Source of the DNA: Elainella saxicola E1
Lineage (GTDB): Bacteria; Cyanobacteriota; Cyanobacteriia; Elainellales; Elainellaceae
DNA length: 55,129 nucleotides
NCBI GenBank assembly: GCA_002796835.1
Contig: LUGL01000003.1
Span: 3,252 to 58,380 of the forward strand
Direction of reading: 5' to 3'
Shown here: positions 1 through 55,129 of the stretch, in pieces
How positions within the stretch are numbered: the first letter of the stretch is position 1
How the letters are laid out: every line of letters starts with the position of its first letter
Translations under genes and position numbers: made by a program
Notes under the pieces: model-generated
The model's input: only the letters and a program-made list of their open reading frames with translations
Told to the model about the DNA's origin: nothing
Database searches by the model: none

Positions 1-105
1 AACGATAACACTCATGGCGTATTCAAGGTAAGACCGCTGCACTTCTGCATGAAGGGCTGTTGGAATTACCTGTCCTGAAGAAAGAATGCTTAACTGATCA
101 GCCAT
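1..105 (-). CDS. Type IIA topoisomerase subunit A (GyrA/ParC-like), N-terminus only
   Basis: Only the first 35 codons are inside the window; the reading frame runs off the left edge. The visible peptide ends in SYLEYAMSVIV, the near-invariant N-terminal motif of gyrase A and topoisomerase IV A, which comes just before the winged-helix DNA-binding domain. The lead-in (LSILSSGQVIPTALH) resembles the second, ParC-like GyrA paralogue of cyanobacteria more than the main GyrA; that is recollection of the family, so I give no symbol. The ATG at 105 is preceded by AAGGAA on the coding strand. The enzyme cuts and re-seals DNA to control supercoiling or decatenation. It is transcribed away from the response regulator at 321. 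Confidence 0.85.
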   Translation of the reverse strand, partial: MADQLSILSSGQVIPTALHAEVQRSYLEYAMSVIV

Positions 106-320
106 GAGTTCCGTTCCTTTGCAAGATTTAAAGCAATACTTAAAAGCAAGCCTTTCTGAGGGTTAGTGGTTGCCATCTAGAAGCCAATGCTCTAGTTTGA
201 TAGCACGAGTGGTAACTTTAGCATTACATTTCACAGTAATTTCACAGCATTTCCCAATCAGGCCAGATCAAAAGTCATAAATAGTGTCCATTCTAAGATT
301 AGGTTAATAGGTTAGGAGTT

Positions 321-719
321 ATGAAAACAGTCTTAATCGTTGAAGATGACTTGATCAACGCTCGTGTATTCTCCAAAATTCTGACCAAGCGTGCTGGGCT
401 AGAAGTCAAACACACTGAGAATGTAGATGAAGTGATGCAGATTGCGCATGACCGGGCGGCAGACATTATTTTGATGGATGTTTCCCTTTCCCACAGCATC
501 TACCAGGGTAAACCGGTCGATGGGATCAAAATCACTCAGATGTTGAAGGCCAATCCTGAAACTGCCAATCTGCCCATTATTCTAGTCACGGCCCATGCCA
601 TGGAAGGCGATCGAGAGAACTTTCTCCAGCAGAGCGGAGCGGACGATTATATCTCGAAGCCTGTCGTGGATCACCAACAGTTTGTAGATCAAATCATGGC
701 GCTTCTGTCTCGAGAATAG
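321..719 (+). CDS. Single-domain CheY-like response regulator
   Basis: This 132-residue protein is a stand-alone receiver domain with no output domain. The acidic pair is at E8-D9-D10, the phosphoacceptor is D53 (ILMDVSL), the switch Thr is T90 (ILVTAHA) and the conserved Lys is K113 (ISKPV), so the phosphorylation site is intact. After D53 there is a slightly long loop (SHSIYQGKPVDG), seen in cyanobacterial receivers that work with hybrid kinases. It is expected to relay phosphate from a sensor kinase to a protein partner in the cytoplasm. The start ATG has a good ribosome site, TAGGAGTT, directly upstream. No cognate kinase is adjacent, so its partner is unknown. Confidence 0.92.
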   Translation: MKTVLIVEDDLINARVFSKILTKRAGLEVKHTENVDEVMQIAHDRAADIILMDVSLSHSIYQGKPVDGIKITQMLKANPETANLPIILVTAHAMEGDRENFLQQSGADDYISKPVVDHQQFVDQIMALLSRE

Positions 720-879
720 TACATATATACCATTCTATAATTCAAGGCGATCGGGATGCAATTTTTCCAAAATGATGGATCACCACTTCCCGATCTTTAC
801 CGTTTTAGGGAGAAGAATCAGGGCATTTTTTCAAAGTGACCCGTTTGAAGGGGAAGATTTTGATATTTCGATCGATCGC

Positions 880-1800
880 CTAGTCCGTCAGTCCTTCCAA
901 GCAAAAGCGTTGACAGAGCAATACCGGGGAATTGGGGTTACCCCGCATCGGGCAGTCGGGCGTGGCGCAATGGCAGCAGTCGGCCTGAGTAGGCAAAGCA
1001 ATCTCATGGGCAGCATAGACGCTAATCCCCTGGCTCATTAAGGCGCGCGCTGCCAAATCGGAAATGCGATCGCTAATTAACAGCGCTGATGTAATGCTAG
1101 TCTGCTGCCGCTCCAGATTGATCTTAGCCAGCGTCATCGGAAATTCTCGCAGTTCTGGCAAAATTTCGACGATCACCTGGCGGCGGCAGCCCTTAAAGCA
1201 GGGAGGTTGTTCATGGGCAAAGAAATCTTTGTACTGCAAGGTGATACTGCCATCGGCATAATGGCGTGATCGCAACAATCGCAGAAACGGAATCGTAAAT
1301 TCTCCCGCCGCATCTGCCTGATACCACCAGGACTTGAACCAGCTATCCAGCGGCAAATTGAGGATTTTTTCTACCTGAGCCGTTGTGAAATTTGCTTCTG
1401 TTAACGTGGCGATCGCCTGAGCCAGAGGCATCATTTGCCCTAGGGTGCGCGTCTCGGTTTCGCAACGAATCAGATCCAGGTAGCCCCGCTGATTGCCATA
1501 GCGCCGACTGTAGCTGGCGACTTCCTGCTCTAAGTGAGGCATCGAATCTGCTAGAACGCAGTGAATTTCTTCAAACTCAATCACGCCATCGGCAGCCACG
1601 CCAGAAGAAACCGGAATGCCGATCGTCGAGTGAATGCCCCCAATTCGATGAGGCTGGGCAATCGGCGGCGTACAATTTGCCAGCAGCGATTTCAAGAGAT
1701 CCGCATCTGCGATGGCCAGGGCAATCTGTATCCGATCGTGCCATGAGAGCACATCTGATGATCGATCTGTTGCAAGGCTGGCCAGCAAGAAGTCGTTCAT
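880..1800 (-). CDS. Cys-rich conserved-looking protein of unknown function
   Basis: I do not recognise this 306-residue protein. It has no signal peptide or membrane segment. Cysteines cluster near the C-terminus (CCHCATPDC, then CQRFC) and there is another pair in the middle (PPCFKGC), a layout that could bind a metal or an Fe-S cluster. The central part mixes helices and short strands without a motif I know. The ATG at 1800 is preceded by TAAGGT. The gene is divergent from ndhL and the shared 205-bp spacer probably holds both promoters. HIP1 octamers inside the gene and clean codon use suggest it is a native cyanobacterial gene, not a spurious frame. Confidence 0.75.
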   Translation of the reverse strand: MNDFLLASLATDRSSDVLSWHDRIQIALAIADADLLKSLLANCTPPIAQPHRIGGIHSTIGIPVSSGVAADGVIEFEEIHCVLADSMPHLEQEVASYSRRYGNQRGYLDLIRCETETRTLGQMMPLAQAIATLTEANFTTAQVEKILNLPLDSWFKSWWYQADAAGEFTIPFLRLLRSRHYADGSITLQYKDFFAHEQPPCFKGCRRQVIVEILPELREFPMTLAKINLERQQTSITSALLISDRISDLAARALMSQGISVYAAHEIALPTQADCCHCATPDCPMRGNPNSPVLLCQRFCLEGLTD

Positions 1801-2005
1801 ACCTTACATATTGCGTCCACTTCTCTAGGAACGGGGACTCCTTTCGCTTTTCTTTACAGAATGGATAGATTAGTCTCAATAGATTGAGCCACTTCCATAA
1901 GCTCAGCTAAGGCGATCGATTATTTCTCCTATCTTTTCGGTTTGCCAGAAGACGATAAGATAGATCTCGTTCGTGGCAATCGCTGATGTCGATTAGAGAA
2001 TACCT

Positions 2006-2227
2006 ATGAGCCTGCCAATTGTTCCGCTGCTGTATCTCGCTTTGGGTGGTGCTTACCTGGTGGTTTTACCTGCCCTTTTATTTCTCTATCTCAAGAGCCG
2101 TTGGTATGTAGCTAGCTCGATCGAGCGGTTGCTCATGTATTTCTTTGTGTTTTTGCTTTTCCCCGGCCTCTTGCTCCTGAGTCCCATTCTCAACTTCCGG
2201 CCTCAACCCAGACAAATGGGTTCGTGA
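2006..2227 (+). CDS. ndhL: NAD(P)H-quinone oxidoreductase subunit L
   Basis: This 73-residue protein has two hydrophobic membrane segments (about residues 6-28 and 41-62) joined by a basic loop containing [16 protein letters not shown], the signature of NdhL (once called IctA because mutants lose inorganic carbon transport). NdhL is a small subunit of the thylakoid NDH-1 complex, which takes electrons from ferredoxin to plastoquinone in cyclic flow, respiration and CO2 uptake. The stop lies ten bases before the ATG of the DUF3007 gene, and trpA follows, the usual cyanobacterial gene order. It lies about 34 kb from the ndhA-I-G-E operon in this same window. Confidence 0.96.
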
Positions 2228-2237
2228 ATTGAAGTCC

Positions 2238-2561
2238 ATGCGCCGAATTGATGTCATATACATTGGGTTAGCAGTGTTTGCAGCAGGTGGATTGCTCTAT
2301 TTGCTGCTAAATCAGCTGGGCTTCGATAGCTTGGATGCAGGCATCTGGAGCCAAGTTTTGCTGGTGTTTGGGTTGCTGGCCTGGATAGCAACCTATTTAG
2401 TCCGTGCCTTCACCAAAAAGATGACCTTTAACCAGCAGTTGCAAGACTATGAAGATGCGGTTTTGCAGAAGCGCTTAGAGGAAATGACACCCGAAGAGCT
2501 AGCCCAACTCCAGGCAGAAGTGGAAGCCGAAAAGCAAGGGAAGTCATCCGACTCAATTTAA
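2238..2561 (+). CDS. DUF3007 family membrane protein
   Basis: The protein begins MRRIDVIYIG and has two membrane segments (about residues 7-25 and 36-57), followed by a charged helical tail rich in Glu and Gln (LEEMTPEELAQLQAEVEAE). This is the layout of DUF3007, a family found in cyanobacteria and plastids and often encoded directly after ndhL. Its function is not established; the linkage suggests a link to thylakoid membranes or NDH-1, which is inference. I chose the ATG at 2238 over the in-frame TTG at 2229, which lies only two bases after the ndhL stop; translation is probably coupled to ndhL. Confidence 0.88.
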   Translation: MRRIDVIYIGLAVFAAGGLLYLLLNQLGFDSLDAGIWSQVLLVFGLLAWIATYLVRAFTKKMTFNQQLQDYEDAVLQKRLEEMTPEELAQLQAEVEAEKQGKSSDSI

Positions 2562-2655
2562 TGGCTGACTGTGATGATTTTTCTCAGGTTGAACTCCCCT
2601 GCCCGGTGCGGTCCACTGCACTGTACAATGGGGGACGGTCAATTTGAGTGAGAGC

Positions 2656-3453
2656 ATGACATCCGTTTCTAGCTGCATGGAAGCCCTGCGCGATCGAGGA
2701 CAATGCGCATTAATTCCCTTCATTACCGCCGGTGATCCCGATCTGCAAACCACTGCCAAAGCGCTACAGGTGCTCGATCGCAGCGGTGCTGATTTGATTG
2801 AATTGGGCGTTCCCTATTCCGATCCGTTAGCCGATGGTCCCGTGATTCAAGCGGCTGCCACACGAGCCCTTCAGCATGGAACTCGGTTGGACCAGGTGCT
2901 GGAAATGCTGCGCGATGTCAGCCCCACTTTGAAGTCGCCGATCGTTCTATTTACCTACTACAATCCCATCCTGAATCGCGGCATCGACAAGTTCTTTCAA
3001 GACATTGCGGCGGCTGGGGCGAGGGGATTGGTTGTGCCAGATTTACCGCTGGAAGAAGTGGAAAAGGTGCTGGATGCGGCCACTGCGGCTGGTGTGGAAG
3101 TCACTTTATTGGTTGCACCCACAACCCCGAAAGAGCGGATTGCATCAATCGCCTCAAAATCCCAAGGCTTTATTTATCTGGTCAGCGTCACAGGTGTGAC
3201 CGGAATGCGGACCCAAATTCAATCGCGCGTTCAAGAATTGATTACCGATTTGCGCGGTGTGACTGATAAACCGATCGGCGTTGGCTTTGGCGTTTCTGAA
3301 GCAAGTCAGGCGCGTCAGCTCACTGCCTGGGGTGCAGATGCCGTGATTGTGGGAAGTGCATTTGTCAAACGGCTGGCAGAAGGTTCGCCAGAGCAAGGTT
3401 TACAGGCAATCGAAACCTTTTGTCGGGCTTTAAAGGCGGCAATCTTGGAATAG
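2656..3453 (+). CDS. trpA: Tryptophan synthase alpha subunit
   Basis: TrpA cleaves indole-3-glycerol phosphate to indole and glyceraldehyde 3-phosphate; the indole passes to TrpB. The TIM-barrel hallmarks are present: [13 protein letters not shown] with the catalytic Glu soon after ([19 protein letters not shown], which also holds the catalytic Asp), the loop [21 protein letters not shown], and the phosphate-binding [12 protein letters not shown] and [11 protein letters not shown]. The length of 265 residues is normal for the family. The start is the ATG at 2656, which matches the usual cyanobacterial N-terminus, not the TTG at 2644. It is third after ndhL and DUF3007. TACAAT at 2624-2629 could be a -10 element for separate transcription, but no good -35 is visible. 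Confidence 0.97.
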
Positions 3454-3589
3454 TTTGGATTAGCAGACAAAATTTCACTCATCGGGCAGAGTTGGCTTCT
3501 CACGTCTGATAGACGGAATTTCTGAAGCAGCCAGCTTAACTGGAATCAGAAGCAAAATTTTGAAACCGGGCTGCTGGATGAATCATCTT

Positions 3590-4612
3590 ATGAAATCTAA
3601 ATTTTTCTCTGCGACTTTAGTGCTGACCTGTTTGGGTGCGCTCGCAGTGCCTGCATTAGCTCAGTCTGAGCCAGGTACTCCAGACTCCGTGCAGCAGGTT
3701 GCGCCTCAAGTTGCGCCTCAAATCGATAGTTTTACAGTTCGTCCGATTGCTCAACTCACGCCCGGGAATGAGCTGGTGTTTACGTTGCAGGGAACGCCCA
3801 ATGCAGCAGCGTCTTTCACCATTGGTAACTTAGCTAACAATGTGCCAATGCGGGAAGTGGAACCGGGAGTTTATGAAGGACGTTACACCATTCGTACAGG
3901 CGACCAGATTTCTGACAATACGATCGTGCGGGCCAACCTGGCAAAAGGCGATCAGATCAGCAGTGTGCGGCTGCAAGATACGCTCGTTGCGGACAGTGGT
4001 TCTAATAATCAAGTTCCCTCCATTAGTCGCTTTTCTGTAGAACCCTTCCAAAGCCTGGAACCGGGTACGACATTAACATTCACGCTGTTGGGCACTCCAA
4101 ATGCGCAAGCCACATTTACGATCGACGGTGTTGCCTATCAGCAGCCCATGCAAGAGATTCGATCCGGCACCTATCAAGGCGAGTATGTAATTCGTCGTCA
4201 GGATGACTTCCCGGCTGGCACAGTAAATATCACAGCTCAGCTCGATGCCAATGGTCAAATTGTCCGCAGCCGTCTCGATCAACCCCTTGCTGCCATCAAT
4301 CCTGATCAAATTCCCCTGCAAATTCTCAGTCCCACCAACAATAGCCGGGTTGCGGGACCGATCGAAGTGACAGGCCGCAGTTCACCCCAAACAACTATCA
4401 ATGTGAATGTAACAGCGACGAACTCTGTGGCTGGAGTGATCGGCATTAATCGGGATATGCTGAACCGCAATGTTCAATCCGATGCGCAAGGCAACTTCAG
4501 TTTCCAGTTCAACCCGACTATAGCAATTCCAGGCACCCGCTATGAAATTAGCCTGAGCGCGGTGAATGGCAATCAAAGCAACGAACAAACGCTGGTGATT
4601 TTTCAGCAATAA
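3590..4612 (+). CDS. Secreted protein with two tandem beta-domain repeats
   Basis: The start at 3590 gives a textbook signal peptide (basic MKSK, hydrophobic core, cleavage after PALA); an in-frame ATG at 3578 is also possible. The mature protein has two clearly homologous repeats of about 85-90 residues. Each begins with a run such as FTVRPIAQLTPG or FSVEPFQSLEPG, continues with FTLxGTPNAxAxFTI, and ends with GxYxGxYxIRxxD and a set of strands. A third, different C-terminal region (SPTNNSRVAGPIEVTGRSSP) looks like a bacterial Ig-like fold. The protein is probably periplasmic or on the cell surface. No catalytic motif is visible. Families of this kind are common in cyanobacteria and have no known function. 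Confidence 0.85.
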   Translation: MKSKFFSATLVLTCLGALAVPALAQSEPGTPDSVQQVAPQVAPQIDSFTVRPIAQLTPGNELVFTLQGTPNAAASFTIGNLANNVPMREVEPGVYEGRYTIRTGDQISDNTIVRANLAKGDQISSVRLQDTLVADSGSNNQVPSISRFSVEPFQSLEPGTTLTFTLLGTPNAQATFTIDGVAYQQPMQEIRSGTYQGEYVIRRQDDFPAGTVNITAQLDANGQIVRSRLDQPLAAINPDQIPLQILSPTNNSRVAGPIEVTGRSSPQTTINVNVTATNSVAGVIGINRDMLNRNVQSDAQGNFSFQFNPTIAIPGTRYEISLSAVNGNQSNEQTLVIFQQ

Positions 4613-4659
4613 GGTCAGCAATCCAGGAAAAAGCAGGACAGGTTAAGGTCCAGAATCAC

Positions 4660-5721
4660 TTAAGTCCAATACAAAAGAGCTGCTTCAGGGAATCGGTGCT
4701 CAATTTGAGACTGAAAGAACTGTCGTAGCTCTTTCATAATGTCCGTAGTGTAGACATACTTAGTCCCCCCGAACTTGTTGCGCTTCACCGCTCGCGTATC
4801 TTCCTCCATGTCCAGCTTGCTGTAAGGATACCAGCTTTGCAGCACTTGCTTGGACCCTGGGGTAAACCGATGGGAAATCAGCTCAAACGTCAAATCGCAC
4901 TCAAAGTCGATCGCGCTGCTAATCTGCTCGAATAGCTGCTGATACTGAGTCTGCCAGTTTTCAACGGGCATGATCGGCGCAATCACCAGTCCGATCGGAT
5001 AGCCTGCTTGCGCTAACTTTCGCAATGCCTGCAACCGATCTTTGACTGAAGCCGTTCCCCCTTCCATTCGCTGAGAAACAGCCGCTGCATTCACACTTAC
5101 CCGGCAGCGCGTATGTCCGTTATGGGGTAAATCTAATAGCTCATCTACCGCATCGAACTTGGAAACCCAGCGTAAATAACCCTGATCGCGCGTGCCAAAA
5201 TAGCGAATGCACTCAGCCAAACTGCCCGTCAAATGTTCGATACCCAATGGATCGGTGTAGCAGCTCACCTCAAAACTGGTGGGACGATCGATCGATTCAT
5301 ACTGACCTAAGTTCTCTAAGATCTGCGGCAAGTTTGCATAAACTCGGATCACAGGCGGTCCCTGTAAGCTGCCTGCCAGATAGCAATATTGACAGTGTGC
5401 TGGACAACCTTCAGCTAAGTGAAACTGCCAATCAGCAGAAGGCGGAATCGGGCTGAGCTTAAACTGACTGGCAGGTGCCGTCACAACAGCTAATGTTCGT
5501 TTAGAGATATCATAAGTTTCGCGATCGGTTTCACCTCGCAATCCTGTGAGTCGGTTACGCGGCAATTCTTCGATCGGTAGATTGAGTGATTGAACACGTT
5601 GAAGAATTTGTTGTCCCCAGGTTTCCTCTAGCGCAGCAGGTGTGAAGAGAACCCGATCGGGCATCCAGAGGCGGGGCGATTGGCTAGAGGCATGAGGCTT
5701 GTTGATGAGCGAGTTAGTCAC
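4660..5721 (-). CDS. Spore photoproduct lyase family radical SAM protein
   Basis: The 353-residue protein carries the radical SAM cluster motif C106-x3-C110-x2-C113 (CPAHCQYCY), with the spacing typical of spore photoproduct lyase, inside the SPL signature HLAEGCPAHCQYCYL. The sequence EVSCYTDPLGIEHLTGS contains C154, aligned by eye with the cysteine that donates a hydrogen atom in Bacillus SplB (C141 there). SPL uses S-adenosylmethionine to reverse the 5-thyminyl-dihydrothymine lesion in DNA. Cyanobacteria make no endospores, so either it repairs the same lesion in dry or UV-stressed cells or it acts on another substrate. It is a single gene, convergent with the secreted-repeat gene at 3590. 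Confidence 0.9.
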   Translation of the reverse strand: MTNSLINKPHASSQSPRLWMPDRVLFTPAALEETWGQQILQRVQSLNLPIEELPRNRLTGLRGETDRETYDISKRTLAVVTAPASQFKLSPIPPSADWQFHLAEGCPAHCQYCYLAGSLQGPPVIRVYANLPQILENLGQYESIDRPTSFEVSCYTDPLGIEHLTGSLAECIRYFGTRDQGYLRWVSKFDAVDELLDLPHNGHTRCRVSVNAAAVSQRMEGGTASVKDRLQALRKLAQAGYPIGLVIAPIMPVENWQTQYQQLFEQISSAIDFECDLTFELISHRFTPGSKQVLQSWYPYSKLDMEEDTRAVKRNKFGGTKYVYTTDIMKELRQFFQSQIEHRFPEAALLYWT

Positions 5722-6096
5722 AAGATTCTCAAAACTGATTCACTCTTTTAGTGTGATGGATTTTCAGCGATCGATCAGGGGAGGAAAACCGCCCAGAACC
5801 TGAGCGTTATCCATAGAGCCAGTCACACTCCCTCGGATGATGGATTAAAAAATTGTGGCGTGAGGGTTCATCAGTTTCTTAGAGAGAACTCAGACTTCCC
5901 TCATCTAAATCCTTTCAGCTCATTGCAAAATTGCATTATCCCGCAAGGATTCTCTCATCCCAATCACTATGGGCTATTCACACCCCACAGTGATTTTGGC
6001 AGGGAATTTATTTTTTGAATTATTGTTCATCTTTTCTCACTGAGATGAATTCTCTACTTTTCTCAATATTCCCTATTTAGACCCTCTCTGATTCTT
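5722..6096. other. Divergent intergenic region between SPL-like and GMC genes
   Basis: This 375-bp stretch separates two divergently transcribed genes and should hold both promoters. I see no credible ORF or RNA gene. The half nearest the GMC gene is rich in A and T (6000-6075). An imperfect hairpin is listed separately at 5962-5995. I could not place convincing -35/-10 pairs. Confidence 0.6.
5962..5995 (+). repeat. Imperfect inverted repeat upstream of the GMC gene
   Basis: AATCACT at 5962-5968 is the reverse complement of AGTGATT at 5989-5995. Inside it, after one mismatch, TGGG pairs with CCCA, leaving a loop of about ten bases. It sits about 100 bp before the GMC start. It is either a regulator site or a stem in the 5' leader; there is no T-run, so a terminator is unlikely. 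Confidence 0.4.
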
Positions 6097-7641
6097 ATGA
6101 ACAGTACTCACTACGATATTATCATCATTGGAACAGGTGCTGGTGGTGGTACGCTTGCCCATCGTCTGGCATCCAGCGGCAAGAAAATTCTGATTTTAGA
6201 AAGGGGAACATTTCTGCCGCGTGAGAAAGAAAACTGGGATACGGTGCAGGTATTTCAGAACGATCGCTACCACACTTTAGAAATCTGGTATGACTCGGAT
6301 GGTCAGCCTATTCATCCTGGTACAGGTTACTGGGTTGGCGGCAACACAAAGGTCTATGGAGGGGCGTTGTTCCGTTGGCGTGAACGAGATTTTGAACAAG
6401 TTATACATCAGGGCGGTATCTCTCCAGAATGGCCACTCAAATACAGAGACTTTGAGCCATACTACACTGAAGCCGAACAGCTCTATGAGGTGCATGGCAA
6501 GGGGGGGCAAGATCCAACAGAACCCTATCGCAGTCAAGACTATTTCTATCCCGCAGTCAGCCATGAACCTCGGATCGCTGAAATCCATGATGCCTTAGAA
6601 CGTAAAGGACTGCATCCGTTTCAAATTCCTCTGGCCATTAAACTCAATGATGTCGATCGCCGTTTAGGTGCCTGTATTCGTTGCAATACCTGCGATGGGT
6701 TTCCCTGCTTGGTCAACGGTAAAGCAGATGCTGACATCAACTGTATTCGTCCGGCGAGCGATAGCGCTACAAACATTACTCTAATGACCGAAACTGAAGT
6801 CCTAAGACTCCATACCAGCCCTTCAGGACGAGAAATTACGCATGTAGAAGCCAGCGTGTCCGGTCAGCGATCGCTGTTCTCAGCAGATATTGTGGTTGTA
6901 TCCTGTGGTGCAATTAATTCAGCTCTGCTGCTGCTCGAATCCGCTAACGATCGGCATCCTAATGGCTTAGCGAACGGCTCAGATCAGGTCGGGCGAAATT
7001 TCATGAAGCACCAAAATGGAGCCATTGTTGGCATCACTCGCAAACCCAACTCGACTCAGTTCCAGAAAACGCTCGCGGTTAATGACTTTTACTGGGGTGA
7101 GCCAGAATTTGATTATCCAATGGGGCATGTGCAGCTTTTGGGTAAAGTCAACAAAGACATGATTGCTCTCGATGCTCCCAAGTTTGCACCTGGAATTGCC
7201 TTGGACGAAGTCGCGAAACATTCTGTGGATTGGTGGCTGACAGCAGAGGATTTACCCGATCCCAATAATCGTGTTTCATTGGTTCACGATCAAGTTTATT
7301 TAACTTATACAGACAACAACACTGAGGCATTTGATCGTCTACTTCAGCGCTGGACCGAGGTATTAAAGTCGATCGATTGCGCTGACAGCATCTTTCCCTG
7401 CTCTCTCTACTTTCGCAAACGCATTCCACTTCAGGGCGTTGCCCATCAATGTGGCACCTGTCGATTCGGAGACGATCCAACAACCTCGGTTTTAGACCTG
7501 AACTGTCGCACCCATGAAGTCGATAACCTCTATGTCGTAGACGGGAGTTTCTTCCGTTCCAGTGCGGCGGTAAATCCGACGTTAACCATTATCGCGAATG
7601 CTTTGCGAGTAGGCGATCACCTGCTCGATCGATTGAAGTAG
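6097..7641 (+). CDS. GMC-family FAD-dependent oxidoreductase
   Basis: The 514-residue protein begins with a dinucleotide-binding fold (DIIIIGTGAGGG at residues 7-18, then ILILERG) and ends with the GMC C-terminal block VDGSFFRSSAAVNPTLTI, which forms part of the FAD site. The GMC family oxidises alcohols, sugars, choline or sterols. A Cys cluster in the middle (C193, C196, C199, C204, then C216, in CIRCNTCDGFPC) is a subgroup feature and could hold a metal or form disulfides. A further CGTC lies near the C-terminus. No signal peptide is seen, so it is probably cytoplasmic. The DMT transporter starts 44 bp downstream on the same strand and is probably co-transcribed. The substrate cannot be told from sequence. 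Confidence 0.92.
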   Translation: MNSTHYDIIIIGTGAGGGTLAHRLASSGKKILILERGTFLPREKENWDTVQVFQNDRYHTLEIWYDSDGQPIHPGTGYWVGGNTKVYGGALFRWRERDFEQVIHQGGISPEWPLKYRDFEPYYTEAEQLYEVHGKGGQDPTEPYRSQDYFYPAVSHEPRIAEIHDALERKGLHPFQIPLAIKLNDVDRRLGACIRCNTCDGFPCLVNGKADADINCIRPASDSATNITLMTETEVLRLHTSPSGREITHVEASVSGQRSLFSADIVVVSCGAINSALLLLESANDRHPNGLANGSDQVGRNFMKHQNGAIVGITRKPNSTQFQKTLAVNDFYWGEPEFDYPMGHVQLLGKVNKDMIALDAPKFAPGIALDEVAKHSVDWWLTAEDLPDPNNRVSLVHDQVYLTYTDNNTEAFDRLLQRWTEVLKSIDCADSIFPCSLYFRKRIPLQGVAHQCGTCRFGDDPTTSVLDLNCRTHEVDNLYVVDGSFFRSSAAVNPTLTIIANALRVGDHLLDRLK

Positions 7642-7685
7642 ATATAAGCCCAAAAGATTGCAAGGAAAAAACTAAGGAAAAACCT

Positions 7686-8732
7686 GTGGAGAAAAACCGA
7701 TCGCCCCTGCCGAGTCAGATCCCTAGCTCAGTTTACCTCTGGGTCGCTGTCTTGATTTTCGCTGCATCCAATGCCGTTACTCGCAAAGTCACTCAGATTG
7801 GAGCCCAACATTTAATTGACGGCAGAAATCCCATTTCGCTCTGCAATGTGTTGTTTGTGGGCAATCTCTGTGCATTTGCAGTCATGCTCTTGATTTTTGG
7901 CAAGCAATGGAATCGTCGGACGCTGCGGCAGTTGAATTCAGGAGACTGGATTAGTTTAGGGGCGATCGCTGTCCTGGCCGGTGCGGTTGGCCCAGGCTTG
8001 ATTTTTGCAGCTTTGGACAATACATCCGTCACCAACGTGGTTCTCATTAGTCGGTTAGAGCCACCTTTAACCTTAGTATTCAGCATTATTTTCTTGGGTG
8101 CACGGGTAAATATCTGGACTGCAATGGGATCAATGGTCTCTTTTGCTGGCGTTGCCACGGCTGCAGTGTTAGCAAATTCTGGAACAACAGTTCCTATTAT
8201 GGGGGGCTTGTTTCACGTCGGTCGAGGAGAGCTGTTTGCGGTGATTGCTACTTTTGTTCTTGCCACCGCTACGGTAACGAGCAAATTTCGTTTACAGCAT
8301 GTTCCAATCGGCATATTTAATCTTGTTCGAGTTGGTCTAGGAGCTGTTATTTTCTTCGTACTGGCCAGAAGTCTTTATGGCCCACAACATTTTGTTGATA
8401 TTGCATCGCCTTTCCTATGGAAATGGATGCTGCTCTATGGGGGGGTGATTGTGGTGGGCGGACAGCTCTTTTGGTTGACTGGATTGCGCCATGCGACAGC
8501 TGCTGAGACTAGCTTAGCTAGCTCATTTAACCCAGTGGCGGCGATCGCGATGGCCTACCTAATTTTGGGGGAAGTTCCCACCATGGCCCAGTACACTGGC
8601 GGATTAATCATTCTAGTTGGAATTTTTCTGAACCTGATTGGCAGCTGGCGCGAAATCAAATCTCGGCAACCATTGATTCGGATGACACCCGATCGACAGA
8701 TGGAAATGGTGACCGGATTTAAGGGAGTATGA
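7686..8732 (+). CDS. DMT/EamA-family membrane transporter
   Basis: The protein has about ten hydrophobic segments in two repeated halves, as expected for EamA transporters of the drug/metabolite family, which export small metabolites by exchange or with protons. Recognisable stretches include LISRLEPPLTLVFSIIFLGA in the first half and a matching LASSFNPVAAIAMAYLILGE in the second, both at the usual EamA repeat position. The start is a GTG at 7686 preceded by AAGGAAAAA. At 348 residues it is slightly longer than the usual 290-310 because of a polar C-terminal tail. Following the GMC gene so closely, it may export or import the substrate or product of that enzyme; this is inference. Confidence 0.9.
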   Translation: MEKNRSPLPSQIPSSVYLWVAVLIFAASNAVTRKVTQIGAQHLIDGRNPISLCNVLFVGNLCAFAVMLLIFGKQWNRRTLRQLNSGDWISLGAIAVLAGAVGPGLIFAALDNTSVTNVVLISRLEPPLTLVFSIIFLGARVNIWTAMGSMVSFAGVATAAVLANSGTTVPIMGGLFHVGRGELFAVIATFVLATATVTSKFRLQHVPIGIFNLVRVGLGAVIFFVLARSLYGPQHFVDIASPFLWKWMLLYGGVIVVGGQLFWLTGLRHATAAETSLASSFNPVAAIAMAYLILGEVPTMAQYTGGLIILVGIFLNLIGSWREIKSRQPLIRMTPDRQMEMVTGFKGV

Positions 8733-8929
8733 AAGTGAATGTGCTCTTTGGAGGCAGTAAGAGAACCCTAATGCTTCTTTGACTACAGTGAGCGACAGAG
8801 GTGAAGTGAAGTCTTGGAAAACGGCCCCTTCACAAATGTTGTTCAAGTTTTAATTTACCACTACTTGACAGAGATTCTCAACTAGCTCACACTTTGGATT
8901 GTATCCTCAAACAACTGATTGGGAATCTC

Positions 8930-9757
8930 ATGCTTGCTCCGCTACTGATTATGTTTCGGGAGGGCGTTGAGGCAGCTTTGATCGTGGGCATTATTGCCAG
9001 CTACCTCAGACAAACCGGACGAAAAAGCTTGATGAAATTTGTTTGGCTGGGTGTGTTATCTGCCGCTTTGCTTTGTCTCTTGGTTGGCATCTTATTGCAA
9101 GCCACTAGCGAAGATTTTCCTCAGCAACAACAGGAATTATTCTCAGGAATTGTGGCACTGGTTGCCGTTGGAGTGCTAACCTGGATGGTCTTCTGGATGC
9201 GGCGAGCAGGCCGATCGATCAAAGGTGAGTTGCAGTCGCAGGTGGAAGCAGCAATCCAATCGGGCAATCGCTGGAGTTTTGCGCTGATTGGTATGGCTTT
9301 CTTTGCGGTGCTGCGGGAAGGCTTAGAGTCGGTGGTCTTCCTGCTTGCTACCTTCCAGCAAGATTTGGGAATCCAAGCGCCATTAGGAGCAATTCTGGGT
9401 TTGATTGCGGCGATCGCAGTTGGGTATGGCATCTATCAGGGGGGTGTGCGACTCAATTTGCGGCAGTTTTTTAATTGGACAGGGGTGTTTATCATTTTTG
9501 TTGCGGCGGGCCTCTTAGCTAGCACGTTACGAGCCTTTCATGAAGCAGGCGTTTGGAATGCTTTGCAAGCCATTGTCTATGATGCCAGTTCTTTTCTCTC
9601 CGAGCATAGCGCTTTAGGTGCAGCTCTCTCTGGCATTTTGGGCTACCGAGAAGCGCCCACATTAGGTGAAGTCATCGTCTACTTCGCTTATTTGATTCCT
9701 GTATTGTTCCTGTTCCTGGTTGATTTCAAGCCTAGACCTGTTGCAAAGTCCTCTTAA
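8930..9757 (+). CDS. efeU: FTR1-family iron permease
   Basis: This is the membrane channel of the EfeUOB system, which brings iron across the inner membrane. The seven-helix FTR1 fold is recognisable and the two iron-binding REGxE motifs are both intact: FREGVEAALIVG near the N-terminus and LREGLESVVFL in the middle. I chose the ATG at 8930 because it places the first motif at the usual position; the upstream TTG would add an unlikely extension. TTGACA lies at the end of the preceding spacer but with no matching -10. efeO starts 31 bp after its stop and efeB 23 bp after efeO, so the three genes form an operon, probably induced by low iron. Confidence 0.95.
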   Translation: MLAPLLIMFREGVEAALIVGIIASYLRQTGRKSLMKFVWLGVLSAALLCLLVGILLQATSEDFPQQQQELFSGIVALVAVGVLTWMVFWMRRAGRSIKGELQSQVEAAIQSGNRWSFALIGMAFFAVLREGLESVVFLLATFQQDLGIQAPLGAILGLIAAIAVGYGIYQGGVRLNLRQFFNWTGVFIIFVAAGLLASTLRAFHEAGVWNALQAIVYDASSFLSEHSALGAALSGILGYREAPTLGEVIVYFAYLIPVLFLFLVDFKPRPVAKSS

Positions 9758-9788
9758 TATTTTTCCTGAAATTCATTCGAGTATCTCT

Positions 9789-10946
9789 ATGCGATCCCTT
9801 CATCGAGTATTTCTGACGACCTGTTTATTAGCCTGGAGCGTAGGCGCTTGTACTGCTCCATCCTCAACTGAAACCTCGGAATCATCCACTTCCACCACCA
9901 ATACATCTGAAATCGCGGTTACTGTCACCAATACAAACTGTCAACCTAACGCGATTACGGTGCCTGCTGGTAAAACCACCTTTGTGATCACGAATAAAAG
10001 CGATCAGCCGCTAGAATGGGAAATTCTGGATGGGGTGAAGGTGATTGAAGAGCGAGAAAATATTGCACCCGGATTTAAGCAAAGATTGGTTGCCGATCTG
10101 GATGCAGGTGAATATGATATGGCCTGCGGTCTGCGCAACAATCCTAAAGGAAAGCTAACCGTTCAGGCTGCGGGAACGACAGAAGCAAGCCTCCCTTCAG
10201 CCACGGAATTGGTGGGACCGATCGCTGCATATAAGGTCTATATCATTCAGGAAATTGATCAGCTCGTTGCCAAGAATCAGAAATTTACAGATGCAGTAAT
10301 TACGGGTGATGTGGAGGCTGCAAAGAAACTGTATGCACCTGCGCGAGTTCATTGGGAACGTTCAGAGCCAATCGCCGAACTTTTCTCTGATTTAGACAGC
10401 AGCATGGATGCTCGCGAAGATGACTTTGCCCAAAAAGCAGATGATCCGAATTTCACGGGTTATCATCGTCTGGAAAAAGCACTCTTCAAGGACAACACCA
10501 CGGCAGGCATGAAGCCGATCGCTGAAAAATTAATGGCGGATAGCTTAGAGTTGCAAAAGCGCATTACCGATCTGCCAATCGAACCAAAGAACATGGTGGG
10601 TGGTGCCGCAGCCTTGATTGAAGAAGTGGTTGCTACGAAAATTAGCGGTGAAGAGGATCGCTACAGTCGCACGGACCTGTGGGATTTCAATGCCAATGTG
10701 GAAGGATCGCAAAAAATTGTGGAGTTGCTGCGTCCGTTGGTCAGCAAAGCAAATCCAGACTTGCAAACTCGCGTAGATTCCGCTTTCACGGAGGTGAATA
10801 CCACCCTGGCGAAATACAAGATTGCGAGCGGCGGCTTTGAGTCTTACGACAAGCTTTCTAACCAGGATCGGACGGATCTGAAGGCGGTGCTGACCACCCT
10901 TTCTGAAGATCTATCCACGTATCGTGGAACGTTGGGTGTGGACTAG
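9789..10946 (+). CDS. efeO: EfeO iron-uptake protein: cupredoxin plus M75 domain, lipoprotein
   Basis: The start at 9789 gives a lipoprotein signal (hydrophobic stretch ending SVGAC, with lipidation Cys at residue 21) and then a Ser/Thr-rich linker. Residues about 40-130 form a cupredoxin-like domain (TVPAGKTTFVITNKSDQPLEW). The remainder is an M75/imelysin-like helical domain with the HxxE metal motif H226-R-L-E229 (GYHRLEKALF). EfeO is the periplasmic partner that binds iron and passes it to EfeU. Here it is predicted to be anchored by lipid rather than free in the periplasm. The two-domain form is the longer EfeO type seen in Escherichia coli. It lies between efeU and efeB. Confidence 0.95.
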   Translation: MRSLHRVFLTTCLLAWSVGACTAPSSTETSESSTSTTNTSEIAVTVTNTNCQPNAITVPAGKTTFVITNKSDQPLEWEILDGVKVIEERENIAPGFKQRLVADLDAGEYDMACGLRNNPKGKLTVQAAGTTEASLPSATELVGPIAAYKVYIIQEIDQLVAKNQKFTDAVITGDVEAAKKLYAPARVHWERSEPIAELFSDLDSSMDAREDDFAQKADDPNFTGYHRLEKALFKDNTTAGMKPIAEKLMADSLELQKRITDLPIEPKNMVGGAAALIEEVVATKISGEEDRYSRTDLWDFNANVEGSQKIVELLRPLVSKANPDLQTRVDSAFTEVNTTLAKYKIASGGFESYDKLSNQDRTDLKAVLTTLSEDLSTYRGTLGVD

Positions 10947-10969
10947 AGTGGAAATTGGGAGTAAGGGTG

Positions 10970-12238
10970 ATGACAACAACGGATAAACTCAATTCTGGCT
11001 TGCGAATTTCTCCGCGCATGTCCCGTCGGGATTTGCTGTTCGGCATGGCTGCAGCAGGAGGAATGGCCGCATTGACAACGCTCGGATATCGAGCCTTGCG
11101 GACCAGCGATGATACCACCACTGAAAAAGTGCCATTTTTTGGTTTGCATCAGGCCGGAATCGTCACCCCTGCTCCAGCGGCTGCTTTAATCGTTGCCTTT
11201 GATGTGACTGCAAAAGATAAGCAGGACTTGATTCGGCTGTTTCAAACCTTGACCGATCGAATTGAGAAACTCACCCAGGGCTGGACACCCCCTGCTGCCG
11301 ATCCTCGATTTCCGCCTGCGGATTCCGGGGTGCTGGGTATGAAGGTGTTTCCAGATAACTTGACGGTGACGGCTGGGGTGGGCGCATCATTGTTCGATCG
11401 ACGATTTGGATTGGAGTCGCTGAAGCCGAACCATTTACATTTGATGCCAAACTATCCAAACGATCAGTTAAATCCGGATGAGATTCACGGCGATTTACTG
11501 CTGCAATTTTGCTCCAATACTGCTGAAACGAATATTCATGCCCTGCGGGATATTCTCAAAAATATTCCCGATCTGATGACGGTGCGCTGGAAGATCGAGG
11601 GCTTTTTGCCACCCCATACGATCAAGAAATTGGGCAAAGATACCGTTCGCAATTTCTTAGGTTTCAAAGATGGAACCGCGAATTTGGATGTGGCCGATCA
11701 AAAGCGGATGAATCAACTGGTTTGGGTGACGCCCGACAAAGGCGAACCTGCCTGGGCAATGGGCGGTAGCTATCAGGTCGTCCGCATTATTCGTAATTTA
11801 GTTGAACGTTGGGATCGGACGCCGCTACGCGAACAGGAACAAGTGATTGGTCGCAGTAAGGACACGGGCGCACCTTTGGGAATGAAACATGAACATGATG
11901 TTCCGAACTATGCCGCCGATCCAAAAGGGAAGACGATTCCGCTGGATGCTCATATCCGTTTAGCGAATCCCCGACGATCGGATCTGGGATTAATTTTGCG
12001 GCGTGGGTTTAACTATTCCAGAGGTGTCAACAAAGCGGGGCAGCTCGACATGGGCTTGCTGTTTGTCTGCTTCCAGACTGATCTGCAAAAGGGATTCATC
12101 ACGGTGCAGGAACGCCTGAATGGAGAACCGTTGGAAGAATATATCAAACCGCTCGGCGGTGGCTTTTTCTTCGCGCTGCCCGGCGTGAAAGCCAAAGGAG
12201 ATTATTTGGGCCGATCGCTGATGGAGGCTGCCACATAA
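10970..12238 (+). CDS. efeB: Tat-exported Dyp-type heme peroxidase / deferrochelatase
   Basis: The protein starts at the ATG at 10970, preceded by TAAGGGTG. A Tat signal follows (SRRDLLFGMAAAGG, twin Arg at 19-20), so it is folded with heme in the cytoplasm and then exported. The Dyp signature GFKDG is at residues 231-235 with catalytic Asp at 234. The distal Arg region LILRRGFNYSRG and the segment KHEHDVPNYA also match EfeB. In the family it either oxidises ferrous iron for EfeO/EfeU or removes iron from heme; which one dominates is debated. The length of 422 residues is normal. It ends the efe operon and converges, with only 15 bp between, on the gene at 12254. Confidence 0.95.
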   Translation: MTTTDKLNSGLRISPRMSRRDLLFGMAAAGGMAALTTLGYRALRTSDDTTTEKVPFFGLHQAGIVTPAPAAALIVAFDVTAKDKQDLIRLFQTLTDRIEKLTQGWTPPAADPRFPPADSGVLGMKVFPDNLTVTAGVGASLFDRRFGLESLKPNHLHLMPNYPNDQLNPDEIHGDLLLQFCSNTAETNIHALRDILKNIPDLMTVRWKIEGFLPPHTIKKLGKDTVRNFLGFKDGTANLDVADQKRMNQLVWVTPDKGEPAWAMGGSYQVVRIIRNLVERWDRTPLREQEQVIGRSKDTGAPLGMKHEHDVPNYAADPKGKTIPLDAHIRLANPRRSDLGLILRRGFNYSRGVNKAGQLDMGLLFVCFQTDLQKGFITVQERLNGEPLEEYIKPLGGGFFFALPGVKAKGDYLGRSLMEAAT

Positions 12239-12253
12239 AATGAGTTTGGGCAG

Positions 12254-12874
12254 TTAATCGGGAGGGATATGCATCGTAATCCCAAATAAGATGGAGATGA
12301 CGCGGTTGAGATCGCTTGGGATTGCATAGGTGTTGATATCCTTTTGGATGTTCCTGGTTTGGCGTTGCAACAAACCAAATTTCCAGGTATCCCCTGTGGT
12401 TACGGCACCATAGAGGGTGGGTGTAGTTGAGTCAGTCCACTGATCTAAAGCAATCAGTTCAACTGCAAGCTGGGTAAAGCCTCTGCCTAAATCAGCATTC
12501 TTTGCTTCGATCACCAGTAGGTTTTGAGGAGTAGGAATGAAGTAATCAAAGCTGCCTTTCAGCCAGGAATCCACTCGGATCGGATATTCAATCTTCAGGG
12601 GGGCTTGAATGAACTTACAAACGGTTCGAAGCACTGGAAATATCAGCGCTTCACGTCGAGCCATTTCTGAGGATGGGTCAACTAGCGCCAGGTTCTCTTG
12701 CAATTCGGTGCTGAGTGATGCTGGATCGATCGGGAGTTGTTGCGGCAATTCCAGCGAGGTATTGTGGAGTGTCACCCCAAATTCTGCCAGAATATCAGCC
12801 GCGTCAAACGCCAGTTCTGCATATTTGCTAAAGGTGTAACTTTCGTTTGGATCAAGAATGGCTGACTTACTCAT
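12254..12874 (-). CDS. Probable PD-(D/E)XK nuclease-fold protein
   Basis: I do not recognise a named family. The 206-residue protein has the order of residues expected for a PD-(D/E)XK core: E75 in a helix, D110 at the end of a strand (KGSFDYFIP), E123-A-K125 (LLVIEAKN) in the next strand, and Q136 in the following helix (FTQLAVEL). That fold covers restriction enzymes and repair nucleases but also inactive proteins. The N-terminal third is helical. There is no signal peptide and no DNA-binding motif I can name. It stands alone between efeB and gpmA, with no methylase nearby, so a restriction system is unlikely here. Confidence 0.7.
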   Translation of the reverse strand: MSKSAILDPNESYTFSKYAELAFDAADILAEFGVTLHNTSLELPQQLPIDPASLSTELQENLALVDPSSEMARREALIFPVLRTVCKFIQAPLKIEYPIRVDSWLKGSFDYFIPTPQNLLVIEAKNADLGRGFTQLAVELIALDQWTDSTTPTLYGAVTTGDTWKFGLLQRQTRNIQKDINTYAIPSDLNRVISILFGITMHIPPD

Positions 12875-12947
12875 GGTTCACCTAAAACCCTGAGTTCTAT
12901 TGTATTGCTTTTGCCAAATATCCCTTGTCGAGGCTGGGGCAGGATCG

Positions 12948-13646
12948 CTAAATCAGAATTTCTTGACTGAGTACGTTTCCCGTCTGATCGACCTCATAAA
13001 CAATCGGGATACCCGTTGCCAGCTCCAACAACGGAATTTCGGCTTCGCTGAGATGATTCAACTCCATCATGATCGATCGCAATGAATTGCCATGAGCCGC
13101 CACCAGCACATTTTCGCCGAGCTTCAGGTGCGTCAGAATGCGCGTCTTAAAAAACGGAATCGTGCGAGCGACCGTATCAGCTAAACTCTCACCGCCTGGG
13201 GGTCGGACGGAATAGGACCGTCGCCATAGCGTGACCTGCTCAATCCCGAATTTTGCCGCAGTTTCCGCCTTGTTCAAACCTTGCAGCTCGCCATAATAGC
13301 GTTCGTCCAGCGCCTGAGCCGTGAAAACCGGAATTTCTTCCTCTGGATTGCCCGCATGGTGATCCCAGCCATGCCAGTCTGGATCATCTGCATTGTGGTG
13401 AATCACCGGACTTTTGCCCTGCTTCAAAACGGCATCCGATTCCACCAGACAAATTAATCCAGTCTGAATTGAACGAATCAATAGGCTGGTAAAACAAATA
13501 TCGATCGGATAAGACTTGAGCTTTTGGGCCGCTCGCTGCGCTTCTTCTAATCCCACGTGGCTGAGGGGGACATCCACCCAACCTGTAAACTTGTTGGCAG
13601 AATTCCAGGTGCTCTGTCCATGCCGAATCAGAATCAGTTTGGCCAT
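12948..13646 (-). CDS. gpmA: 2,3-bisphosphoglycerate-dependent phosphoglycerate mutase
   Basis: This enzyme interconverts 3- and 2-phosphoglycerate in lower glycolysis and in carbon flow from the Calvin cycle. R8-H9-G10 (ILIRHGQSTWNSANKFTGW) holds the phosphorylated His, LDERYYGELQGLNK holds the conserved Glu, and VLVAAHGNSLR holds the second catalytic His. These long motifs are those of the cofactor-dependent GpmA class rather than the short cobC/gpmB class. The 232 residues fit, though the middle insertion (DDPDWHGWDHHAGNPEEE) is somewhat different from the bacterial norm. The gene lies 109 bp downstream of pyk on the same strand, so two adjacent lower-glycolysis steps are probably co-expressed. 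Confidence 0.94.
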   Translation of the reverse strand: MAKLILIRHGQSTWNSANKFTGWVDVPLSHVGLEEAQRAAQKLKSYPIDICFTSLLIRSIQTGLICLVESDAVLKQGKSPVIHHNADDPDWHGWDHHAGNPEEEIPVFTAQALDERYYGELQGLNKAETAAKFGIEQVTLWRRSYSVRPPGGESLADTVARTIPFFKTRILTHLKLGENVLVAAHGNSLRSIMMELNHLSEAEIPLLELATGIPIVYEVDQTGNVLSQEILI

Positions 13647-13755
13647 GATGATCGATTACCTTCTGAGTCTATGCAAGCGATCGGTGAGAAGGCTTACCTC
13701 AGATGTATCATCCTTTCGCTCAATCAGGCTTATCCTCCAAATTTTTTAAGCTTTT

Positions 13756-15189
13756 TTAGGGAATTGCTGGCCCAACCATGTGCAGCTTCAGGAAATTAGT
13801 ACCGCCCACTTGCCGCATGGGAATACCACCCATCACCAAAATGCGATCGCCCTGGGTTACCAGTTTACGCTCTAAAAGACAGGTTTCTGCCTGTTTGAGG
13901 GCAGCTTCAAAGGTTTCTGTTTCCTGAGTAATCAGCAAGGGTTTGATCCCCCACACTAGATTGAGTCGATGATAGACATTTTCATCTGGCGTAATCGCAA
14001 TCACAGGAGCATGGGGACGCTCGGAAGAAGCCAACATGGCAGAATAGCCCGTGCTTGTAAAGGTGACGATCGCTCTCAAGTCAAGAATACTGTCGATCGC
14101 ATTCAGAGCTTCACTGAGAGCATGGGGAATGTCACTCTTGGCAGGGGGATTATTCACAAAAGTCAGATCTTTTTCGACATCATGGGCAATTCGCGACATC
14201 ATCATCACAGCTTCCACCGGGTAATCCCCAACGGCTGATTCACCAGAAAGCATGACAGCATCGGTGCCATCGACGATCGCGTTAGCCACATCGCTTGCTT
14301 CCGCTCTGGTGGGACGGGGATTGTGAATCATGCTCTCCAGCATTTGGGTAGCAGTAATTACCGGAATGCCCAACTGATTGCAGCGTCGAATAATGTGTTT
14401 TTGCACCATTGGCACCCGTTCAGGTGGAATCTCGACGCCTAAATCCCCTCGCGCCACCATGATGCCATTACATTCTGCCAGGATTTCTTCTAAGTTCTGA
14501 ATGGCTTGAGGTTTCTCAATCTTAGCCAGCACTGGCACATCAATTTTGCCGTGATCGGCCAAGAAGGTCTTGAGCGCCCGCACATCTTCAGCACGCCGCA
14601 CAAAGCTGAGGGAAATCCAGTCCACCCCTTGCGACAGACCAAATTCCAGATCCTCCATATCTTTAGGGGTGAGAGAAGGCAGCCGCAGATTAAGACTCGG
14701 TAAATTCACACCCTTGCGGCTCTTCAGCAGTCCCCCTTTGATGACCAAACACTCAACCACATTGTCAGTCAGCCCTTTCACATTCAGTTCTAGCAGACCA
14801 TCATCTAACAGGATAGGGGTACCGGGTTCCGCTTCTTCCGCCAGAAACGGGTAGTCGATCGCTACAGTGTCTGGCTGACCGGCATAATCTGCTTGTGGAA
14901 TTAACTTGAGAATGCGACCTTCCGTGAGCAACACAGACCCCGTTGGCAGATCGCCGATGCGAATTTTGGGGCCTTGTAAATCTTGTAATAGCGTAATTGG
15001 GGTATCCAGTTCCTCAGAAACAGCCCGCAATATGGCGATCGTCTGAGCATGATCGCCATAGCTACCATGAGAAAAATTCAAGCGGGCCACGCTCATACCA
15101 GCCTGAATCATTTGCTTCAGCGTTTCAGGCGATCGACTGGCAGGTCCAATAGTAGCCACAATTTTGGTGCGATGACTTGGCGCTAGCAT
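13756..15189 (-). CDS. pyk: Pyruvate kinase
   Basis: Pyruvate kinase transfers phosphate from phosphoenolpyruvate to ADP. The N-terminal [13 protein letters not shown], the substrate and metal site [23 protein letters not shown], the active-site Lys stretch [26 protein letters not shown], and the motif TATQMLESM all match. The predicted protein is 477 residues, so it is the short form without the C-terminal phosphohistidine domain found in the longer cyanobacterial Pyk. The ATG at 15189 begins just before the conserved block; an in-frame TTG at 15243 would add 18 unlikely residues. The upstream region contains a CRP-type dyad at 15402-15415, which could control this gene. Confidence 0.96.
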
Positions 15190-15900
15190 AAGTTGGCATT
15201 TCCCTAAATTTGAACATCCATCACCATAAGATTTCGTCCCCAATCTAGAATGCTATTCAGCTTACAAAGCCAAGATTTCAAGAATTCTTTAGCAATTCCT
15301 CAGTCGTTCCCTACGATCGCAAAGCATATTCAGCAGAATCTTTCTCAACGTAACATTCACTACAATTTACAGATCGGATTAGACGGTTGCCGATCTATAG
15401 AGTGATATCAATCACCTAGAACAATTGGAAATATCACAACAAATGCTCCGGGTTATTTCTGATAAGTGTGAAAAGCTGGAATGGGAACAGATAATTCAGT
15501 GCGATCGATTTTGTCTCAAAGTTCTATTAGCTCGGCTACATCCATGGACCACATTTTTACAGGATCGGGAAATGGAATAGAAATACTTCTTCAGGCTGAG
15601 GTATATGGAGAAGGGTCTGAGAACAAAATCATGACTACTGAAATGATTTGACTAATAGAGTGAATAACAGAGTTTGACTGGCGTTGACATTAATTCAACA
15701 AAAAATTTCAAACTTTTGGGAACTCACTTTATTCGTCAAGCGTCAAAGCGAAAAGTGTCTCGGCTAATCTCTTGCTTTCATACGCATTGATGTTGAGTTT
15801 GAGCGATCGAAATTGGATCGTGATCTTGGTGTGAGCTGAATGCGTACCCTGAACTTGAAAGTTAGCCAGAACAATCTGACGAATTCAAAGGATTGACTCT
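15190..15900. other. Divergent intergenic region between pyk and the RTX protein
   Basis: This 711-bp spacer separates two divergent genes and contains no convincing ORF or RNA gene. The only clear sequence element I found is the CRP-type dyad at 15402-15415. The length suggests a long 5' leader on one or both sides. Confidence 0.55.
15402..15415. promoter_or_regulatory. Candidate CRP/SyCRP1-type operator
   Basis: GTGA, six bases, then TCAC (GTGATATCAATCAC) is a perfect half-site match to the CRP family consensus TGTGA-N6-TCACA; the outer bases are A and C instead of T and A. The dyad lies 213 bp upstream of the pyk ATG and 486 bp upstream of the RTX gene. Cyanobacterial cAMP receptor protein recognises this consensus. 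One site of this length can arise by chance, so this is a candidate only. Confidence 0.4.
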
Positions 15901-18024
15901 ATGGCAATTATCACGGTTACATCTACCGCCGATAACGGTGCAGGATCCTTGAGAGCAGCCATTGCGTCTGCCCAAGCAGGGGACATTATTCAATTCAATG
16001 CTGGTCTTGCCAATAAAACGATTCAACTCACGAGCGGCCAGCTCGAAATTCAACCCGGTAAAAATATCACGATCGATGGAGCTAGCGCAGCCAATCTTAC
16101 CCTAAGTGGTAACAATGCCTCCCGCATTCTGCATGTCAATTCCAATCAAGATTTCCCTACGACTATCGCGATCAAAAATCTCATCTTTGCCAATGGTTCA
16201 ACTCGTGAACAGGGTGGCGCAATCTTAGGGGAGCACAAAGCGAATATCACGGTTGAAAACGTTAAATTCCGCAATAATGTCGCCGATAAAGGGGGCGGCG
16301 CAATTTTTAGCAATTGGGAAAACAATCTGACCGTCAATAACAGCCAGTTTGACAGTAATGTTGCGACTCAAGGCAATGATGAACGAGGAGCAGGAGCAAT
16401 CGCCTTTGTCAGTGCCGGTAACTTTATTGTCCGCAACAGCACCTTCAATAACAACCAGGGAATCAACGGCGGTGCGATCAACAGCTTGAATGGCAAGTTG
16501 ACAATCGAAAACTCCAAGTTCACCAACAACAGCACAACCGCAGCGAGACTGGATACTGGCAAACCAAATCCCACGTTACGCGGCTATGGCGGGGCTTTAT
16601 ATACCGATCGGGCCAGTGCTTCCAATGAAGCCTCCGGCAGTATTCGCATCGTCAACACCACCTTTGAAGGGAATCAGGGTTTAGCCGAAGGCGGAGGCGC
16701 TTACCTCTACACCGGCAACCAGGATAATGTGGTCATCGAAGGCACCAGCTTTAAAAACAATCAGGTCAATGCGCTGGCAGGTGGCAGTGGTGGCAATGGC
16801 GGCGGTTTAGTGGTGCTGAGCAATGGTCTCAATCGAGGACTAACGCTAAACCGGACTTCATTTACAAACAATAGTGCGACCAGTCAAGGGGGCGGTTTAT
16901 GGATGATGGGTGCACCATCCACAATCACCAACAGCACTTTTTCGGGGAATAAAGCCCTGAAAAGCGAAGTCCCTTCAGAAAACGATGCCAGCCATAATGG
17001 TGGCGCAATGGCGCTATATGATGCACCGACAACCATTGTTAACAGCACGATCGCCAATAACAAGGCTGGCTGGGTTGGTGGAGGCATCGCAGCCAGCAAT
17101 GCGGCAACCGTACAGCTGAAAAACACCATCTTTGCCAAAAATACGGCCTTGAATGGTGGCAATCCCTGGAATATTCAATATAACGTTAACCGTCAGTTTG
17201 ATGATGGTGGCGGCAACATTCAGGACCAGGCGATCAATGGCGATAAGGTTACCGCAGGCGCACAGGTGATCGATCCGAAACTGGGACTTCTGCAAGACAA
17301 TGGTGGTGGATTACTCACTCATGCACTGTTGTCCGGTAGTCCGGCCATCAACACAGGCGTTAGCTCAGGCGCACCAGCGGTCGATGAACGGGGCTTTGCG
17401 CGAGATGGTCAACCTGACGTTGGCGCTTTCGAATTTGGGGCCTCCGGTGGTACAGGCAGTTCCACCATTCAAGGCACCGATGGTAACGATACATTGACAG
17501 GTACCGCTGGCAAAGACACCATTCTGGCGGGTGCAGGCAACGATGTGCTGATTGGTGGCTTAGAGGCAGACCGGCTCACCACAGGCACTGGAGCCGATCG
17601 CGTTGTCTATGCAGGCAGCAGTATCACCAATGCCTTTGCAAATTCACGGTTGGCTTCGCGCGATCGCATCACCGATTTCAATGTGGGGCAGGGCGATCGG
17701 ATTCAGCTCGATTTCGATAATAATCTGGCGACCTCTCAGCGTCCGGTGGGCTTGTTTAATGCAGGAACAGTAAGTGGCGGCACAATGTCCGCTGCCGTGA
17801 AAGCAGCCTACAGCGACAAAAACCAAACGCTTGCCAATGCTCAAGGGCTTAACGTTAACGAAGCAGTGCTGTTTCAATGGCAACAGGGTACCTATCTATC
17901 GGTAAATGATGGCGTCAAGGCATTTGATGCAACCCGTGATTTAGTGGTGAACATGACGGGTATCAATATGCCTGCGGCCCACAAAACTGCGGGTGGGTTA
18001 CCGATCGCCAGTTATTTTGTATAG
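15901..18024 (+). CDS. Large RTX/beta-helix surface protein, probably type I secreted
   Basis: The 707-residue protein has no N-terminal signal. Residues about 1-520 form a right-handed parallel beta-helix: repeated units such as GGGAIFSN, GGAIN, GGALYT and NSTFSGN recur every 20-30 residues, as in polymorphic outer-membrane-like repeats, starting with ITVTSTADNGAGSLRAAI. Around residues 524-575 are RTX-type calcium-binding nonapeptides (GTDGNDTLTGTAGKDTI, GAGNDVLIGG). The C-terminal part (DRITDFNVGQGDRIQLDFDN... then an AAVKAAYSDKN stretch and VLFQWQQGTYLSVNDG) resembles a cyanobacterial C-terminal domain that I recall under the name bluetail. These features fit a type I secreted surface protein; no secretion genes are nearby. 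Confidence 0.88.
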   Translation: MAIITVTSTADNGAGSLRAAIASAQAGDIIQFNAGLANKTIQLTSGQLEIQPGKNITIDGASAANLTLSGNNASRILHVNSNQDFPTTIAIKNLIFANGSTREQGGAILGEHKANITVENVKFRNNVADKGGGAIFSNWENNLTVNNSQFDSNVATQGNDERGAGAIAFVSAGNFIVRNSTFNNNQGINGGAINSLNGKLTIENSKFTNNSTTAARLDTGKPNPTLRGYGGALYTDRASASNEASGSIRIVNTTFEGNQGLAEGGGAYLYTGNQDNVVIEGTSFKNNQVNALAGGSGGNGGGLVVLSNGLNRGLTLNRTSFTNNSATSQGGGLWMMGAPSTITNSTFSGNKALKSEVPSENDASHNGGAMALYDAPTTIVNSTIANNKAGWVGGGIAASNAATVQLKNTIFAKNTALNGGNPWNIQYNVNRQFDDGGGNIQDQAINGDKVTAGAQVIDPKLGLLQDNGGGLLTHALLSGSPAINTGVSSGAPAVDERGFARDGQPDVGAFEFGASGGTGSSTIQGTDGNDTLTGTAGKDTILAGAGNDVLIGGLEADRLTTGTGADRVVYAGSSITNAFANSRLASRDRITDFNVGQGDRIQLDFDNNLATSQRPVGLFNAGTVSGGTMSAAVKAAYSDKNQTLANAQGLNVNEAVLFQWQQGTYLSVNDGVKAFDATRDLVVNMTGINMPAAHKTAGGLPIASYFV

Positions 18025-18091
18025 TTCTGATTTCAGCACTCGCAAGGCATCAAACGTCTTGATTAGAGCGGGGTTTGATTTATCGCGCCTC

Positions 18092-19198
18092 CTAGGCCGA
18101 TTCACTCGTTGCTCTTTCACTTTGAATCAGTTGCTGCATCGCATTCCACCAATCAGAGCGGCCTTGCTGTAAATGCCAGTACCAATATTCACAGCCCCAT
18201 AGCAGAATCGTGTTATATTCCAACTCTACCAATTGTTGGGTCAGCGCGATCGCCTGGGCAGGTGACGAACTGGGATGGTGAATGCCGCGAGTGGCAACGA
18301 GTTGATTCGGTTCCCAGGGCTCTGCTTGAGCTTCAGCGATCCAGGCTGCTTTGTGATTTTGTCGTAGTTGCAGCCGCCAATGGTGCAGGGTTTGCCAGAA
18401 AGCCGCTTGCGGTTCCAGATAAAATCGCGTTTGGCCGATCGGCACTTTACTGTACACGTTGAATCCAACCACATCGGCGGCTGCCAGACAAGTCTGAAAA
18501 GCAACCTCATCACCTGGATCATCGGCAAAAGGCAACATAATCGATCCGGTCAGCAAGATTTGTTGGTCGGGTCTTGCTATTTGTCGCACTTGTTGAACTT
18601 CCTGCTGCACAAATTCATAGCTCAGAAATCGTCCCCCGGCAATTTCTAACTGTGTAAATGGCTCGTTCTCAATTTGCCAATAGCGAATTGCTGCTACTTG
18701 CTTAGTATGATTCATCACCGCATCAATGAATCGTAACGTATATTCCACCAAAACTGGGCTGCGTTGATCGATCGGCTGATGGCCTTGACCGGTGTCATAG
18801 CGATCGGACAACCAATCAGGAAAATGGAATTCTGGCCAGCGGGGCGTTTTCATCCCAATTGCAATCACCAGTTCAACCTTTTGGCGATCGGCTTCCTCCA
18901 GCAACCAGTCTAAAACCGTGAAATCAAACTGACCTGCTGCTGGTTCAAGTTCATTCCAATAACCGCATAAGCGAATGCGATCAAATCCAAGCTGACAAAT
19001 TTGGCGAAATGTGGTTCGATAGTCTAAGCCGAGATAAGCACACTGGAGCTGGCTGAAGGTTGTGCCTAACGTTGCCGGTCGTTGAATGGAGCGTTGAACA
19101 GGCTGACTTGGTGTTTGTGGCGGTTTTCCTGTTAAGAGCAAAGATTTGCTGTAGTTTAACCAACGGACTAAGCGATTTGAAGGAATGATATAAGCCAT
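18092..19198 (-). CDS. Clan GH-A glycoside hydrolase-like protein
   Basis: The protein is a predicted TIM-barrel glycosidase. RLCGYWNELEP and LVIAIGMKTPRWPEFHFPDWL are typical of clan A beta strands, and WQIENEP supplies the acid/base Glu (E179, counted from the ATG at 19198). WIAEAQAEPW supplies the probable nucleophile Glu (E289), at the end of beta strand seven. The best comparisons I can make by eye are GH39, GH42 and GH5; I cannot choose. There is no clear signal peptide. A TTG at 19228 is an alternative start, and no good ribosome site is visible at either. It could trim exopolysaccharide or storage glycans; that is inference. It converges with the RTX gene. Confidence 0.8.
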   Translation of the reverse strand: MAYIIPSNRLVRWLNYSKSLLLTGKPPQTPSQPVQRSIQRPATLGTTFSQLQCAYLGLDYRTTFRQICQLGFDRIRLCGYWNELEPAAGQFDFTVLDWLLEEADRQKVELVIAIGMKTPRWPEFHFPDWLSDRYDTGQGHQPIDQRSPVLVEYTLRFIDAVMNHTKQVAAIRYWQIENEPFTQLEIAGGRFLSYEFVQQEVQQVRQIARPDQQILLTGSIMLPFADDPGDEVAFQTCLAAADVVGFNVYSKVPIGQTRFYLEPQAAFWQTLHHWRLQLRQNHKAAWIAEAQAEPWEPNQLVATRGIHHPSSSPAQAIALTQQLVELEYNTILLWGCEYWYWHLQQGRSDWWNAMQQLIQSERATSESA

Positions 19199-19337
19199 AT
19201 TGCGGAAAAGAGAGGAATTCTCAATCAAGTAGAGTGATTGAAAGATTTTGCAACATGCTTAGGTATCAATGATCACTCTGTCAGAAACTTTTACAACTGA
19301 ACATTGCAACGTAAATTAATGCCGCATTCCAAAAACA

Positions 19338-19844
19338 ATGTCTTCTTTTCACCCCGACCACTCTACTGCTGATCAAACCATTATCCGATCGGCCATTCCA
19401 GCAGATGCCAATCGGCTTTCTGTGCTGTGCGATCAGTTAGGCTATGCGGCTTCCCCTCTGGACATCAAAGCCCGCTTGAATTCCTTACAGGAAATGCCTA
19501 AACATGCCATCTGGGTAGCTCAAAATACAGATGTTGTGGGGTGGATTCATGCCCATGAATGTCCGTTGCTGACGATGCCAACCCAGGTCGTGATTCTAGG
19601 TTTAGTGGTTGATCCAGCCTTCCGGAATCTGGGGATTGGCAGAAAGCTCGTGCAACGGGTGGAAGCTTGGGCAATCGAACACGGCAATAATTTGATCATT
19701 GTGCGATCGAATGTGATTCGGCATGAAGCTCACCGCTTTTACGAAACCTTGGGCTACCGGCTGATTAAGCAATCGATGGTATTTACAAAATCACTTGCTC
19801 CTGTGTCAAACCAAATGGACAGGGAACCCCGACCGATTTATTAA
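19338..19844 (+). CDS. GNAT family N-acetyltransferase
   Basis: The 168-residue protein has the GNAT fold. It begins TIIRSAIPADANRLSVLCDQLGY, has the strand-loop VVILGLVVDPAFRNLGIGRKLVQ with the acetyl-CoA pyrophosphate loop (R-x-x-G-I-G-R-K-L), and ends HRFYETLGYRLIKQS. It would transfer an acetyl group from acetyl-CoA to an amine on a small molecule or protein. The acceptor is unknown. It is a single gene and converges with the GTP cyclohydrolase gene, 21 bp apart. Confidence 0.92.
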   Translation: MSSFHPDHSTADQTIIRSAIPADANRLSVLCDQLGYAASPLDIKARLNSLQEMPKHAIWVAQNTDVVGWIHAHECPLLTMPTQVVILGLVVDPAFRNLGIGRKLVQRVEAWAIEHGNNLIIVRSNVIRHEAHRFYETLGYRLIKQSMVFTKSLAPVSNQMDREPRPIY

Positions 19845-19865
19845 TCTTTCCTGACAGACTCTGCC

Positions 19866-21134
19866 TTAATAATCTCTGCCTTTCACCTCTGACAGTTGAT
19901 CTTCATTGAGGACACCATTCTCGGAATAATATCCGGAGGCTTTTTTCGCTTCAATTTCGACCTGTGCATCTGCCGGAATCATTTCGGGTGGAATGGGAAT
20001 GCGCTCAACTACCTCGATGCCTGCATGGGTGATGGCGTTATATTTCATGTTGCTCATTGACACCAGCCGATCGATCCGGGTCACCCCCAACCAGTGCAAC
20101 ACATCGGGCATCAGCTCCTGGAAGCGCATATCCTGAACCCCAGCCACGCACTCAGTTCGCAAGAAATAGGCATCGGCCCGATCGCCCCCTTCCTGGCGTT
20201 TGCGAGCATTATAGACCAGGAATTTAGTCACTTCTCCCAGCGCCCGTCCCTCTTTGCGGCAGTAAACAATCATGCCAGCTCCGCCCTCTTGCGCTGTTTG
20301 AACGCAGACTTCAATGCCATGCACCAGATAGGGACGGCAGGTGCAAATGTCAGAGCCGAATACATCAGACCCGTTGCACTCATCATGAACACGCACGGCT
20401 AACGGTCGATCGGGATCCGTAATTGCGGCTGCATCGCCGATAATATAAACCGTGGTGCCTCCAATCGGCGGTAAAAAGACATGCAGATCGGGCCGAGTCA
20501 CCAGTTCCGGAAACATATTGCCCGTTTGTTGAAATAAAACCCGCCGCAGTTCCCATTCATCGACCTGCAACCGCTTGGCAATGCCCGGAAGGTACCAGAC
20601 CGGATCGATCGCCGCTTTCGTCACAAGCAAACTGCCATCTGGCTTGAGAATTTCACCATCGACCTGCAGCCGTCCGCTAGCCACTTCATCCTTCAGTTCG
20701 GGGATGTTGATATGGGCCTTGGTAATAGCGATTGTCGGCAAAATATCGTATTCTTCCGAGTCGTAGTTTGTGAAAACATCTCCAACCATTGCGCCCCAAG
20801 GGTCAAGCGAGACGATCTTACCGGCATCACTCCAGCTCGGATGGGGACCGAGTGCTACAACAGGCGATGTGTTGGTCAAGTCCGCTTTGTGAGTCGGGTC
20901 AAGTACACCGCTAGCCACCGCTAAAGCCCGATAAACACCATAGGAACCGGCATGAGTGCCAATCACGTTCCGGTATTTTAGGCTACGCAACGAACCAATC
21001 ACAGGGCCGCGCTGTTGTGGATCGGTGACTCCCCACTGGATCGGGACAACTTTTGTGGCTCCTTGGGTTTGATGGGAAGTGAGAATAATATGTTTAGCTT
21101 TTGCTGGTTTAGTCTTGGCGAGGTCTTCAGTCAT
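19866..21134 (-). CDS. GTP cyclohydrolase II, long URC1-like form
   Basis: The C-terminal half carries the RibA fold: H250-D-E-C253-N-G-S-D-V-F-G, then C264-T-C266, the three Zn-binding cysteines, followed by CRKEGRALGEV, the counterpart of the substrate loop. Later segments diverge: the usual TNNP is replaced by SMSNM. The N-terminal 200 residues are a separate GTP-cyclohydrolase N-terminal domain (I recall Pfam PF12471). No DHBP synthase domain is present, so it differs from the fused RibBA used for riboflavin. This long form matches URC1, which takes part in uracil breakdown in yeasts and is encoded in many bacteria. The reaction in this organism is not shown. The start is the ATG at 21134. 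Confidence 0.88.
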   Translation of the reverse strand: MTEDLAKTKPAKAKHIILTSHQTQGATKVVPIQWGVTDPQQRGPVIGSLRSLKYRNVIGTHAGSYGVYRALAVASGVLDPTHKADLTNTSPVVALGPHPSWSDAGKIVSLDPWGAMVGDVFTNYDSEEYDILPTIAITKAHINIPELKDEVASGRLQVDGEILKPDGSLLVTKAAIDPVWYLPGIAKRLQVDEWELRRVLFQQTGNMFPELVTRPDLHVFLPPIGGTTVYIIGDAAAITDPDRPLAVRVHDECNGSDVFGSDICTCRPYLVHGIEVCVQTAQEGGAGMIVYCRKEGRALGEVTKFLVYNARKRQEGGDRADAYFLRTECVAGVQDMRFQELMPDVLHWLGVTRIDRLVSMSNMKYNAITHAGIEVVERIPIPPEMIPADAQVEIEAKKASGYYSENGVLNEDQLSEVKGRDY

Positions 21135-21936
21135 AATAGCAATTGCAACCCCTACAACGATTATCGTATTGTGACATACTCCCGACATCGATGTTTTGGG
21201 CAACGCATGGGCTTTCCGTCTACAGGTCTACTTGCTTGTATCAAACTCTACAGAATTGTGGAAAAGTATGGGAGGAAAGGCGACGATCGCTTCGATCACT
21301 TCTCAGCTTCCTTTCAAATACCCTCAAAAGCTATTTCCAAATAGAAATCAAAGACAAATTCAACTACTTCAATATTTTAATTTCACAAATTTCTCATCCC
21401 CTTCTCCGAGTTTTTCGCTCTTACGAAGTCGTTTTTCCAGCATAATTTTAATAAAACAAAAACATCGCTTCTTCTAGTTCAACGCAAGTTCTGATCATTG
21501 ATTTTCAAAATGCGCCTCACCTTCAGGATTGTGAATTAGATAATGCGGTATTGGTTGCTTAAATTATCTGAGCGGACAAGATGTCCCCCCCACAAGAAGT
21601 TCTGCTTTATTTAATTTTCGCCCCCAAAAAGCATACTTCAAGAACGAGACGCAACACTCAATAGATACGACGAGAATCCACAATCAGACAATGTACTGAA
21701 AACAAATTTAGTAACGCAGTTGAAATGGCAAAAGTAAACTGAGTCGTTGATTTAGCGATCGAACAACGCCAGCTAAACTCAGAAAGATCCCTTATATTAT
21801 CTTGGTAACGAAAGAGAATGCATGATTCGAGAACCCGGGTTGTGTGGCGCGCTTCGCGCCACACAACCCAATCTCTTTAATTGCCGAGGCAATATAATAC
21901 GAGGGTTGGGTAATTCTCGAAAAGGCGGTCAATGGT
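21135..21936. other. Intergenic region with a structured DNA element
   Basis: This 802-bp stretch has no gene I can support; the short frames in it look spurious. Most of it is AT-rich and featureless. One match to a DnaA box (TGTGGAAAA at 21257-21265) is probably chance. The last 110 bases carry a complex of inverted repeats, listed separately. Confidence 0.55.
21826..21921 (+). repeat. Nested inverted-repeat element upstream of the 21937 gene
   Basis: An outer pair TTCGAGAA (21826-21833) and TTCTCGAA (21914-21921) encloses a perfect 15-bp stem (21837-21851 with 21855-21869) with a three-base loop CTT, and a second stem ATTGCC/GGCAAT (21880-21893). GGGTTG at 21903-21908 could also pair with CAACCC at 21864-21869, so an alternative structure is possible. 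The right arm ends 15 bases before the ATG of the next gene, so the element is likely in its leader. It could be an RNA switch, an operator cluster, or a small non-coding mobile repeat; none is proven. Confidence 0.65.
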
Positions 21937-22323
21937 ATGGATGGTCTACCTGAATTTCTGACTTACGAGGAAGTCGTTGAAGTCGATCAAGCGTTACTGA
22001 CGGCTCAAGATAAGTTTTTGGCGCGAGTTTCGCTTTACTCTTTGCGCGTATTGAAACAAATTGCCCAAACAGAACAGTTACCCGTAGAAGCCATCACCGA
22101 TCAGCAAATTGCCCATTGGATCGAACAGGATGAGACGCTACGAGAAATGATTAGCTCCGACGCCGCGTTTGAACAGTTTTTTATTCAGCTCGTCCTTTCT
22201 TCCTTACAGCCTTTGCGGCAAATTTCCCAAGAAACAAACCTGCCGATCGATGATTTGACGATTCAGCAGGTCGTAAACTGGTTTGAGCAGCAGGCCAAAC
22301 AGCGTTTAGAAAATAATCGTTAA
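21937..22323 (+). CDS. Small protein with two copies of a helical domain
   Basis: I recognise no named family. The 128-residue protein contains two similar segments of about 37-40 residues: ARVSLYSLRVLKQIAQTEQL... with AITDQQIAHWIEQD, and IQLVLSSLQPLRQISQETNL... with LTIQQVVNWFEQQ. Each looks like two or three helices, so the protein is an internal duplication. It is soluble, acidic, and has no signal. The ATG is preceded by AAGGCGG, directly after the hairpin element at 21826-21921. It converges with the sigma-like gene. A regulatory or adaptor role would fit but is a guess. Confidence 0.75.
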   Translation: MDGLPEFLTYEEVVEVDQALLTAQDKFLARVSLYSLRVLKQIAQTEQLPVEAITDQQIAHWIEQDETLREMISSDAAFEQFFIQLVLSSLQPLRQISQETNLPIDDLTIQQVVNWFEQQAKQRLENNR

Positions 22324-22335
22324 CCGACAGAGCAC

Positions 22336-23037
22336 TTAGCGAGACTCATAAATTGGCTCTAGTGGATCCAACCGGAAGATATCTTCTAGCTCTTCCCGTT
22401 CTTCGTTAAACCGATCGCGCCAAGAGCGATTCAGATAAATTTTGCAGACATCTTCTGGTAGAGCCATTTCCAACTGCTGATAGCCTTCTTCTAGCTCTAG
22501 TTTCACTTCTTGAGGAGAAATGACCTCTCCCTCGGCTTGAAGATAGGCTGAGATGCGAGGTTCGCTCCAGTGGAAGGTTTGAGCCATCAAGACAATAAAA
22601 CGCTGACGCGGCATCAACCGATCGATCGCTTGCTCAACAAAACACCACAGCGGAGGAGACGCAGCCTGCAATGAGTAGTTGATTTCTTCAACGGGGGGCA
22701 GTTCTACCCGATTGATGCAGAGAGCCGTCATTTGAATCAGCCAGCTTTGCAGAGAAAAATTTGGATTTTGCTCCAGCTTTTCATTGATATCTAATCCGCC
22801 CAGCTCATAGTAGAGATGCCGCCAGGTCACTGCAAATAAATAATTGGCTTGTGCTGGAGAGCGGATCGAATGTTGAATCAGGGAATAGACGATCGGGCTG
22901 TAGCGACAAAAGATCGCCACAAAATATTTGCCGCTTTCGGGATAGCGCTGAAATAGCGTCAACAGCTCACGATCGCTATGGTGATGCAGCTCTTGGACGA
23001 GGGCGTGATTACATTCAGGGAAAGAAGGAATATGCAT
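22336..23037 (-). CDS. Sigma-70/ECF sigma-factor-like protein
   Basis: The start at 23037 gives MHIPSFPECNHALVQELHHHSDRELLTLF..., a beginning I associate with a cyanobacterial sigma-like family. The middle has a helical region (FVAIFCRYSPIVYSLIQHS) placed like sigma region 2, and AIDRLMPRQRFIVLMAQTFHWSEPRISAYLQAEG looks like region 4, which binds the -35 element through its helix-turn-helix. The homology to true sigma factors is weak and the protein may not bind core polymerase. The C-terminus is acidic. It is divergent from the first TPS exoprotein gene, so it could be a local regulator of that locus; this is inference. Confidence 0.7.
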   Translation of the reverse strand: MHIPSFPECNHALVQELHHHSDRELLTLFQRYPESGKYFVAIFCRYSPIVYSLIQHSIRSPAQANYLFAVTWRHLYYELGGLDINEKLEQNPNFSLQSWLIQMTALCINRVELPPVEEINYSLQAASPPLWCFVEQAIDRLMPRQRFIVLMAQTFHWSEPRISAYLQAEGEVISPQEVKLELEEGYQQLEMALPEDVCKIYLNRSWRDRFNEEREELEDIFRLDPLEPIYESR

Positions 23038-23180
23038 TATTTTGTACCCCCAAGACCATGGCTCAGAACAAGGATCGATCGCTAGATGCGACGAAATCGC
23101 TCTCATGATACTCAGAAGTTTTAGAAGTGACACAACTTTGCAAAATTTAATTCTTGCCCTTGAGCATGCGACCGATCGAG

Positions 23181-23186
23181 TATAGT
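23181..23186 (+). promoter_or_regulatory. Candidate -10 element for the first TPS gene
   Basis: TATAGT lies 59 bp before the TTG start of the first TPS gene. The equivalent TATATT lies at the same distance in the second copy, inside a duplicated upstream region. Conservation across the copies supports it. No clear -35 is visible. Confidence 0.35.
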
Positions 23187-23244
23187 TTGACTTGGAGTTT
23201 CTGATTGGGCCTTCTCGCTTCCCCTATTTAAATTGTCCGGTATC

Positions 23245-26200
23245 TTGAAGCGCAATTCTTTCCTCGTTGCTCTGTTGATTGTTGCTGTCACTTCCCTAAA
23301 AGCTGAGGCACAGATCAACCCTGATCATACACTTGGCCCAGATCGTTCACGTCTCACACCTGCATCCGATCGAACCGTAATTGAAGGAGGGGCGAGGCGA
23401 GGTCGCAATTTATTTCACAGTTTTCGAGAATTTAATGTTGAGACAGGGCGATCGGTTTATTTCGCCAATCCGGATGGTGTGCAGCGCATTTTTGGTCGCG
23501 TCACAGGCTCGAATCGTTCCAACATTCTGGGTACCCTGGGCGTTCTAGGCAATGCCGATCTGTTTTTGATCAATCCCAATGGCATTTTGTTTGGGCCGAA
23601 TGCTCGCTTGGATGTGCGGGGTTCGTTTCTGGCCACCACCGCCGATCGGGTTTTGTTTCACAACTACAGCTTTAACGCCAGCAATCCCACTCCACCGCCG
23701 CTACTGACAATCCATAGGCCGATCGGGCTGCAAATGGGGGCAACGCCTGGAGCCATTCGGATGGAAGGCAATGCGACAACCAAAACCCAATTTTCTGTAC
23801 CTAATAGCGAAACCTTTGGCCTCTTGGGCGGCAACGTGACCCTAACCAATGCTGAGATCACAGCTCCATCGGGACGGATTAATCTCGGCAGTCTGCGATC
23901 GGGAACGGTCAAGCTAACTGAAACAGGGACTGGCTTTCGCTTGGAATCTCCGGTTCTGCCGATCGATCCAACGTTTGAGGGCGACAATGTTTTGCTGGAC
24001 AATGCCCGACTGTTTATTGCTGAACAGGGTGATGTGGTGGGGAGTGCGTCCGATCGTGGCATCTATTTTTTGGGGAACAACATTCAGCTCCACAATCAGT
24101 CTGATGTGGAAATCAACAACAACAGCAGCAGTCATGGTGGTCCGATTCGGGTTGATGCAAACCGGTTGCGCCTCAGCCTGGGGGGAAAACTGGAAACAAC
24201 AAGTTCACTACAGGGAATTGGTGGCGAAATTATTATCAATGCTGCTGATCAAGTGACTCTGATTGGGAATAACCCGGTAGACCCTCTTCGTATCAGCAAT
24301 ATTCTCACTGCATCGGATACGGTGGGACGGGGTGGAGATATTCGGATTCAGACTGGCCGACTACAGCTTCGTCAAGGGGCAGAAATCATCAGTTTCGGCA
24401 ATCGTGCAGGCCGAGGTGGAGATGTAACCATACGAGCCTCTGAATCTATTACTGCAACTGGAATTCCGACGACTCGACCCCAGGGCGGCAGTAATATCGG
24501 GGCGGTAGTTTGGGGAAGTGGCCGTGGCGGCAATATTCACATCGTGACTCCCCGCTTAGTTTTGCGAGATGGTAACCGCGTTCAGGCCGTCTCAAATAGT
24601 AGTGGGCACGGGGGCAATATTACGATCGAGGCAAATACGATCATTGCCGAAGGATTTAATCCTAAACTGCCTTTTTTTCCATCTGGGATTGTGGCGCTTC
24701 CCTTAAATAGCGGTGACGGAGGTGACATTCGCGTCATAACTCAGAATCTCGACCTATCTAGAGGCGCAAATCTCAGTACTGCTTTGGCCAGCAACTATGA
24801 GGTTTTGACCTTACTGACGGGCGGAGAGTTTGATGCGGTGAATGCAGGTACAGGCAATGCCGGGAATCTCCGAGTTCAAGCGAACCGCATCCTGATTCGG
24901 GGGGGCAATCCTCGACTTCCCGATAATCCAACCCAGCTCAGCAGTGTTACCTTTGGCCAGGGTGATGCTGGAGATGTCGATGTCTCAACCCGCGAATTAA
25001 CCATCCTGGATGGAGGCGCATTACTCTCTGCTTCGCTGCTTTCCCTGTCTGTGCTTGGTACTCCGCTACCCACTTCTGGGCGTGGCAATGGTGGCAACTT
25101 GACGGTGAATGCAGAAAACATTCTTTTGGATGGGCTCAACCGTCAATTAGGGCTGAGCAGTTTGCTAGGAACTCTGGCAGGTGGATTTGGCCAAGGCGGC
25201 AATACACAAATTCGCACAGGAAATCTAACGGTTAGGAATGGTGGCACGGTTAATTCAGGTACCTATGCCGTTGGTAATGCCGGACGTTTAGCGATCGAAG
25301 CTGATTCAATTCAGGTAGAAGGGGTGCATGCTAGTGGTCAACGATCGGCCATTGGTACCTTTGCCGATCGACCCGATCCCACCCTGAGAGAAGCCTTTGT
25401 GTTGCCTGCCCGACCCACCGGAGATACGGGAGAACTGACGATTCAGAGTGATTACCTCAATGTTGAGGATGGCGGACTAATTAGCGTTCGGCATCAAGGC
25501 AGTGGCAATGCAGGACGCATGCGATTGCGCGTTAATCAGCTTCAGCTGAATGGAGGAGAGCTGTCAGCCGAAACGGCTTTAGGGCAGGGGGGGAATATTA
25601 CCGTTCAGTCTGATACCTTGTTGCTGCGCCAGAATAGCCAAATCACGGCAACCGCATTGGGTGGAACCGGGAACGGCGGCAACTTAACGCTGAACTCTGA
25701 ATTGATTGGCACTTTGCCCAATGAAAATAATGACCTGATCGCCAATTCAGTCGGCGGCAACGGCGGAGAGATTAATCTCACTACACCCCTTTTGGCTGGA
25801 TTTGAACCGCGCGATCGCCTCACGTCTGAAAGCGACATCACGGCCAGCTCTGAGTTGGGCATTGATGGCACGATTCGGATTCTCTCGCCCAACATTGATA
25901 CCAACCAATTGACAACTGAACTGCCTGAAGCACCTTTGGATAGCAGCGATCAAATCACCACAGGCTGTCCTGCCGATCAAGAAGCCTCTTTTGTGGTCTC
26001 AGGCCGAGGTGGGCTTCCAGCAACCCCATCTGACATCCTCAATCGCACAGTTTGGCAAGATGATCGCGTAGACTCAACTCCCCCAGAATCTTACTCCTCT
26101 CTTTCTAACCGAAGCGATGCTGCTGCCAATTCTGGTGGCCCGATCGTTGAGGCGCAAACTTGGGTTTTGAACGATCGCGGACAAGTAGAACTCAGGCCAA

Positions 26201-26271
26201 CGCTATCTGCAATGAGACCAAGCAACAGGAACTCTGCCCTGTGTTTCGCGAACCAAACTGGTATGCAGTAG
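23245..26271 (+). CDS. TPS-type filamentous hemagglutinin-like exoprotein, copy 1
   Basis: This 1008-residue secreted protein starts at a TTG that is conserved with its tandem paralogue; there is no suitable ATG. A signal peptide (MKRNSFLVALLIVAVTSLKA, cleavage near AEA) is followed by a TPS domain, with NADLFLINPNGILFGPNA and RLDVRGSFLATTADRV as key motifs. The long middle is a beta-helix of repeats containing GxGGxI and DGG. The C-terminus has GCP (C908), the motif FVVSGRGGLPATP, VWQDDR and a final Cys at C1000, nine residues from the end; these are the only cysteines. The TPS domain should be recognised by an outer-membrane TpsB pore, which is not in the window. A role as a surface adhesin is likely. 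Confidence 0.9.
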   Translation: MKRNSFLVALLIVAVTSLKAEAQINPDHTLGPDRSRLTPASDRTVIEGGARRGRNLFHSFREFNVETGRSVYFANPDGVQRIFGRVTGSNRSNILGTLGVLGNADLFLINPNGILFGPNARLDVRGSFLATTADRVLFHNYSFNASNPTPPPLLTIHRPIGLQMGATPGAIRMEGNATTKTQFSVPNSETFGLLGGNVTLTNAEITAPSGRINLGSLRSGTVKLTETGTGFRLESPVLPIDPTFEGDNVLLDNARLFIAEQGDVVGSASDRGIYFLGNNIQLHNQSDVEINNNSSSHGGPIRVDANRLRLSLGGKLETTSSLQGIGGEIIINAADQVTLIGNNPVDPLRISNILTASDTVGRGGDIRIQTGRLQLRQGAEIISFGNRAGRGGDVTIRASESITATGIPTTRPQGGSNIGAVVWGSGRGGNIHIVTPRLVLRDGNRVQAVSNSSGHGGNITIEANTIIAEGFNPKLPFFPSGIVALPLNSGDGGDIRVITQNLDLSRGANLSTALASNYEVLTLLTGGEFDAVNAGTGNAGNLRVQANRILIRGGNPRLPDNPTQLSSVTFGQGDAGDVDVSTRELTILDGGALLSASLLSLSVLGTPLPTSGRGNGGNLTVNAENILLDGLNRQLGLSSLLGTLAGGFGQGGNTQIRTGNLTVRNGGTVNSGTYAVGNAGRLAIEADSIQVEGVHASGQRSAIGTFADRPDPTLREAFVLPARPTGDTGELTIQSDYLNVEDGGLISVRHQGSGNAGRMRLRVNQLQLNGGELSAETALGQGGNITVQSDTLLLRQNSQITATALGGTGNGGNLTLNSELIGTLPNENNDLIANSVGGNGGEINLTTPLLAGFEPRDRLTSESDITASSELGIDGTIRILSPNIDTNQLTTELPEAPLDSSDQITTGCPADQEASFVVSGRGGLPATPSDILNRTVWQDDRVDSTPPESYSSLSNRSDAAANSGGPIVEAQTWVLNDRGQVELRPTLSAMRPSNRNSALCFANQTGMQ

Positions 26272-26301
26272 GACGACATGGGCATTCCATGGGCGATCGC
26301 G

Positions 26302-26307
26302 TATATT
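26302..26307 (+). promoter_or_regulatory. Candidate -10 element for the second TPS gene
   Basis: TATATT lies 59 bp before the TTG start at 26366, matching TATAGT in copy 1. The flanking sequence is also shared (CGATCG before it, TTGGAGTTTCTG and GTCCGGTATC after it), so the promoter region was copied with the gene. Confidence 0.35.
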
Positions 26308-26365
26308 TTGGTTTGGAGTTTCTGGGTGGGCATCCTCGCCTGCCTTATTCAAATCGTCCGGTATC

Positions 26366-29300
26366 TTGAAGCGCTATTCTTTCCTTGTTTCCCTATTGGT
26401 TGTGGCTGTTGCTTCCTTAAAAGCTGAAGCACAAATTAACCCAGATAATACGCTTGGACCAGACCAATCGCGTCCTATTGCTGAATCCGATCGCATGCTC
26501 ATTAAAGGGGGTGCCAGACGAGGTCACAATCTCTTCCACAGCTTTCGTGACTTTAATGTTGGAGAAGGCCAATCGGTTTATTTCAACAATCCCGATGGCG
26601 TGGAGCGCATCTTTAGCCGCGTCACAGGCAGGCAGCGATCGAACATTCTCGGCACGTTGGGGGTTCTGGGCAATGCCGATTTGTTTCTGGTTAATCCCAA
26701 CGGAATTCTGTTTGGCCCGAATGCTCGTTTAGATCTGCGGGGTTCGTTCCTAGCGACGACAGCCGATCGGATTTTATTTGACGACTATCGTTTTAGCGCC
26801 ACCAACCCCACTGCCCCACCCTTACTAACAGTGCATACGCCGATCGGACTGCAAATGGGGACGAGTCCTGGGACAATTCGAGTGGAAGGGAATGCCATCA
26901 ACAGAACCCCATTTTCTATTGCCAATGGAGAAACGTTTGGCCTCCTGGGTGGCAACCTTGTGCTAACAAATACTCAAATTAATGTGCCATCGGGACGGAT
27001 TGAGTTGGGCAGTCTGCGATCGGGCCAGGTGAACCTAGAGGAACCAGCAGTGGGATTTCGCTTGGGCTATCCGGTGCTGCCGATCGATTCGACGTTTGAG
27101 GGCGGCAATATTGAGATGAATAACGCCCGATTGTTTATTGCTGAGCAGCCAGATGCGGTGGGAAGTGCGTCCGATCGCGGCATTTATTTAGTGGGGAACC
27201 AGATTCAGCTGCACAACCAGACCGATGTGAGAATTCACAATACCAGTCGTGTGAACGGTGGCCCGATTCAGATTGACGCAACTTTGTTGCATCTTAGACG
27301 GGGCGCACGGATTGAAGCAATCAGCCAGACGCAGGGTTCTGGCGGCACCATAACTGTAAATGCTGCTGATCAAATTACTCTTCGTGGCACCAATCCCCTT
27401 GAACCTGAGCGCATGGGCGGTATTTTAACGGCATCTGAGCAGGTGGGCCGAGCTGGAGATATTCAGGTTCAAACTGCCCAGTTGCAGATTCGCCAGGGGG
27501 GAGAAATTGTCAGCCTTTCAGGGGCGACAGGCCGAGGGGGAGATGTGACGGTGCAGGCTTCTGAGTCCATCACTGCCACGGGTATTGCGACAATGCGGCC
27601 TACTGTTGGGAGCCAGATTGGTGCGTTTTCTCTGGGAAGTGGCAGGGGTGGCAATATTCATGTGATTACCCCACGTTTAGTTTTACGCGATGGCAACCGG
27701 GTTCAGACGGCCTCAAGTGGAAGTGGGCAGGGGGGGAATATTACGATTGAAGCAGACACCATCATTGCTGAAGGGTTTAATCCTAAACTGCTGATTTTAC
27801 CCTCTGGGATTGTTGCAATTCCCTGGAATAGCGGAGATGGTGGCAACGTTCGGGTTACAGCCCAAACCATTGAACTTTCTGGAGGCGCGAGTCTCAGCAC
27901 GGCTTTAGCCAGCAATTATGAGGTTTTCGTCTTCCTCACGGGTGGAGAATTCGATCCAAATACTGCTGGGACAGGCAATGCAGGCAGTGTGAATGTAAAA
28001 GCGGACAGTATTTTGATTCAGGGCGGTAATTCTCGTGGGCCGGATAATCCCAGCCAACTCAGCAGTGTCACCTTTGGTCAAGGCGATGCCGGAGATGTGA
28101 ATGTTTCGACCCGGCAGTTGACCATTCGAGATGGAGGTGCGCTCACCTCTTCTTCGTTTCTTTCTCTCTCTGTTTTAGCCCAGCCTCTGCCGACCTCTGG
28201 GCGCGGTGATGCCGGAGATTTAAGCGTGAATGCTGACAACATTCTTTTAGAGGGATTCAATACCCAATTGGGGCTAGGCAGTTTCCTCGGCACCCTTTCG
28301 GGTGGATTTGGTCAGGGTGGCAACGCCAGAATTCGCGCTGGCAATCTGACTGTGAGGAATGGTGGCACTGTCAATTCGGGGACGTTCGCGATCGGTAATG
28401 CAGGTCGTCTAGATATTCAGGCCGATTCAATTCAGGTGGAAGGCGTCCATTCTAGCGGCCAACGATCGGTCATTGGAACCTTTGCCGATCGGCCTGATCC
28501 GGCTCTGCGAGAAGTGTTTGTTCTGCCTCCTCGTCCAACGGGAGATACGGGAGAACTGACGATTCAGAGCGATCGCCTCAATGTCCAGGATGGAGGACTG
28601 GTCAGCGTGCGGCATCAAGGCAGCGGCAATGCTGGACGAATGCGGCTGCAAGTCAATCAGCTTCAGCTCGATCGCGGCACATTATCAGCAGAAACCGCTT
28701 TGGGGCAGGGTGGCAATATTACCGTTCAGTCTGATACTTTGCTGCTGCGCCATCAGAGCCAAATCACAGCAACGGCTTTAGGCGGCAACGGCGATGGCGG
28801 TAACTTAACGTTGAACGCTAGCATTATCGGGGCCTTGCAAACTGAAAATAGTGACCTGATTGCCAATTCGGTACGGGGCAGCGGCGGACAAATTAACCTG
28901 ACTACCCCGACTTTAGTGGGACTGGAACCGCACGATCGCCTCACGCCTCAAAGTGATATTACCGCTAGCTCTGAGTTGGGCATTGATGGCACCATCCGCA
29001 TTGTTTCTCCAAACATCAACACTAGCCACCTGATGACTCAACTGCCAGAGACTCCCCTGGAGAGGAGCGATCAGATTGTAGCGGGCTGTCCTTCTACAGG
29101 AGGTTCTACCTTTGTGGTCACCGGCAGAGGTGGATTACCCGCAACACCGGCAGAAGTGATGAACCGGGCTTTCGTTTGGCAAGATGAACGGCAACTGGTG
29201 AGTGATCCTTCTGCCCCAACAACATCGCCTGCCGCAATGGCTGATCGATCGATCGTCGAGGCTCAAGGATGGCGGCTCAATCTTCAAGGCCAAGTGGAAT

Positions 29301-29377
29301 TGATGGCCACTTCACCTCAGGCTGATCCCATCAATCCGGCAACGAGATGTGTCGTGAACGCCCGCTCTAAATCGTAA
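26366..29377 (+). CDS. TPS-type filamentous hemagglutinin-like exoprotein, copy 2
   Basis: A tandem paralogue of the gene at 23245, 1003 residues, with the same order: signal peptide (MKRYSFLVSLLVVAVASLKA), TPS domain (NADLFLVNPNGILFGPNARL), long beta-helix, and C-terminus with C908 in AGCPSTG, FVVTGRGGLPATP, VWQDER and C995. Most of the length aligns without gaps, but substitutions are spread throughout, including many silent ones, so the duplication is not recent. The TTG start and upstream 60 bp are shared with copy 1. The 94-bp gap between copies carries the copied promoter. It is followed by the CHAT gene on the same strand. The two could form a mixed fibre or be alternative adhesins. 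Confidence 0.9.
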   Translation: MKRYSFLVSLLVVAVASLKAEAQINPDNTLGPDQSRPIAESDRMLIKGGARRGHNLFHSFRDFNVGEGQSVYFNNPDGVERIFSRVTGRQRSNILGTLGVLGNADLFLVNPNGILFGPNARLDLRGSFLATTADRILFDDYRFSATNPTAPPLLTVHTPIGLQMGTSPGTIRVEGNAINRTPFSIANGETFGLLGGNLVLTNTQINVPSGRIELGSLRSGQVNLEEPAVGFRLGYPVLPIDSTFEGGNIEMNNARLFIAEQPDAVGSASDRGIYLVGNQIQLHNQTDVRIHNTSRVNGGPIQIDATLLHLRRGARIEAISQTQGSGGTITVNAADQITLRGTNPLEPERMGGILTASEQVGRAGDIQVQTAQLQIRQGGEIVSLSGATGRGGDVTVQASESITATGIATMRPTVGSQIGAFSLGSGRGGNIHVITPRLVLRDGNRVQTASSGSGQGGNITIEADTIIAEGFNPKLLILPSGIVAIPWNSGDGGNVRVTAQTIELSGGASLSTALASNYEVFVFLTGGEFDPNTAGTGNAGSVNVKADSILIQGGNSRGPDNPSQLSSVTFGQGDAGDVNVSTRQLTIRDGGALTSSSFLSLSVLAQPLPTSGRGDAGDLSVNADNILLEGFNTQLGLGSFLGTLSGGFGQGGNARIRAGNLTVRNGGTVNSGTFAIGNAGRLDIQADSIQVEGVHSSGQRSVIGTFADRPDPALREVFVLPPRPTGDTGELTIQSDRLNVQDGGLVSVRHQGSGNAGRMRLQVNQLQLDRGTLSAETALGQGGNITVQSDTLLLRHQSQITATALGGNGDGGNLTLNASIIGALQTENSDLIANSVRGSGGQINLTTPTLVGLEPHDRLTPQSDITASSELGIDGTIRIVSPNINTSHLMTQLPETPLERSDQIVAGCPSTGGSTFVVTGRGGLPATPAEVMNRAFVWQDERQLVSDPSAPTTSPAAMADRSIVEAQGWRLNLQGQVELMATSPQADPINPATRCVVNARSKS

Positions 29378-29601
29378 TTTAGACGTGATTTAGAATTTGC
29401 CACCTCAAGTGCTTTGCTTCTGTGAAGAACCAGCCAAATGCTTGGTAGAATTCGTCGAGCTTGGTACGATTAAGCAGGTCATTCAGACAAAGCTAAAGTC
29501 TGCCTCGACTATCCTCAAAGTTTGCATCCTGGACATTGTGTTTTGCTTGGCAAGGTTCTGCTTCAGAAACTGGCGCTCGCTCGCTGCCTCAACTCAAATA
29601 A

Positions 29602-29619
29602 GCTGAGTTCAAACTCAGC
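29602..29619 (+). repeat. Short perfect hairpin before the CHAT gene
   Basis: GCTGAGTT pairs with AACTCAGC across a two-base spacer, giving an 8-bp stem. It lacks a T-tract on either side, so it is not an obvious terminator for the TPS gene. Confidence 0.45.
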
Positions 29620-29644
29620 CCATTGGCTTCCTGTAATTGTCTTA

Positions 29645-29673
29645 ACTGGTTGATTTAGAAACGATCAACCAGT
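29645..29673 (+). repeat. 10-bp inverted repeat at the CHAT gene start
   Basis: ACTGGTTGAT and ATCAACCAGT are perfect reverse complements separated by nine bases. The repeat ends 27 bases before the ATG at 29701 and ten before the alternative GTG at 29683. It could be a dimeric regulator site or a stem that hides the start. Confidence 0.5.
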
Positions 29674-29700
29674 GGATGTCTTGTGGCTAGAATCGGCAAA

Positions 29701-32052
29701 ATGCGGCAACTGAAGCAAAAGCGATCGTCAAAGAAGGGGAAACAGCTTCACTCTTTATATGCTGTTCCAAAATCATTCAAACTCTGGTTAGTTGGAGGTT
29801 TCGCTTGCCTATTGGCGATCGCGCTCCATTTATGCATGATTCCTCCTCTTTATGCTGTATCGCCAGATGCTTTTTCGGTGTCTCTCTCGACAGCCCGATC
29901 GCTCAATCTCCAGGGGAATGAACAGCTCGAACGCGGCAATCCTCAGGCAGCGCTTGGGCTTTGGCAGCAAGCCGAGCAACAGTACCGCCATGCAGGCGAT
30001 GATCTGGGCGTATGGGGTAGTCAGGTCAATCAAGCAAAAGCCTTGCAAGCTCTGGGCTTTTATCGTCGAGCACAGTCTTTGCTGGAACCTGTCGTGCAGC
30101 AACTTGAGGCCCAGCCTGATTCGGCGCTGAAGTTAACAACGTTATTAAGCCTGGGGGATGTTCTGCGGTTACTTGGTAATTTAGCCGACGCCCAGGGAAT
30201 GTTGCAAACCAGCCTGGAGATGGCACAACGCTTACAATTGCCTGCTTACATTCAGGCGGCTCATCTCTATTTAGGCAACACGTTAGTAGCGCAGCAAAAT
30301 CCAGCCGCGATCAATCATTACCATCAAGCTGCTGCGATCGAGGGTCCACTACAAATCACTGCCCAATTGCGAGAGCTAGCGCTTCTGCCTGCATCAGATT
30401 CATCTAGCCAAAGTGTTCAGCTTGCAGCCCAAATTGCAACTCAGTTGAGTTCACTCCCTGCTAGCGCGGTCAGCATTTATGGTCGGATTGAATTGGCAAA
30501 ATGGCTGATCCAGTTCCCGGGAACTACCCCACTCTCTATTGCCGATCTGTTGACAACCGCCACTCAACAAGCGCAGGTTTTAGGCGATCGACGGGCTGAA
30601 TCCTATGCAATCGGCTATTTGGGCCACTGGTATGAACAGCAGCAACAGTGGGATACTGCACAACAATCCACCCAAACGGCATTAGCAATTGCTAATGAAA
30701 TGGATGCACCCGATGTTGCCTATCAGTGGCAGTGGCAGTTGGGGCGCATTTTCATTGCGCAAAATCAGCAGGCTGAAGCGGTGACAGCCTATGCGATGGC
30801 GGTTGATTCGCTGCAATCGATTCGGCAAGATCTGGTTGCCGTTGCTCAAGATGTCCAGTTCTCTTTTCGATCGCAAGTGGAGCCTGTTTATCGGGAATTG
30901 GTTGATTTATTGTTGTCTCCTCATAGTCCCGCACCGAGATCGAGCGCTCAACTAGCGCAGGCCCGTCAGACGATCGAAGCCCTCCAGCTGGCAGAGATCA
31001 ATAACTTCTTTCGAGAAGCTTGTCTGGAAACAGAACTGGCTGCCATTGACACGCTCGATCCGACAGCGGCGATCCTCTATCCGATCATTCTGCCGGACTG
31101 TCTGGAAGTGATTCTGGCTCTGCCGGGACAGCCGTTACGCCACTACACAACCCTGTTACCCCAAACCGAAATTGAAGCGGGAATTCAACGCATGCTGCAA
31201 TCTATGCGATCGACCTCGTTTGCAGCAGAGCGGTTGCCCGTCGCCCAAGAACTATATCAATGGCTCGTTCAGCCTGCTGCCGCTGAGTTAGAGCAAGCGG
31301 GGATTCAAACCCTGGTATTTGTGCTGGATGGCTCACTACGGAACCTGCCGATGGCCGCATTGCATGATGGCACTCAGTATCTGATCGAACAATATCGGGT
31401 TGCGGTTGCTCCCAGTTCTCAACTGGTCCGGGCAGTCGCTAAACCGCAGAAGCAGAAGGTGTTAGTCGGTGGCTTAAGTGAAGCAGTAGAAAATTTGGTT
31501 CCCCTGCCGGGAGTCATGCAGGAAATTTTGCAAATCCAGCAGGAGATGCCAACAGAAGTACTGTTGAATCAGCAATTTACGCCAACCGCTCTCAAAACGA
31601 AGGCAAAGCATCGACCTTTCACAATTTTGCATCTCGCCACCCACGGTCAGTTTGGTTCCACAGCTGAAGAGACGTTTGTTCAAACTTGGGATGGACGACT
31701 CACAGTAAAAGATCTACAAACGTTGCTGAAACAACAAGAAGATCTGCAAGGAATGCCGATCGACCTGCTCGTCTTAAGCGCTTGCCAAACGGCTCAAGGA
31801 GATAACCAAGCGGCTTTAGGCATGGCGGGTGTGGCCCTGCGATCGGGTGCAGCCAGTACCCTCGCAACCCTCTGGACCGTGAACGATCAATCCACTGCCG
31901 ATTTTATGACCCTGTTCTATGCCACGCTCAATCAACCGGGCATGACCAAAGCGGAGGCGGTGCGGCAGGCGCAACTTCATCTGATTCACCAAACCCGCTA
32001 CCAGCATCCCTTTTACTGGGCTCCTTTCATCCTGGTTGGAGATTGGTTATGA
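29701..32052 (+). CDS. Exported TPR-CHAT caspase-like protein
   Basis: The ATG at 29701 is chosen; a GTG at 29683 would add six residues. A basic start and hydrophobic stretch (LWLVGGFACLLAIALHLCM) indicate a signal peptide or anchor, with possible cleavage after LYA, so the protein acts outside the cytoplasm. Residues about 45-370 are tetratricopeptide-like helices (LNLQGNEQLERGNPQAALGLWQ, ALQALGFYRRAQSLLEPVV). The C-terminal CHAT domain has the catalytic pair H648 (ILHLATHGQFG) and C695 (LVLSACQTAQG), and ends in GVALRSGAASTLATLW. CHAT is a relative of caspases and gingipains. Its position after two TPS genes suggests those as substrates, which is inference. Confidence 0.93.
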   Translation: MRQLKQKRSSKKGKQLHSLYAVPKSFKLWLVGGFACLLAIALHLCMIPPLYAVSPDAFSVSLSTARSLNLQGNEQLERGNPQAALGLWQQAEQQYRHAGDDLGVWGSQVNQAKALQALGFYRRAQSLLEPVVQQLEAQPDSALKLTTLLSLGDVLRLLGNLADAQGMLQTSLEMAQRLQLPAYIQAAHLYLGNTLVAQQNPAAINHYHQAAAIEGPLQITAQLRELALLPASDSSSQSVQLAAQIATQLSSLPASAVSIYGRIELAKWLIQFPGTTPLSIADLLTTATQQAQVLGDRRAESYAIGYLGHWYEQQQQWDTAQQSTQTALAIANEMDAPDVAYQWQWQLGRIFIAQNQQAEAVTAYAMAVDSLQSIRQDLVAVAQDVQFSFRSQVEPVYRELVDLLLSPHSPAPRSSAQLAQARQTIEALQLAEINNFFREACLETELAAIDTLDPTAAILYPIILPDCLEVILALPGQPLRHYTTLLPQTEIEAGIQRMLQSMRSTSFAAERLPVAQELYQWLVQPAAAELEQAGIQTLVFVLDGSLRNLPMAALHDGTQYLIEQYRVAVAPSSQLVRAVAKPQKQKVLVGGLSEAVENLVPLPGVMQEILQIQQEMPTEVLLNQQFTPTALKTKAKHRPFTILHLATHGQFGSTAEETFVQTWDGRLTVKDLQTLLKQQEDLQGMPIDLLVLSACQTAQGDNQAALGMAGVALRSGAASTLATLWTVNDQSTADFMTLFYATLNQPGMTKAEAVRQAQLHLIHQTRYQHPFYWAPFILVGDWL

Positions 32053-32114
32053 CCACTGCCTTAGCATCCGCCCTGTCTCACAATCGCAAACCTCTATTTT
32101 AATTTTGTGCTTGT

Positions 32115-32837
32115 ATGCCAATGATCCCCTTTACGCATGTTGAAGCGAAACCTAGTCTGATTTTGCCGATCGTCCTGGCAGCCAGTGTTTTCTCGATTCC
32201 CTCCCCAGCGACAGCCGCGTTTGATCCACCGCCTGATCGAGGGGCTCCTGCCGGAACGGCGGGCGGAGGTTCGCGTTCGGTTGGGCAAAATTGTCTGCAA
32301 GATCCGCAAAGTTTGGAATCGTTTATTGCCCTTTCTCCCCAAAATTTTGTTGGCTTAACGGCAAGTGAACAACCTGAACTCTGGGTGTATGTGCCGCCCA
32401 CTGTAGCTAAAACGCTGGAATTTAGCCTATTTGACGATCAGCAAAACGGCGTTTATCAAGCCAATATTGCAGTCCCCCATGCCGGATTAGTCAAATTGCC
32501 GCTCCCGGAAACCGTCAAACTAGAACCCCAGAAGTTCTATTACTGGACTGCAGCCCTAGCTTGCGACACAACGCATCGCACTGATGATTGGGTGGTGGGA
32601 AGCTGGGTGAAATATCAGCCGATCGATCCATCCTTGCAGCAAGCACTGGCCCGGTCTAATCCACTGCAAAAGGTCGATCTCTATATCCAAGCAGGATTTT
32701 GGTATGAAGCACTGCACCAACTGACGGAACTTCAGAAAGTCCAGCCCAGCAGTCCTGACTTAGAAGCGCAGTGGGTGATTTTAATGCAGTCTGCCGGACT
32801 CAGTTTGGACCCGACGCACCTTTCAGCCCTACCTTAA
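32115..32837 (+). CDS. DUF928 family secreted protein
   Basis: The 240-residue protein has a signal peptide (hydrophobic PSLILPIVLAASVFSIP, cleavage after PATAA) followed by a Gly/Pro-rich linker with RGAPAGTAGGGSR, a hallmark of DUF928. The mature part is mostly beta (ELWVYVPPTVAKTLEFSLFDDQ, FYYWTAALACD) and ends with a short helical region. It holds two cysteines, which may form a disulfide. Function is unknown; the family is largely cyanobacterial and often found next to CHAT and CHASE2 genes, which is my recollection. It starts 62 bp after the CHAT gene and is probably in the same transcript. Confidence 0.9.
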   Translation: MPMIPFTHVEAKPSLILPIVLAASVFSIPSPATAAFDPPPDRGAPAGTAGGGSRSVGQNCLQDPQSLESFIALSPQNFVGLTASEQPELWVYVPPTVAKTLEFSLFDDQQNGVYQANIAVPHAGLVKLPLPETVKLEPQKFYYWTAALACDTTHRTDDWVVGSWVKYQPIDPSLQQALARSNPLQKVDLYIQAGFWYEALHQLTELQKVQPSSPDLEAQWVILMQSAGLSLDPTHLSALP

Positions 32838-32838
32838 A

Positions 32839-32935
32839 GCAGGTGACTTGAAGCAGGTGACTTGAAGCAATTGTGGAGTTGGTTGGCCACTGTTCGGATG
32901 AACTAACTGTTCGGATGAACTAACTGTTCACTCCA
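32839..32935 (+). repeat. Two sets of short tandem repeats before the CHASE2 kinase
   Basis: First, the 14-mer GCAGGTGACTTGAA occurs twice in a row (32839-32866). Second, the 17-mer TGTTCGGATGAACTAAC occurs twice plus a partial third (32891-32930). Each 17-mer contains the dyad GTTC-N4-GAAC, and the junction forms GAAC-N5-GTTC, so the set is an array of alternating palindromic half-sites. It lies in the 157-bp spacer between the DUF928 and kinase genes, a natural place for regulation. Confidence 0.75.
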
Positions 32936-32991
32936 CAAGAAATGCACTTTATTAAATTCCCATTTCTTAAGCAGGATATGAGCAACAGATC

Positions 32992-33081
32992 AGGGTGAAG
33001 GAGCTTAGGTTGAAGCAACTCAGGTTTAAGGAACTCAGCTTGAAGCAGTTGGGATTAAAGCAAGCCAGACCGAAGAAACTC
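32992..33081 (+). repeat. Six 15-bp repeats at the start of the kinase gene
   Basis: Units such as AGGTTGAAGCAACTC and AGGTTTAAGGAACTC run head to tail, the last two more diverged. They are in frame and encode imperfect five-residue repeats (LKQLR, FKELS, LKQLG). The region spans the proposed start, which makes the exact start uncertain. Confidence 0.75.
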
Positions 33082-35571
33082 AAACAGCCGTGGCAATTAG
33101 CAGCGATCGCCCTGGGTGTAACAGCTGCCACGATCGGCCTGCAATGGACAGGCACTTTCCAACTGCTGGAATGGGTGATTTTAGATGGCTGGTTTCGGTT
33201 GCGTCCTCCAGAAGCTCGACAAACTCCCGTTGTGTTGGTGTTAATCGATGAGACCGATATGGCGCAACTGGGCCGCTGGCCAATCTCAGATGGTCAATTA
33301 GCTCAGTTGATCGTCAAGCTTCAACAGCATCATCCAACCCTGATTGGACTCGATCTCTATCGTGATTTGCCCATTGAACCAGGCACTGCTGACCTGCATC
33401 AGGTTTTTCGAACCTCTCCTAACCTGATTGGCATTCAAAAAGCGATCGGAAATTCCGCAGGTTTTGCCGTTCAACCTCCTCCAATTCTGCGAGATCGGAA
33501 CCAGGTCGCCATCAATGATCTGATCCTGGATGTGGATGGGAAGCTGCGCCGCAATCTCTTCTCCATTCGGCAGCAAGATAAAACCAATTTGTCTTTGGGA
33601 GCGATGCTAGCGCTCACCTATTTGCAAAAGCAACAGATCCTGCCGCAAACCCAACCAGATGGCACAATCCAGCTCGGCAAAGCACATTTCCGTCCCTTAA
33701 CTGCAAATGTCGGCGGCTATGTCAGGGCAGATGTCGGCGGATACCAGACCCTAGCGAATTATTTGCGCCTCAAAGATGGCATGCCGACGCTGTTCTACCG
33801 AGATGTCATGGCCGATCGCGTGTCTTCAGACCTGCTGCGCGACAAGATTGTGTTGATTGGCATCAAAGCAGAGAGTGTTTGGGGCGATCGCTTCTATACT
33901 CCTTACACGACTCAAAGCACTGAAACCTGGGCAGGGGTAGAAATCCATGCCAACTTAGCGGCTCAAATCATTAGCAGTGCCCTGGAAGGCCGATCGCAAC
34001 TGCAAGGATTGCCAGAGCTGCTGGAATGGAGCTGGATTCTGCTCTGGGCCAGTTTGGGAACCGCCTATGGCTGGACTTTTCGATCGCTTAAGGGCGGAGG
34101 ACTGCGGTTGTTGCTGGCGATCGCGATCTTAACTAGCGCCACCTATGGATTATTTCTGCTCAATTGGTGGACTGTGCTGGTTAGCCCCTGCGTGGCTTTT
34201 ATTGCAGGTGGATTGTCGAGCAGAGGCTATTGGATTTGGCGGACTTTGAAGCAAGCCAATCAGACCCTGGAAGCAACCGTAGCAGCCCGCACGCAAGAAC
34301 TTCGAGAGAAAAATTCGGCATTAGAGGCAGCCCGCATCCAAGCTGAAGCCGCAAACCAGGCTAAAAGCATGTTTCTGGCTAGCATGAGTCATGAGTTGCG
34401 CACCCCTCTGACCGCAATTTTGGGATTCAGCGATCTGCTTAGTCACTCTGCCACCCTGGCACTAGATGAACAAGAATATCTCGCTATCATCAACCGTAGT
34501 GGGGAACACCTCTTAGGTTTAATCAACGATGTCCTGGAATTGGCCAAGCTTGAGGCCGGTTCCACAAAGCTGCAACTCGTTGCGGTAGAGCTGCCTACAT
34601 TACTAACGAATCTGGAACGGATGTTTTCTCTAAAGGCAGCCGCTAAAGAGTTGATCCTTCAGTCCGACTATTCGAATGACTTGCCTATCTGGATCCAAAC
34701 CGATGAGGGCAAACTGCGCCAAATCTTGATCAACTTGCTGGGGAACGCCATCAAATTCACGCAGGCAGGCAGTGTCACCTTACGGGTGAAGCCGATCCAA
34801 TCCGGCTCTGACGATCGGTCCAACAGTCACTGCACTGGGGAAAGATCTGCTTTAGGGGTATGCCAGACGCTGCAATTTGAAGTTGAGGATACGGGGATTG
34901 GCATTTCTGCAGCAGACTGCAAACAGTTGTTTCAACCCTTTTTTCAGGCAGCCGCAGGTATTGAGTCGGGCATTGGCACCGGGCTGGGGCTGTCTATCAG
35001 TCGTCAATTCGTTGAATTGCTGGGTGGAAGGATCGGAGTAAATAGCATCCTCGGACAAGGCAGTACTTTTCATTTTGAGATTCCGGTTCAGGTTTTGCCA
35101 AATCCGGCTGCTTCTAACAATCCGGCTAAACCGAAAGTCTGGAAATTAACACCCCAGTCCCCTTGCTATCGCGTCCTCGTGGTCGATGATCAGTCAGATT
35201 GCTGCCTGCTGCTGACCCAGTGGCTAACCAATGCTGGGTTCGAGGTCAGTATGGCGATTAATGGAAAGGAGGCGATCGGCCAATGGCAAGTCTGGCAACC
35301 CCATCTCGTCTTGTTAGATATTCATCTTCCCGATCTGGATGGTTATCAAGTCGCGCACTACATTCGCACTAATCGGACCAGTCCCCAGGATGATTCCGCC
35401 GCTTCTTTGCTCCAGGCTGAACCAGCCATTATTGCCTTAACAGCAGGCGGCGTTAAAGAGAACCGTAGCGACATCTTGGCCGCAGGTTGTAATGATGTGA
35501 TCTGGAAGCCGATCAAAGATGATGAGGTCTTCACGAAGATTGCCGAGCATTTAGCGGTGACCTATATTTAG
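32995..35571 (+). CDS. CHASE2 hybrid sensor histidine kinase
   Basis: The protein has 858 residues if it starts at the GTG at 32995. A basic tandem-repeat N-terminus (residues 1-30) leads to a membrane helix near residues 33-50. A CHASE2 extracytoplasmic sensor follows to about residue 330 (VVLVLIDETDMAQLGRWP at its start, DKIVLIGIKAESVWGDRFYTP near its end), then about three membrane helices, the H-box with H466 (MSHELRTPL), HATPase boxes (NLLGNAIKF, DTGIG, GTGLGL), and an intact receiver with D775 (LVLLDIHLPDLDG) and a conserved Lys (WKPI). CHASE2 senses an unknown signal outside the membrane. It is last in the TPS-CHAT-DUF928 block and could report on the surface module; no separate regulator is adjacent. 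Confidence 0.93.
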   Translation: MKELRLKQLRFKELSLKQLGLKQARPKKLKQPWQLAAIALGVTAATIGLQWTGTFQLLEWVILDGWFRLRPPEARQTPVVLVLIDETDMAQLGRWPISDGQLAQLIVKLQQHHPTLIGLDLYRDLPIEPGTADLHQVFRTSPNLIGIQKAIGNSAGFAVQPPPILRDRNQVAINDLILDVDGKLRRNLFSIRQQDKTNLSLGAMLALTYLQKQQILPQTQPDGTIQLGKAHFRPLTANVGGYVRADVGGYQTLANYLRLKDGMPTLFYRDVMADRVSSDLLRDKIVLIGIKAESVWGDRFYTPYTTQSTETWAGVEIHANLAAQIISSALEGRSQLQGLPELLEWSWILLWASLGTAYGWTFRSLKGGGLRLLLAIAILTSATYGLFLLNWWTVLVSPCVAFIAGGLSSRGYWIWRTLKQANQTLEATVAARTQELREKNSALEAARIQAEAANQAKSMFLASMSHELRTPLTAILGFSDLLSHSATLALDEQEYLAIINRSGEHLLGLINDVLELAKLEAGSTKLQLVAVELPTLLTNLERMFSLKAAAKELILQSDYSNDLPIWIQTDEGKLRQILINLLGNAIKFTQAGSVTLRVKPIQSGSDDRSNSHCTGERSALGVCQTLQFEVEDTGIGISAADCKQLFQPFFQAAAGIESGIGTGLGLSISRQFVELLGGRIGVNSILGQGSTFHFEIPVQVLPNPAASNNPAKPKVWKLTPQSPCYRVLVVDDQSDCCLLLTQWLTNAGFEVSMAINGKEAIGQWQVWQPHLVLLDIHLPDLDGYQVAHYIRTNRTSPQDDSAASLLQAEPAIIALTAGGVKENRSDILAAGCNDVIWKPIKDDEVFTKIAEHLAVTYI

Positions 35572-35925
35572 CGGTGATTGAGCCGTGACCTATATAAGCC
35601 GTGACCTATATAAACCGATCGATACGAACTCAGGCCCCCAGAACGCGAAGCTGGAACGAAGCCACTCTACAGAAGTATGCCGATCGACGTGGATTCTTCG
35701 CATATTTGCCATAGAGTTAACCTGATGCCAACCCTGCCCTTAACGGAAAAATGCGCGATCGAGCCATTCTGCTTAAGTCAGCCTTATGCTAACCAGTAGA
35801 TTTTCTTGTGTTGTTCTAGTCCATGGGAAAAACCTGACAACGGTATACTATTCGAGAAGGCTAGCGAAAAAACTTCATACGAACTCAGTAGCCAGCCCCC
35901 CAGTTTACTCAGCTCAGCAAACAAC
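35572..35925. other. Spacer between the kinase and ndhA
   Basis: This 354-bp stretch begins with short repeats (35581-35612) and has no supported gene. It should contain the ndhA promoter. An ORF that extends the ndhA frame upstream to 35806 starts at TTG and does not look like NdhA, so I treat it as spacer. Confidence 0.6.
35581..35612 (+). repeat. 16-bp tandem repeats just after the kinase stop
   Basis: AGCCGTGACCTATATA occurs twice in a row. A related copy, AGCGGTGACCTATATTT, forms the end of the kinase reading frame at about 35553-35569, and a shorter relative lies between. The C-terminus of the kinase and the repeats thus share an origin by slippage or unequal exchange. Confidence 0.7.
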
Positions 35926-37044
35926 ATGAGTCCAGGAATCGATCTGCAAGCCAGCTTTATTGAACTGCTCGAAGGATTTGGGCTAACCCACGGGGTTGCG
36001 AAGGCCGTTTGGCTGCCGTTGCCGATGGTCATCATTGTCGGAGCCGTGACGGTGCTCGCCCTGGTTTCAACCTGGTTGGAACGGAAAGTATCAGCCGCAG
36101 CCCAACAGCGGATTGGTCCAGAATACATGGGTCCGCTGGGCATGCTTGTGCCTGTTGCCGACGTAGCAAAGCTGCTGTTCAAAGAAAACATGGTGCCAGC
36201 CAAAACCGACCCGTTGCTTTTCTCGTTGGCCCCTCTGCTGGTCTTTATTCCCGTTTTTCTCTCCTTTCTGATCGTACCTTTCGGCCAAAATCTGGTGATC
36301 ACCGACCTGAATATCGGGGTGTTTCTCTGGATTTCTTTATCCAGCATTGCTCCGATCGGGCTACTGATGGCCGGTTATTCTTCTAACAACAAATACTCTT
36401 TGCTCGGCGGATTGCGAGCTGCGGCCCAATCCATCAGCTATGAAATTCCGTTAGCTTTGTCTGTCCTGGCGGTGGTGATGATGTCGAACTCTCTCAGCAC
36501 GATCGACATTGTGAATCAACAAGCCGATGCTGGTATTCTCAGCTGGAACGTCTGGCGACAGCCGATCGGATTTCTGATTTTCTGGATTGCAGCATTGGCA
36601 GAATGCGAACGGATGCCCTTTGACTTGCCAGAAGCAGAAGAAGAGCTGGTTGCGGGATACCAGACCGAATACAGTGCCGTGAAGTTCATGCTGTTCTATG
36701 CAGGTTCTTACGCCAACCTGGTCCTTTCTGCCCTGTTAGTGGCTGTGTTGTATTTAGGCGGCTGGGAATTTCCAATTCCAGTTAGCTTGCTAGCAAGCTG
36801 GTTAGGCGTGAGCGAAACAACTCCTTGGTTGCAGGTGATTACGGGCACTTTGGGCATTGTGATGACGCTCTTCAAGGCTTATCTACTGCTGTTTATTGCG
36901 ATTCTGCTGCGCTGGACTGTGCCTCGGGTGCGAATTGACCAATTGCTAGATCTGGGCTGGAAGTTTTTGCTGCCAGTCTCGCTGGTTAACCTGTTGCTGA
37001 CAGCAGGGCTCAAGCTAGCATTTCCCGTTGCTTTTGGCGGGTAG
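35926..37044 (+). CDS. ndhA: NAD(P)H-quinone oxidoreductase subunit 1
   Basis: NdhA is the NDH-1 membrane subunit closest to the plastoquinone site. The ATG at 35926 gives [19 protein letters not shown], the normal cyanobacterial start, and 372 residues, the normal length. Signature stretches are present: [43 protein letters not shown], and [33 protein letters not shown]. It has about eight membrane helices. It leads the ndhA-ndhI-ndhG-ndhE group. Confidence 0.98.
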
Positions 37045-37192
37045 AAATCGCATTTTGAGTTTTACAGGTTGAATTTTGCATGCGTTAGGGTTAAGTCAGA
37101 CCCAAAGCTGAAAACGCAAAGCTCAACCTTTCTCCAAACATGCTCTGCCAACCCAATTAAAACCTCCTACAGCCGATCAAGCGAGACACTCT

Positions 37193-37792
37193 ATGCTGAA
37201 ATTTCTCAAGCAAGTTAGTGACTATACAAAAGAGGCGGTGCAAGCCGCTAAGTATATTGGTCAAGGGCTGTCCGTTACCTTTGACCACATGCATCGTCGC
37301 CCCATCACAGTCCAGTATCCTTATGAGAAACTAATTCCATCAGAACGGTTTCGGGGTCGCATTCACTTTGAATTTGACAAGTGTATTGCCTGCGAAGTTT
37401 GTGTTCGCGTCTGTCCGATCAATCTCCCCGTGGTTGACTGGGAATTTAATAAGGAAACGAAGAAGAAGAAACTCAACCACTACAGTATCGACTTTGGGGT
37501 TTGCATTTTCTGCGGCAACTGTGTCGAATATTGTCCGACCAACTGCTTATCCATGACCGAAGAGTATGAGTTGGCTACCTACGATCGCCATGAGTTGAAT
37601 TACGACAACGTGGCGCTAGGCCGCTTACCCTACAGCGTTGCCAATGATGATCCGATGGTTCAGCCGATTCGTGAATTCGCTTACCTGCCCAAAGGTGTAA
37701 TCGAGGGCCATGATGTGCCCGCAGGGGCTCGTCGTGCAGGTAAACTGCCTGAAGAAATCCTGGAGACGATGGAAGGAGCTACCAAAGAGTAA
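37193..37792 (+). CDS. ndhI: NAD(P)H-quinone oxidoreductase subunit I
   Basis: NdhI carries two 4Fe-4S clusters that pass electrons to plastoquinone. Both ferredoxin motifs are intact: [16 protein letters not shown] and [16 protein letters not shown]. The N-terminus ([28 protein letters not shown]) is typical. It is a peripheral-arm protein on the thylakoid membrane with 199 residues. It follows ndhA by 148 bp. The C-terminal tail after residue 160 is variable and charged, as in other cyanobacteria. Confidence 0.98.
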
Positions 37793-37900
37793 CGTTTTGT
37801 CTCGTATTTTGAAGCAGCAGGATTGCTGCAACTCGAAATTGCTCCTCTGGAGGCATTGCGCAAACAAAACTTAAAACTGACATAAAGGGAGATAGGTATT

Positions 37901-38509
37901 GTGAATTTAGCGGATGGGGTTCAGCTCGTTTCCTTCCTGGTGTTGGCGGCCATGATGATTGGCGCAGCACTGGGCGTTGTGCTGTTGTCCAACATTGTCT
38001 ATTCGGCATTTTTGCTCGGTTTGGTGTTTATCAGCATGTCGGGCATGTACATTCTGCTGAACGCAGGCTTTGTGGCAGCAGCCCAGATTTTGATTTATGT
38101 CGGTGCTGTGAACGTGCTGATCCTATTCGGGATCATGCTGGTGAATAAGCGCGAAGACTTTGTGCCCATCAAAAATGCCTGGGTGAATCAAGTTGCAACG
38201 GCAGTAGTTTGCCTGGGTTTATTCGCACTACTGTCCACGATGGTACTAGCAACACCTTGGGCAATTTCTAGTGCAACTCCGATCGGGGATATGGCCATTG
38301 TTGAAATTGGCAAACATTTCTTCAGCGATTATTTACTGCCGTTTGAGCTAGCTTCCGTGCTGTTGTTAATGGCGATGATTGGGGCGATCGTCCTGGCTCG
38401 TCGCGATTATCTGCCGGACGAACTCCTGACTTCAGAACGTCGGGATGAGCCTAGCGCCCTCACCTTGCCAGAGCGGCCCCGCGAACTGATTTCAAGCAAC
38501 AAAAAGTAA
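37901..38509 (+). CDS. ndhG: NAD(P)H-quinone oxidoreductase subunit 6
   Basis: The 202-residue membrane protein has about five helices and the stretch [23 protein letters not shown], the conserved pi-bulge helix of Nqo10/NuoJ-type subunits. It is part of the NDH-1 proton path. The start is a GTG at 37901, preceded by AAGGGAGATAGG, a strong ribosome site that decides the start. It follows ndhI by 108 bp. The C-terminus is polar and variable. Confidence 0.97.
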
Positions 38510-38577
38510 TTTTTGCTTCTTGTCCGGATATTCCATTGGCCTGTCTCTTTAGTCTCAGTATCGATTCATCCATACCT

Positions 38578-38883
38578 ATGCAACTCCAATATTTCCTGCT
38601 CCTGGCAGCTGCTCTTTTCTGCATCGGCATCTATGGTCTAGTAACCAGCCGCAACGCCATCCGAGTTTTAATGTCGATCGAGCTCTTGCTCAACTCCGTC
38701 AACCTTAACCTGATGGCCTTCTCCAACTTTCTGGATCCGCAAGGGATTAGGGGCCAGGTTTTCACCGTATTTGTCATTACAATCGCAGCAGCAGAAGCCG
38801 CAGTCGGATTGGCGATCGTACTTTCCATCTACCGCAACCGCGATACAGTCGATATGGAACAGTTCAATCTGCTGAAATGGTAG
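38578..38883 (+). CDS. ndhE: NAD(P)H-quinone oxidoreductase subunit 4L
   Basis: The 101-residue protein (start ATG at 38578) has three membrane helices and the motifs [21 protein letters not shown] and [16 protein letters not shown], which carry the two buried Glu residues for proton movement in NuoK/NdhE. It follows ndhG by 68 bp and precedes nadK by 32 bp. An in-frame TTG at 38536 is rejected because it would add a non-conserved extension. Confidence 0.97.
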
Positions 38884-38915
38884 TAGCATCTCAATGGCAT
38901 CTCAGTTGAGCAGAT

Positions 38916-39836
38916 GTGGATCTAAATCAAGTCATTATTAGCTATAAAGCGGGCGATCTGTTCAGCCAACGGCGAGCAGAAGAATGTTCAGTTCAATTAG
39001 AGAAACGGGGTTGTCGGGTATTGGTTGGTCCTAGCGGCCCCAAAGACAACCCCTATCCTGTTTTCTTGGCCTCTGTGCAGCAGCCGATCGATCTGGCCAT
39101 CGTGCTGGGCGGAGATGGGACGGCATTGGCGGCAGCTCGACATTTAGCGCCAGAAGGTATCCGCATCTTGGCAGTGAATGTAGGCGGCCATCTCGGTTTT
39201 TTGACTGAGCCTGCAGATGTTTTACAAAATTCTGAGCAAGTCTGGGATCGGTTAGAGGCCGATCGATTTGCCGTCCAGCGCCGCATGATGTTACGAGCGC
39301 AGACTTTTGAGGGCAATCGCACCAATCTCGAACCGATGAGCGACTTGTATCTCGCGCTGAATGAGATGTGTGTGAAGCCTGCTTCTGCCGACCGGATGAT
39401 CACCTCTTTCCTGGAAATGGAGATCGATGGGGAAGTGGTGGATCAGTATCAGGGAGATGGCCTTTTAGTTGCCACTCCAACCGGATCAACCTGTTATACG
39501 CTGGCTGCACGTGGCCCCATTGTGCACCCCGGCATGGACGCAATGATTGTGACGCCGATCTGTCCGCTCAGTTTGTCGAGCCGTCCGATTGTGTTGCCTG
39601 CGGGATCGGTCGTCAGTATCTGGCCTTTGGCCGATCGTGAACTGAATACCAAACTGTGGATGGATGGAGTTTTGGCCACTGCGATTTGGCCAGGGCAGCG
39701 GGTCGATATCCGGATGGCAGAGCGTGCGGCAGAATTTGTCTTGCTGCGCGAAAACTATTCCTACTACCAGACTCTGCGGGAAAAGCTGCAATGGGCAGGG
39801 GCGTTAGTGCATTACAGCAATTTGCATCGCAATTAA
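38916..39836 (+). CDS. nadK: NAD kinase
   Basis: NAD kinase makes NADP from NAD. The GGDGT motif is at residues 65-69 (IVLGGDGTALAAAR), NVGGHLGFLTE is the following conserved block, and DGLLVATPTGSTCYTLAARGPIVHP carries the diphosphate-binding and Gly/Ser-rich site. The start at the GTG at 38916 gives the N-terminus seen in one of two cyanobacterial NAD kinases (the form beginning with a V/I-I-x-x-KAGD stretch). Length is 306 residues. It follows ndhE closely and may be co-transcribed with NDH-1 genes, tying NADP supply to electron flow. Confidence 0.95.
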   Translation: MDLNQVIISYKAGDLFSQRRAEECSVQLEKRGCRVLVGPSGPKDNPYPVFLASVQQPIDLAIVLGGDGTALAAARHLAPEGIRILAVNVGGHLGFLTEPADVLQNSEQVWDRLEADRFAVQRRMMLRAQTFEGNRTNLEPMSDLYLALNEMCVKPASADRMITSFLEMEIDGEVVDQYQGDGLLVATPTGSTCYTLAARGPIVHPGMDAMIVTPICPLSLSSRPIVLPAGSVVSIWPLADRELNTKLWMDGVLATAIWPGQRVDIRMAERAAEFVLLRENYSYYQTLREKLQWAGALVHYSNLHRN

Positions 39837-39967
39837 TTGCGCCTGTTTCTGGCTGACTTTTCAACCAGAGCCTGAGCAATAGAAATTAATTGATGGAGCA
39901 TCTTCTCAGTTTCGAAAGAAGCGTGTTACTATCGAATACGGCAAACGAAGCGCTGCTTCTTGAATGA

Positions 39968-40039
39968 GGGTCGCTAGCTCAGCGGTAGAGCACTCGGCTT
40001 TTAACCGATTGGTCCTGGGTTCGAATCCCAGGCGACCCA
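39968..40039 (+). tRNA. tRNA-Lys (anticodon UUU)
   Basis: The 72-nt cloverleaf folds with a 7-bp acceptor stem (GGGTCGC with GCGACCC), D-stem GCTC/GAGC, anticodon loop CTTTTAA giving anticodon TTT, and T-arm CTGGG-TTCGAAT-CCCAG. The discriminator base is A and CCA is not encoded. The anticodon stem has one C-T mismatch at its outer pair. It lies between nadK and the convergent amine-oxidase gene. Confidence 0.97.
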
Positions 40040-40062
40040 TAAATATCGAAAAATACTCATGA

Positions 40063-41709
40063 CTAGGTATTCACGGCACCAAGGTCGAGCAGAATGCTCT
40101 TTGCCGTGCTTTTCGCCGTTTCACAGGCTCCATTCATATAGCCTTGCGATCCTAACGAACAGTGCTCTCCAGCAAACCAGATATTGCCAATTCGCTCTGC
40201 TTCAGCCCCACCGATCGTCGTCCATTGTCCCGGCAAATAACAGGAATAGGAACCTAAAGCATAAGGCTCAGAGGCCCAGACCGATCGCAGTGATTTGCCG
40301 CGAGAAACCTGCTCAATGCCCGGAAAAAGTTGCTCTAATTCTCTGGTCAGCAAATCGGCATGTTTTTCTGGTGTACCCTGCCCCAACAAAAGGCCCTGCT
40401 TACCGCCACGCAAATCTGTCACCCAACCGCCCGGTCCCGGAGCATATCGGGCACTTTCCCAGGTATTTTGAAACGCTTTGTCGGTGTAGATGCTGACCGT
40501 GCAGCCATAGCGAGTTCGCCAAATCCGTTCGCGATAAGGAACGGCCAGTTTCGAGCAGGTGCCATAGCCGAGAGTATTAATAGCCAATCGTTTCACAGGT
40601 GACATCTCAACCGCTAACTCAATCTGCCGCAGCATTGTGAACGGTACAGTTAACACAATCCGATCGTAAATTCGCTCCAGGCTGGTGTGATCTTGGCGCA
40701 GGCTTACCTGATAGCGATTATCCGAGGTGGATCGAATTGATTCCAGCACCGTTCCCAGTTCGATCGCATCTTCTACTTTCTTCGCCAATCGTTTGGGAAT
40801 CTGGTCATTGCCGCCAATCACGTGATAACGCTCATCACTCACCCCATAGGTACTCCATTTCCCAACTTCCGCCCCAATCAAAAACAGCATATTCAAACAA
40901 GACTGTTCTTCAGCATCTCGACCGAATTCAGTCACATAAGCCACTCGGACCAACTGATCGATCAACGGACTAATCGGTTCCTGGCTTAAATACTCTGCCA
41001 GTGATAGACGATCGAGCTGAACTGCGTGAGGACTGGGTTCTTGATAGGTAATGTCTTTTGTTTCCAGCGTGGCCAAATCTCGATTAATGCGATGGGCCAA
41101 GGTTGCAAATTCTTCGATCACCTTGCTTTCACTCACTCGCTGCCCCTGGAAGTAAAGAATTTCCCGTTCTAATCCCTCATCTGCCAGCCGTAAATCAGCC
41201 ACTTCCAGACCCAGTTCGGCTGCCAGCGAGAGCACATGCGTATGGCGAGAATCAATAAATTCCCCGCCCAATTCAACCGTACCTAAATCGCTTGGCGCAT
41301 TGGTTAAACTGACCAACCGTCCGCCGACCCGATGGCTCGCCTCAATCACATCGATCGCTACACCAGCCTGCCGCAGCCGATAAGCCGTGGTTAGGCCTGC
41401 AATCCCTGCACCGACGATCAGCACCTTACCCAAGGTCGGGTTGGCCTCAATCGGTGTATTTGGCGATGTATTCGGCGGTGTATTTAGGCGTCGATCGATC
41501 AATCGATCAGACTGAGCTGAGGTTGAAGTCGTCAAGGTAGAGCCGACGCTGGCAAGACCCATCACAGTAAGGCCATGCAACACCTGTCTGCGGGAAGCTG
41601 CCCCTTGCAACAATGCTTCTACTTCTGCGATCGATCGTTGGGTTTGCGTCGAAATACTTGAAATTTGATAGGCTCGGCGGATTAACCGCATTAATGCTGT
41701 TCGAGACAT
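40063..41709 (-). CDS. Flavin monoamine oxidase family protein, Tat-exported
   Basis: The 548-residue protein has an FAD-binding start VLIVGAGIAGLTTAYRLRQAG, followed by RVGGRLVSL, and ends with WFAGEHCSLGSQGYMNGA, the conserved FAD site of the amine oxidase family. Upstream is a Tat signal: ASRRQVLHGLTVMGLASVGS, with a long N-terminal extension before it, so it is folded with FAD and exported. Likely substrates are L-amino acids or amines, releasing ammonia and peroxide; the family also includes tryptophan monooxygenases. The only similar layout I recall is the cyanobacterial L-amino acid oxidase. The substrate is not shown. It lies beside the tRNA-Lys and is transcribed toward it. Confidence 0.9.
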   Translation of the reverse strand: MSRTALMRLIRRAYQISSISTQTQRSIAEVEALLQGAASRRQVLHGLTVMGLASVGSTLTTSTSAQSDRLIDRRLNTPPNTSPNTPIEANPTLGKVLIVGAGIAGLTTAYRLRQAGVAIDVIEASHRVGGRLVSLTNAPSDLGTVELGGEFIDSRHTHVLSLAAELGLEVADLRLADEGLEREILYFQGQRVSESKVIEEFATLAHRINRDLATLETKDITYQEPSPHAVQLDRLSLAEYLSQEPISPLIDQLVRVAYVTEFGRDAEEQSCLNMLFLIGAEVGKWSTYGVSDERYHVIGGNDQIPKRLAKKVEDAIELGTVLESIRSTSDNRYQVSLRQDHTSLERIYDRIVLTVPFTMLRQIELAVEMSPVKRLAINTLGYGTCSKLAVPYRERIWRTRYGCTVSIYTDKAFQNTWESARYAPGPGGWVTDLRGGKQGLLLGQGTPEKHADLLTRELEQLFPGIEQVSRGKSLRSVWASEPYALGSYSCYLPGQWTTIGGAEAERIGNIWFAGEHCSLGSQGYMNGACETAKSTAKSILLDLGAVNT

Positions 41710-41843
41710 AAAAAATTGATTTGTAAGGAGTTGGACTGTTGGTCAATTAGCCATGAACCCCCATACAGTCCATCTTCTAGTTTTACCCTGTCCCATTTGA
41801 GAATTGAGGTATCCTGGAATTCTGAATCAGCAGAGGTCGATTC

Positions 41844-42110
41844 ATGCCTTGGTTTGTCAAGATTGAGAAAGGACTTGTTGACAAGACAACATTCGACCAG
41901 TTTGTGCCAGCTCACAAAGCCTATGTCCAGGCTTTAATTCAGCAGGGACATCAAGCTAAGACGGGCTATTGGCAAGAACGGGGCGGAGGAATGCTATTGT
42001 TTCATGCCGACAATCGGCAAGAAGCTGAAGCGATTGTTAATCAAGATCCGCTGATTCAGAACGGCTGTGTTGCCTATGAACTCCACGAATGGTGCATTGT
42101 CGTGGAATGA
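41844..42110 (+). CDS. YciI family protein
   Basis: The 88-residue protein matches the YCII-related dimeric alpha/beta fold: WFVKIEKGLVDK..FDQFVPAHKAYVQALIQQGHQAKTGYW in the N-terminal half, a GGG-containing turn, and the C-terminal VNQDPLIQNGCVAYELHEWCIV. The conserved His and Asp (PAHKAY, NQDP) suggest catalysis is possible, but no reaction is established for most members. It sits divergent from the amine oxidase gene and 55 bp before smpB. Confidence 0.9.
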   Translation: MPWFVKIEKGLVDKTTFDQFVPAHKAYVQALIQQGHQAKTGYWQERGGGMLLFHADNRQEAEAIVNQDPLIQNGCVAYELHEWCIVVE

Positions 42111-42165
42111 ACTGGGTAGGTTTGTACGGGTGATGTTGGGTAAGTTGCAATCGGGAAGGTAGGCG

Positions 42166-42633
42166 ATGGGCGATCAAAGTGACGGGTTCAAAATTGTTGC
42201 AGATAATCGGCAGGCCCGCTTTCAATACGAAATTCTCGAAACCTACGAAGCAGGGGTTGAGCTCAAGGGGACGGAAGTGAAATCAGTGCGGCAGGGCAAA
42301 GCAAACCTTCGCGATGGCTATGCTCTGATCCGCAATGGCGAGGCCTGGTTGCACAATGTCCATATCTCCCCTCACGAAACGGCCAGTCAAGTTTTTAATC
42401 ATGAGCCGCGTCGAACACGCAAGCTGCTGCTGCATGGTCAGGAAATCCGCAAGCTAATTGGCCAGGTAGAACAGAAAGGGCTGACGCTCGTGCCGTTAAA
42501 AATGTACTTGAAGCGGGGCTGGGTGAAGCTAACAATCGCCCTAGTGCGGGGCAAAAAGCTGCATGACAAACGGGAAGATCTGAAGCGCCGTCAGAGCGAT
42601 CGAGAAATCCAACGAGTCATGAAAAATTATTAG
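42166..42633 (+). CDS. smpB: SsrA-binding protein SmpB
   Basis: SmpB binds tmRNA to rescue stalled ribosomes. The 155-residue protein has [32 protein letters not shown] and LRDGYALI, then [30 protein letters not shown], with the basic C-terminal tail ([15 protein letters not shown]) that enters the mRNA channel. Length and motif order are normal. No tmRNA gene is visible beside it. It starts 55 bp after the YciI gene and may be co-transcribed. Confidence 0.97.
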
Positions 42634-43360
42634 GCAGTAAGTAAATCACAAAAACGTAACAGATATATTACGAATTGTTGCGATAAATCCCGAGATCGTG
42701 TTAACATTTTGTTACGCGATCTTGAGGCCATCCAATTGCAGTTCAGGATAGGGGTCTGCTCTGAACGGTAGGGATGTTTCATTAAGTATCGGGTTATCTC
42801 CTCCCAACACAGCGAGTTGAGCCAGCCGTTTGGCTGGCTTTTGTTACACTGTAGCTTGGGCTGTTTAAAGCCAAGGTGGTGTGTCTGAATCACTCAGGTT
42901 AGGTTGACAAGCGTGGAGTTTCTGTCTTTCGATTGAATTCGCCCTAGATTTATTAAAGATAAAATCTTCAGTGAAATTCTAACTTGCTATCTAGTTCTTG
43001 GTCCGGCAGCGTGATACCTTAATGAATGGCGCAAGATTGCCACTTCGATTCAACTGTTATCAATTATTTGCTTCCGTTTCTTCGGTGTTGCGAAAGGTTG
43101 CGTTATTCGTCCAATTATGTAAGTTTTGCATTTCAATCAATAAGGTATTGGTTGCAAAGCGCTGTATTCCTTTAAGAGATCTCTTTATAAAAGGTGCATT
43201 CCTCAGTAGTATTGTCAAAAGCTATACTTTTCGGTTTGCCCAGGGCATCTCTCAACTCGTTGCGAGGCTGTTCGAGCCCTTTTATTTAGTGTGCAATTTG
43301 TATCCCAGCGATCCTCTTTTGACATAGTTTCTTATCGAGCCTCTGGAGGTATTCTTTTCC
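42634..43360. other. Intergenic region between smpB and the RRM gene
   Basis: This 727-bp stretch has no supported CDS. It carries a strong hairpin terminator (42820-42845) about 190 bp after smpB, so the first part could be a long 3' end or a separate small RNA. The second half is probably the promoter and long 5' leader of the RRM gene. Confidence 0.55.
42820..42845 (+). terminator. Rho-independent terminator
   Basis: AGCCAGCC and GGCTGGCT form a perfect 8-bp stem around loop GTTT, followed by TTTTGTT counting the last stem base. The T-run fits the plus strand. It ends either the smpB transcript or a small RNA encoded upstream. Confidence 0.8.
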
Positions 43361-43810
43361 ATGTCTATCCGTCTCTATGTTGGCAACTTGCCGAAGGATC
43401 TAGAGCGCCAAGAACTTGAAGCTGTTTTTGCTGAGTTCGATAGCTCTGTTTCAACCAAAGTCATTACCGATCGCAAGACCGGAAAATGCCGTGGCTTTGG
43501 CTTTGTGACCGTTAAGAATGAAGAGCAAGCAAATCAAATCATCGAAAAATTCAATGGTTATCAGCTGAAGGATAGTCAACTCAAAATTGAGGTGGCGCAG
43601 CCTCGCAGTAAAGGCAAAGAAGAGGGCGAACAGCCTGCCAATGCCCCTGCTTCTGCTGGTTCTAATAAGCGCGGCGGCAACAAGGGCAACAACAAGTCCC
43701 GCAAGCCTACGTCAACCAACGAGCCAGAATCCGTTCAGCCTGATCCACGTTGGGCCCAGGAGCTAGAAAAGCTGAAGCAATTACTCGCAACTCAAACCGC
43801 TAACTCCTGA
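43361..43810 (+). CDS. RRM-type RNA-binding protein
   Basis: One RNA recognition motif occupies residues 3-80: RNP2 LYVGNL at 5-10 and RNP1 KCRGFGFV at 42-49 are both intact. Cyanobacterial Rbp proteins of this kind are often cold- or light-regulated and some guide mRNAs to the thylakoid membrane. The C-terminal half is longer than in short Rbp forms and is basic, with Gly, Asn, Lys and Arg (SNKRGGNKGNNKSRK), ending in a Glu/Leu helix. A good ribosome site, TGGAGGT, precedes the ATG. The long upstream leader is typical for post-transcriptional control. Confidence 0.95.
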   Translation: MSIRLYVGNLPKDLERQELEAVFAEFDSSVSTKVITDRKTGKCRGFGFVTVKNEEQANQIIEKFNGYQLKDSQLKIEVAQPRSKGKEEGEQPANAPASAGSNKRGGNKGNNKSRKPTSTNEPESVQPDPRWAQELEKLKQLLATQTANS

Positions 43811-43951
43811 TTGATCGGCAGGTTCTGAATATCTGCCCATGAGGCACTGTTGGGTAGAGCAAAATTGGTTTTGTCATCACATCGCGCGTTGCAAAACTGG
43901 TTGAGCTCTGCCCTTAGTTTTTGGAATGCGATTTAGGATTGCTTGACACCC

Positions 43952-46204
43952 CTAGGGTTGTAAGAGCGCTCTCATCTTTTGCAACAATGCCTCTGGATGG
44001 ATTGGCTGCATCAGCATGTCATCTGCTCCAATCTCTTGCCAATCGTTCGCGTCAGATTTTGCCGCCTTACTTGGGACTAAAGCCAGAATTTTCAAGTTCT
44101 TGGTCACCGGATTTTGACGGAGATGTCGAATGAAATAGTGACCGTCAATATCGGGAAGCCAAACATTGACTAGTACCGCCGCAGGCAGCAGCACTTCTAG
44201 TTGGTGAATGGCTGCCGATCCTTCCAAAACCCAAACGACCTGGTATCCGGCTGCTAATAACAAATCGCAAATCACCCCGGCCATCTCTTCACTGGGTTCA
44301 ATTAAAACGATGCGCTTTTGCTTTTGATTCTGGGATAAGAGTTGATTGGGAGAGGCATCATTCAGTCGATCGAGCTGTTGCGGTAGTTTGACGGTGAAGA
44401 CCGAACCCACACCTATCGTAGATTCCACTTCAATCCAGCCCTGATGTAGATCGACAAGTTGTTTTGTCAGAGCCAACCCTAAACCTGTGCCTTGATATTC
44501 CCGCCGATAGCCAGAGTCAAGTTGCTGAAATTTCTGAAATAAGAGTGGAATCTGCCGATCAGGAATGCCAATCCCCGTATCCTTTACCTGAAAAATGGCC
44601 AAGTCTGCCTGGGAAAATACCCGCAGCACCACTTCTCCCCCTTCTGGCGTAAATTTAATTGCATTACTCAGCAAATTCGACAAGATTTGCCGCACTCGGT
44701 GTGGATCAGCAACGAACTGATCTCGTTCAGGATCAACATGTACATCGATCGTCAGCTCGACATTTTTTCGTAAAGACTGTCCTTCAAAAGTTTTAAGTGT
44801 TTGAAGCGCCAACCGCGATAGGGAAAACGCCTGAAGATTGAGCACAATGCGTCCGGCTTCTGCCTGGGAGACATCAAGAATGTCATTAATTAGCGCCAGC
44901 AGATGTTCTCCGCTTTCATGAATCATTTGCAGAAAATTTTGTTGACGATCGGTCAACACATCTTTAGACCAGCGTTGCAGAGTGGCAGACATGCCAATAA
45001 TGCAGGCCAGGGGCGTGCGCAACTCGTGGCTCACCGCAGCCAGAAACTCACTTTTAGCCCGGTTCGCTGATTGAGCCGTCAGCATGGCATCGCGCAAGGC
45101 CTGGGTGCGTTCAATCACCCGTTCTTCCAAGGTTTGCTTTTGCTGCTGCAATTCTGCATAGAGTTGGGCCTGACTGATGGCAATTGCTAGATTTTCAGCA
45201 ATCTGTTGCAGGAATCGGCGTTCACTTTCTTGCCACTGCCGAGGTTGATGACATTCATGGGCAATGAGCAAACCCCAGAGCTGATCTTGCAGCCGAATCG
45301 GGGCGATTAACTTAGCTCGGACCTGGGCTCGTCGCAAAAATTCCAATAAGCAGGGGACTTCCCGATATTTCAGCTCCACATCCTCGATAGCATCAGCAAT
45401 TTCTAGTCGCTGCCAGTTGGCCTGCCGCAACGCTTGAACAAAACAGGGCGTATCAGACAAGTTCATCACCGAAGGAATCGCTTCTGCAGCCCTCGCTTCG
45501 TGAATGACGGAGCCGTAAGAGGTTAATCGATCCATTTCTCGATCGGTTGGGATGTGATATGCCTCAACTAAGGGAGGCACAGTTAAGTCATCTAATTGAT
45601 AGATCACCAGTCGATCGACCTGCAAAAAATGACGCACCTGCTCAACCGCAGTTTTTAAGATAACGGGCAGCTCTAAACTCTGGCGAATCTGAGTCGCGAC
45701 CTGATTCAGCAACCGTTCTTGCTCAATCTGCTGATGCAATGCCGCTTCCGTAGACAGACAATGCGCTGAAGTACTCAACATAGCCACGAGCTTGAGCGTA
45801 AATTGGCTTTGTAGCGTGGAATCATTGGGGCCTAACTGAGCCCGAATTGACTGGAGTCGATCGGGCCAAGTATCAGGCAGCCCATTGCTCAAAAGCTGTT
45901 GGATAAATCGATCGATCCGAGCTGCCTCAAAGGACAAGTCCACTTCATAACAAGTCTCTGGATAGAATTCTGCGGATGTTAACGGTCGGCCCAACAATAA
46001 GACGCTAAATGATGGAGCAACAACCAGGACAAAACAGAGATCAAACGGAGAGGACTCCAGACCTAGAAAGCTGGTTGGAGTCAGCCAAACCCCCTGCAAT
46101 TCCGCAGCAGTTTGCTCAAGCAATTGCTGAAGCTGGTGAAAGGTATCTGATGAGAGCAACTGCGCAAAAGGTGAAGGGTTAGCGGTGCTCATAGTTTCGC
46201 CCAT
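43952..46204 (-). CDS. GAF hybrid histidine kinase with a degenerate receiver
   Basis: The 750-residue protein has an N-terminal region of unknown fold (residues 15-150), a GAF domain at about 170-345 with LWGLLIAHECHQPRQW, a coiled linker, the H-box with H393 (VSHELRTPL), HATPase boxes (NLLSNAIKF, DTGIG, GTGLGL), and a C-terminal receiver-like domain. In the receiver the phosphoacceptor Asp is Asn at 680 (VLVNVWLPDIDG), the acidic pair is E-P (LIEPSEE) and the Lys is Gln (MQP), so it cannot be phosphorylated normally. The GAF resembles phytochrome-type GAFs, but C285 is followed by Leu, not His. No cognate regulator is adjacent. Confidence 0.93.
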   Translation of the reverse strand: MGETMSTANPSPFAQLLSSDTFHQLQQLLEQTAAELQGVWLTPTSFLGLESSPFDLCFVLVVAPSFSVLLLGRPLTSAEFYPETCYEVDLSFEAARIDRFIQQLLSNGLPDTWPDRLQSIRAQLGPNDSTLQSQFTLKLVAMLSTSAHCLSTEAALHQQIEQERLLNQVATQIRQSLELPVILKTAVEQVRHFLQVDRLVIYQLDDLTVPPLVEAYHIPTDREMDRLTSYGSVIHEARAAEAIPSVMNLSDTPCFVQALRQANWQRLEIADAIEDVELKYREVPCLLEFLRRAQVRAKLIAPIRLQDQLWGLLIAHECHQPRQWQESERRFLQQIAENLAIAISQAQLYAELQQQKQTLEERVIERTQALRDAMLTAQSANRAKSEFLAAVSHELRTPLACIIGMSATLQRWSKDVLTDRQQNFLQMIHESGEHLLALINDILDVSQAEAGRIVLNLQAFSLSRLALQTLKTFEGQSLRKNVELTIDVHVDPERDQFVADPHRVRQILSNLLSNAIKFTPEGGEVVLRVFSQADLAIFQVKDTGIGIPDRQIPLLFQKFQQLDSGYRREYQGTGLGLALTKQLVDLHQGWIEVESTIGVGSVFTVKLPQQLDRLNDASPNQLLSQNQKQKRIVLIEPSEEMAGVICDLLLAAGYQVVWVLEGSAAIHQLEVLLPAAVLVNVWLPDIDGHYFIRHLRQNPVTKNLKILALVPSKAAKSDANDWQEIGADDMLMQPIHPEALLQKMRALLQP

Positions 46205-46588
46205 GCCAATTCCTGATAATCCTCTCTTGAAGCTGAGATCGAGAGCGTAAACTATTGAGCTGAACCGCCGATTAAAACAGCCCGCTCAAGCTGCTGGATC
46301 GGACGCTGAAATTATCCACATTTATGAATTCTCGAATAAAACCATTGCTTTTGGACAGGATTTTGTAAAATTCTTCGGCAAATTTTCCACAAAATTAGCT
46401 TCCGCAAATCAGGACACTATTGCTGTCTCTGGTCGATCGCTATCACCCGCCGCAAAGAGGCCTAGAATACCCTACAATCTGGATGGTTAGCCTGATTAGC
46501 CGACTATCAATTCATAGCTTGGGATTGCAGCAAAATCAAGCTGCGTCTCGTTCGACTTCGTTTTGTAATCTTCCATTATTAAATAATT
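46205..46588. other. Divergent AT-rich spacer with two DnaA-box-like sites
   Basis: This 384-bp stretch lies between the hybrid kinase and the methyltransferase, both reading away from it. It is AT-rich from 46310 to 46430. It holds two sites with the DnaA-box form at 46312-46320 and 46383-46391, listed separately. No gene is seen. Confidence 0.55.
46312..46391 (+). promoter_or_regulatory. Pair of DnaA-box-like 9-mers
   Basis: TTATCCACA (46312-46320) is the classical consensus and TTTTCCACA (46383-46391) is the form I recall for cyanobacterial DnaA. They are in the same direction, 71 bp apart. The window contains at least one single box elsewhere, so two may be chance. DnaA could regulate the adjacent genes; no dnaA or dnaN is in the window. 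Confidence 0.35.
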
Positions 46589-47530
46589 ATGACGGTCGCA
46601 ACATCCTCTGCCCCCAATGTGGCATCCCAATTCGTCAATGGGATTTTAGCCATCAAGCCACTCGCAAATTTGGCTAAACACCAGGCCCGATCGATGATGA
46701 TTAAACGAGCAGAGTCAATTGGCGTTTACTGGCGACAAGAGGTCAAGAAGCTGCGATCGCGTGATGGAGCAGAAGAATTTTCACCGGCATGGGAACAAGC
46801 GTTAAGCAAAATTCAGGCTGCTGATTTGGTGTATCCCGCCTATTACTGCACCTCATTTCATGCCTATGAGCAAGGCAATTTGAGCTGGGAAGCGGCGATG
46901 GAGGTCGAAGTTGCGGCTCATGCGGTTCATGCTCGCATTTGGCAGGATGCAGGAGCACAAGGGGATGCCATGCTGCGGCAAAGTTTCCATCAGGTTCTCC
47001 AGCAGCAGATCTCTACACCCCCGCAGGCGATCGTCGATCTGGGTTGCAGTGTTGGTATGAGCACATTTGCCCTGCAATCCCTTTATCCCCAAGCTCAGAT
47101 CACTGGCGTTGATTTGTCGCCCTACTTCTTGGCGGTTGCTGAATACCGATCGCAACAGCGGCAATTACCAATCACTTGGGTTCACGCGGCAGCCGAACAG
47201 ACTGGACTGCCCGCTCAATCTTTTGATTTGGTGGCGGCTCACCTGATGTTTCACGAGTTACCCCAAACTGCATCGATCGCAATTTTGCAGGAGGCACATC
47301 GTTTACTCCAACCCGGTGGGCATCTCGCGATTATGGACATGAACCCCAGATCCGAAATTTATGCCAAAATGCCGCCTTATATCCTGACCCTACTCAAAAG
47401 TACAGAACCTTATCTCGATCAGTATTTTTCACTCAACCTAGAGCAAGCCATTGTCCAGGTTGGATTTGAGCAGCCAGTTGTTGTTTGCAACAGCCCCCGA
47501 CACCGGACTTTGGTGGCCAAAGCAAGGTAA
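46589..47530 (+). CDS. Class I SAM-dependent methyltransferase
   Basis: The 313-residue protein has an N-terminal helical region of about 140 residues, then a Rossmann methyltransferase domain: motif I VDLGCSVGMSTFALQ, acidic end of the second strand GVDLSPYFLAVA, and LVAAHLMFHELPQ, with HRLLQPGGHLAIMDMNP near the end. It would use S-adenosylmethionine; the acceptor is unknown. The long N-terminus distinguishes it from plain UbiE-type enzymes. It is not in an operon. Confidence 0.9.
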   Translation: MTVATSSAPNVASQFVNGILAIKPLANLAKHQARSMMIKRAESIGVYWRQEVKKLRSRDGAEEFSPAWEQALSKIQAADLVYPAYYCTSFHAYEQGNLSWEAAMEVEVAAHAVHARIWQDAGAQGDAMLRQSFHQVLQQQISTPPQAIVDLGCSVGMSTFALQSLYPQAQITGVDLSPYFLAVAEYRSQQRQLPITWVHAAAEQTGLPAQSFDLVAAHLMFHELPQTASIAILQEAHRLLQPGGHLAIMDMNPRSEIYAKMPPYILTLLKSTEPYLDQYFSLNLEQAIVQVGFEQPVVVCNSPRHRTLVAKAR

Positions 47531-47598
47531 ATCAAACCGCGAGATCAATTCACAGAGGCGACCCAACAGCAGAATCTTCAAAAATAGACATTGAGAAA

Positions 47599-47618
47599 GG
47601 GGTAGGCAACCCTACCCC
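47599..47618. repeat. Short GC-rich hairpin
   Basis: GGGGTAGG and CCTACCCC form a perfect 8-bp stem around CAAC. No T-run follows on either side. It could help end the methyltransferase transcript, or be a dispersed repeat. Confidence 0.5.
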
Positions 47619-47715
47619 ACAGGAGTTCACTACCGTCTCAAAAGCACCGAAGCAAACTTATTTAAGGTCAATCCGTGATTCCGGTAAACCTGGGACTCCC
47701 AATCCTTAATTCGGT

Positions 47716-47892
47716 TTACCAGACCATACCGATCCCATTGTCATTAGCGTCAGCAGTATCATACTTTCGCTCATTTTTGTCTAATCGACGCAGGTTTTCC
47801 AGATTGATCCCCTCTGAAGCGCCATCTTTTAGACTGCCAACATCGATCGCAGCATTGATACGAGTCAGGTCCTAAATCAAAGCATTGAGCAT
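47716..47892 (-). pseudogene. Possible small ORF broken by an amber stop
   Basis: On the minus strand an ATG at 47892 begins MLNALI, then a TAG, then 51 codons with no stop (DLTRINAAIDVGSLKDG..., ending DANDNGIGMVW) before TAA. The 51-codon part has clean cyanobacterial codon use, but no start codon except a near-terminal Met. I do not recognise the product. It may be the remnant of a longer gene, or chance. Confidence 0.3.
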
Positions 47893-48527
47893 TTTAGATA
47901 CTCTGAAGCTGTAAAACTGCTGTCTGAAGTGAAATTGAGCAACGAAGAATAGCAATCAGCGCGGCTAAGAATTGTAGGATAGGAACTATAGGGTTGCTCT
48001 AAAGGGCAGACAAGCAGAACCTAGATGAATGGTGTATCCGAACCACGATCTCAACAGAATCCATTATAAGCAAGAGTACTTATCAAAATAACAACGGTTC
48101 ATGATTTTTGATAAAGTCAGCGTTTGCATAATTAGATTCATATTTCGATTCGTTTTAATATATTTTTCAATCTTTATCAATCCTTTGAGACATCTTTTTA
48201 AGAATTACGAAAGACTGAACTGTTTGGGCAGCGAATAGATTGATTTGAAGTGTAAAAGGTAGAATTTGCAGAGATTCCAAATGCCTCATTTCACTTTTAA
48301 GCTTGCCCATCTACTCGCTTGAAATATCAATCGCTTAAACGCGATCGAGCATTAAGAGGGCCTTCGCTCTACAATCCTGTCTAGCAGAATTAGCCAACTT
48401 ATCGGCACCATAAACATGATTCAGAATCGTTAAATTGGAAGCAGACAGCACATATCTGAAACCTTATGATGGAGTAAATTTTGAATGGTCAGCCCTTGCA
48501 AAGCAGGAGTCTCAATTTTCACCGATC

Positions 48528-48578
48528 GTTTGAGATCATTCACAGTTTGAGATCATTTACGGCTTGAGATCATCTACA
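48528..48578 (+). repeat. Three 17-bp tandem repeats
   Basis: GTTTGAGATCATTCACA, GTTTGAGATCATTTACG and GCTTGAGATCATCTACA follow one another without gaps, sharing TTGAGATCAT. The 17-bp period is the same as that of the repeats before the CHASE2 kinase, although the sequences differ. It is about 270 bp upstream of the next start. Confidence 0.75.
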
Positions 48579-48851
48579 GCAGGACAGCAATCATTACAGA
48601 TTGAGGGAATCACGATCGCAGCCATCACTTTCTCTTTGGTCACTAAAACCCTATCTGTTGATAGCCAAAATAAGGGTTGAAACAAACTGAATTTTGTCTT
48701 GATGCAGCTATTTAGACTTTCAGTATTGTTACGTTTAGCAAAGAGATATTTCTTTACATTACGTCTGTTAGAGTTTACTGCCTAACGTCTTTGCAGAATC
48801 TAAAGAAAATGTTAATTTTTTCTCAATACAAGCAAGTACGGAGCATCCCTA

Positions 48852-49067
48852 ATGGACTCCTCGACGCTACGGCTCGTCTGGGACGTGATTGAAGAAACGC
48901 AGAATAGTGAATTGCTGCATCTACCTGATACTGCACTTGTTAAACTGCTTCTCCAACGAATTTCTCGCAAAATCCTCCTGAGTGGCGAGGAGGTTTGTCT
49001 GCTATACGACTACATCAGCACCAGAACCAGGCTAATCCGGGACATTGTTGAATCCCGTGTTGCTTAA
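48852..49067 (+). CDS. Small conserved-looking cyanobacterial protein
   Basis: I give no function. The 71-residue acidic, helical protein reads LRLVWDVIEETQNSELLHLPD... and has no signal, membrane segment or metal site. I recall similar proteins of about 70 residues in Nostoc and relatives, and its place 43 bp before the NYN gene on the same strand suggests an operon and a linked job. Confidence 0.7.
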   Translation: MDSSTLRLVWDVIEETQNSELLHLPDTALVKLLLQRISRKILLSGEEVCLLYDYISTRTRLIRDIVESRVA

Positions 49068-49110
49068 CCCTCTTGATTCACAAATTGATTAATAAATTGA
49101 GCTCAGATTT

Positions 49111-49734
49111 ATGATTCAACTCATTCCGCCAAGACCGTTTCAACCGAACCGTAACGGCAATACTCCCTCTTCTCAGCAAGCAAACAAGCCCGAAGCTGAG
49201 AAAGACCAGCCAGAGTATCGGGGAATAGAGCGACTCGATCGAGGCCGAGTAGTTGTTTTCATTGATGGGGCAAGCTTGTTTTATGCCGCCATGCATATGG
49301 AAATTGAGGTGGACTATACTCGCCTGTTGAGCCGTCTAATTAGCGGTGGGCGCTTGATTCATGCCCATTTTTATACAGGCGTTGATCCAAGCAATGACAA
49401 GCAAAAAGGCTTTTTATACTGGATGCAGTGCAACGGTTATCGGGTGGTTGCAAAGGATCTGGTGCAATCCACAGTCGGTGCGAAAAAAGTGAATCTGAAT
49501 GTGGAAATTGCAGTGGATATGGTTCGCTTAGCACCTTATTGCGACACGATGATTTTAGTTAGCGGCGATGGTGACCTGACTTGCGCTTTGGATTTTGTTA
49601 CCTATCAAGGCGTTCAAACCGAAGTTGTGGGTCTGCGATCGATGATCAGCGAGCAACTCATCAATGTGGCAGATTACTACACCGATCTGGTTTCCATCAA
49701 GCAAGATATCCAAAAGCGATCGATCGCTTCGTAA
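49111..49734 (+). CDS. LabA-like NYN-domain protein
   Basis: After a Pro/Gln-rich N-terminus the NYN/DUF88 fold begins (VVVFIDGASLF, with D52). Further conserved acidic residues are D136 (NVEIAVDMVRL) and D153, D155 (LVSGDGDL), which form the metal site of PIN-like nucleases, so RNase activity is possible. The closest named relative I can cite is LabA of Synechococcus, which affects clock output; I do not claim this is LabA. It is 207 residues and probably co-transcribed with the 71-residue gene upstream. Confidence 0.88.
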   Translation: MIQLIPPRPFQPNRNGNTPSSQQANKPEAEKDQPEYRGIERLDRGRVVVFIDGASLFYAAMHMEIEVDYTRLLSRLISGGRLIHAHFYTGVDPSNDKQKGFLYWMQCNGYRVVAKDLVQSTVGAKKVNLNVEIAVDMVRLAPYCDTMILVSGDGDLTCALDFVTYQGVQTEVVGLRSMISEQLINVADYYTDLVSIKQDIQKRSIAS

Positions 49735-49902
49735 CCAACCGGGTTCGCTCAATTCAGCCGCCTGTTTAAAGTTGTCCAATTATCAGTCAATCACCGATTT
49801 AATCCAGGCAAGCTTTCCTGGAACTGCTTGCTTCTGCGATCGATCAAGCCACTCTCCAGAAAGAGCATGTCACAATAAAAGGTAAAGATTTGTAATAAAA
49901 GC

Positions 49903-50862
49903 ATGACGGCTTTGCCTTTACCTCCAAACGCTTTATCTGAGCTTTCTTTACCTAAGAACGCTTTGCCTGAGAACTCTGGCTCTGCAATCCATGGACTATC
50001 AGCCCCTCAAATCTGGACCTGGCGAGGCTTTCCCATCTGCTATCAGGCCCAGGGAGAAACGGGTCCCGCCGTTGTTTTAGTCCATGGCTTTGGAGCATCC
50101 TGGGGACATTGGCGCAAGAACATCCCAGCGTTGGCCCAAACCTGTCGTGTCTATGCCATTGATTTAATTGGCTTCGGTGGCTCGGCAAAACCGGCTCCGG
50201 GCCAACCCATTGACTACACCTTTGAGACTTGGGGTCAGCAAGTTGTTGATTTTTGTCGAGAAGTGGTTGGCACCTCTGCACTGCTTGTCGGAAATTCGAT
50301 CGGCTGTATTGCGGTGATGCAAGCCGCAGTCATGGCACCAGAGTTAGTCGAACGAGTAGCATTGCTCAACTGTTCTTTGCGTTTATTGCACGATCGGCGT
50401 CGAGAGCAGCAGCCCTGGTTTCGCCGGATTGGCACGCCTTTATTGCAAAACCTCTTGGCCGTTCGGGCGATCGGACATGGCTTCTTCAGACTGCTGGCCA
50501 AACCTAAAACTGTCCGCAAAATTTTGCTGCAAGCCTACGCCCACCCAGAAGCCGTAACGGATGAGCTAGTTAATTTACTGATGGGACCAGCCGCCGATCC
50601 GGGAGCTGCCGATGTGTTTCTGGCCTTTACCCGCTATTCTCAGGGCCCGTTGCCGGAAGATTTGCTAGAAATTCTGCCCTGTCCAGCTTTGCTGATTTGG
50701 GGAGAAGCCGATCCCTGGGAGCCTGTAGATCTAGGTGAAAATCTGGCTAAATTTCCGGTGGTGAAACAGTTTATCCGCTTACCGGGCGCGGGGCATTGCC
50801 CCCAGGACGAAGTGCCAGAACAGGTGAATTCGATTCTGCAAACCTGGATTTTCCAAAATTGA
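49903..50862 (+). CDS. Alpha/beta hydrolase
   Basis: The 319-residue protein has the complete catalytic triad: S132 in GNSIG, D270 in LIWGEADPW, and H298 in GAGHCPQD, with the oxyanion region VLVHGFGASWGHW. The cap domain lies between residues 155 and 240. Similar cyanobacterial and plastid enzymes include lipase-like hydrolases and pheophytinase-like proteins; the substrate is not clear. A short Leu/Pro-rich N-terminal repeat (LPLPPNALSEL, LPKNALPE) precedes the fold. It is followed by the peroxiredoxin gene after 53 bp. Confidence 0.9.
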   Translation: MTALPLPPNALSELSLPKNALPENSGSAIHGLSAPQIWTWRGFPICYQAQGETGPAVVLVHGFGASWGHWRKNIPALAQTCRVYAIDLIGFGGSAKPAPGQPIDYTFETWGQQVVDFCREVVGTSALLVGNSIGCIAVMQAAVMAPELVERVALLNCSLRLLHDRRREQQPWFRRIGTPLLQNLLAVRAIGHGFFRLLAKPKTVRKILLQAYAHPEAVTDELVNLLMGPAADPGAADVFLAFTRYSQGPLPEDLLEILPCPALLIWGEADPWEPVDLGENLAKFPVVKQFIRLPGAGHCPQDEVPEQVNSILQTWIFQN

Positions 50863-50915
50863 GGCCGTTTAGACGTTACAATTTTTAACCGAACTTGTAT
50901 AAGGAAGACAGTCCT

Positions 50916-51353
50916 ATGCCTTTATCGATTGGTGATACCGCGCCTAGTTTCACCGTTAAAGACACAAACGGTAATACGGTTTCTCTGTCTGATTTTTCTG
51001 GTAAAACCGTTGTGCTGTACTTCTATCCCAAGGATGATACTCCTGGATGCACGAAAGAAGCTTGCAGCTTCCGGGACTCCTATGCTGAATATCAGGGCAA
51101 AGACATTGTGGTACTAGGGGTGAGCATGGATGATGAAGCTTCCCATCAGCAATTTACCCAAAAATTTAGCTTGCCTTTCCCACTGCTGGCTGACACCAAT
51201 GGAGCGATCACCAAGGCTTATGATGTCGATGGCGGCGGATACTCCAAGCGTGTAACTTACGTGATTGATGGATCTGGCAAAATTATCCAAGTTTATACAA
51301 CCATCAAGACCGACAGCCATGCTAGCGATATTTTGGCGGAATTGGGCCTTTAA
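50916..51353 (+). CDS. bcp: PrxQ/Bcp-type peroxiredoxin
   Basis: The enzyme reduces hydrogen peroxide and organic peroxides using a thiol. C45 is peroxidatic and C50 resolving (PGCTKEACSFRD), the atypical two-Cys PrxQ arrangement, in the normal FYPKDDTPG context. The ATG at 50916 gives a 145-residue protein and is preceded by AAGGA; an in-frame TTG at 50895 is rejected. Thioredoxin is the expected reductant. A strong terminator lies downstream. Confidence 0.96.
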   Translation: MPLSIGDTAPSFTVKDTNGNTVSLSDFSGKTVVLYFYPKDDTPGCTKEACSFRDSYAEYQGKDIVVLGVSMDDEASHQQFTQKFSLPFPLLADTNGAITKAYDVDGGGYSKRVTYVIDGSGKIIQVYTTIKTDSHASDILAELGL

Positions 51354-51411
51354 TCGCTTCTAAAACGCTTTTAGTGGCATCTCGTTCAAGAGATGATAAT
51401 TATGACCTGCG

Positions 51412-51446
51412 ATCGGGTGGGCAAAGCAGTCCACCTGATTTTTGTT
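51412..51446 (+). terminator. Rho-independent terminator after the peroxiredoxin
   Basis: ATCGGGTGG and CCACCTGAT form a 9-bp stem with one G-T pair and a ten-base loop, followed by TTTTGTT. A second, smaller hairpin (CATCTC/GAGATG, 51378-51395) precedes it. Confidence 0.9.
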
Positions 51447-51535
51447 ATTGCAACTCGTTTCAGGGCAGGATAGATCCTACAAAGTGTGGCAGAGTGCGAA
51501 TTTAGCTCAAGTTATTCTCGTTCAGGTTAGAAACT

Positions 51536-52531
51536 ATGCGGGTTCTGGTGACTGGGGTGGCTGGATTTATTGGCTATCATCTGGGGCAACGGCTGTTGGC
51601 AGAAGGAGTTCAAGTCTATGGCATTGACAACCTCAATGACTATTACGATGTCAATTTGAAGAAAGCCCGTTTGGCACAACTTCAAGGCCAAGCTGGTTTT
51701 ACATTTGAATATCTGGACTTGAGCGATCGCCCTGGCATCACCAACCTATTCGCAGCCAACTCGTTCGATTGCGTTGTCAATCTGGCAGCGCAAGCTGGAG
51801 TTCGCTACTCCCTGATCAATCCCCATGCCTATGTCGAAAGTAATCTGACTGGATTTGTGAACCTCCTAGAGGGGTGTCGCCACCATCAGGTCAAACATCT
51901 GGTCTATGCCTCTTCCAGTTCGGTCTATGGGGTAAATCCCAAAGTTCCGTTTGCCACCAGCGACAATGTCGATCATCCGATTTCGCTCTACGCTGCAACC
52001 AAGAAGTCGAATGAGTTGATGGCCTTTACCTATAGCCACCTCTATCAGATTCCGACCACAGGCCTGCGATTTTTTACGGTTTACGGACCTTGGGGCAGAC
52101 CGGATATGGCCTATTTCAAATTTGTTAAGGCGATCGAAGCAGGTCAGCCGATCGAGGTATTTAATCACGGCAATATGCAGCGCGATTTTACTTATATTGA
52201 TGACGTAATTGAGGGAGTAATGCGGGTGATGCGCCAACCCCCAGTTGCCAGCTCAGATCCACTCGGAACTGCAACAGCACCCTATAAGCTCTATAACATT
52301 GGCAATCATCAACCTGTGGCTCTGGGTCGCTTTATTGAAGTGATTGAAACAGTACTCGGTAAAACGGCAAGCAAACAATATTTGCCGATGCAGCCAGGAG
52401 ATGTGCCAACAACCTACGCCGATGTGGACGATCTGATCCGAGATGTGGGATTTCGACCCACGACCCCGATTGAAACTGGGATGACCCGGTTTATCGCATG
52501 GTACCGGAACTACTACGGATCGCCAAACTAA
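51536..52531 (+). CDS. NAD-dependent epimerase, UDP-glucuronate 4-epimerase type
   Basis: The Rossmann start MRVLVTGVAGFIGYHL binds NAD; the catalytic pair is Y152-x3-K156 (LYAATKKSNE) and YASSSSVYG supplies the Ser. RFFTVYGPWGRPDMAYFKFVKAI and RDFTYIDDVIEG are characteristic of the UDP-glucuronate/galacturonate epimerase group (CapI/LpsL-like). It would make UDP-galacturonate for surface polysaccharide. Length is 331 residues. No glycosyltransferase is adjacent, so the target polymer is unknown. Confidence 0.9.
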   Translation: MRVLVTGVAGFIGYHLGQRLLAEGVQVYGIDNLNDYYDVNLKKARLAQLQGQAGFTFEYLDLSDRPGITNLFAANSFDCVVNLAAQAGVRYSLINPHAYVESNLTGFVNLLEGCRHHQVKHLVYASSSSVYGVNPKVPFATSDNVDHPISLYAATKKSNELMAFTYSHLYQIPTTGLRFFTVYGPWGRPDMAYFKFVKAIEAGQPIEVFNHGNMQRDFTYIDDVIEGVMRVMRQPPVASSDPLGTATAPYKLYNIGNHQPVALGRFIEVIETVLGKTASKQYLPMQPGDVPTTYADVDDLIRDVGFRPTTPIETGMTRFIAWYRNYYGSPN

Positions 52532-52589
52532 TAGGGATCGCCGAAGTGATTTGTCAAGCTGGCTTGTTGAACTGACTTATCAAACTGAT

Positions 52590-54749
52590 TTACCGTCCGC
52601 TGAGTTGCCGCCAATTCTGGATGTTGCGTTGAGCTGCTGCATAGGCCGCCGTGTTAGAAGGCACTCGTTCCGCAATTGCGATCGCCTCTGACAGGTTAAA
52701 GCTAGCCTGGGATTCTGCTAGCTGCAAAATCTGATAGCTCCATTGATCGATCATCCGCTCAGCTTCCGATCGGGTGGCGCTACTGCTGGGAATTTGCTCG
52801 GCAATTTCGATCGCGGCGACTAACATGGCAGGCGTTTGCATGCTGGCTGCCTTATAAGCTTGCTGAAGCTGATCTTGCCCTTGATATTGACTGCGCCACT
52901 GCTGAATTTCTGCTTGCGCTTCTTCGTAGAGGGGGCGTCCAGCCGTAATTTGTTGAGCCACAGAAATCGCTTGACCCAAGTCTCCCTGACGCGCCAGTTG
53001 CCGAGCTTGATCCAAATAGGGCTGGTCTTGAGATCGTTCCATCTGGCTCGACCATCGATCGATCTCTGACTGCGCTTCACTGGAAAGGGCACGTCCACTG
53101 CCAATTTGTCTTGCAGCAACGATGGCTGCCGCTAAGTCTCCGCTATTGGCCAACTGACGAGCCTGATCGAGCTGGGGCTGGTCTTGGGCTCGCTGAATTT
53201 GCGCTGTCCAGTCATCAACGCGCCGACTGGCTTTGTCATAAAGCGATCGCCCTGGTCGAATTTGGTTGGCTTCATTAATGGCAGCCTGAAAGTTTCCAGC
53301 ATTGGCATATTGCTCTGCCCGATCGAGATAGGGTTGGTCTTCCGAGGTTTCAATTTGAGACTGCCACTGTCCGATTTCTTTTTCGGCTTCTTCTCGGCGG
53401 GGATTGCCAAAGGGGATACGTTGGGCTTCAGCAATAGCCGCATTCAAATCTGCGGTGGTTCCAGGCTGAGCCATCTGTTTAGCGCGATCGAGAACCGTCA
53501 CATCTTGAATTTCGAGCTGCCACTGCCCAATCAACTGTTGCGCTTTGCCATAGAGAGGCCGATCGGATTTAATGCGTTGCGCTGCCACAATCGCCGCTTC
53601 CAGGTCAGGAATTGCTCCTCCCCAGGCCTGAGATTGGGCTTCAGCAATCAGATTAAAATCGCGGACTTCTTCTTTAAGGTTGGCCTTGTCGGGAATTTGG
53701 CCAGTAATTTTGAGGGCCTGATTGTAATCTCGCCGATCGAGCGCCGCTTCAGCCAGGGCCAGCATATCCCGACCAAACCGAGCAATATACTCCTGCGACT
53801 TACCGTAAAGATGGCTTTTGGGCTGAATTTCTTCAGCTAACTTAATAGCTGCTACCAGATTGGATAATCCGCCTTGATCAGCCAGACCTTTGGCTTTATC
53901 AAGCTTGTTACCATCTTGTCGGGTTTCAACAATTAAGTCATTCAATTCACGATACTTCGTGTCTTCCCAATAATGATTGCCAATCCCCAACAGCTTTGTA
54001 GCGATGCGAAAGGCCTGCCGCAAATCCTGATTTTTTAGCGCGTCTTCGGCTTGTCGATAAATGTCTTCAGCCTTTTTCCAAATCGTCTCCCAGCTGGCAA
54101 TCTTGTCTTCGACCAGACCATGAGCAGCCGTATTGGCAGGAATTTTTCTAGCGGTTTCGATCGCCTTATCCAAATCGCCTGCCTGAAAAGATTCTTCTCC
54201 CAATTGCAAAATTTCTTTGGCCCACAGCTCAATATTGCGGTTGATCTCAGGTCGCAATGGATGGTCCTGCGGTAAGGCATTCACCAGCGAGATAGCCCGG
54301 AGCAAATCCCGTACGGTCCGTTTCTCTGCTGCCGTCTGAGCACAATACATTCTCAAGGAAGCTGAAGCAGTTGGCCAGAAGATGGCTGGACAGTTGGGTA
54401 AGGAAGGTAATCGGAACAAAGCAGTTGCCGAGAGAATTCCCAGACCGCTAAAAGCAATCACGAGCGTTATTCCCCAAAACTGCCAGCTGCGAGGAAATTT
54501 GAAACGGCGTAGAATCGCGCGCTTACGTTTCGGTGGACCACTCATTGCCAACCTGGCACCCCCGTCAGGTGGATTGAATAAAGAAGAAGCTGCGGGACTG
54601 GAGGGTTGATTCGGCAGTCCTGCGTCTCTAGGCATTTGTCCAGTGCTGAATGAACTTCCTGGAGGGGCCGCAGAGTGAGGAGGAACCCCCATCGGTTGGG
54701 TGCGTTTGCTCTTTGACAAGCGATCGGATGTGTCGTGGTTTCCGGTCAT
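52590..54749 (-). CDS. Membrane-anchored protein with long helical repeats
   Basis: The 719-residue protein has a disordered, Pro/Ser-rich N-terminus with a basic patch (PKRKRAILRRFKFPRSW), one membrane helix near residues 93-114 (WGITLVIAFSGLGILSATAL), and about 600 residues of helices. Three units of about 52 residues are clearly repeated, with the core DQPYLDQARQLA..GDL..AI..A.QI..GR.LY..A and W..Q; earlier units are more diverged. It is TPR-like but not a standard TPR. The bulk is predicted to face the periplasm or lumen. I recall similar cyanobacterial proteins annotated vaguely as segregation ATPases, a name the sequence does not support; no ATP-binding motif is seen. Confidence 0.8.
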   Translation of the reverse strand: MTGNHDTSDRLSKSKRTQPMGVPPHSAAPPGSSFSTGQMPRDAGLPNQPSSPAASSLFNPPDGGARLAMSGPPKRKRAILRRFKFPRSWQFWGITLVIAFSGLGILSATALFRLPSLPNCPAIFWPTASASLRMYCAQTAAEKRTVRDLLRAISLVNALPQDHPLRPEINRNIELWAKEILQLGEESFQAGDLDKAIETARKIPANTAAHGLVEDKIASWETIWKKAEDIYRQAEDALKNQDLRQAFRIATKLLGIGNHYWEDTKYRELNDLIVETRQDGNKLDKAKGLADQGGLSNLVAAIKLAEEIQPKSHLYGKSQEYIARFGRDMLALAEAALDRRDYNQALKITGQIPDKANLKEEVRDFNLIAEAQSQAWGGAIPDLEAAIVAAQRIKSDRPLYGKAQQLIGQWQLEIQDVTVLDRAKQMAQPGTTADLNAAIAEAQRIPFGNPRREEAEKEIGQWQSQIETSEDQPYLDRAEQYANAGNFQAAINEANQIRPGRSLYDKASRRVDDWTAQIQRAQDQPQLDQARQLANSGDLAAAIVAARQIGSGRALSSEAQSEIDRWSSQMERSQDQPYLDQARQLARQGDLGQAISVAQQITAGRPLYEEAQAEIQQWRSQYQGQDQLQQAYKAASMQTPAMLVAAIEIAEQIPSSSATRSEAERMIDQWSYQILQLAESQASFNLSEAIAIAERVPSNTAAYAAAQRNIQNWRQLSGR

Positions 54750-54902
54750 ACCTCACCCCATTCCCATGCAGTCGCTTTAAGGTTGCATCACAAAAAATCG
54801 TGGCACAAACGTAAAGTAGATCGCAGATTCAACAGACAAAATAATAGTTGACATCCTACCCTTCAATCTTGGAAAACACCAGATCTTTATGGCAAGGTGG
54901 CC

Positions 54903-55129
54903 TCAACTCATGTCAGTCAGCGCCACCCCTAACCAACCCTGAAAGTTTTGCATTTGGGTCTCTGAGGGCTTGTCAACTGGCACTACCTGATACACTTTGG
55001 GCCGAGGCTCCGCCAGTTTAACCGTACAGGTCCGCAGTTCATCCTGGTGGAAAACGGTCACCTGAATTGTTTGTCCCGGCTGATAGTTCTTGAGGCGATC
55101 GTTCAACTGACTTGCCTTCACCCGTAAAC
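54903..55129 (-). CDS. M61 family PDZ peptidase, C-terminus only
   Basis: The last 74 codons of a gene entering from the right edge. The visible part (VKASQLNDRLKNYQPGQTIQ, VTVFHQDELRT, KLAEPRPKVYQVVPV) resembles the PDZ end of the M61/glycyl aminopeptidase family of cyanobacteria, with the conserved final Trp-Leu-Gly (FQGWLGV). The catalytic HExxH would lie outside the window. A GTG inside the visible part is not the start; the frame continues past the edge. Confidence 0.75.
   Translation of the reverse strand, partial: LRVKASQLNDRLKNYQPGQTIQVTVFHQDELRTCTVKLAEPRPKVYQVVPVDKPSETQMQNFQGWLGVALTDMS

Follow-up and report, generated by a model that had tools for sequence, protein, structure and literature searches.

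Two exoproteins, a putatively exported CHAT protein, a DUF928 protein and a CHASE2 kinase are encoded side by side in the cyanobacterium Elainella saxicola E1. Do these genes form a functional unit, and what could such a unit do at the cell envelope? The question arises from a stretch of 55,129 nucleotides (the window; contig LUGL01000003.1, C111 in our numbering) of an 8.7 Mb genome with 43 CHAT, 14 CHASE2, 10 DUF928 and 15 two-partner-secretion (TPS) matches. The families are known singly and parts of their neighbourhoods have been noted before, among them a WD40/CHASE2/DUF928 cluster in one Nostoc. A sequence-only reading of the window had proposed a self-contained module in which CHAT trims or releases the adhesins, DUF928 assists and CHASE2 senses the result. 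The comparative analysis reported here leaves us with little doubt that the five genes form a functional unit.

Gene layout and domain composition

The five genes lie on the + strand between positions 23233 and 35571, and each product was identified by Pfam with scores far over the cut-off, in agreement with the families named earlier. The first two encode tandem TPS exoproteins sharing 71% identity, TPS1 (23233–26271, +, 1012 aa; Pfam PF05860, 1.5e-55; TIGR01901, 6e-26) with its TPS domain at residues 26–265, and TPS2 (26366–29377, +, 1003 aa; PF05860, 1.8e-56) with its TPS domain at residues 22–261. The module had previously been taken to begin at 23172; this is corrected here, as TPS1 starts with TTG at 23233 or, equally likely from the alignment with TPS2, at 23245, and TPS2 starts with TTG at or near 26366. 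Tail alignment delimits a C-terminal two-cysteine domain in both exoproteins: in TPS1 this domain comprises residues 890–1008 (25900–26256, +), carries the motif GRGGLP and has C912 and C1004 as its sole cysteines, and in TPS2 it comprises residues 886–999 (29021–29362, +) with C908 and C995.

The third gene (29683–32052, +; Pfam CHAT, 1.8e-62) encodes a 789-aa protein in which a hydrophobic N-terminal export segment is followed by a TPR superhelix and a CHAT domain (residues 519–787). Conservation points to a predicted catalytic dyad spanning 31642–31785 (+), formed by H654 (31642–31644) in the motif HLATHG and C701 (31783–31785) in the motif LSACQT. Both residues are invariant in 40 relatives, and the pair is thus intact as first read; CHAT fold and His/Cys dyad together place the protein in clan CD. 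Its structural model (pLDDT 83) has Csx29 as nearest PDB fold, with separase also near, and the type III-E Csx29 family model NF041237 did not match the window protein (20 bits, cut-off 300). Csx29 of the craspase and separase share the combination of TPR superhelix and CHAT protease fold; in contrast to these intracellular proteins, the TPR-CHAT protein of the window is predicted to be exported. The fourth gene (32115–32837, +; Pfam, 2.3e-48) encodes a 240-aa DUF928 protein with a signal-peptide-like N-terminus, an Ig-like sandwich and TPR-like helices (model pLDDT 85), and the fifth (32995–35571, +) an 858-aa hybrid histidine kinase for which Pfam assigns an extracytoplasmic CHASE2 domain (44–356), HisKA (456–522), HATPase (570–699) and a receiver (727–849).

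Read by eye, the N-termini of both TPS proteins, the CHAT protein and the DUF928 protein look signal-peptide-like, consistent with the earlier prediction that all non-kinase products leave the cytoplasm. As in two-partner secretion (type Vb), the N-terminal TPS domain follows such an N-terminus, and the partner pore gene is missing from the locus, as had been noticed: no TpsB (ShlB) gene occurs within the module, and about five ShlB genes are found elsewhere in the genome, with one each in or beside related modules on contigs C222, C136 and C93. The kinase ends in its receiver and no output gene adjoins it. The module can therefore not be called self-contained, since it depends on a TpsB from outside and its receiver lacks an adjoining output gene. 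The intergenic gaps (305 bp between TPS2 and CHAT, then 62 and 157 bp) suggest that co-transcription is likely in part only, and the 305-bp gap means that a single transcript is not assured. Promoter and terminator matches in the module were no commoner than in shuffled DNA.

Linkage and recurring layouts in other cyanobacteria

In the Elainella genome, nine of the ten DUF928 genes have a CHASE2 gene no more than about 6 kb away. The linkage was quantified in ten near-complete cyanobacterial genomes of other genera, using a distance of 10 kb, the stronger CHAT matches among those listed, and 5000 independent rotations of each family. Among the 48 DUF928 genes, 30 had a CHASE2 neighbour, 20 a CHAT neighbour (among the matches listed) and 19 a TPS neighbour, against rotation means of 1.6, 2.5 and 1.2, respectively. 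All three partners occurred within 10 kb of 14 of the 48 genes (rotation mean 0.003, maximum 2), so that the neighbour enrichment put forward earlier as a check of the module is borne out. A second, independent set comprised 80 named loci chosen around window-type CHAT. Of these, 36 exceed 20 kb and contain DUF928 (31 loci), CHASE2 (29) and TPS (28); 22 of the 36 have all three families, and a single one has none of them.

The four families recur in two layouts across the sampled genomes. Layout 1, the window type, has the order TPS(-TPS)-CHAT-DUF928-CHASE2/HK/RR in many genomes, and a second receiver-kinase gene often comes next. This gene overlaps or abuts CHASE2-HK-RR in many such modules (L087:13229-14533, L090, L099, L105 and L109) and is absent from the window. 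The gaps between TPS and CHAT genes on the same strand have a median of 53 bp, with overlap in 13 of 53 cases. Layout 2 has the order sigma-like–DUF1822–CHASE2–DUF928 and usually faces CHAT and TPS genes. The sigma-like gene, DUF1822 and CHASE2 stand beside DUF928 at L044, L045, L050, L075, L111, L148, L153 and others; the CHASE2 protein carries an N-terminal CHAT-like domain where scanned. Of the CHASE2 proteins encoded near DUF928 in the sample, this N-terminal-CHAT-like class is the most frequent (22), followed by cyclases (21) and HK-RR proteins (13), and GGDEF and GGDEF-EAL outputs also occur. The cytoplasmic output of CHASE2 thus varies between cyclase, GGDEF, EAL, HK-RR and N-terminal CHAT, and the partnership with DUF928 is constant.

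Part of layout 2 has been described as EACC2-caspase systems with ECF sigma factor and DUF1822 (Kaur et al. 2021), without mention of DUF928. These systems have a caspase-clan domain, CHASE2, DUF1822 and a sigma factor in common with layout 2, the second of the arrangements in which cyanobacteria carry DUF928, CHAT and TPS. In the window, by contrast, the CHASE2 protein is an HK-RR without fused caspase-like domain, and neither DUF1822 nor a sigma gene of the EACC2 type is present. The related sigma-DUF1822-caspase-CHASE2 genes have been proposed as conflict systems (Kaur et al. 2021), and CHAT and caspase-like proteins are common in such systems, which could suggest a contact-dependent conflict or cell-death device whose TPS proteins recognise neighbours and whose CHAT serves as an effector set free in the producing cell or in other cells. 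We consider this the least probable of the alternatives and very unlikely, given that the TPS tails form one conserved two-cysteine family rather than variable toxin tips and that the insert contains no immunity gene. Layout 2 also recalls the Csx29-Csx30-sigma logic of protease, inhibitor and sigma factor, with a membrane sensor replacing RNA sensing; the part of the inhibitor that is cut could here fall to DUF1822.

Several variants were also seen. A TPS exoprotein is fused to its own TpsB in a single chain at L143:1434-5825 (TPS, POTRA_2 and ShlB by Pfam) and, judged by length and C-terminus, at L153:13227-17609 and probably L111:2797-7122. Locus L256 (G091:C3:4225000-4244000) has five TPS domains in 13 kb, one of them in a 270-aa ORF, and at G000:C1:6274-34644 at least seven CHAT matches follow one another on one strand over 28 kb, outside the TPS/DUF928 module.

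Insertion borders and plasmid copies

The gene on the left of the module (22336–23133, −), which is divergent from ndhA (35806), is single-copy, conserved in 28 of 30 relatives and kept beside ndhA in cyanobacterial relatives. In 12 relatives, two of them of the same genus, it and ndhA are divergent neighbours only 0.3–1.3 kb apart, against 12.7 kb in the window; the whole stretch between them (23134–35805) is absent there. This indicates that the five genes behave as a single block that was either acquired at this site or deleted in other genomes. In four genomes of the same genus no close relative of the DUF928 protein was found, the best matches showing 36–40% identity. The divergent gene was considered as a module member and rejected because it adjoins ndhA even where the module is absent. 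Its product is weakly sigma-region-4-like (17 bits, below cut-off) and matches no family over cut-off in Pfam or NCBIfam. A neighbouring ORF (21937–22323, +) encodes a 128-aa protein with an internal repeat and without a Pfam family at E 0.001, and it adjoins the sigma-like gene in several relatives.

Related modules also occur on plasmids: plasmid pA of Kovacikia minuta carries TPS-CHAT-DUF928-CHASE2/HisKA_3 and a LuxR-type regulator, and Gloeothece pP742401 has CHAT, DUF928 and CHASE2 amid transposase genes. Such copies, together with the patchy distribution, are what speaks for a simple co-travelling of multi-copy envelope-family genes on accessory islands without joint function. We regard this explanation as improbable, since gene order is fixed across genomes, partners co-vary specifically within genomes, the match between CHAT and exoprotein tail described below holds regardless of adjacency, and TPS-CHAT fusions exist.

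The exoprotein tail and CHAT

In unfused TPS proteins the C-terminal domain is some 110 residues long and carries the motif TGRGGLP. Its two cysteines are kept in 71/71 and 70/71 sequences of the seed alignment, and the passenger is cysteine-free in 97 of 117 proteins. Of 122 complete unfused ORFs, 116 have the tail domain; the other six are short or broken (83–359 residues, once 680). None of the 13 complete TPS-CHAT fusions has it; their C-terminus is formed by CHAT, which thus substitutes for the tail. Two points speak against a role of CHAT at a periplasmic tail: 29 complete TPS genes encode this tail without a CHAT gene in their vicinity, so that a linked CHAT is not required, and the CHAT part of the fusions may work extracellularly.

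Co-variation connects CHAT with this domain. Over 65 TPS-CHAT pairs, the CHAT domain correlates with the tail at r = 0.71 and with the TPS N-domain at r = 0.36; tail and N-domain of the same TPS protein correlate at r = 0.38, and the partial correlation of CHAT and tail given the N-domain is 0.67. Even higher, at r = 0.78, is the correlation of the tail with the TPR part of the CHAT protein. When pairs were re-assigned inside multi-copy genomes, none of 2000 shuffles reached the observed value (nearest 0.67 vs 0.70). Physical linkage was considered as the cause and rejected, as the difference persists in 28 pairs in which the TPS 3′ end does not adjoin CHAT (CHAT-tail 0.72, CHAT-N-domain 0.30); the corresponding values in eight pairs with CHAT on the TPS 5′ side are 0.76 and 0.50. 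Co-variation and linkage test together indicate a specific match between CHAT and the tail domain. The comparative data thereby support a role of the exported TPR-CHAT protein at the two-cysteine domain of the exoprotein, and for TPS1 we propose that this domain is both a periplasmic anchor and the partner of CHAT.

What CHAT would do there can be read in two ways. Trimming or release of the adhesins, as suggested from the outset, is the mechanism that we favour on the sequence data, with the two-cysteine domain as its probable site. Alternatively, CHAT could be a maturation or quality-control factor that acts on the exoprotein while it is secreted, by folding, plugging or clipping it, with DUF928-CHASE2 reporting secretion stress. 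The replacement of the tail by CHAT in the fusions, where CHAT does not accompany the tail, and the co-variation between the tail and the long TPR part are in line with this second reading, and CHAT might be a scaffold instead of a protease; on the other hand, the His/Cys motif pair is found in 134 of 138 CHAT domains, beyond the need of a pure scaffold, and we consider a maturation role unlikely, at about one chance in five.

DUF928 as probable partner of the CHASE2 sensor

Between modules, the distances of DUF928 and CHASE2 correlate most tightly (r = 0.65), followed by CHAT-CHASE2 (0.58), CHAT-DUF928 (0.56), CHAT-TPS N-domain (0.34) and TPS-DUF928 (0.32). When partners were re-paired inside multi-module genomes, the observed values were reached in none of 1000 shuffles, except for CHAT-TPS (8 of 1000); as the sequences are related, these figures are descriptive and not exact probabilities. 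A module, as first suggested, is strongly supported by linkage, conserved order, partner co-variation within genomes and insertion in one piece. The co-variation could, however, also arise if matched parts were inherited together as a cassette and their products did not touch.

The best fold match of the DUF928 model is the C-terminal domain of MtxA (VIA-align Z 10.6 over 153 residues), the second-best reaching Z 6.8; the many Ig/Fn3 matches at Z 6–7 were set aside as a common arrangement. A DUF928 profile search of PDB sequences gave no match at E 0.1, MtxA included. In magnetotactic bacteria, mtxA precedes a conserved CHASE2-adenylate cyclase gene, according to the MtxA paper, so that a similar fold adjoins CHASE2 in another phylum. 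Like MtxA, DUF928 combines an Ig-like domain followed by TPR, export (by eye) and a gene beside CHASE2, and its model aligns over both domains; unlike at the window locus, no TPS or CHAT gene has been reported at mtxA, and the two proteins have no detectable sequence similarity. The BiofilmReg operon of Burkholderia likewise encodes an exported partner beside a CHASE2 kinase. This partner is FecR/LysM rather than DUF928, and CHAT and TPS are lacking. An effect of such CHASE2-HK (LysM-FecR) operons on biofilm has been reported for Burkholderia, and on a Paraburkholderia replicon we found a CHASE2 kinase gene overlapping a LysM-FecR gene, with an Ig-like match below cut-off at the partner's end. 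The earlier wording that DUF928 assists can be made more specific; given the tightest co-variation and the MtxA-like fold, DUF928 is better put as a dedicated partner of the CHASE2 sensor.

Proposed mechanism and comparison with known systems

The C-terminal disulfide domains of HMW1 and HxuA are kept in the periplasm and lock these proteins in the TpsB pore, and CdrA of Pseudomonas aeruginosa is thought to use a cysteine hook, with LapG cutting its periplasmic tail for release. Considering these findings, we propose an accessory envelope cassette that couples a transmembrane sensor to surface-protein processing, in which (i) the exoproteins would exit via a TpsB pore encoded elsewhere; (ii) the two-cysteine tail would stay behind in the periplasm and act there as disulfide anchor, as for HMW1 and CdrA; (iii) CHAT, as a caspase-clan cysteine protease in the periplasm, would cut or hold the tail and so control exoprotein retention; (iv) DUF928, as periplasmic Ig-TPR partner of CHASE2, would relay the state of CHAT and tail to CHASE2; (v) CHASE2 would drive the HisKA-receiver phosphorelay, with the signal flowing from outside to inside. 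We give this chain as a whole even chances. That CHASE2 senses the result of CHAT action, as anticipated before, is plausible.

The CdrA-CdrB-LapG-LapD system is similar in having a TPS adhesin that is retained by its C-terminal tail in the periplasm, where a cysteine hook has been proposed, a tail-cutting periplasmic protease, to which a putative cleavage by CHAT would correspond, and a transmembrane regulator. The window differs in that CHAT stands in for LapG and a CHASE2 kinase for the c-di-GMP receptor LapD, and in encoding DUF928 in addition. No LapG, LapD or LapA homologue is found among the five proteins, for which Pfam gives only TPS, CHAT/TPR, DUF928 and CHASE2-HK-RR, and the relationship is one of analogy: the best reading is that the window system may work like LapG/CdrA with unrelated parts. 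Following this precedent further, control could run inside-out as in LapD/LapG, with an internally set CHASE2 binding or freeing DUF928 and CHAT and thereby gating tail cleavage. The parts list would be the same and the co-variation of CHAT with CHASE2 (r = 0.58) fits as well; the enzymatic outputs of CHASE2 proteins (kinase, cyclase, GGDEF, EAL) are, in contrast, receptor-like and not effector-like, and we rate inside-out control as unlikely as the maturation role.

We found no account in the open-licence literature of the combined module, of the CHAT-tail relation or of the DUF928-MtxA relation, nor any work there joining CHAT domain, hemagglutinin and cyanobacteria, or CHASE2 and CHAT domain. 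The system could, at slightly less than even chances, represent a new class of envelope signalling, with an exported CHAT dedicated to the TPS tail and a DUF928-CHASE2 readout with exchangeable output, independent of LapG/LapD, and with DUF928 and MtxA as a cross-phylum family of periplasmic CHASE2 partners. Many cyanobacterial CHAT, CHASE2, DUF928 and TPS copies of no known function would thereby be tied into one testable system, in which DUF928 gains a role as sensor partner and CHASE2 a candidate input. Caspase-family proteins would be placed beyond the inner membrane, where they might regulate surface adhesion and the formation of biofilms.

What the first reader, a model, noticed from the sequence alone, without database searches (positions are those of the whole stretch)
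25950..29377. Exactly two cysteines in each ~1000-residue TPS exoprotein, both at the extreme C-terminus
Reading the two proteins, each has only two Cys. From the TTG start, the first is at residue 908 in both copies, and the last is nine residues from the end in both (C1000 and C995). Such exclusivity in a diverged pair implies selection. In Haemophilus HMW1, a C-terminal cysteine pair forms a disulfide loop that holds the exoprotein in its TpsB pore; here the loop would be much larger, 86-91 residues. A tether or a redox latch is a sensible hypothesis.
Basis: partly seen in the sequence, partly recalled or inferred. Interest (0 to 1): 0.7.

Follow-up and report, generated by a model that had tools for sequence, protein, structure and literature searches.

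The report
Giant C-terminal cysteine hook on exoproteins
Two very large cyanobacterial surface proteins carry just two cysteines, at their extreme tail; the same pair caps most related cyanobacterial proteins examined, so it is probably a disulfide-closed hook that keeps the protein plugged into its export pore.

Summary
Each TpsA-type protein has exactly two Cys (C908/C1000 and C908/C995), loops of 91 and 86 residues, with 8 residues after the last Cys. It is not peculiar to this pair. Among 100 cyanobacterial TPS proteins picked by their N-terminal domain only, 96 could be read to a stop and 78 end in the same pair (loop 65-156, median 93); 71 of the 78 have no other Cys after the TPS onset. 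On a tree of the N-terminal domain, one lineage of 89 rows (window pair included) has the pair in 84; the sister CHAT-ended lineage of 9 rows lacks it. A second sample found by a GRGGL peptide has the pair in 77 of 78 loci. The Cys bracket a conserved ~120-residue module that Pfam and NCBIfam do not cover, at a fixed distance from the beta-helix end, where HMW1, HxuA and CdrA carry a disulfide anchor. The TPS domain is also of the HMW1/HxuA type. Best reading: a giant HMW-type cysteine hook. The disulfide and the tethering are inferred. A gene for an exported TPR-CHAT caspase-like protein often follows directly (31 of 73 loci).

The parts
23245..26271 (+). TpsA-type exoprotein 1 (TTG start 23245; alternative TTG 23233), signal peptide, TPS domain, beta-helix body, Cys-hook module
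   Evidence: signal peptide read by eye
26366..29377 (+). TpsA-type exoprotein 2, 72% identical to copy 1
23308..24027 (+). TPS secretion domain (PF05860) of copy 1
   Evidence: E 1.5e-55
26429..27148 (+). TPS secretion domain (PF05860) of copy 2; PDB relatives are EtpA, HMW1-PP, HxuA
25888..26271 (+). C-terminal Cys-hook module of copy 1 (linker, C1, GRGGLP, W/EAQ hairpin, C2, stop)
   Evidence: no Pfam or NCBIfam model
29009..29377 (+). C-terminal Cys-hook module of copy 2
25966..25968 (+). C1 of copy 1
26242..26244 (+). C2 of copy 1
29087..29089 (+). C1 of copy 2
29348..29350 (+). C2 of copy 2
26002..26019 (+). GRGGLP motif inside the loop, copy 1
   Evidence: sequence; position
29123..29140 (+). 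GRGGLP motif inside the loop, copy 2 (G-R-G-G-L in 67 of 67 rows of A6)
29683..32052 (+). TPR-CHAT protein with an N-terminal hydrophobic signal or membrane segment; follows directly; probable functional partner
   Evidence: neighbour pattern
32115..32837 (+). DUF928 protein with a signal-peptide-like N-terminus
32995..35571 (+). CHASE2 hybrid histidine kinase; kept near module loci in 20 of 78

Best explanation
The two cysteines close a C-terminal module of about 120 residues that acts as a hook. The chain is exported N-terminus first through an unlinked TpsB pore, and its beta-helix folds outside. About 27 residues after the last beta-helix strand would thread the pore. The tail, cross-linked C1-C2 in the periplasm (the genome has a VKOR-type oxidase), forms a ring of ~65-156 residues that cannot pass, so the exoprotein stays on the cell surface. 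This works like the C-terminal disulfide anchor of HMW1, HxuA and CdrA, with a ring about ten times larger and a conserved sequence of its own. Shown here: the pair, its conservation and near-exclusivity, the fixed C1 spacing, the HMW/HxuA-type TPS domain, and fusions that put the pair directly before POTRA. Inferred: the disulfide, its periplasmic location, and the tether.
For: 78 of 96 N-terminus-picked TPS proteins end in the pair, 71 of the 78 without any other Cys from the TPS onset. Of the other seven, six have four Cys and one has three, so the count is even in 77 of 78. A TPS-domain tree puts the pair in 84 of 89 rows of one lineage and 0 of 9 of its CHAT-ended sister (window pair included, 82 of 87 without it). 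77 of 78 loci found by the GRGGL peptide have both Cys in frame. C1 sits 15 residues after a conserved Leu (range 15-16, sd 0.34) while the C1-C2 distance varies (84-113). The last predicted beta-helix strand ends 27 residues before C1, comparable with the ~30-residue pore segment proposed before HxuA Cys855 (PMC4873976). TPS domain matches EtpA, HMW1-PP and HxuA and no FHA-type structure. Four natural TpsA-TpsB fusions keep the pair just before the TpsB part, C2 lying 18-24 residues before POTRA_2 in the three where it is detected. VKOR homologue in the genome.
Against: No experiment shows the disulfide or the location. In fused proteins, already covalently tethered, the pair is kept, so tethering cannot be its only role, or those fusions are young. 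The 18-24 residues between C2 and POTRA could also span a pore, leaving the module outside. The genome has 15 TPS proteins but 6 POTRA_2 hits, none of them on the window's contig, which is awkward if each hook blocks one pore.
Confidence: 0.68

Rival explanations
1. The disulfide only stabilises a small C-terminal domain that passes to the outside with the rest, capping the beta-helix or binding a surface ligand; it is not an anchor.
For: Conserved hairpin and GRGGLP motif suggest a folded domain with a job of its own; the pair is kept in TpsA-TpsB fusions that need no anchor.
Against: A preformed ring of about 93 residues should stall in a TpsB pore; C2 sits at the very end (median 4.5 residues remain), where a hook is wanted; the HMW-type TPS domain goes with C-terminal anchoring in the studied members HMW1 and HxuA.
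Confidence: 0.17
2. The module is an FhaB-like prodomain: it holds the protein in the periplasm during export and is later cut off.
For: It is a separate conserved unit after the beta-helix; a signal-bearing CHAT (caspase-like) gene often follows (31 of 73 loci; 30 of 31 with a hydrophobic N-terminus and 28 of 31 with an H..TH / SxC dyad).
Against: No cleavage site or processing is known. The loop Arg of GRGG is not universal in the survey, so one fixed Arg site is unlikely. This reading adds to the hook rather than replacing it.
Confidence: 0.08
3. Redox latch: the pair switches between thiol and disulfide and so controls release under changing light or oxygen.
For: A cyanobacterial periplasm could see redox swings (general knowledge); only the pair itself supports it.
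Against: Nothing tested bears on switching; the pair is near-universal in one lineage of 89 TPS rows whatever the neighbours.
Confidence: 0.05
4. Coincidence in a Cys-poor protein class.
For: 0.18 Cys per 1000 residues upstream of the pair.
Against: 84 of 89 rows of one lineage and 77 of 78 loci of a second sample keep both at the same places.
Confidence: 0.01

Closest known systems
HMW subfamily of TpsA proteins: HMW1 (Cys1518/Cys1528) and HxuA (Cys855/Cys861) of Haemophilus influenzae
   Same: TPS domain of the second (HMW/HxuA/EtpA) type; beta-helix; a Cys pair at the extreme C-terminus; HxuA is described with two Cys near its C-terminus (PMC4873976 passage); a stretch of about 30 residues between beta-helix and first Cys.
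   Different: Ring of 65-156 residues instead of 9 and 5; a conserved ~120-residue module; no TpsB gene in the window and a TpsB hit in only 5 of 78 module loci; CHAT, DUF928 and CHASE2 genes as neighbours instead.
CdrA/CdrB with periplasmic protease LapG, Pseudomonas aeruginosa (cysteine hook)
   Same: A C-terminal Cys pair is thought to hold the TpsA in its pore (PMC11898600 and PMC7616799 passages); a protease gene may belong to the system.
   Different: No LapG-family peptidase in this genome (PF06035, 0 matches); the neighbouring candidate is a TPR-CHAT protein.
Type Vd / fused two-partner secretion (PlpD; Tery_3487 of Trichodesmium)
   Same: TpsA-TpsB fusions with beta-helical passengers exist (PMC3297439 section 8); L104, L106, L115 and L084 are such fusions.
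   Different: The window proteins are free-standing TpsA proteins.
FHA (FhaB/FhaC) subfamily
   Same: TPS domain and beta-helix.
   Different: No FHA-subfamily structure among the PDB matches of the TPS domain.

Membership tests
TpsA exoproteins (PF05860) | N-terminal TPS domain with NPNG motif after a signal peptide | tested here: met
HMW subfamily of TpsA | TPS domain of the HMW/HxuA type | tested here: met
   EtpA, HMW1-PP, HxuA matched at E down to 1.7e-15; no FHA-type chain listed
HMW subfamily of TpsA | Cysteine pair at the C-terminus | tested here: met
HMW subfamily of TpsA | The pair forms a disulfide (stated definition of the subfamily, PMC4873976 passage) | not testable with these tools
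   needs non-reducing mass spectrometry; even Cys number in 77 of 78 pair-ended proteins is only suggestive
HMW subfamily of TpsA | C-terminus held in the TpsB pore or periplasm | not testable with these tools
   fusions with POTRA after C2 fit but do not decide
HMW subfamily of TpsA | Short ring: the two Cys a few residues apart (usual in HMW1 and HxuA, not a stated requirement) | tested here: not met
   65-156 residues between the Cys in 78 proteins
HMW subfamily of TpsA | Cognate TpsB gene next to the TpsA gene (usual, not required) | tested here: not met
   no POTRA_2 hit on the window's contig; TpsB-like gene in 5 of 78 module loci
CdrA-LapG system | LapG-type periplasmic protease (PF06035) | tested here: not met
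   0 matches in the own genome; control genome Caulobacter rings
FHA subfamily of TpsA | TPS domain of the FHA/HpmA type | tested here: not met
   no FHA- or HpmA-type chain among 10 PDB matches at E up to 10

The most novel reading that the evidence does not exclude
Cyanobacteria use a large, so far unmodelled family of giant-ring cysteine hooks, and the ring is the docking or cutting site of an exported TPR-CHAT caspase-like protein encoded just downstream, with a CHASE2 kinase as sensor: a surface-to-periplasm retention and release system that does for these adhesins what LapG does for CdrA, built from unrelated parts. CHAT-ended TPS proteins that lack the pair would be the same device with the CHAT domain itself as the plug.
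Probability: 0.2. Interest if true: 0.82.

Novelty: new variant of a known kind. Interest (0 to 1): 0.6.

Why it matters
A review of type V secretion says that passenger cysteines are few and only a few residues apart, so that only small loops form (PMC8151025 passage). Here a ring of 65-156 residues is the norm: the module is found in 85 of 386 genomes of the phylum sample and 56 of 143 genera, often in many copies per genome, and no Pfam or NCBIfam model matched it. If the hook holds, most of these large cyanobacterial proteins, recognised only by their N-terminal adhesin domain, are cell-anchored rather than released, and two point mutations per protein would test it. The repeated placing of a signal-bearing caspase-like gene just behind these genes gives the periplasmic side a candidate partner.

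Tried and rejected
Chance in a Cys-poor protein: rejected. Arg of GRGGLP as a universal cleavage site: rejected, since some pair-ended survey proteins have another residue or no such motif. Solved relatives of the module: none credible; A6 gave one chain at E 0.0086 (flagellar hook-associated protein 2), A4 one at E 1. Foldseek of the AlphaFold2 model: best E 5.5, nothing. PHROGs: one weak match, E 0.039. Of 100 survey stretches four were dropped because no stop lay inside them (L098, L131, L145, L153); L131 shows both Cys. Results against the pair among the 96: L072, L102 and L138 have no Cys at all (L138 lies among CHAT rows on the tree, all three look truncated), L093 has a shifted pair (50 and 4 from the end), L132 and L136 keep C1 but lose C2 where TPR-CHAT is fused on. 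A pattern search of mine was too narrow and its 'no motif' rows carry no weight.

Own genome: 15 PF05860 hits. 12 read to a natural stop with the pair, one CHAT fusion without it (L025), two broken by an N in the contig (L023, L026). The survey rows were my picks, 60 of the 150 listed and 40 of the 150 listed, one or two per genome; both lists hold only the best matches. The label 'pair-ended' on the tree was defined by the pair, the tree by the TPS domain alone. The search used a profile that contains the Cys columns; the samples (TPS domain; GRGGL peptide) did not.

Literature: ten searches; in those listings I saw no paper describing this module or a CHAT link, and most subscription papers are not held. 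Papers seen as passages: PMC5422565, PMC3297439 (plus section 8), PMC4873976, PMC3983070, PMC11898600, PMC7616799, PMC8151025. Cooley 2016 and Grass 2015 are not held; Buscher 2006 only as cited.
Full report
What is there. Two head-to-tail genes, 23245-26271 and 26366-29377, encode proteins of about 1000 residues with a signal-peptide-like start, a TPS secretion domain (PF05860, E 1.5e-55 and 1.8e-56) and a long Gly/Asn-rich body. Each has exactly two cysteines, both near the end: C908/C1000 and C908/C995 from the homologous TTG starts, with 91 and 86 residues between them and 8 after. The copies are 72% identical overall and 50% over the last ~120 residues.

Is it more than chance? For two proteins alone the argument is weak, because the class is Cys-poor. 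I therefore took relatives by criteria that ignore cysteines. First, 100 stretches from cyanobacterial genomes chosen by the N-terminal TPS domain only. 96 could be read to a stop. 78 of these end in a Cys pair (second Cys within 40 residues of the end, spacing 65-165), with a median of 93 residues between the Cys and a median of 4.5 residues after the second (70 of 78 within 10). 71 of the 78 have no other Cys from the TPS onset to the stop, six have four and one has three. Upstream of the pair the density is 0.18 Cys per 1000 residues. The other 18: 11 end in a CHAT domain (one, L084, with the pair inside and two, L132 and L136, with C1 only), 3 end in a TpsB barrel with the pair inside, 4 others (three without Cys, one with a shifted pair). 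Second, a scan of genome contigs with the peptide F[VT][IV]TGRGGL gave 78 loci. 77 of 78 have both Cys in the frame examined; the exception, L196, is a frame-shifted partial second copy of the module behind a copy that has both. In the 67-row alignment A6 every fragment has exactly two Cys.

Where the pair occurs. A maximum-likelihood tree of the TPS domains (98 rows including the window pair) splits with strong support into 9 rows (8 CHAT-ended plus L138) without the pair and 89 rows. By the Cys positions, 84 of those 89 have the pair (82 of 87 without the window). In the window's own genome 12 of 15 TPS proteins can be read to a stop as non-CHAT proteins and all 12 have the pair. The module profile hits 85 of 386 genomes sampled from the phylum and 56 of 143 genera.

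Anatomy. The module starts after the last beta-helix coil. From A6: a conserved Leu (usually Leu-Pro) lies 15 residues before C1 (15-16, sd 0.34); GRGGLP begins 12 after C1 at the median; a stretch of 38-69 residues of variable length follows; then a conserved A..W..G..L segment of fixed length (13, sd 0.12); then 13-24 residues to C2 and a median of 3 to the stop. Fixed spacing outside the ring and variable length inside it is what a hook behind a pore-spanning linker would show. AlphaFold2 predicts the beta-helix with confidence (pLDDT 81-94), its last strand ending 27 residues before C1, and leaves most of the module at low confidence except one hairpin. Pfam does not know the module nor does NCBIfam; PDB and Foldseek searches gave no credible relative.

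Fusions. L104, L106 and L115 are TpsA-TpsB fusions in one chain, with the Cys pair directly before the POTRA_2 domain (Cys 819/909, 800/892 and 1186/1260; POTRA_2 from 928, 916 and 1285). L084 is one 2290-residue chain of TPS, module with both Cys, ShlB barrel, TPR and CHAT. POTRA domains are periplasmic, so the module sits at the pore or on its periplasmic side, or else the 18-24 residues between C2 and POTRA thread the pore; the fusions do not decide between these. Fused type V proteins with beta-helical passengers were noted before (Tery_3487, PMC3297439 section 8).

Likely mechanism. HMW1 is held at the surface by a non-covalent interaction that needs its last 20 residues and a disulfide between Cys1518 and Cys1528 (PMC3983070 passage). 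HxuA has Cys855/Cys861, and its authors place about 30 residues before them in the HxuB barrel (PMC4873976 passages). CdrA is thought to use a cysteine hook (PMC11898600 and PMC7616799 passages). The window proteins have the HMW/HxuA/EtpA type of TPS domain, the Cys pair in the same place and a linker of similar length, and the genome has a VKOR homologue (328-residue frame). I conclude that the pair most likely forms a disulfide-closed hook that stops the last part of the chain in its TpsB pore. The ring is about ten times that of HMW1, which makes this a new variant rather than a plain member. The disulfide and the tether remain inference.

Neighbours. No POTRA_2 (TpsB) hit lies on the window's contig, and a TpsB-like gene is near only 5 of 78 module loci. 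Instead a CHAT gene starts within 700 nt downstream on the same strand in 31 of 73 loci, against 0 of 63 upstream. 30 of these 31 CHAT frames have a strongly hydrophobic N-terminal segment (0 of 31 in an internal control region) and 28 of 31 have an H..TH / SxC dyad pattern (reading this as the catalytic dyad is recalled knowledge). The window repeats the order TPS, TPS, CHAT, DUF928, CHASE2 kinase. No LapG-type peptidase is in the genome. This suggests, but does not show, that the exported CHAT protein acts on the periplasmic end of the hook.

Limits. Survey rows were picked by hand from the best-match lists (60 and 40 of 150 listed rows each). Relatedness inflates counts, which is why the lineage statement is given. 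The retained pair in already fused proteins argues that tethering may not be its only role.

Noticed in passing
L025:2913-7043 (own genome, C222); L140, L150-L152, L154-L157: A deep-branching lineage of TPS proteins ends in a CHAT domain instead of the Cys module; in six of these eight survey proteins the only Cys after the TPS onset lies in the CHAT region, 113-120 residues from the end (L151 and L152 have one more).
   Followed up: partly
L084:451-7320: One 2290-residue frame holding TPS domain, Cys module, ShlB barrel, TPR and CHAT domains.
   Followed up: partly
window 32115-32837: DUF928 protein with a signal-peptide-like start, sitting between the CHAT gene and the CHASE2 kinase gene.
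   Followed up: no
window 15901-18024: A second kind of surface protein: RTX calcium-binding repeats, choice-of-anchor Q and 'bluetail' domains.
   Followed up: no
L196:4509-8675: Tandem partial duplication of the Cys module, the second copy ending in a frame shift.
   Followed up: partly
L173 and L203: Contigs labelled Candidatus Gracilibacteria carry the TPS module plus a CHAT gene (L173 also CHASE2) typical of cyanobacteria; probably mis-binned.
   Followed up: no
L077, L086, L091, L107, L129, L144: Pair-ended proteins with four Cys have the extra two only 3-8 positions apart, as expected of a second small disulfide.
   Followed up: no
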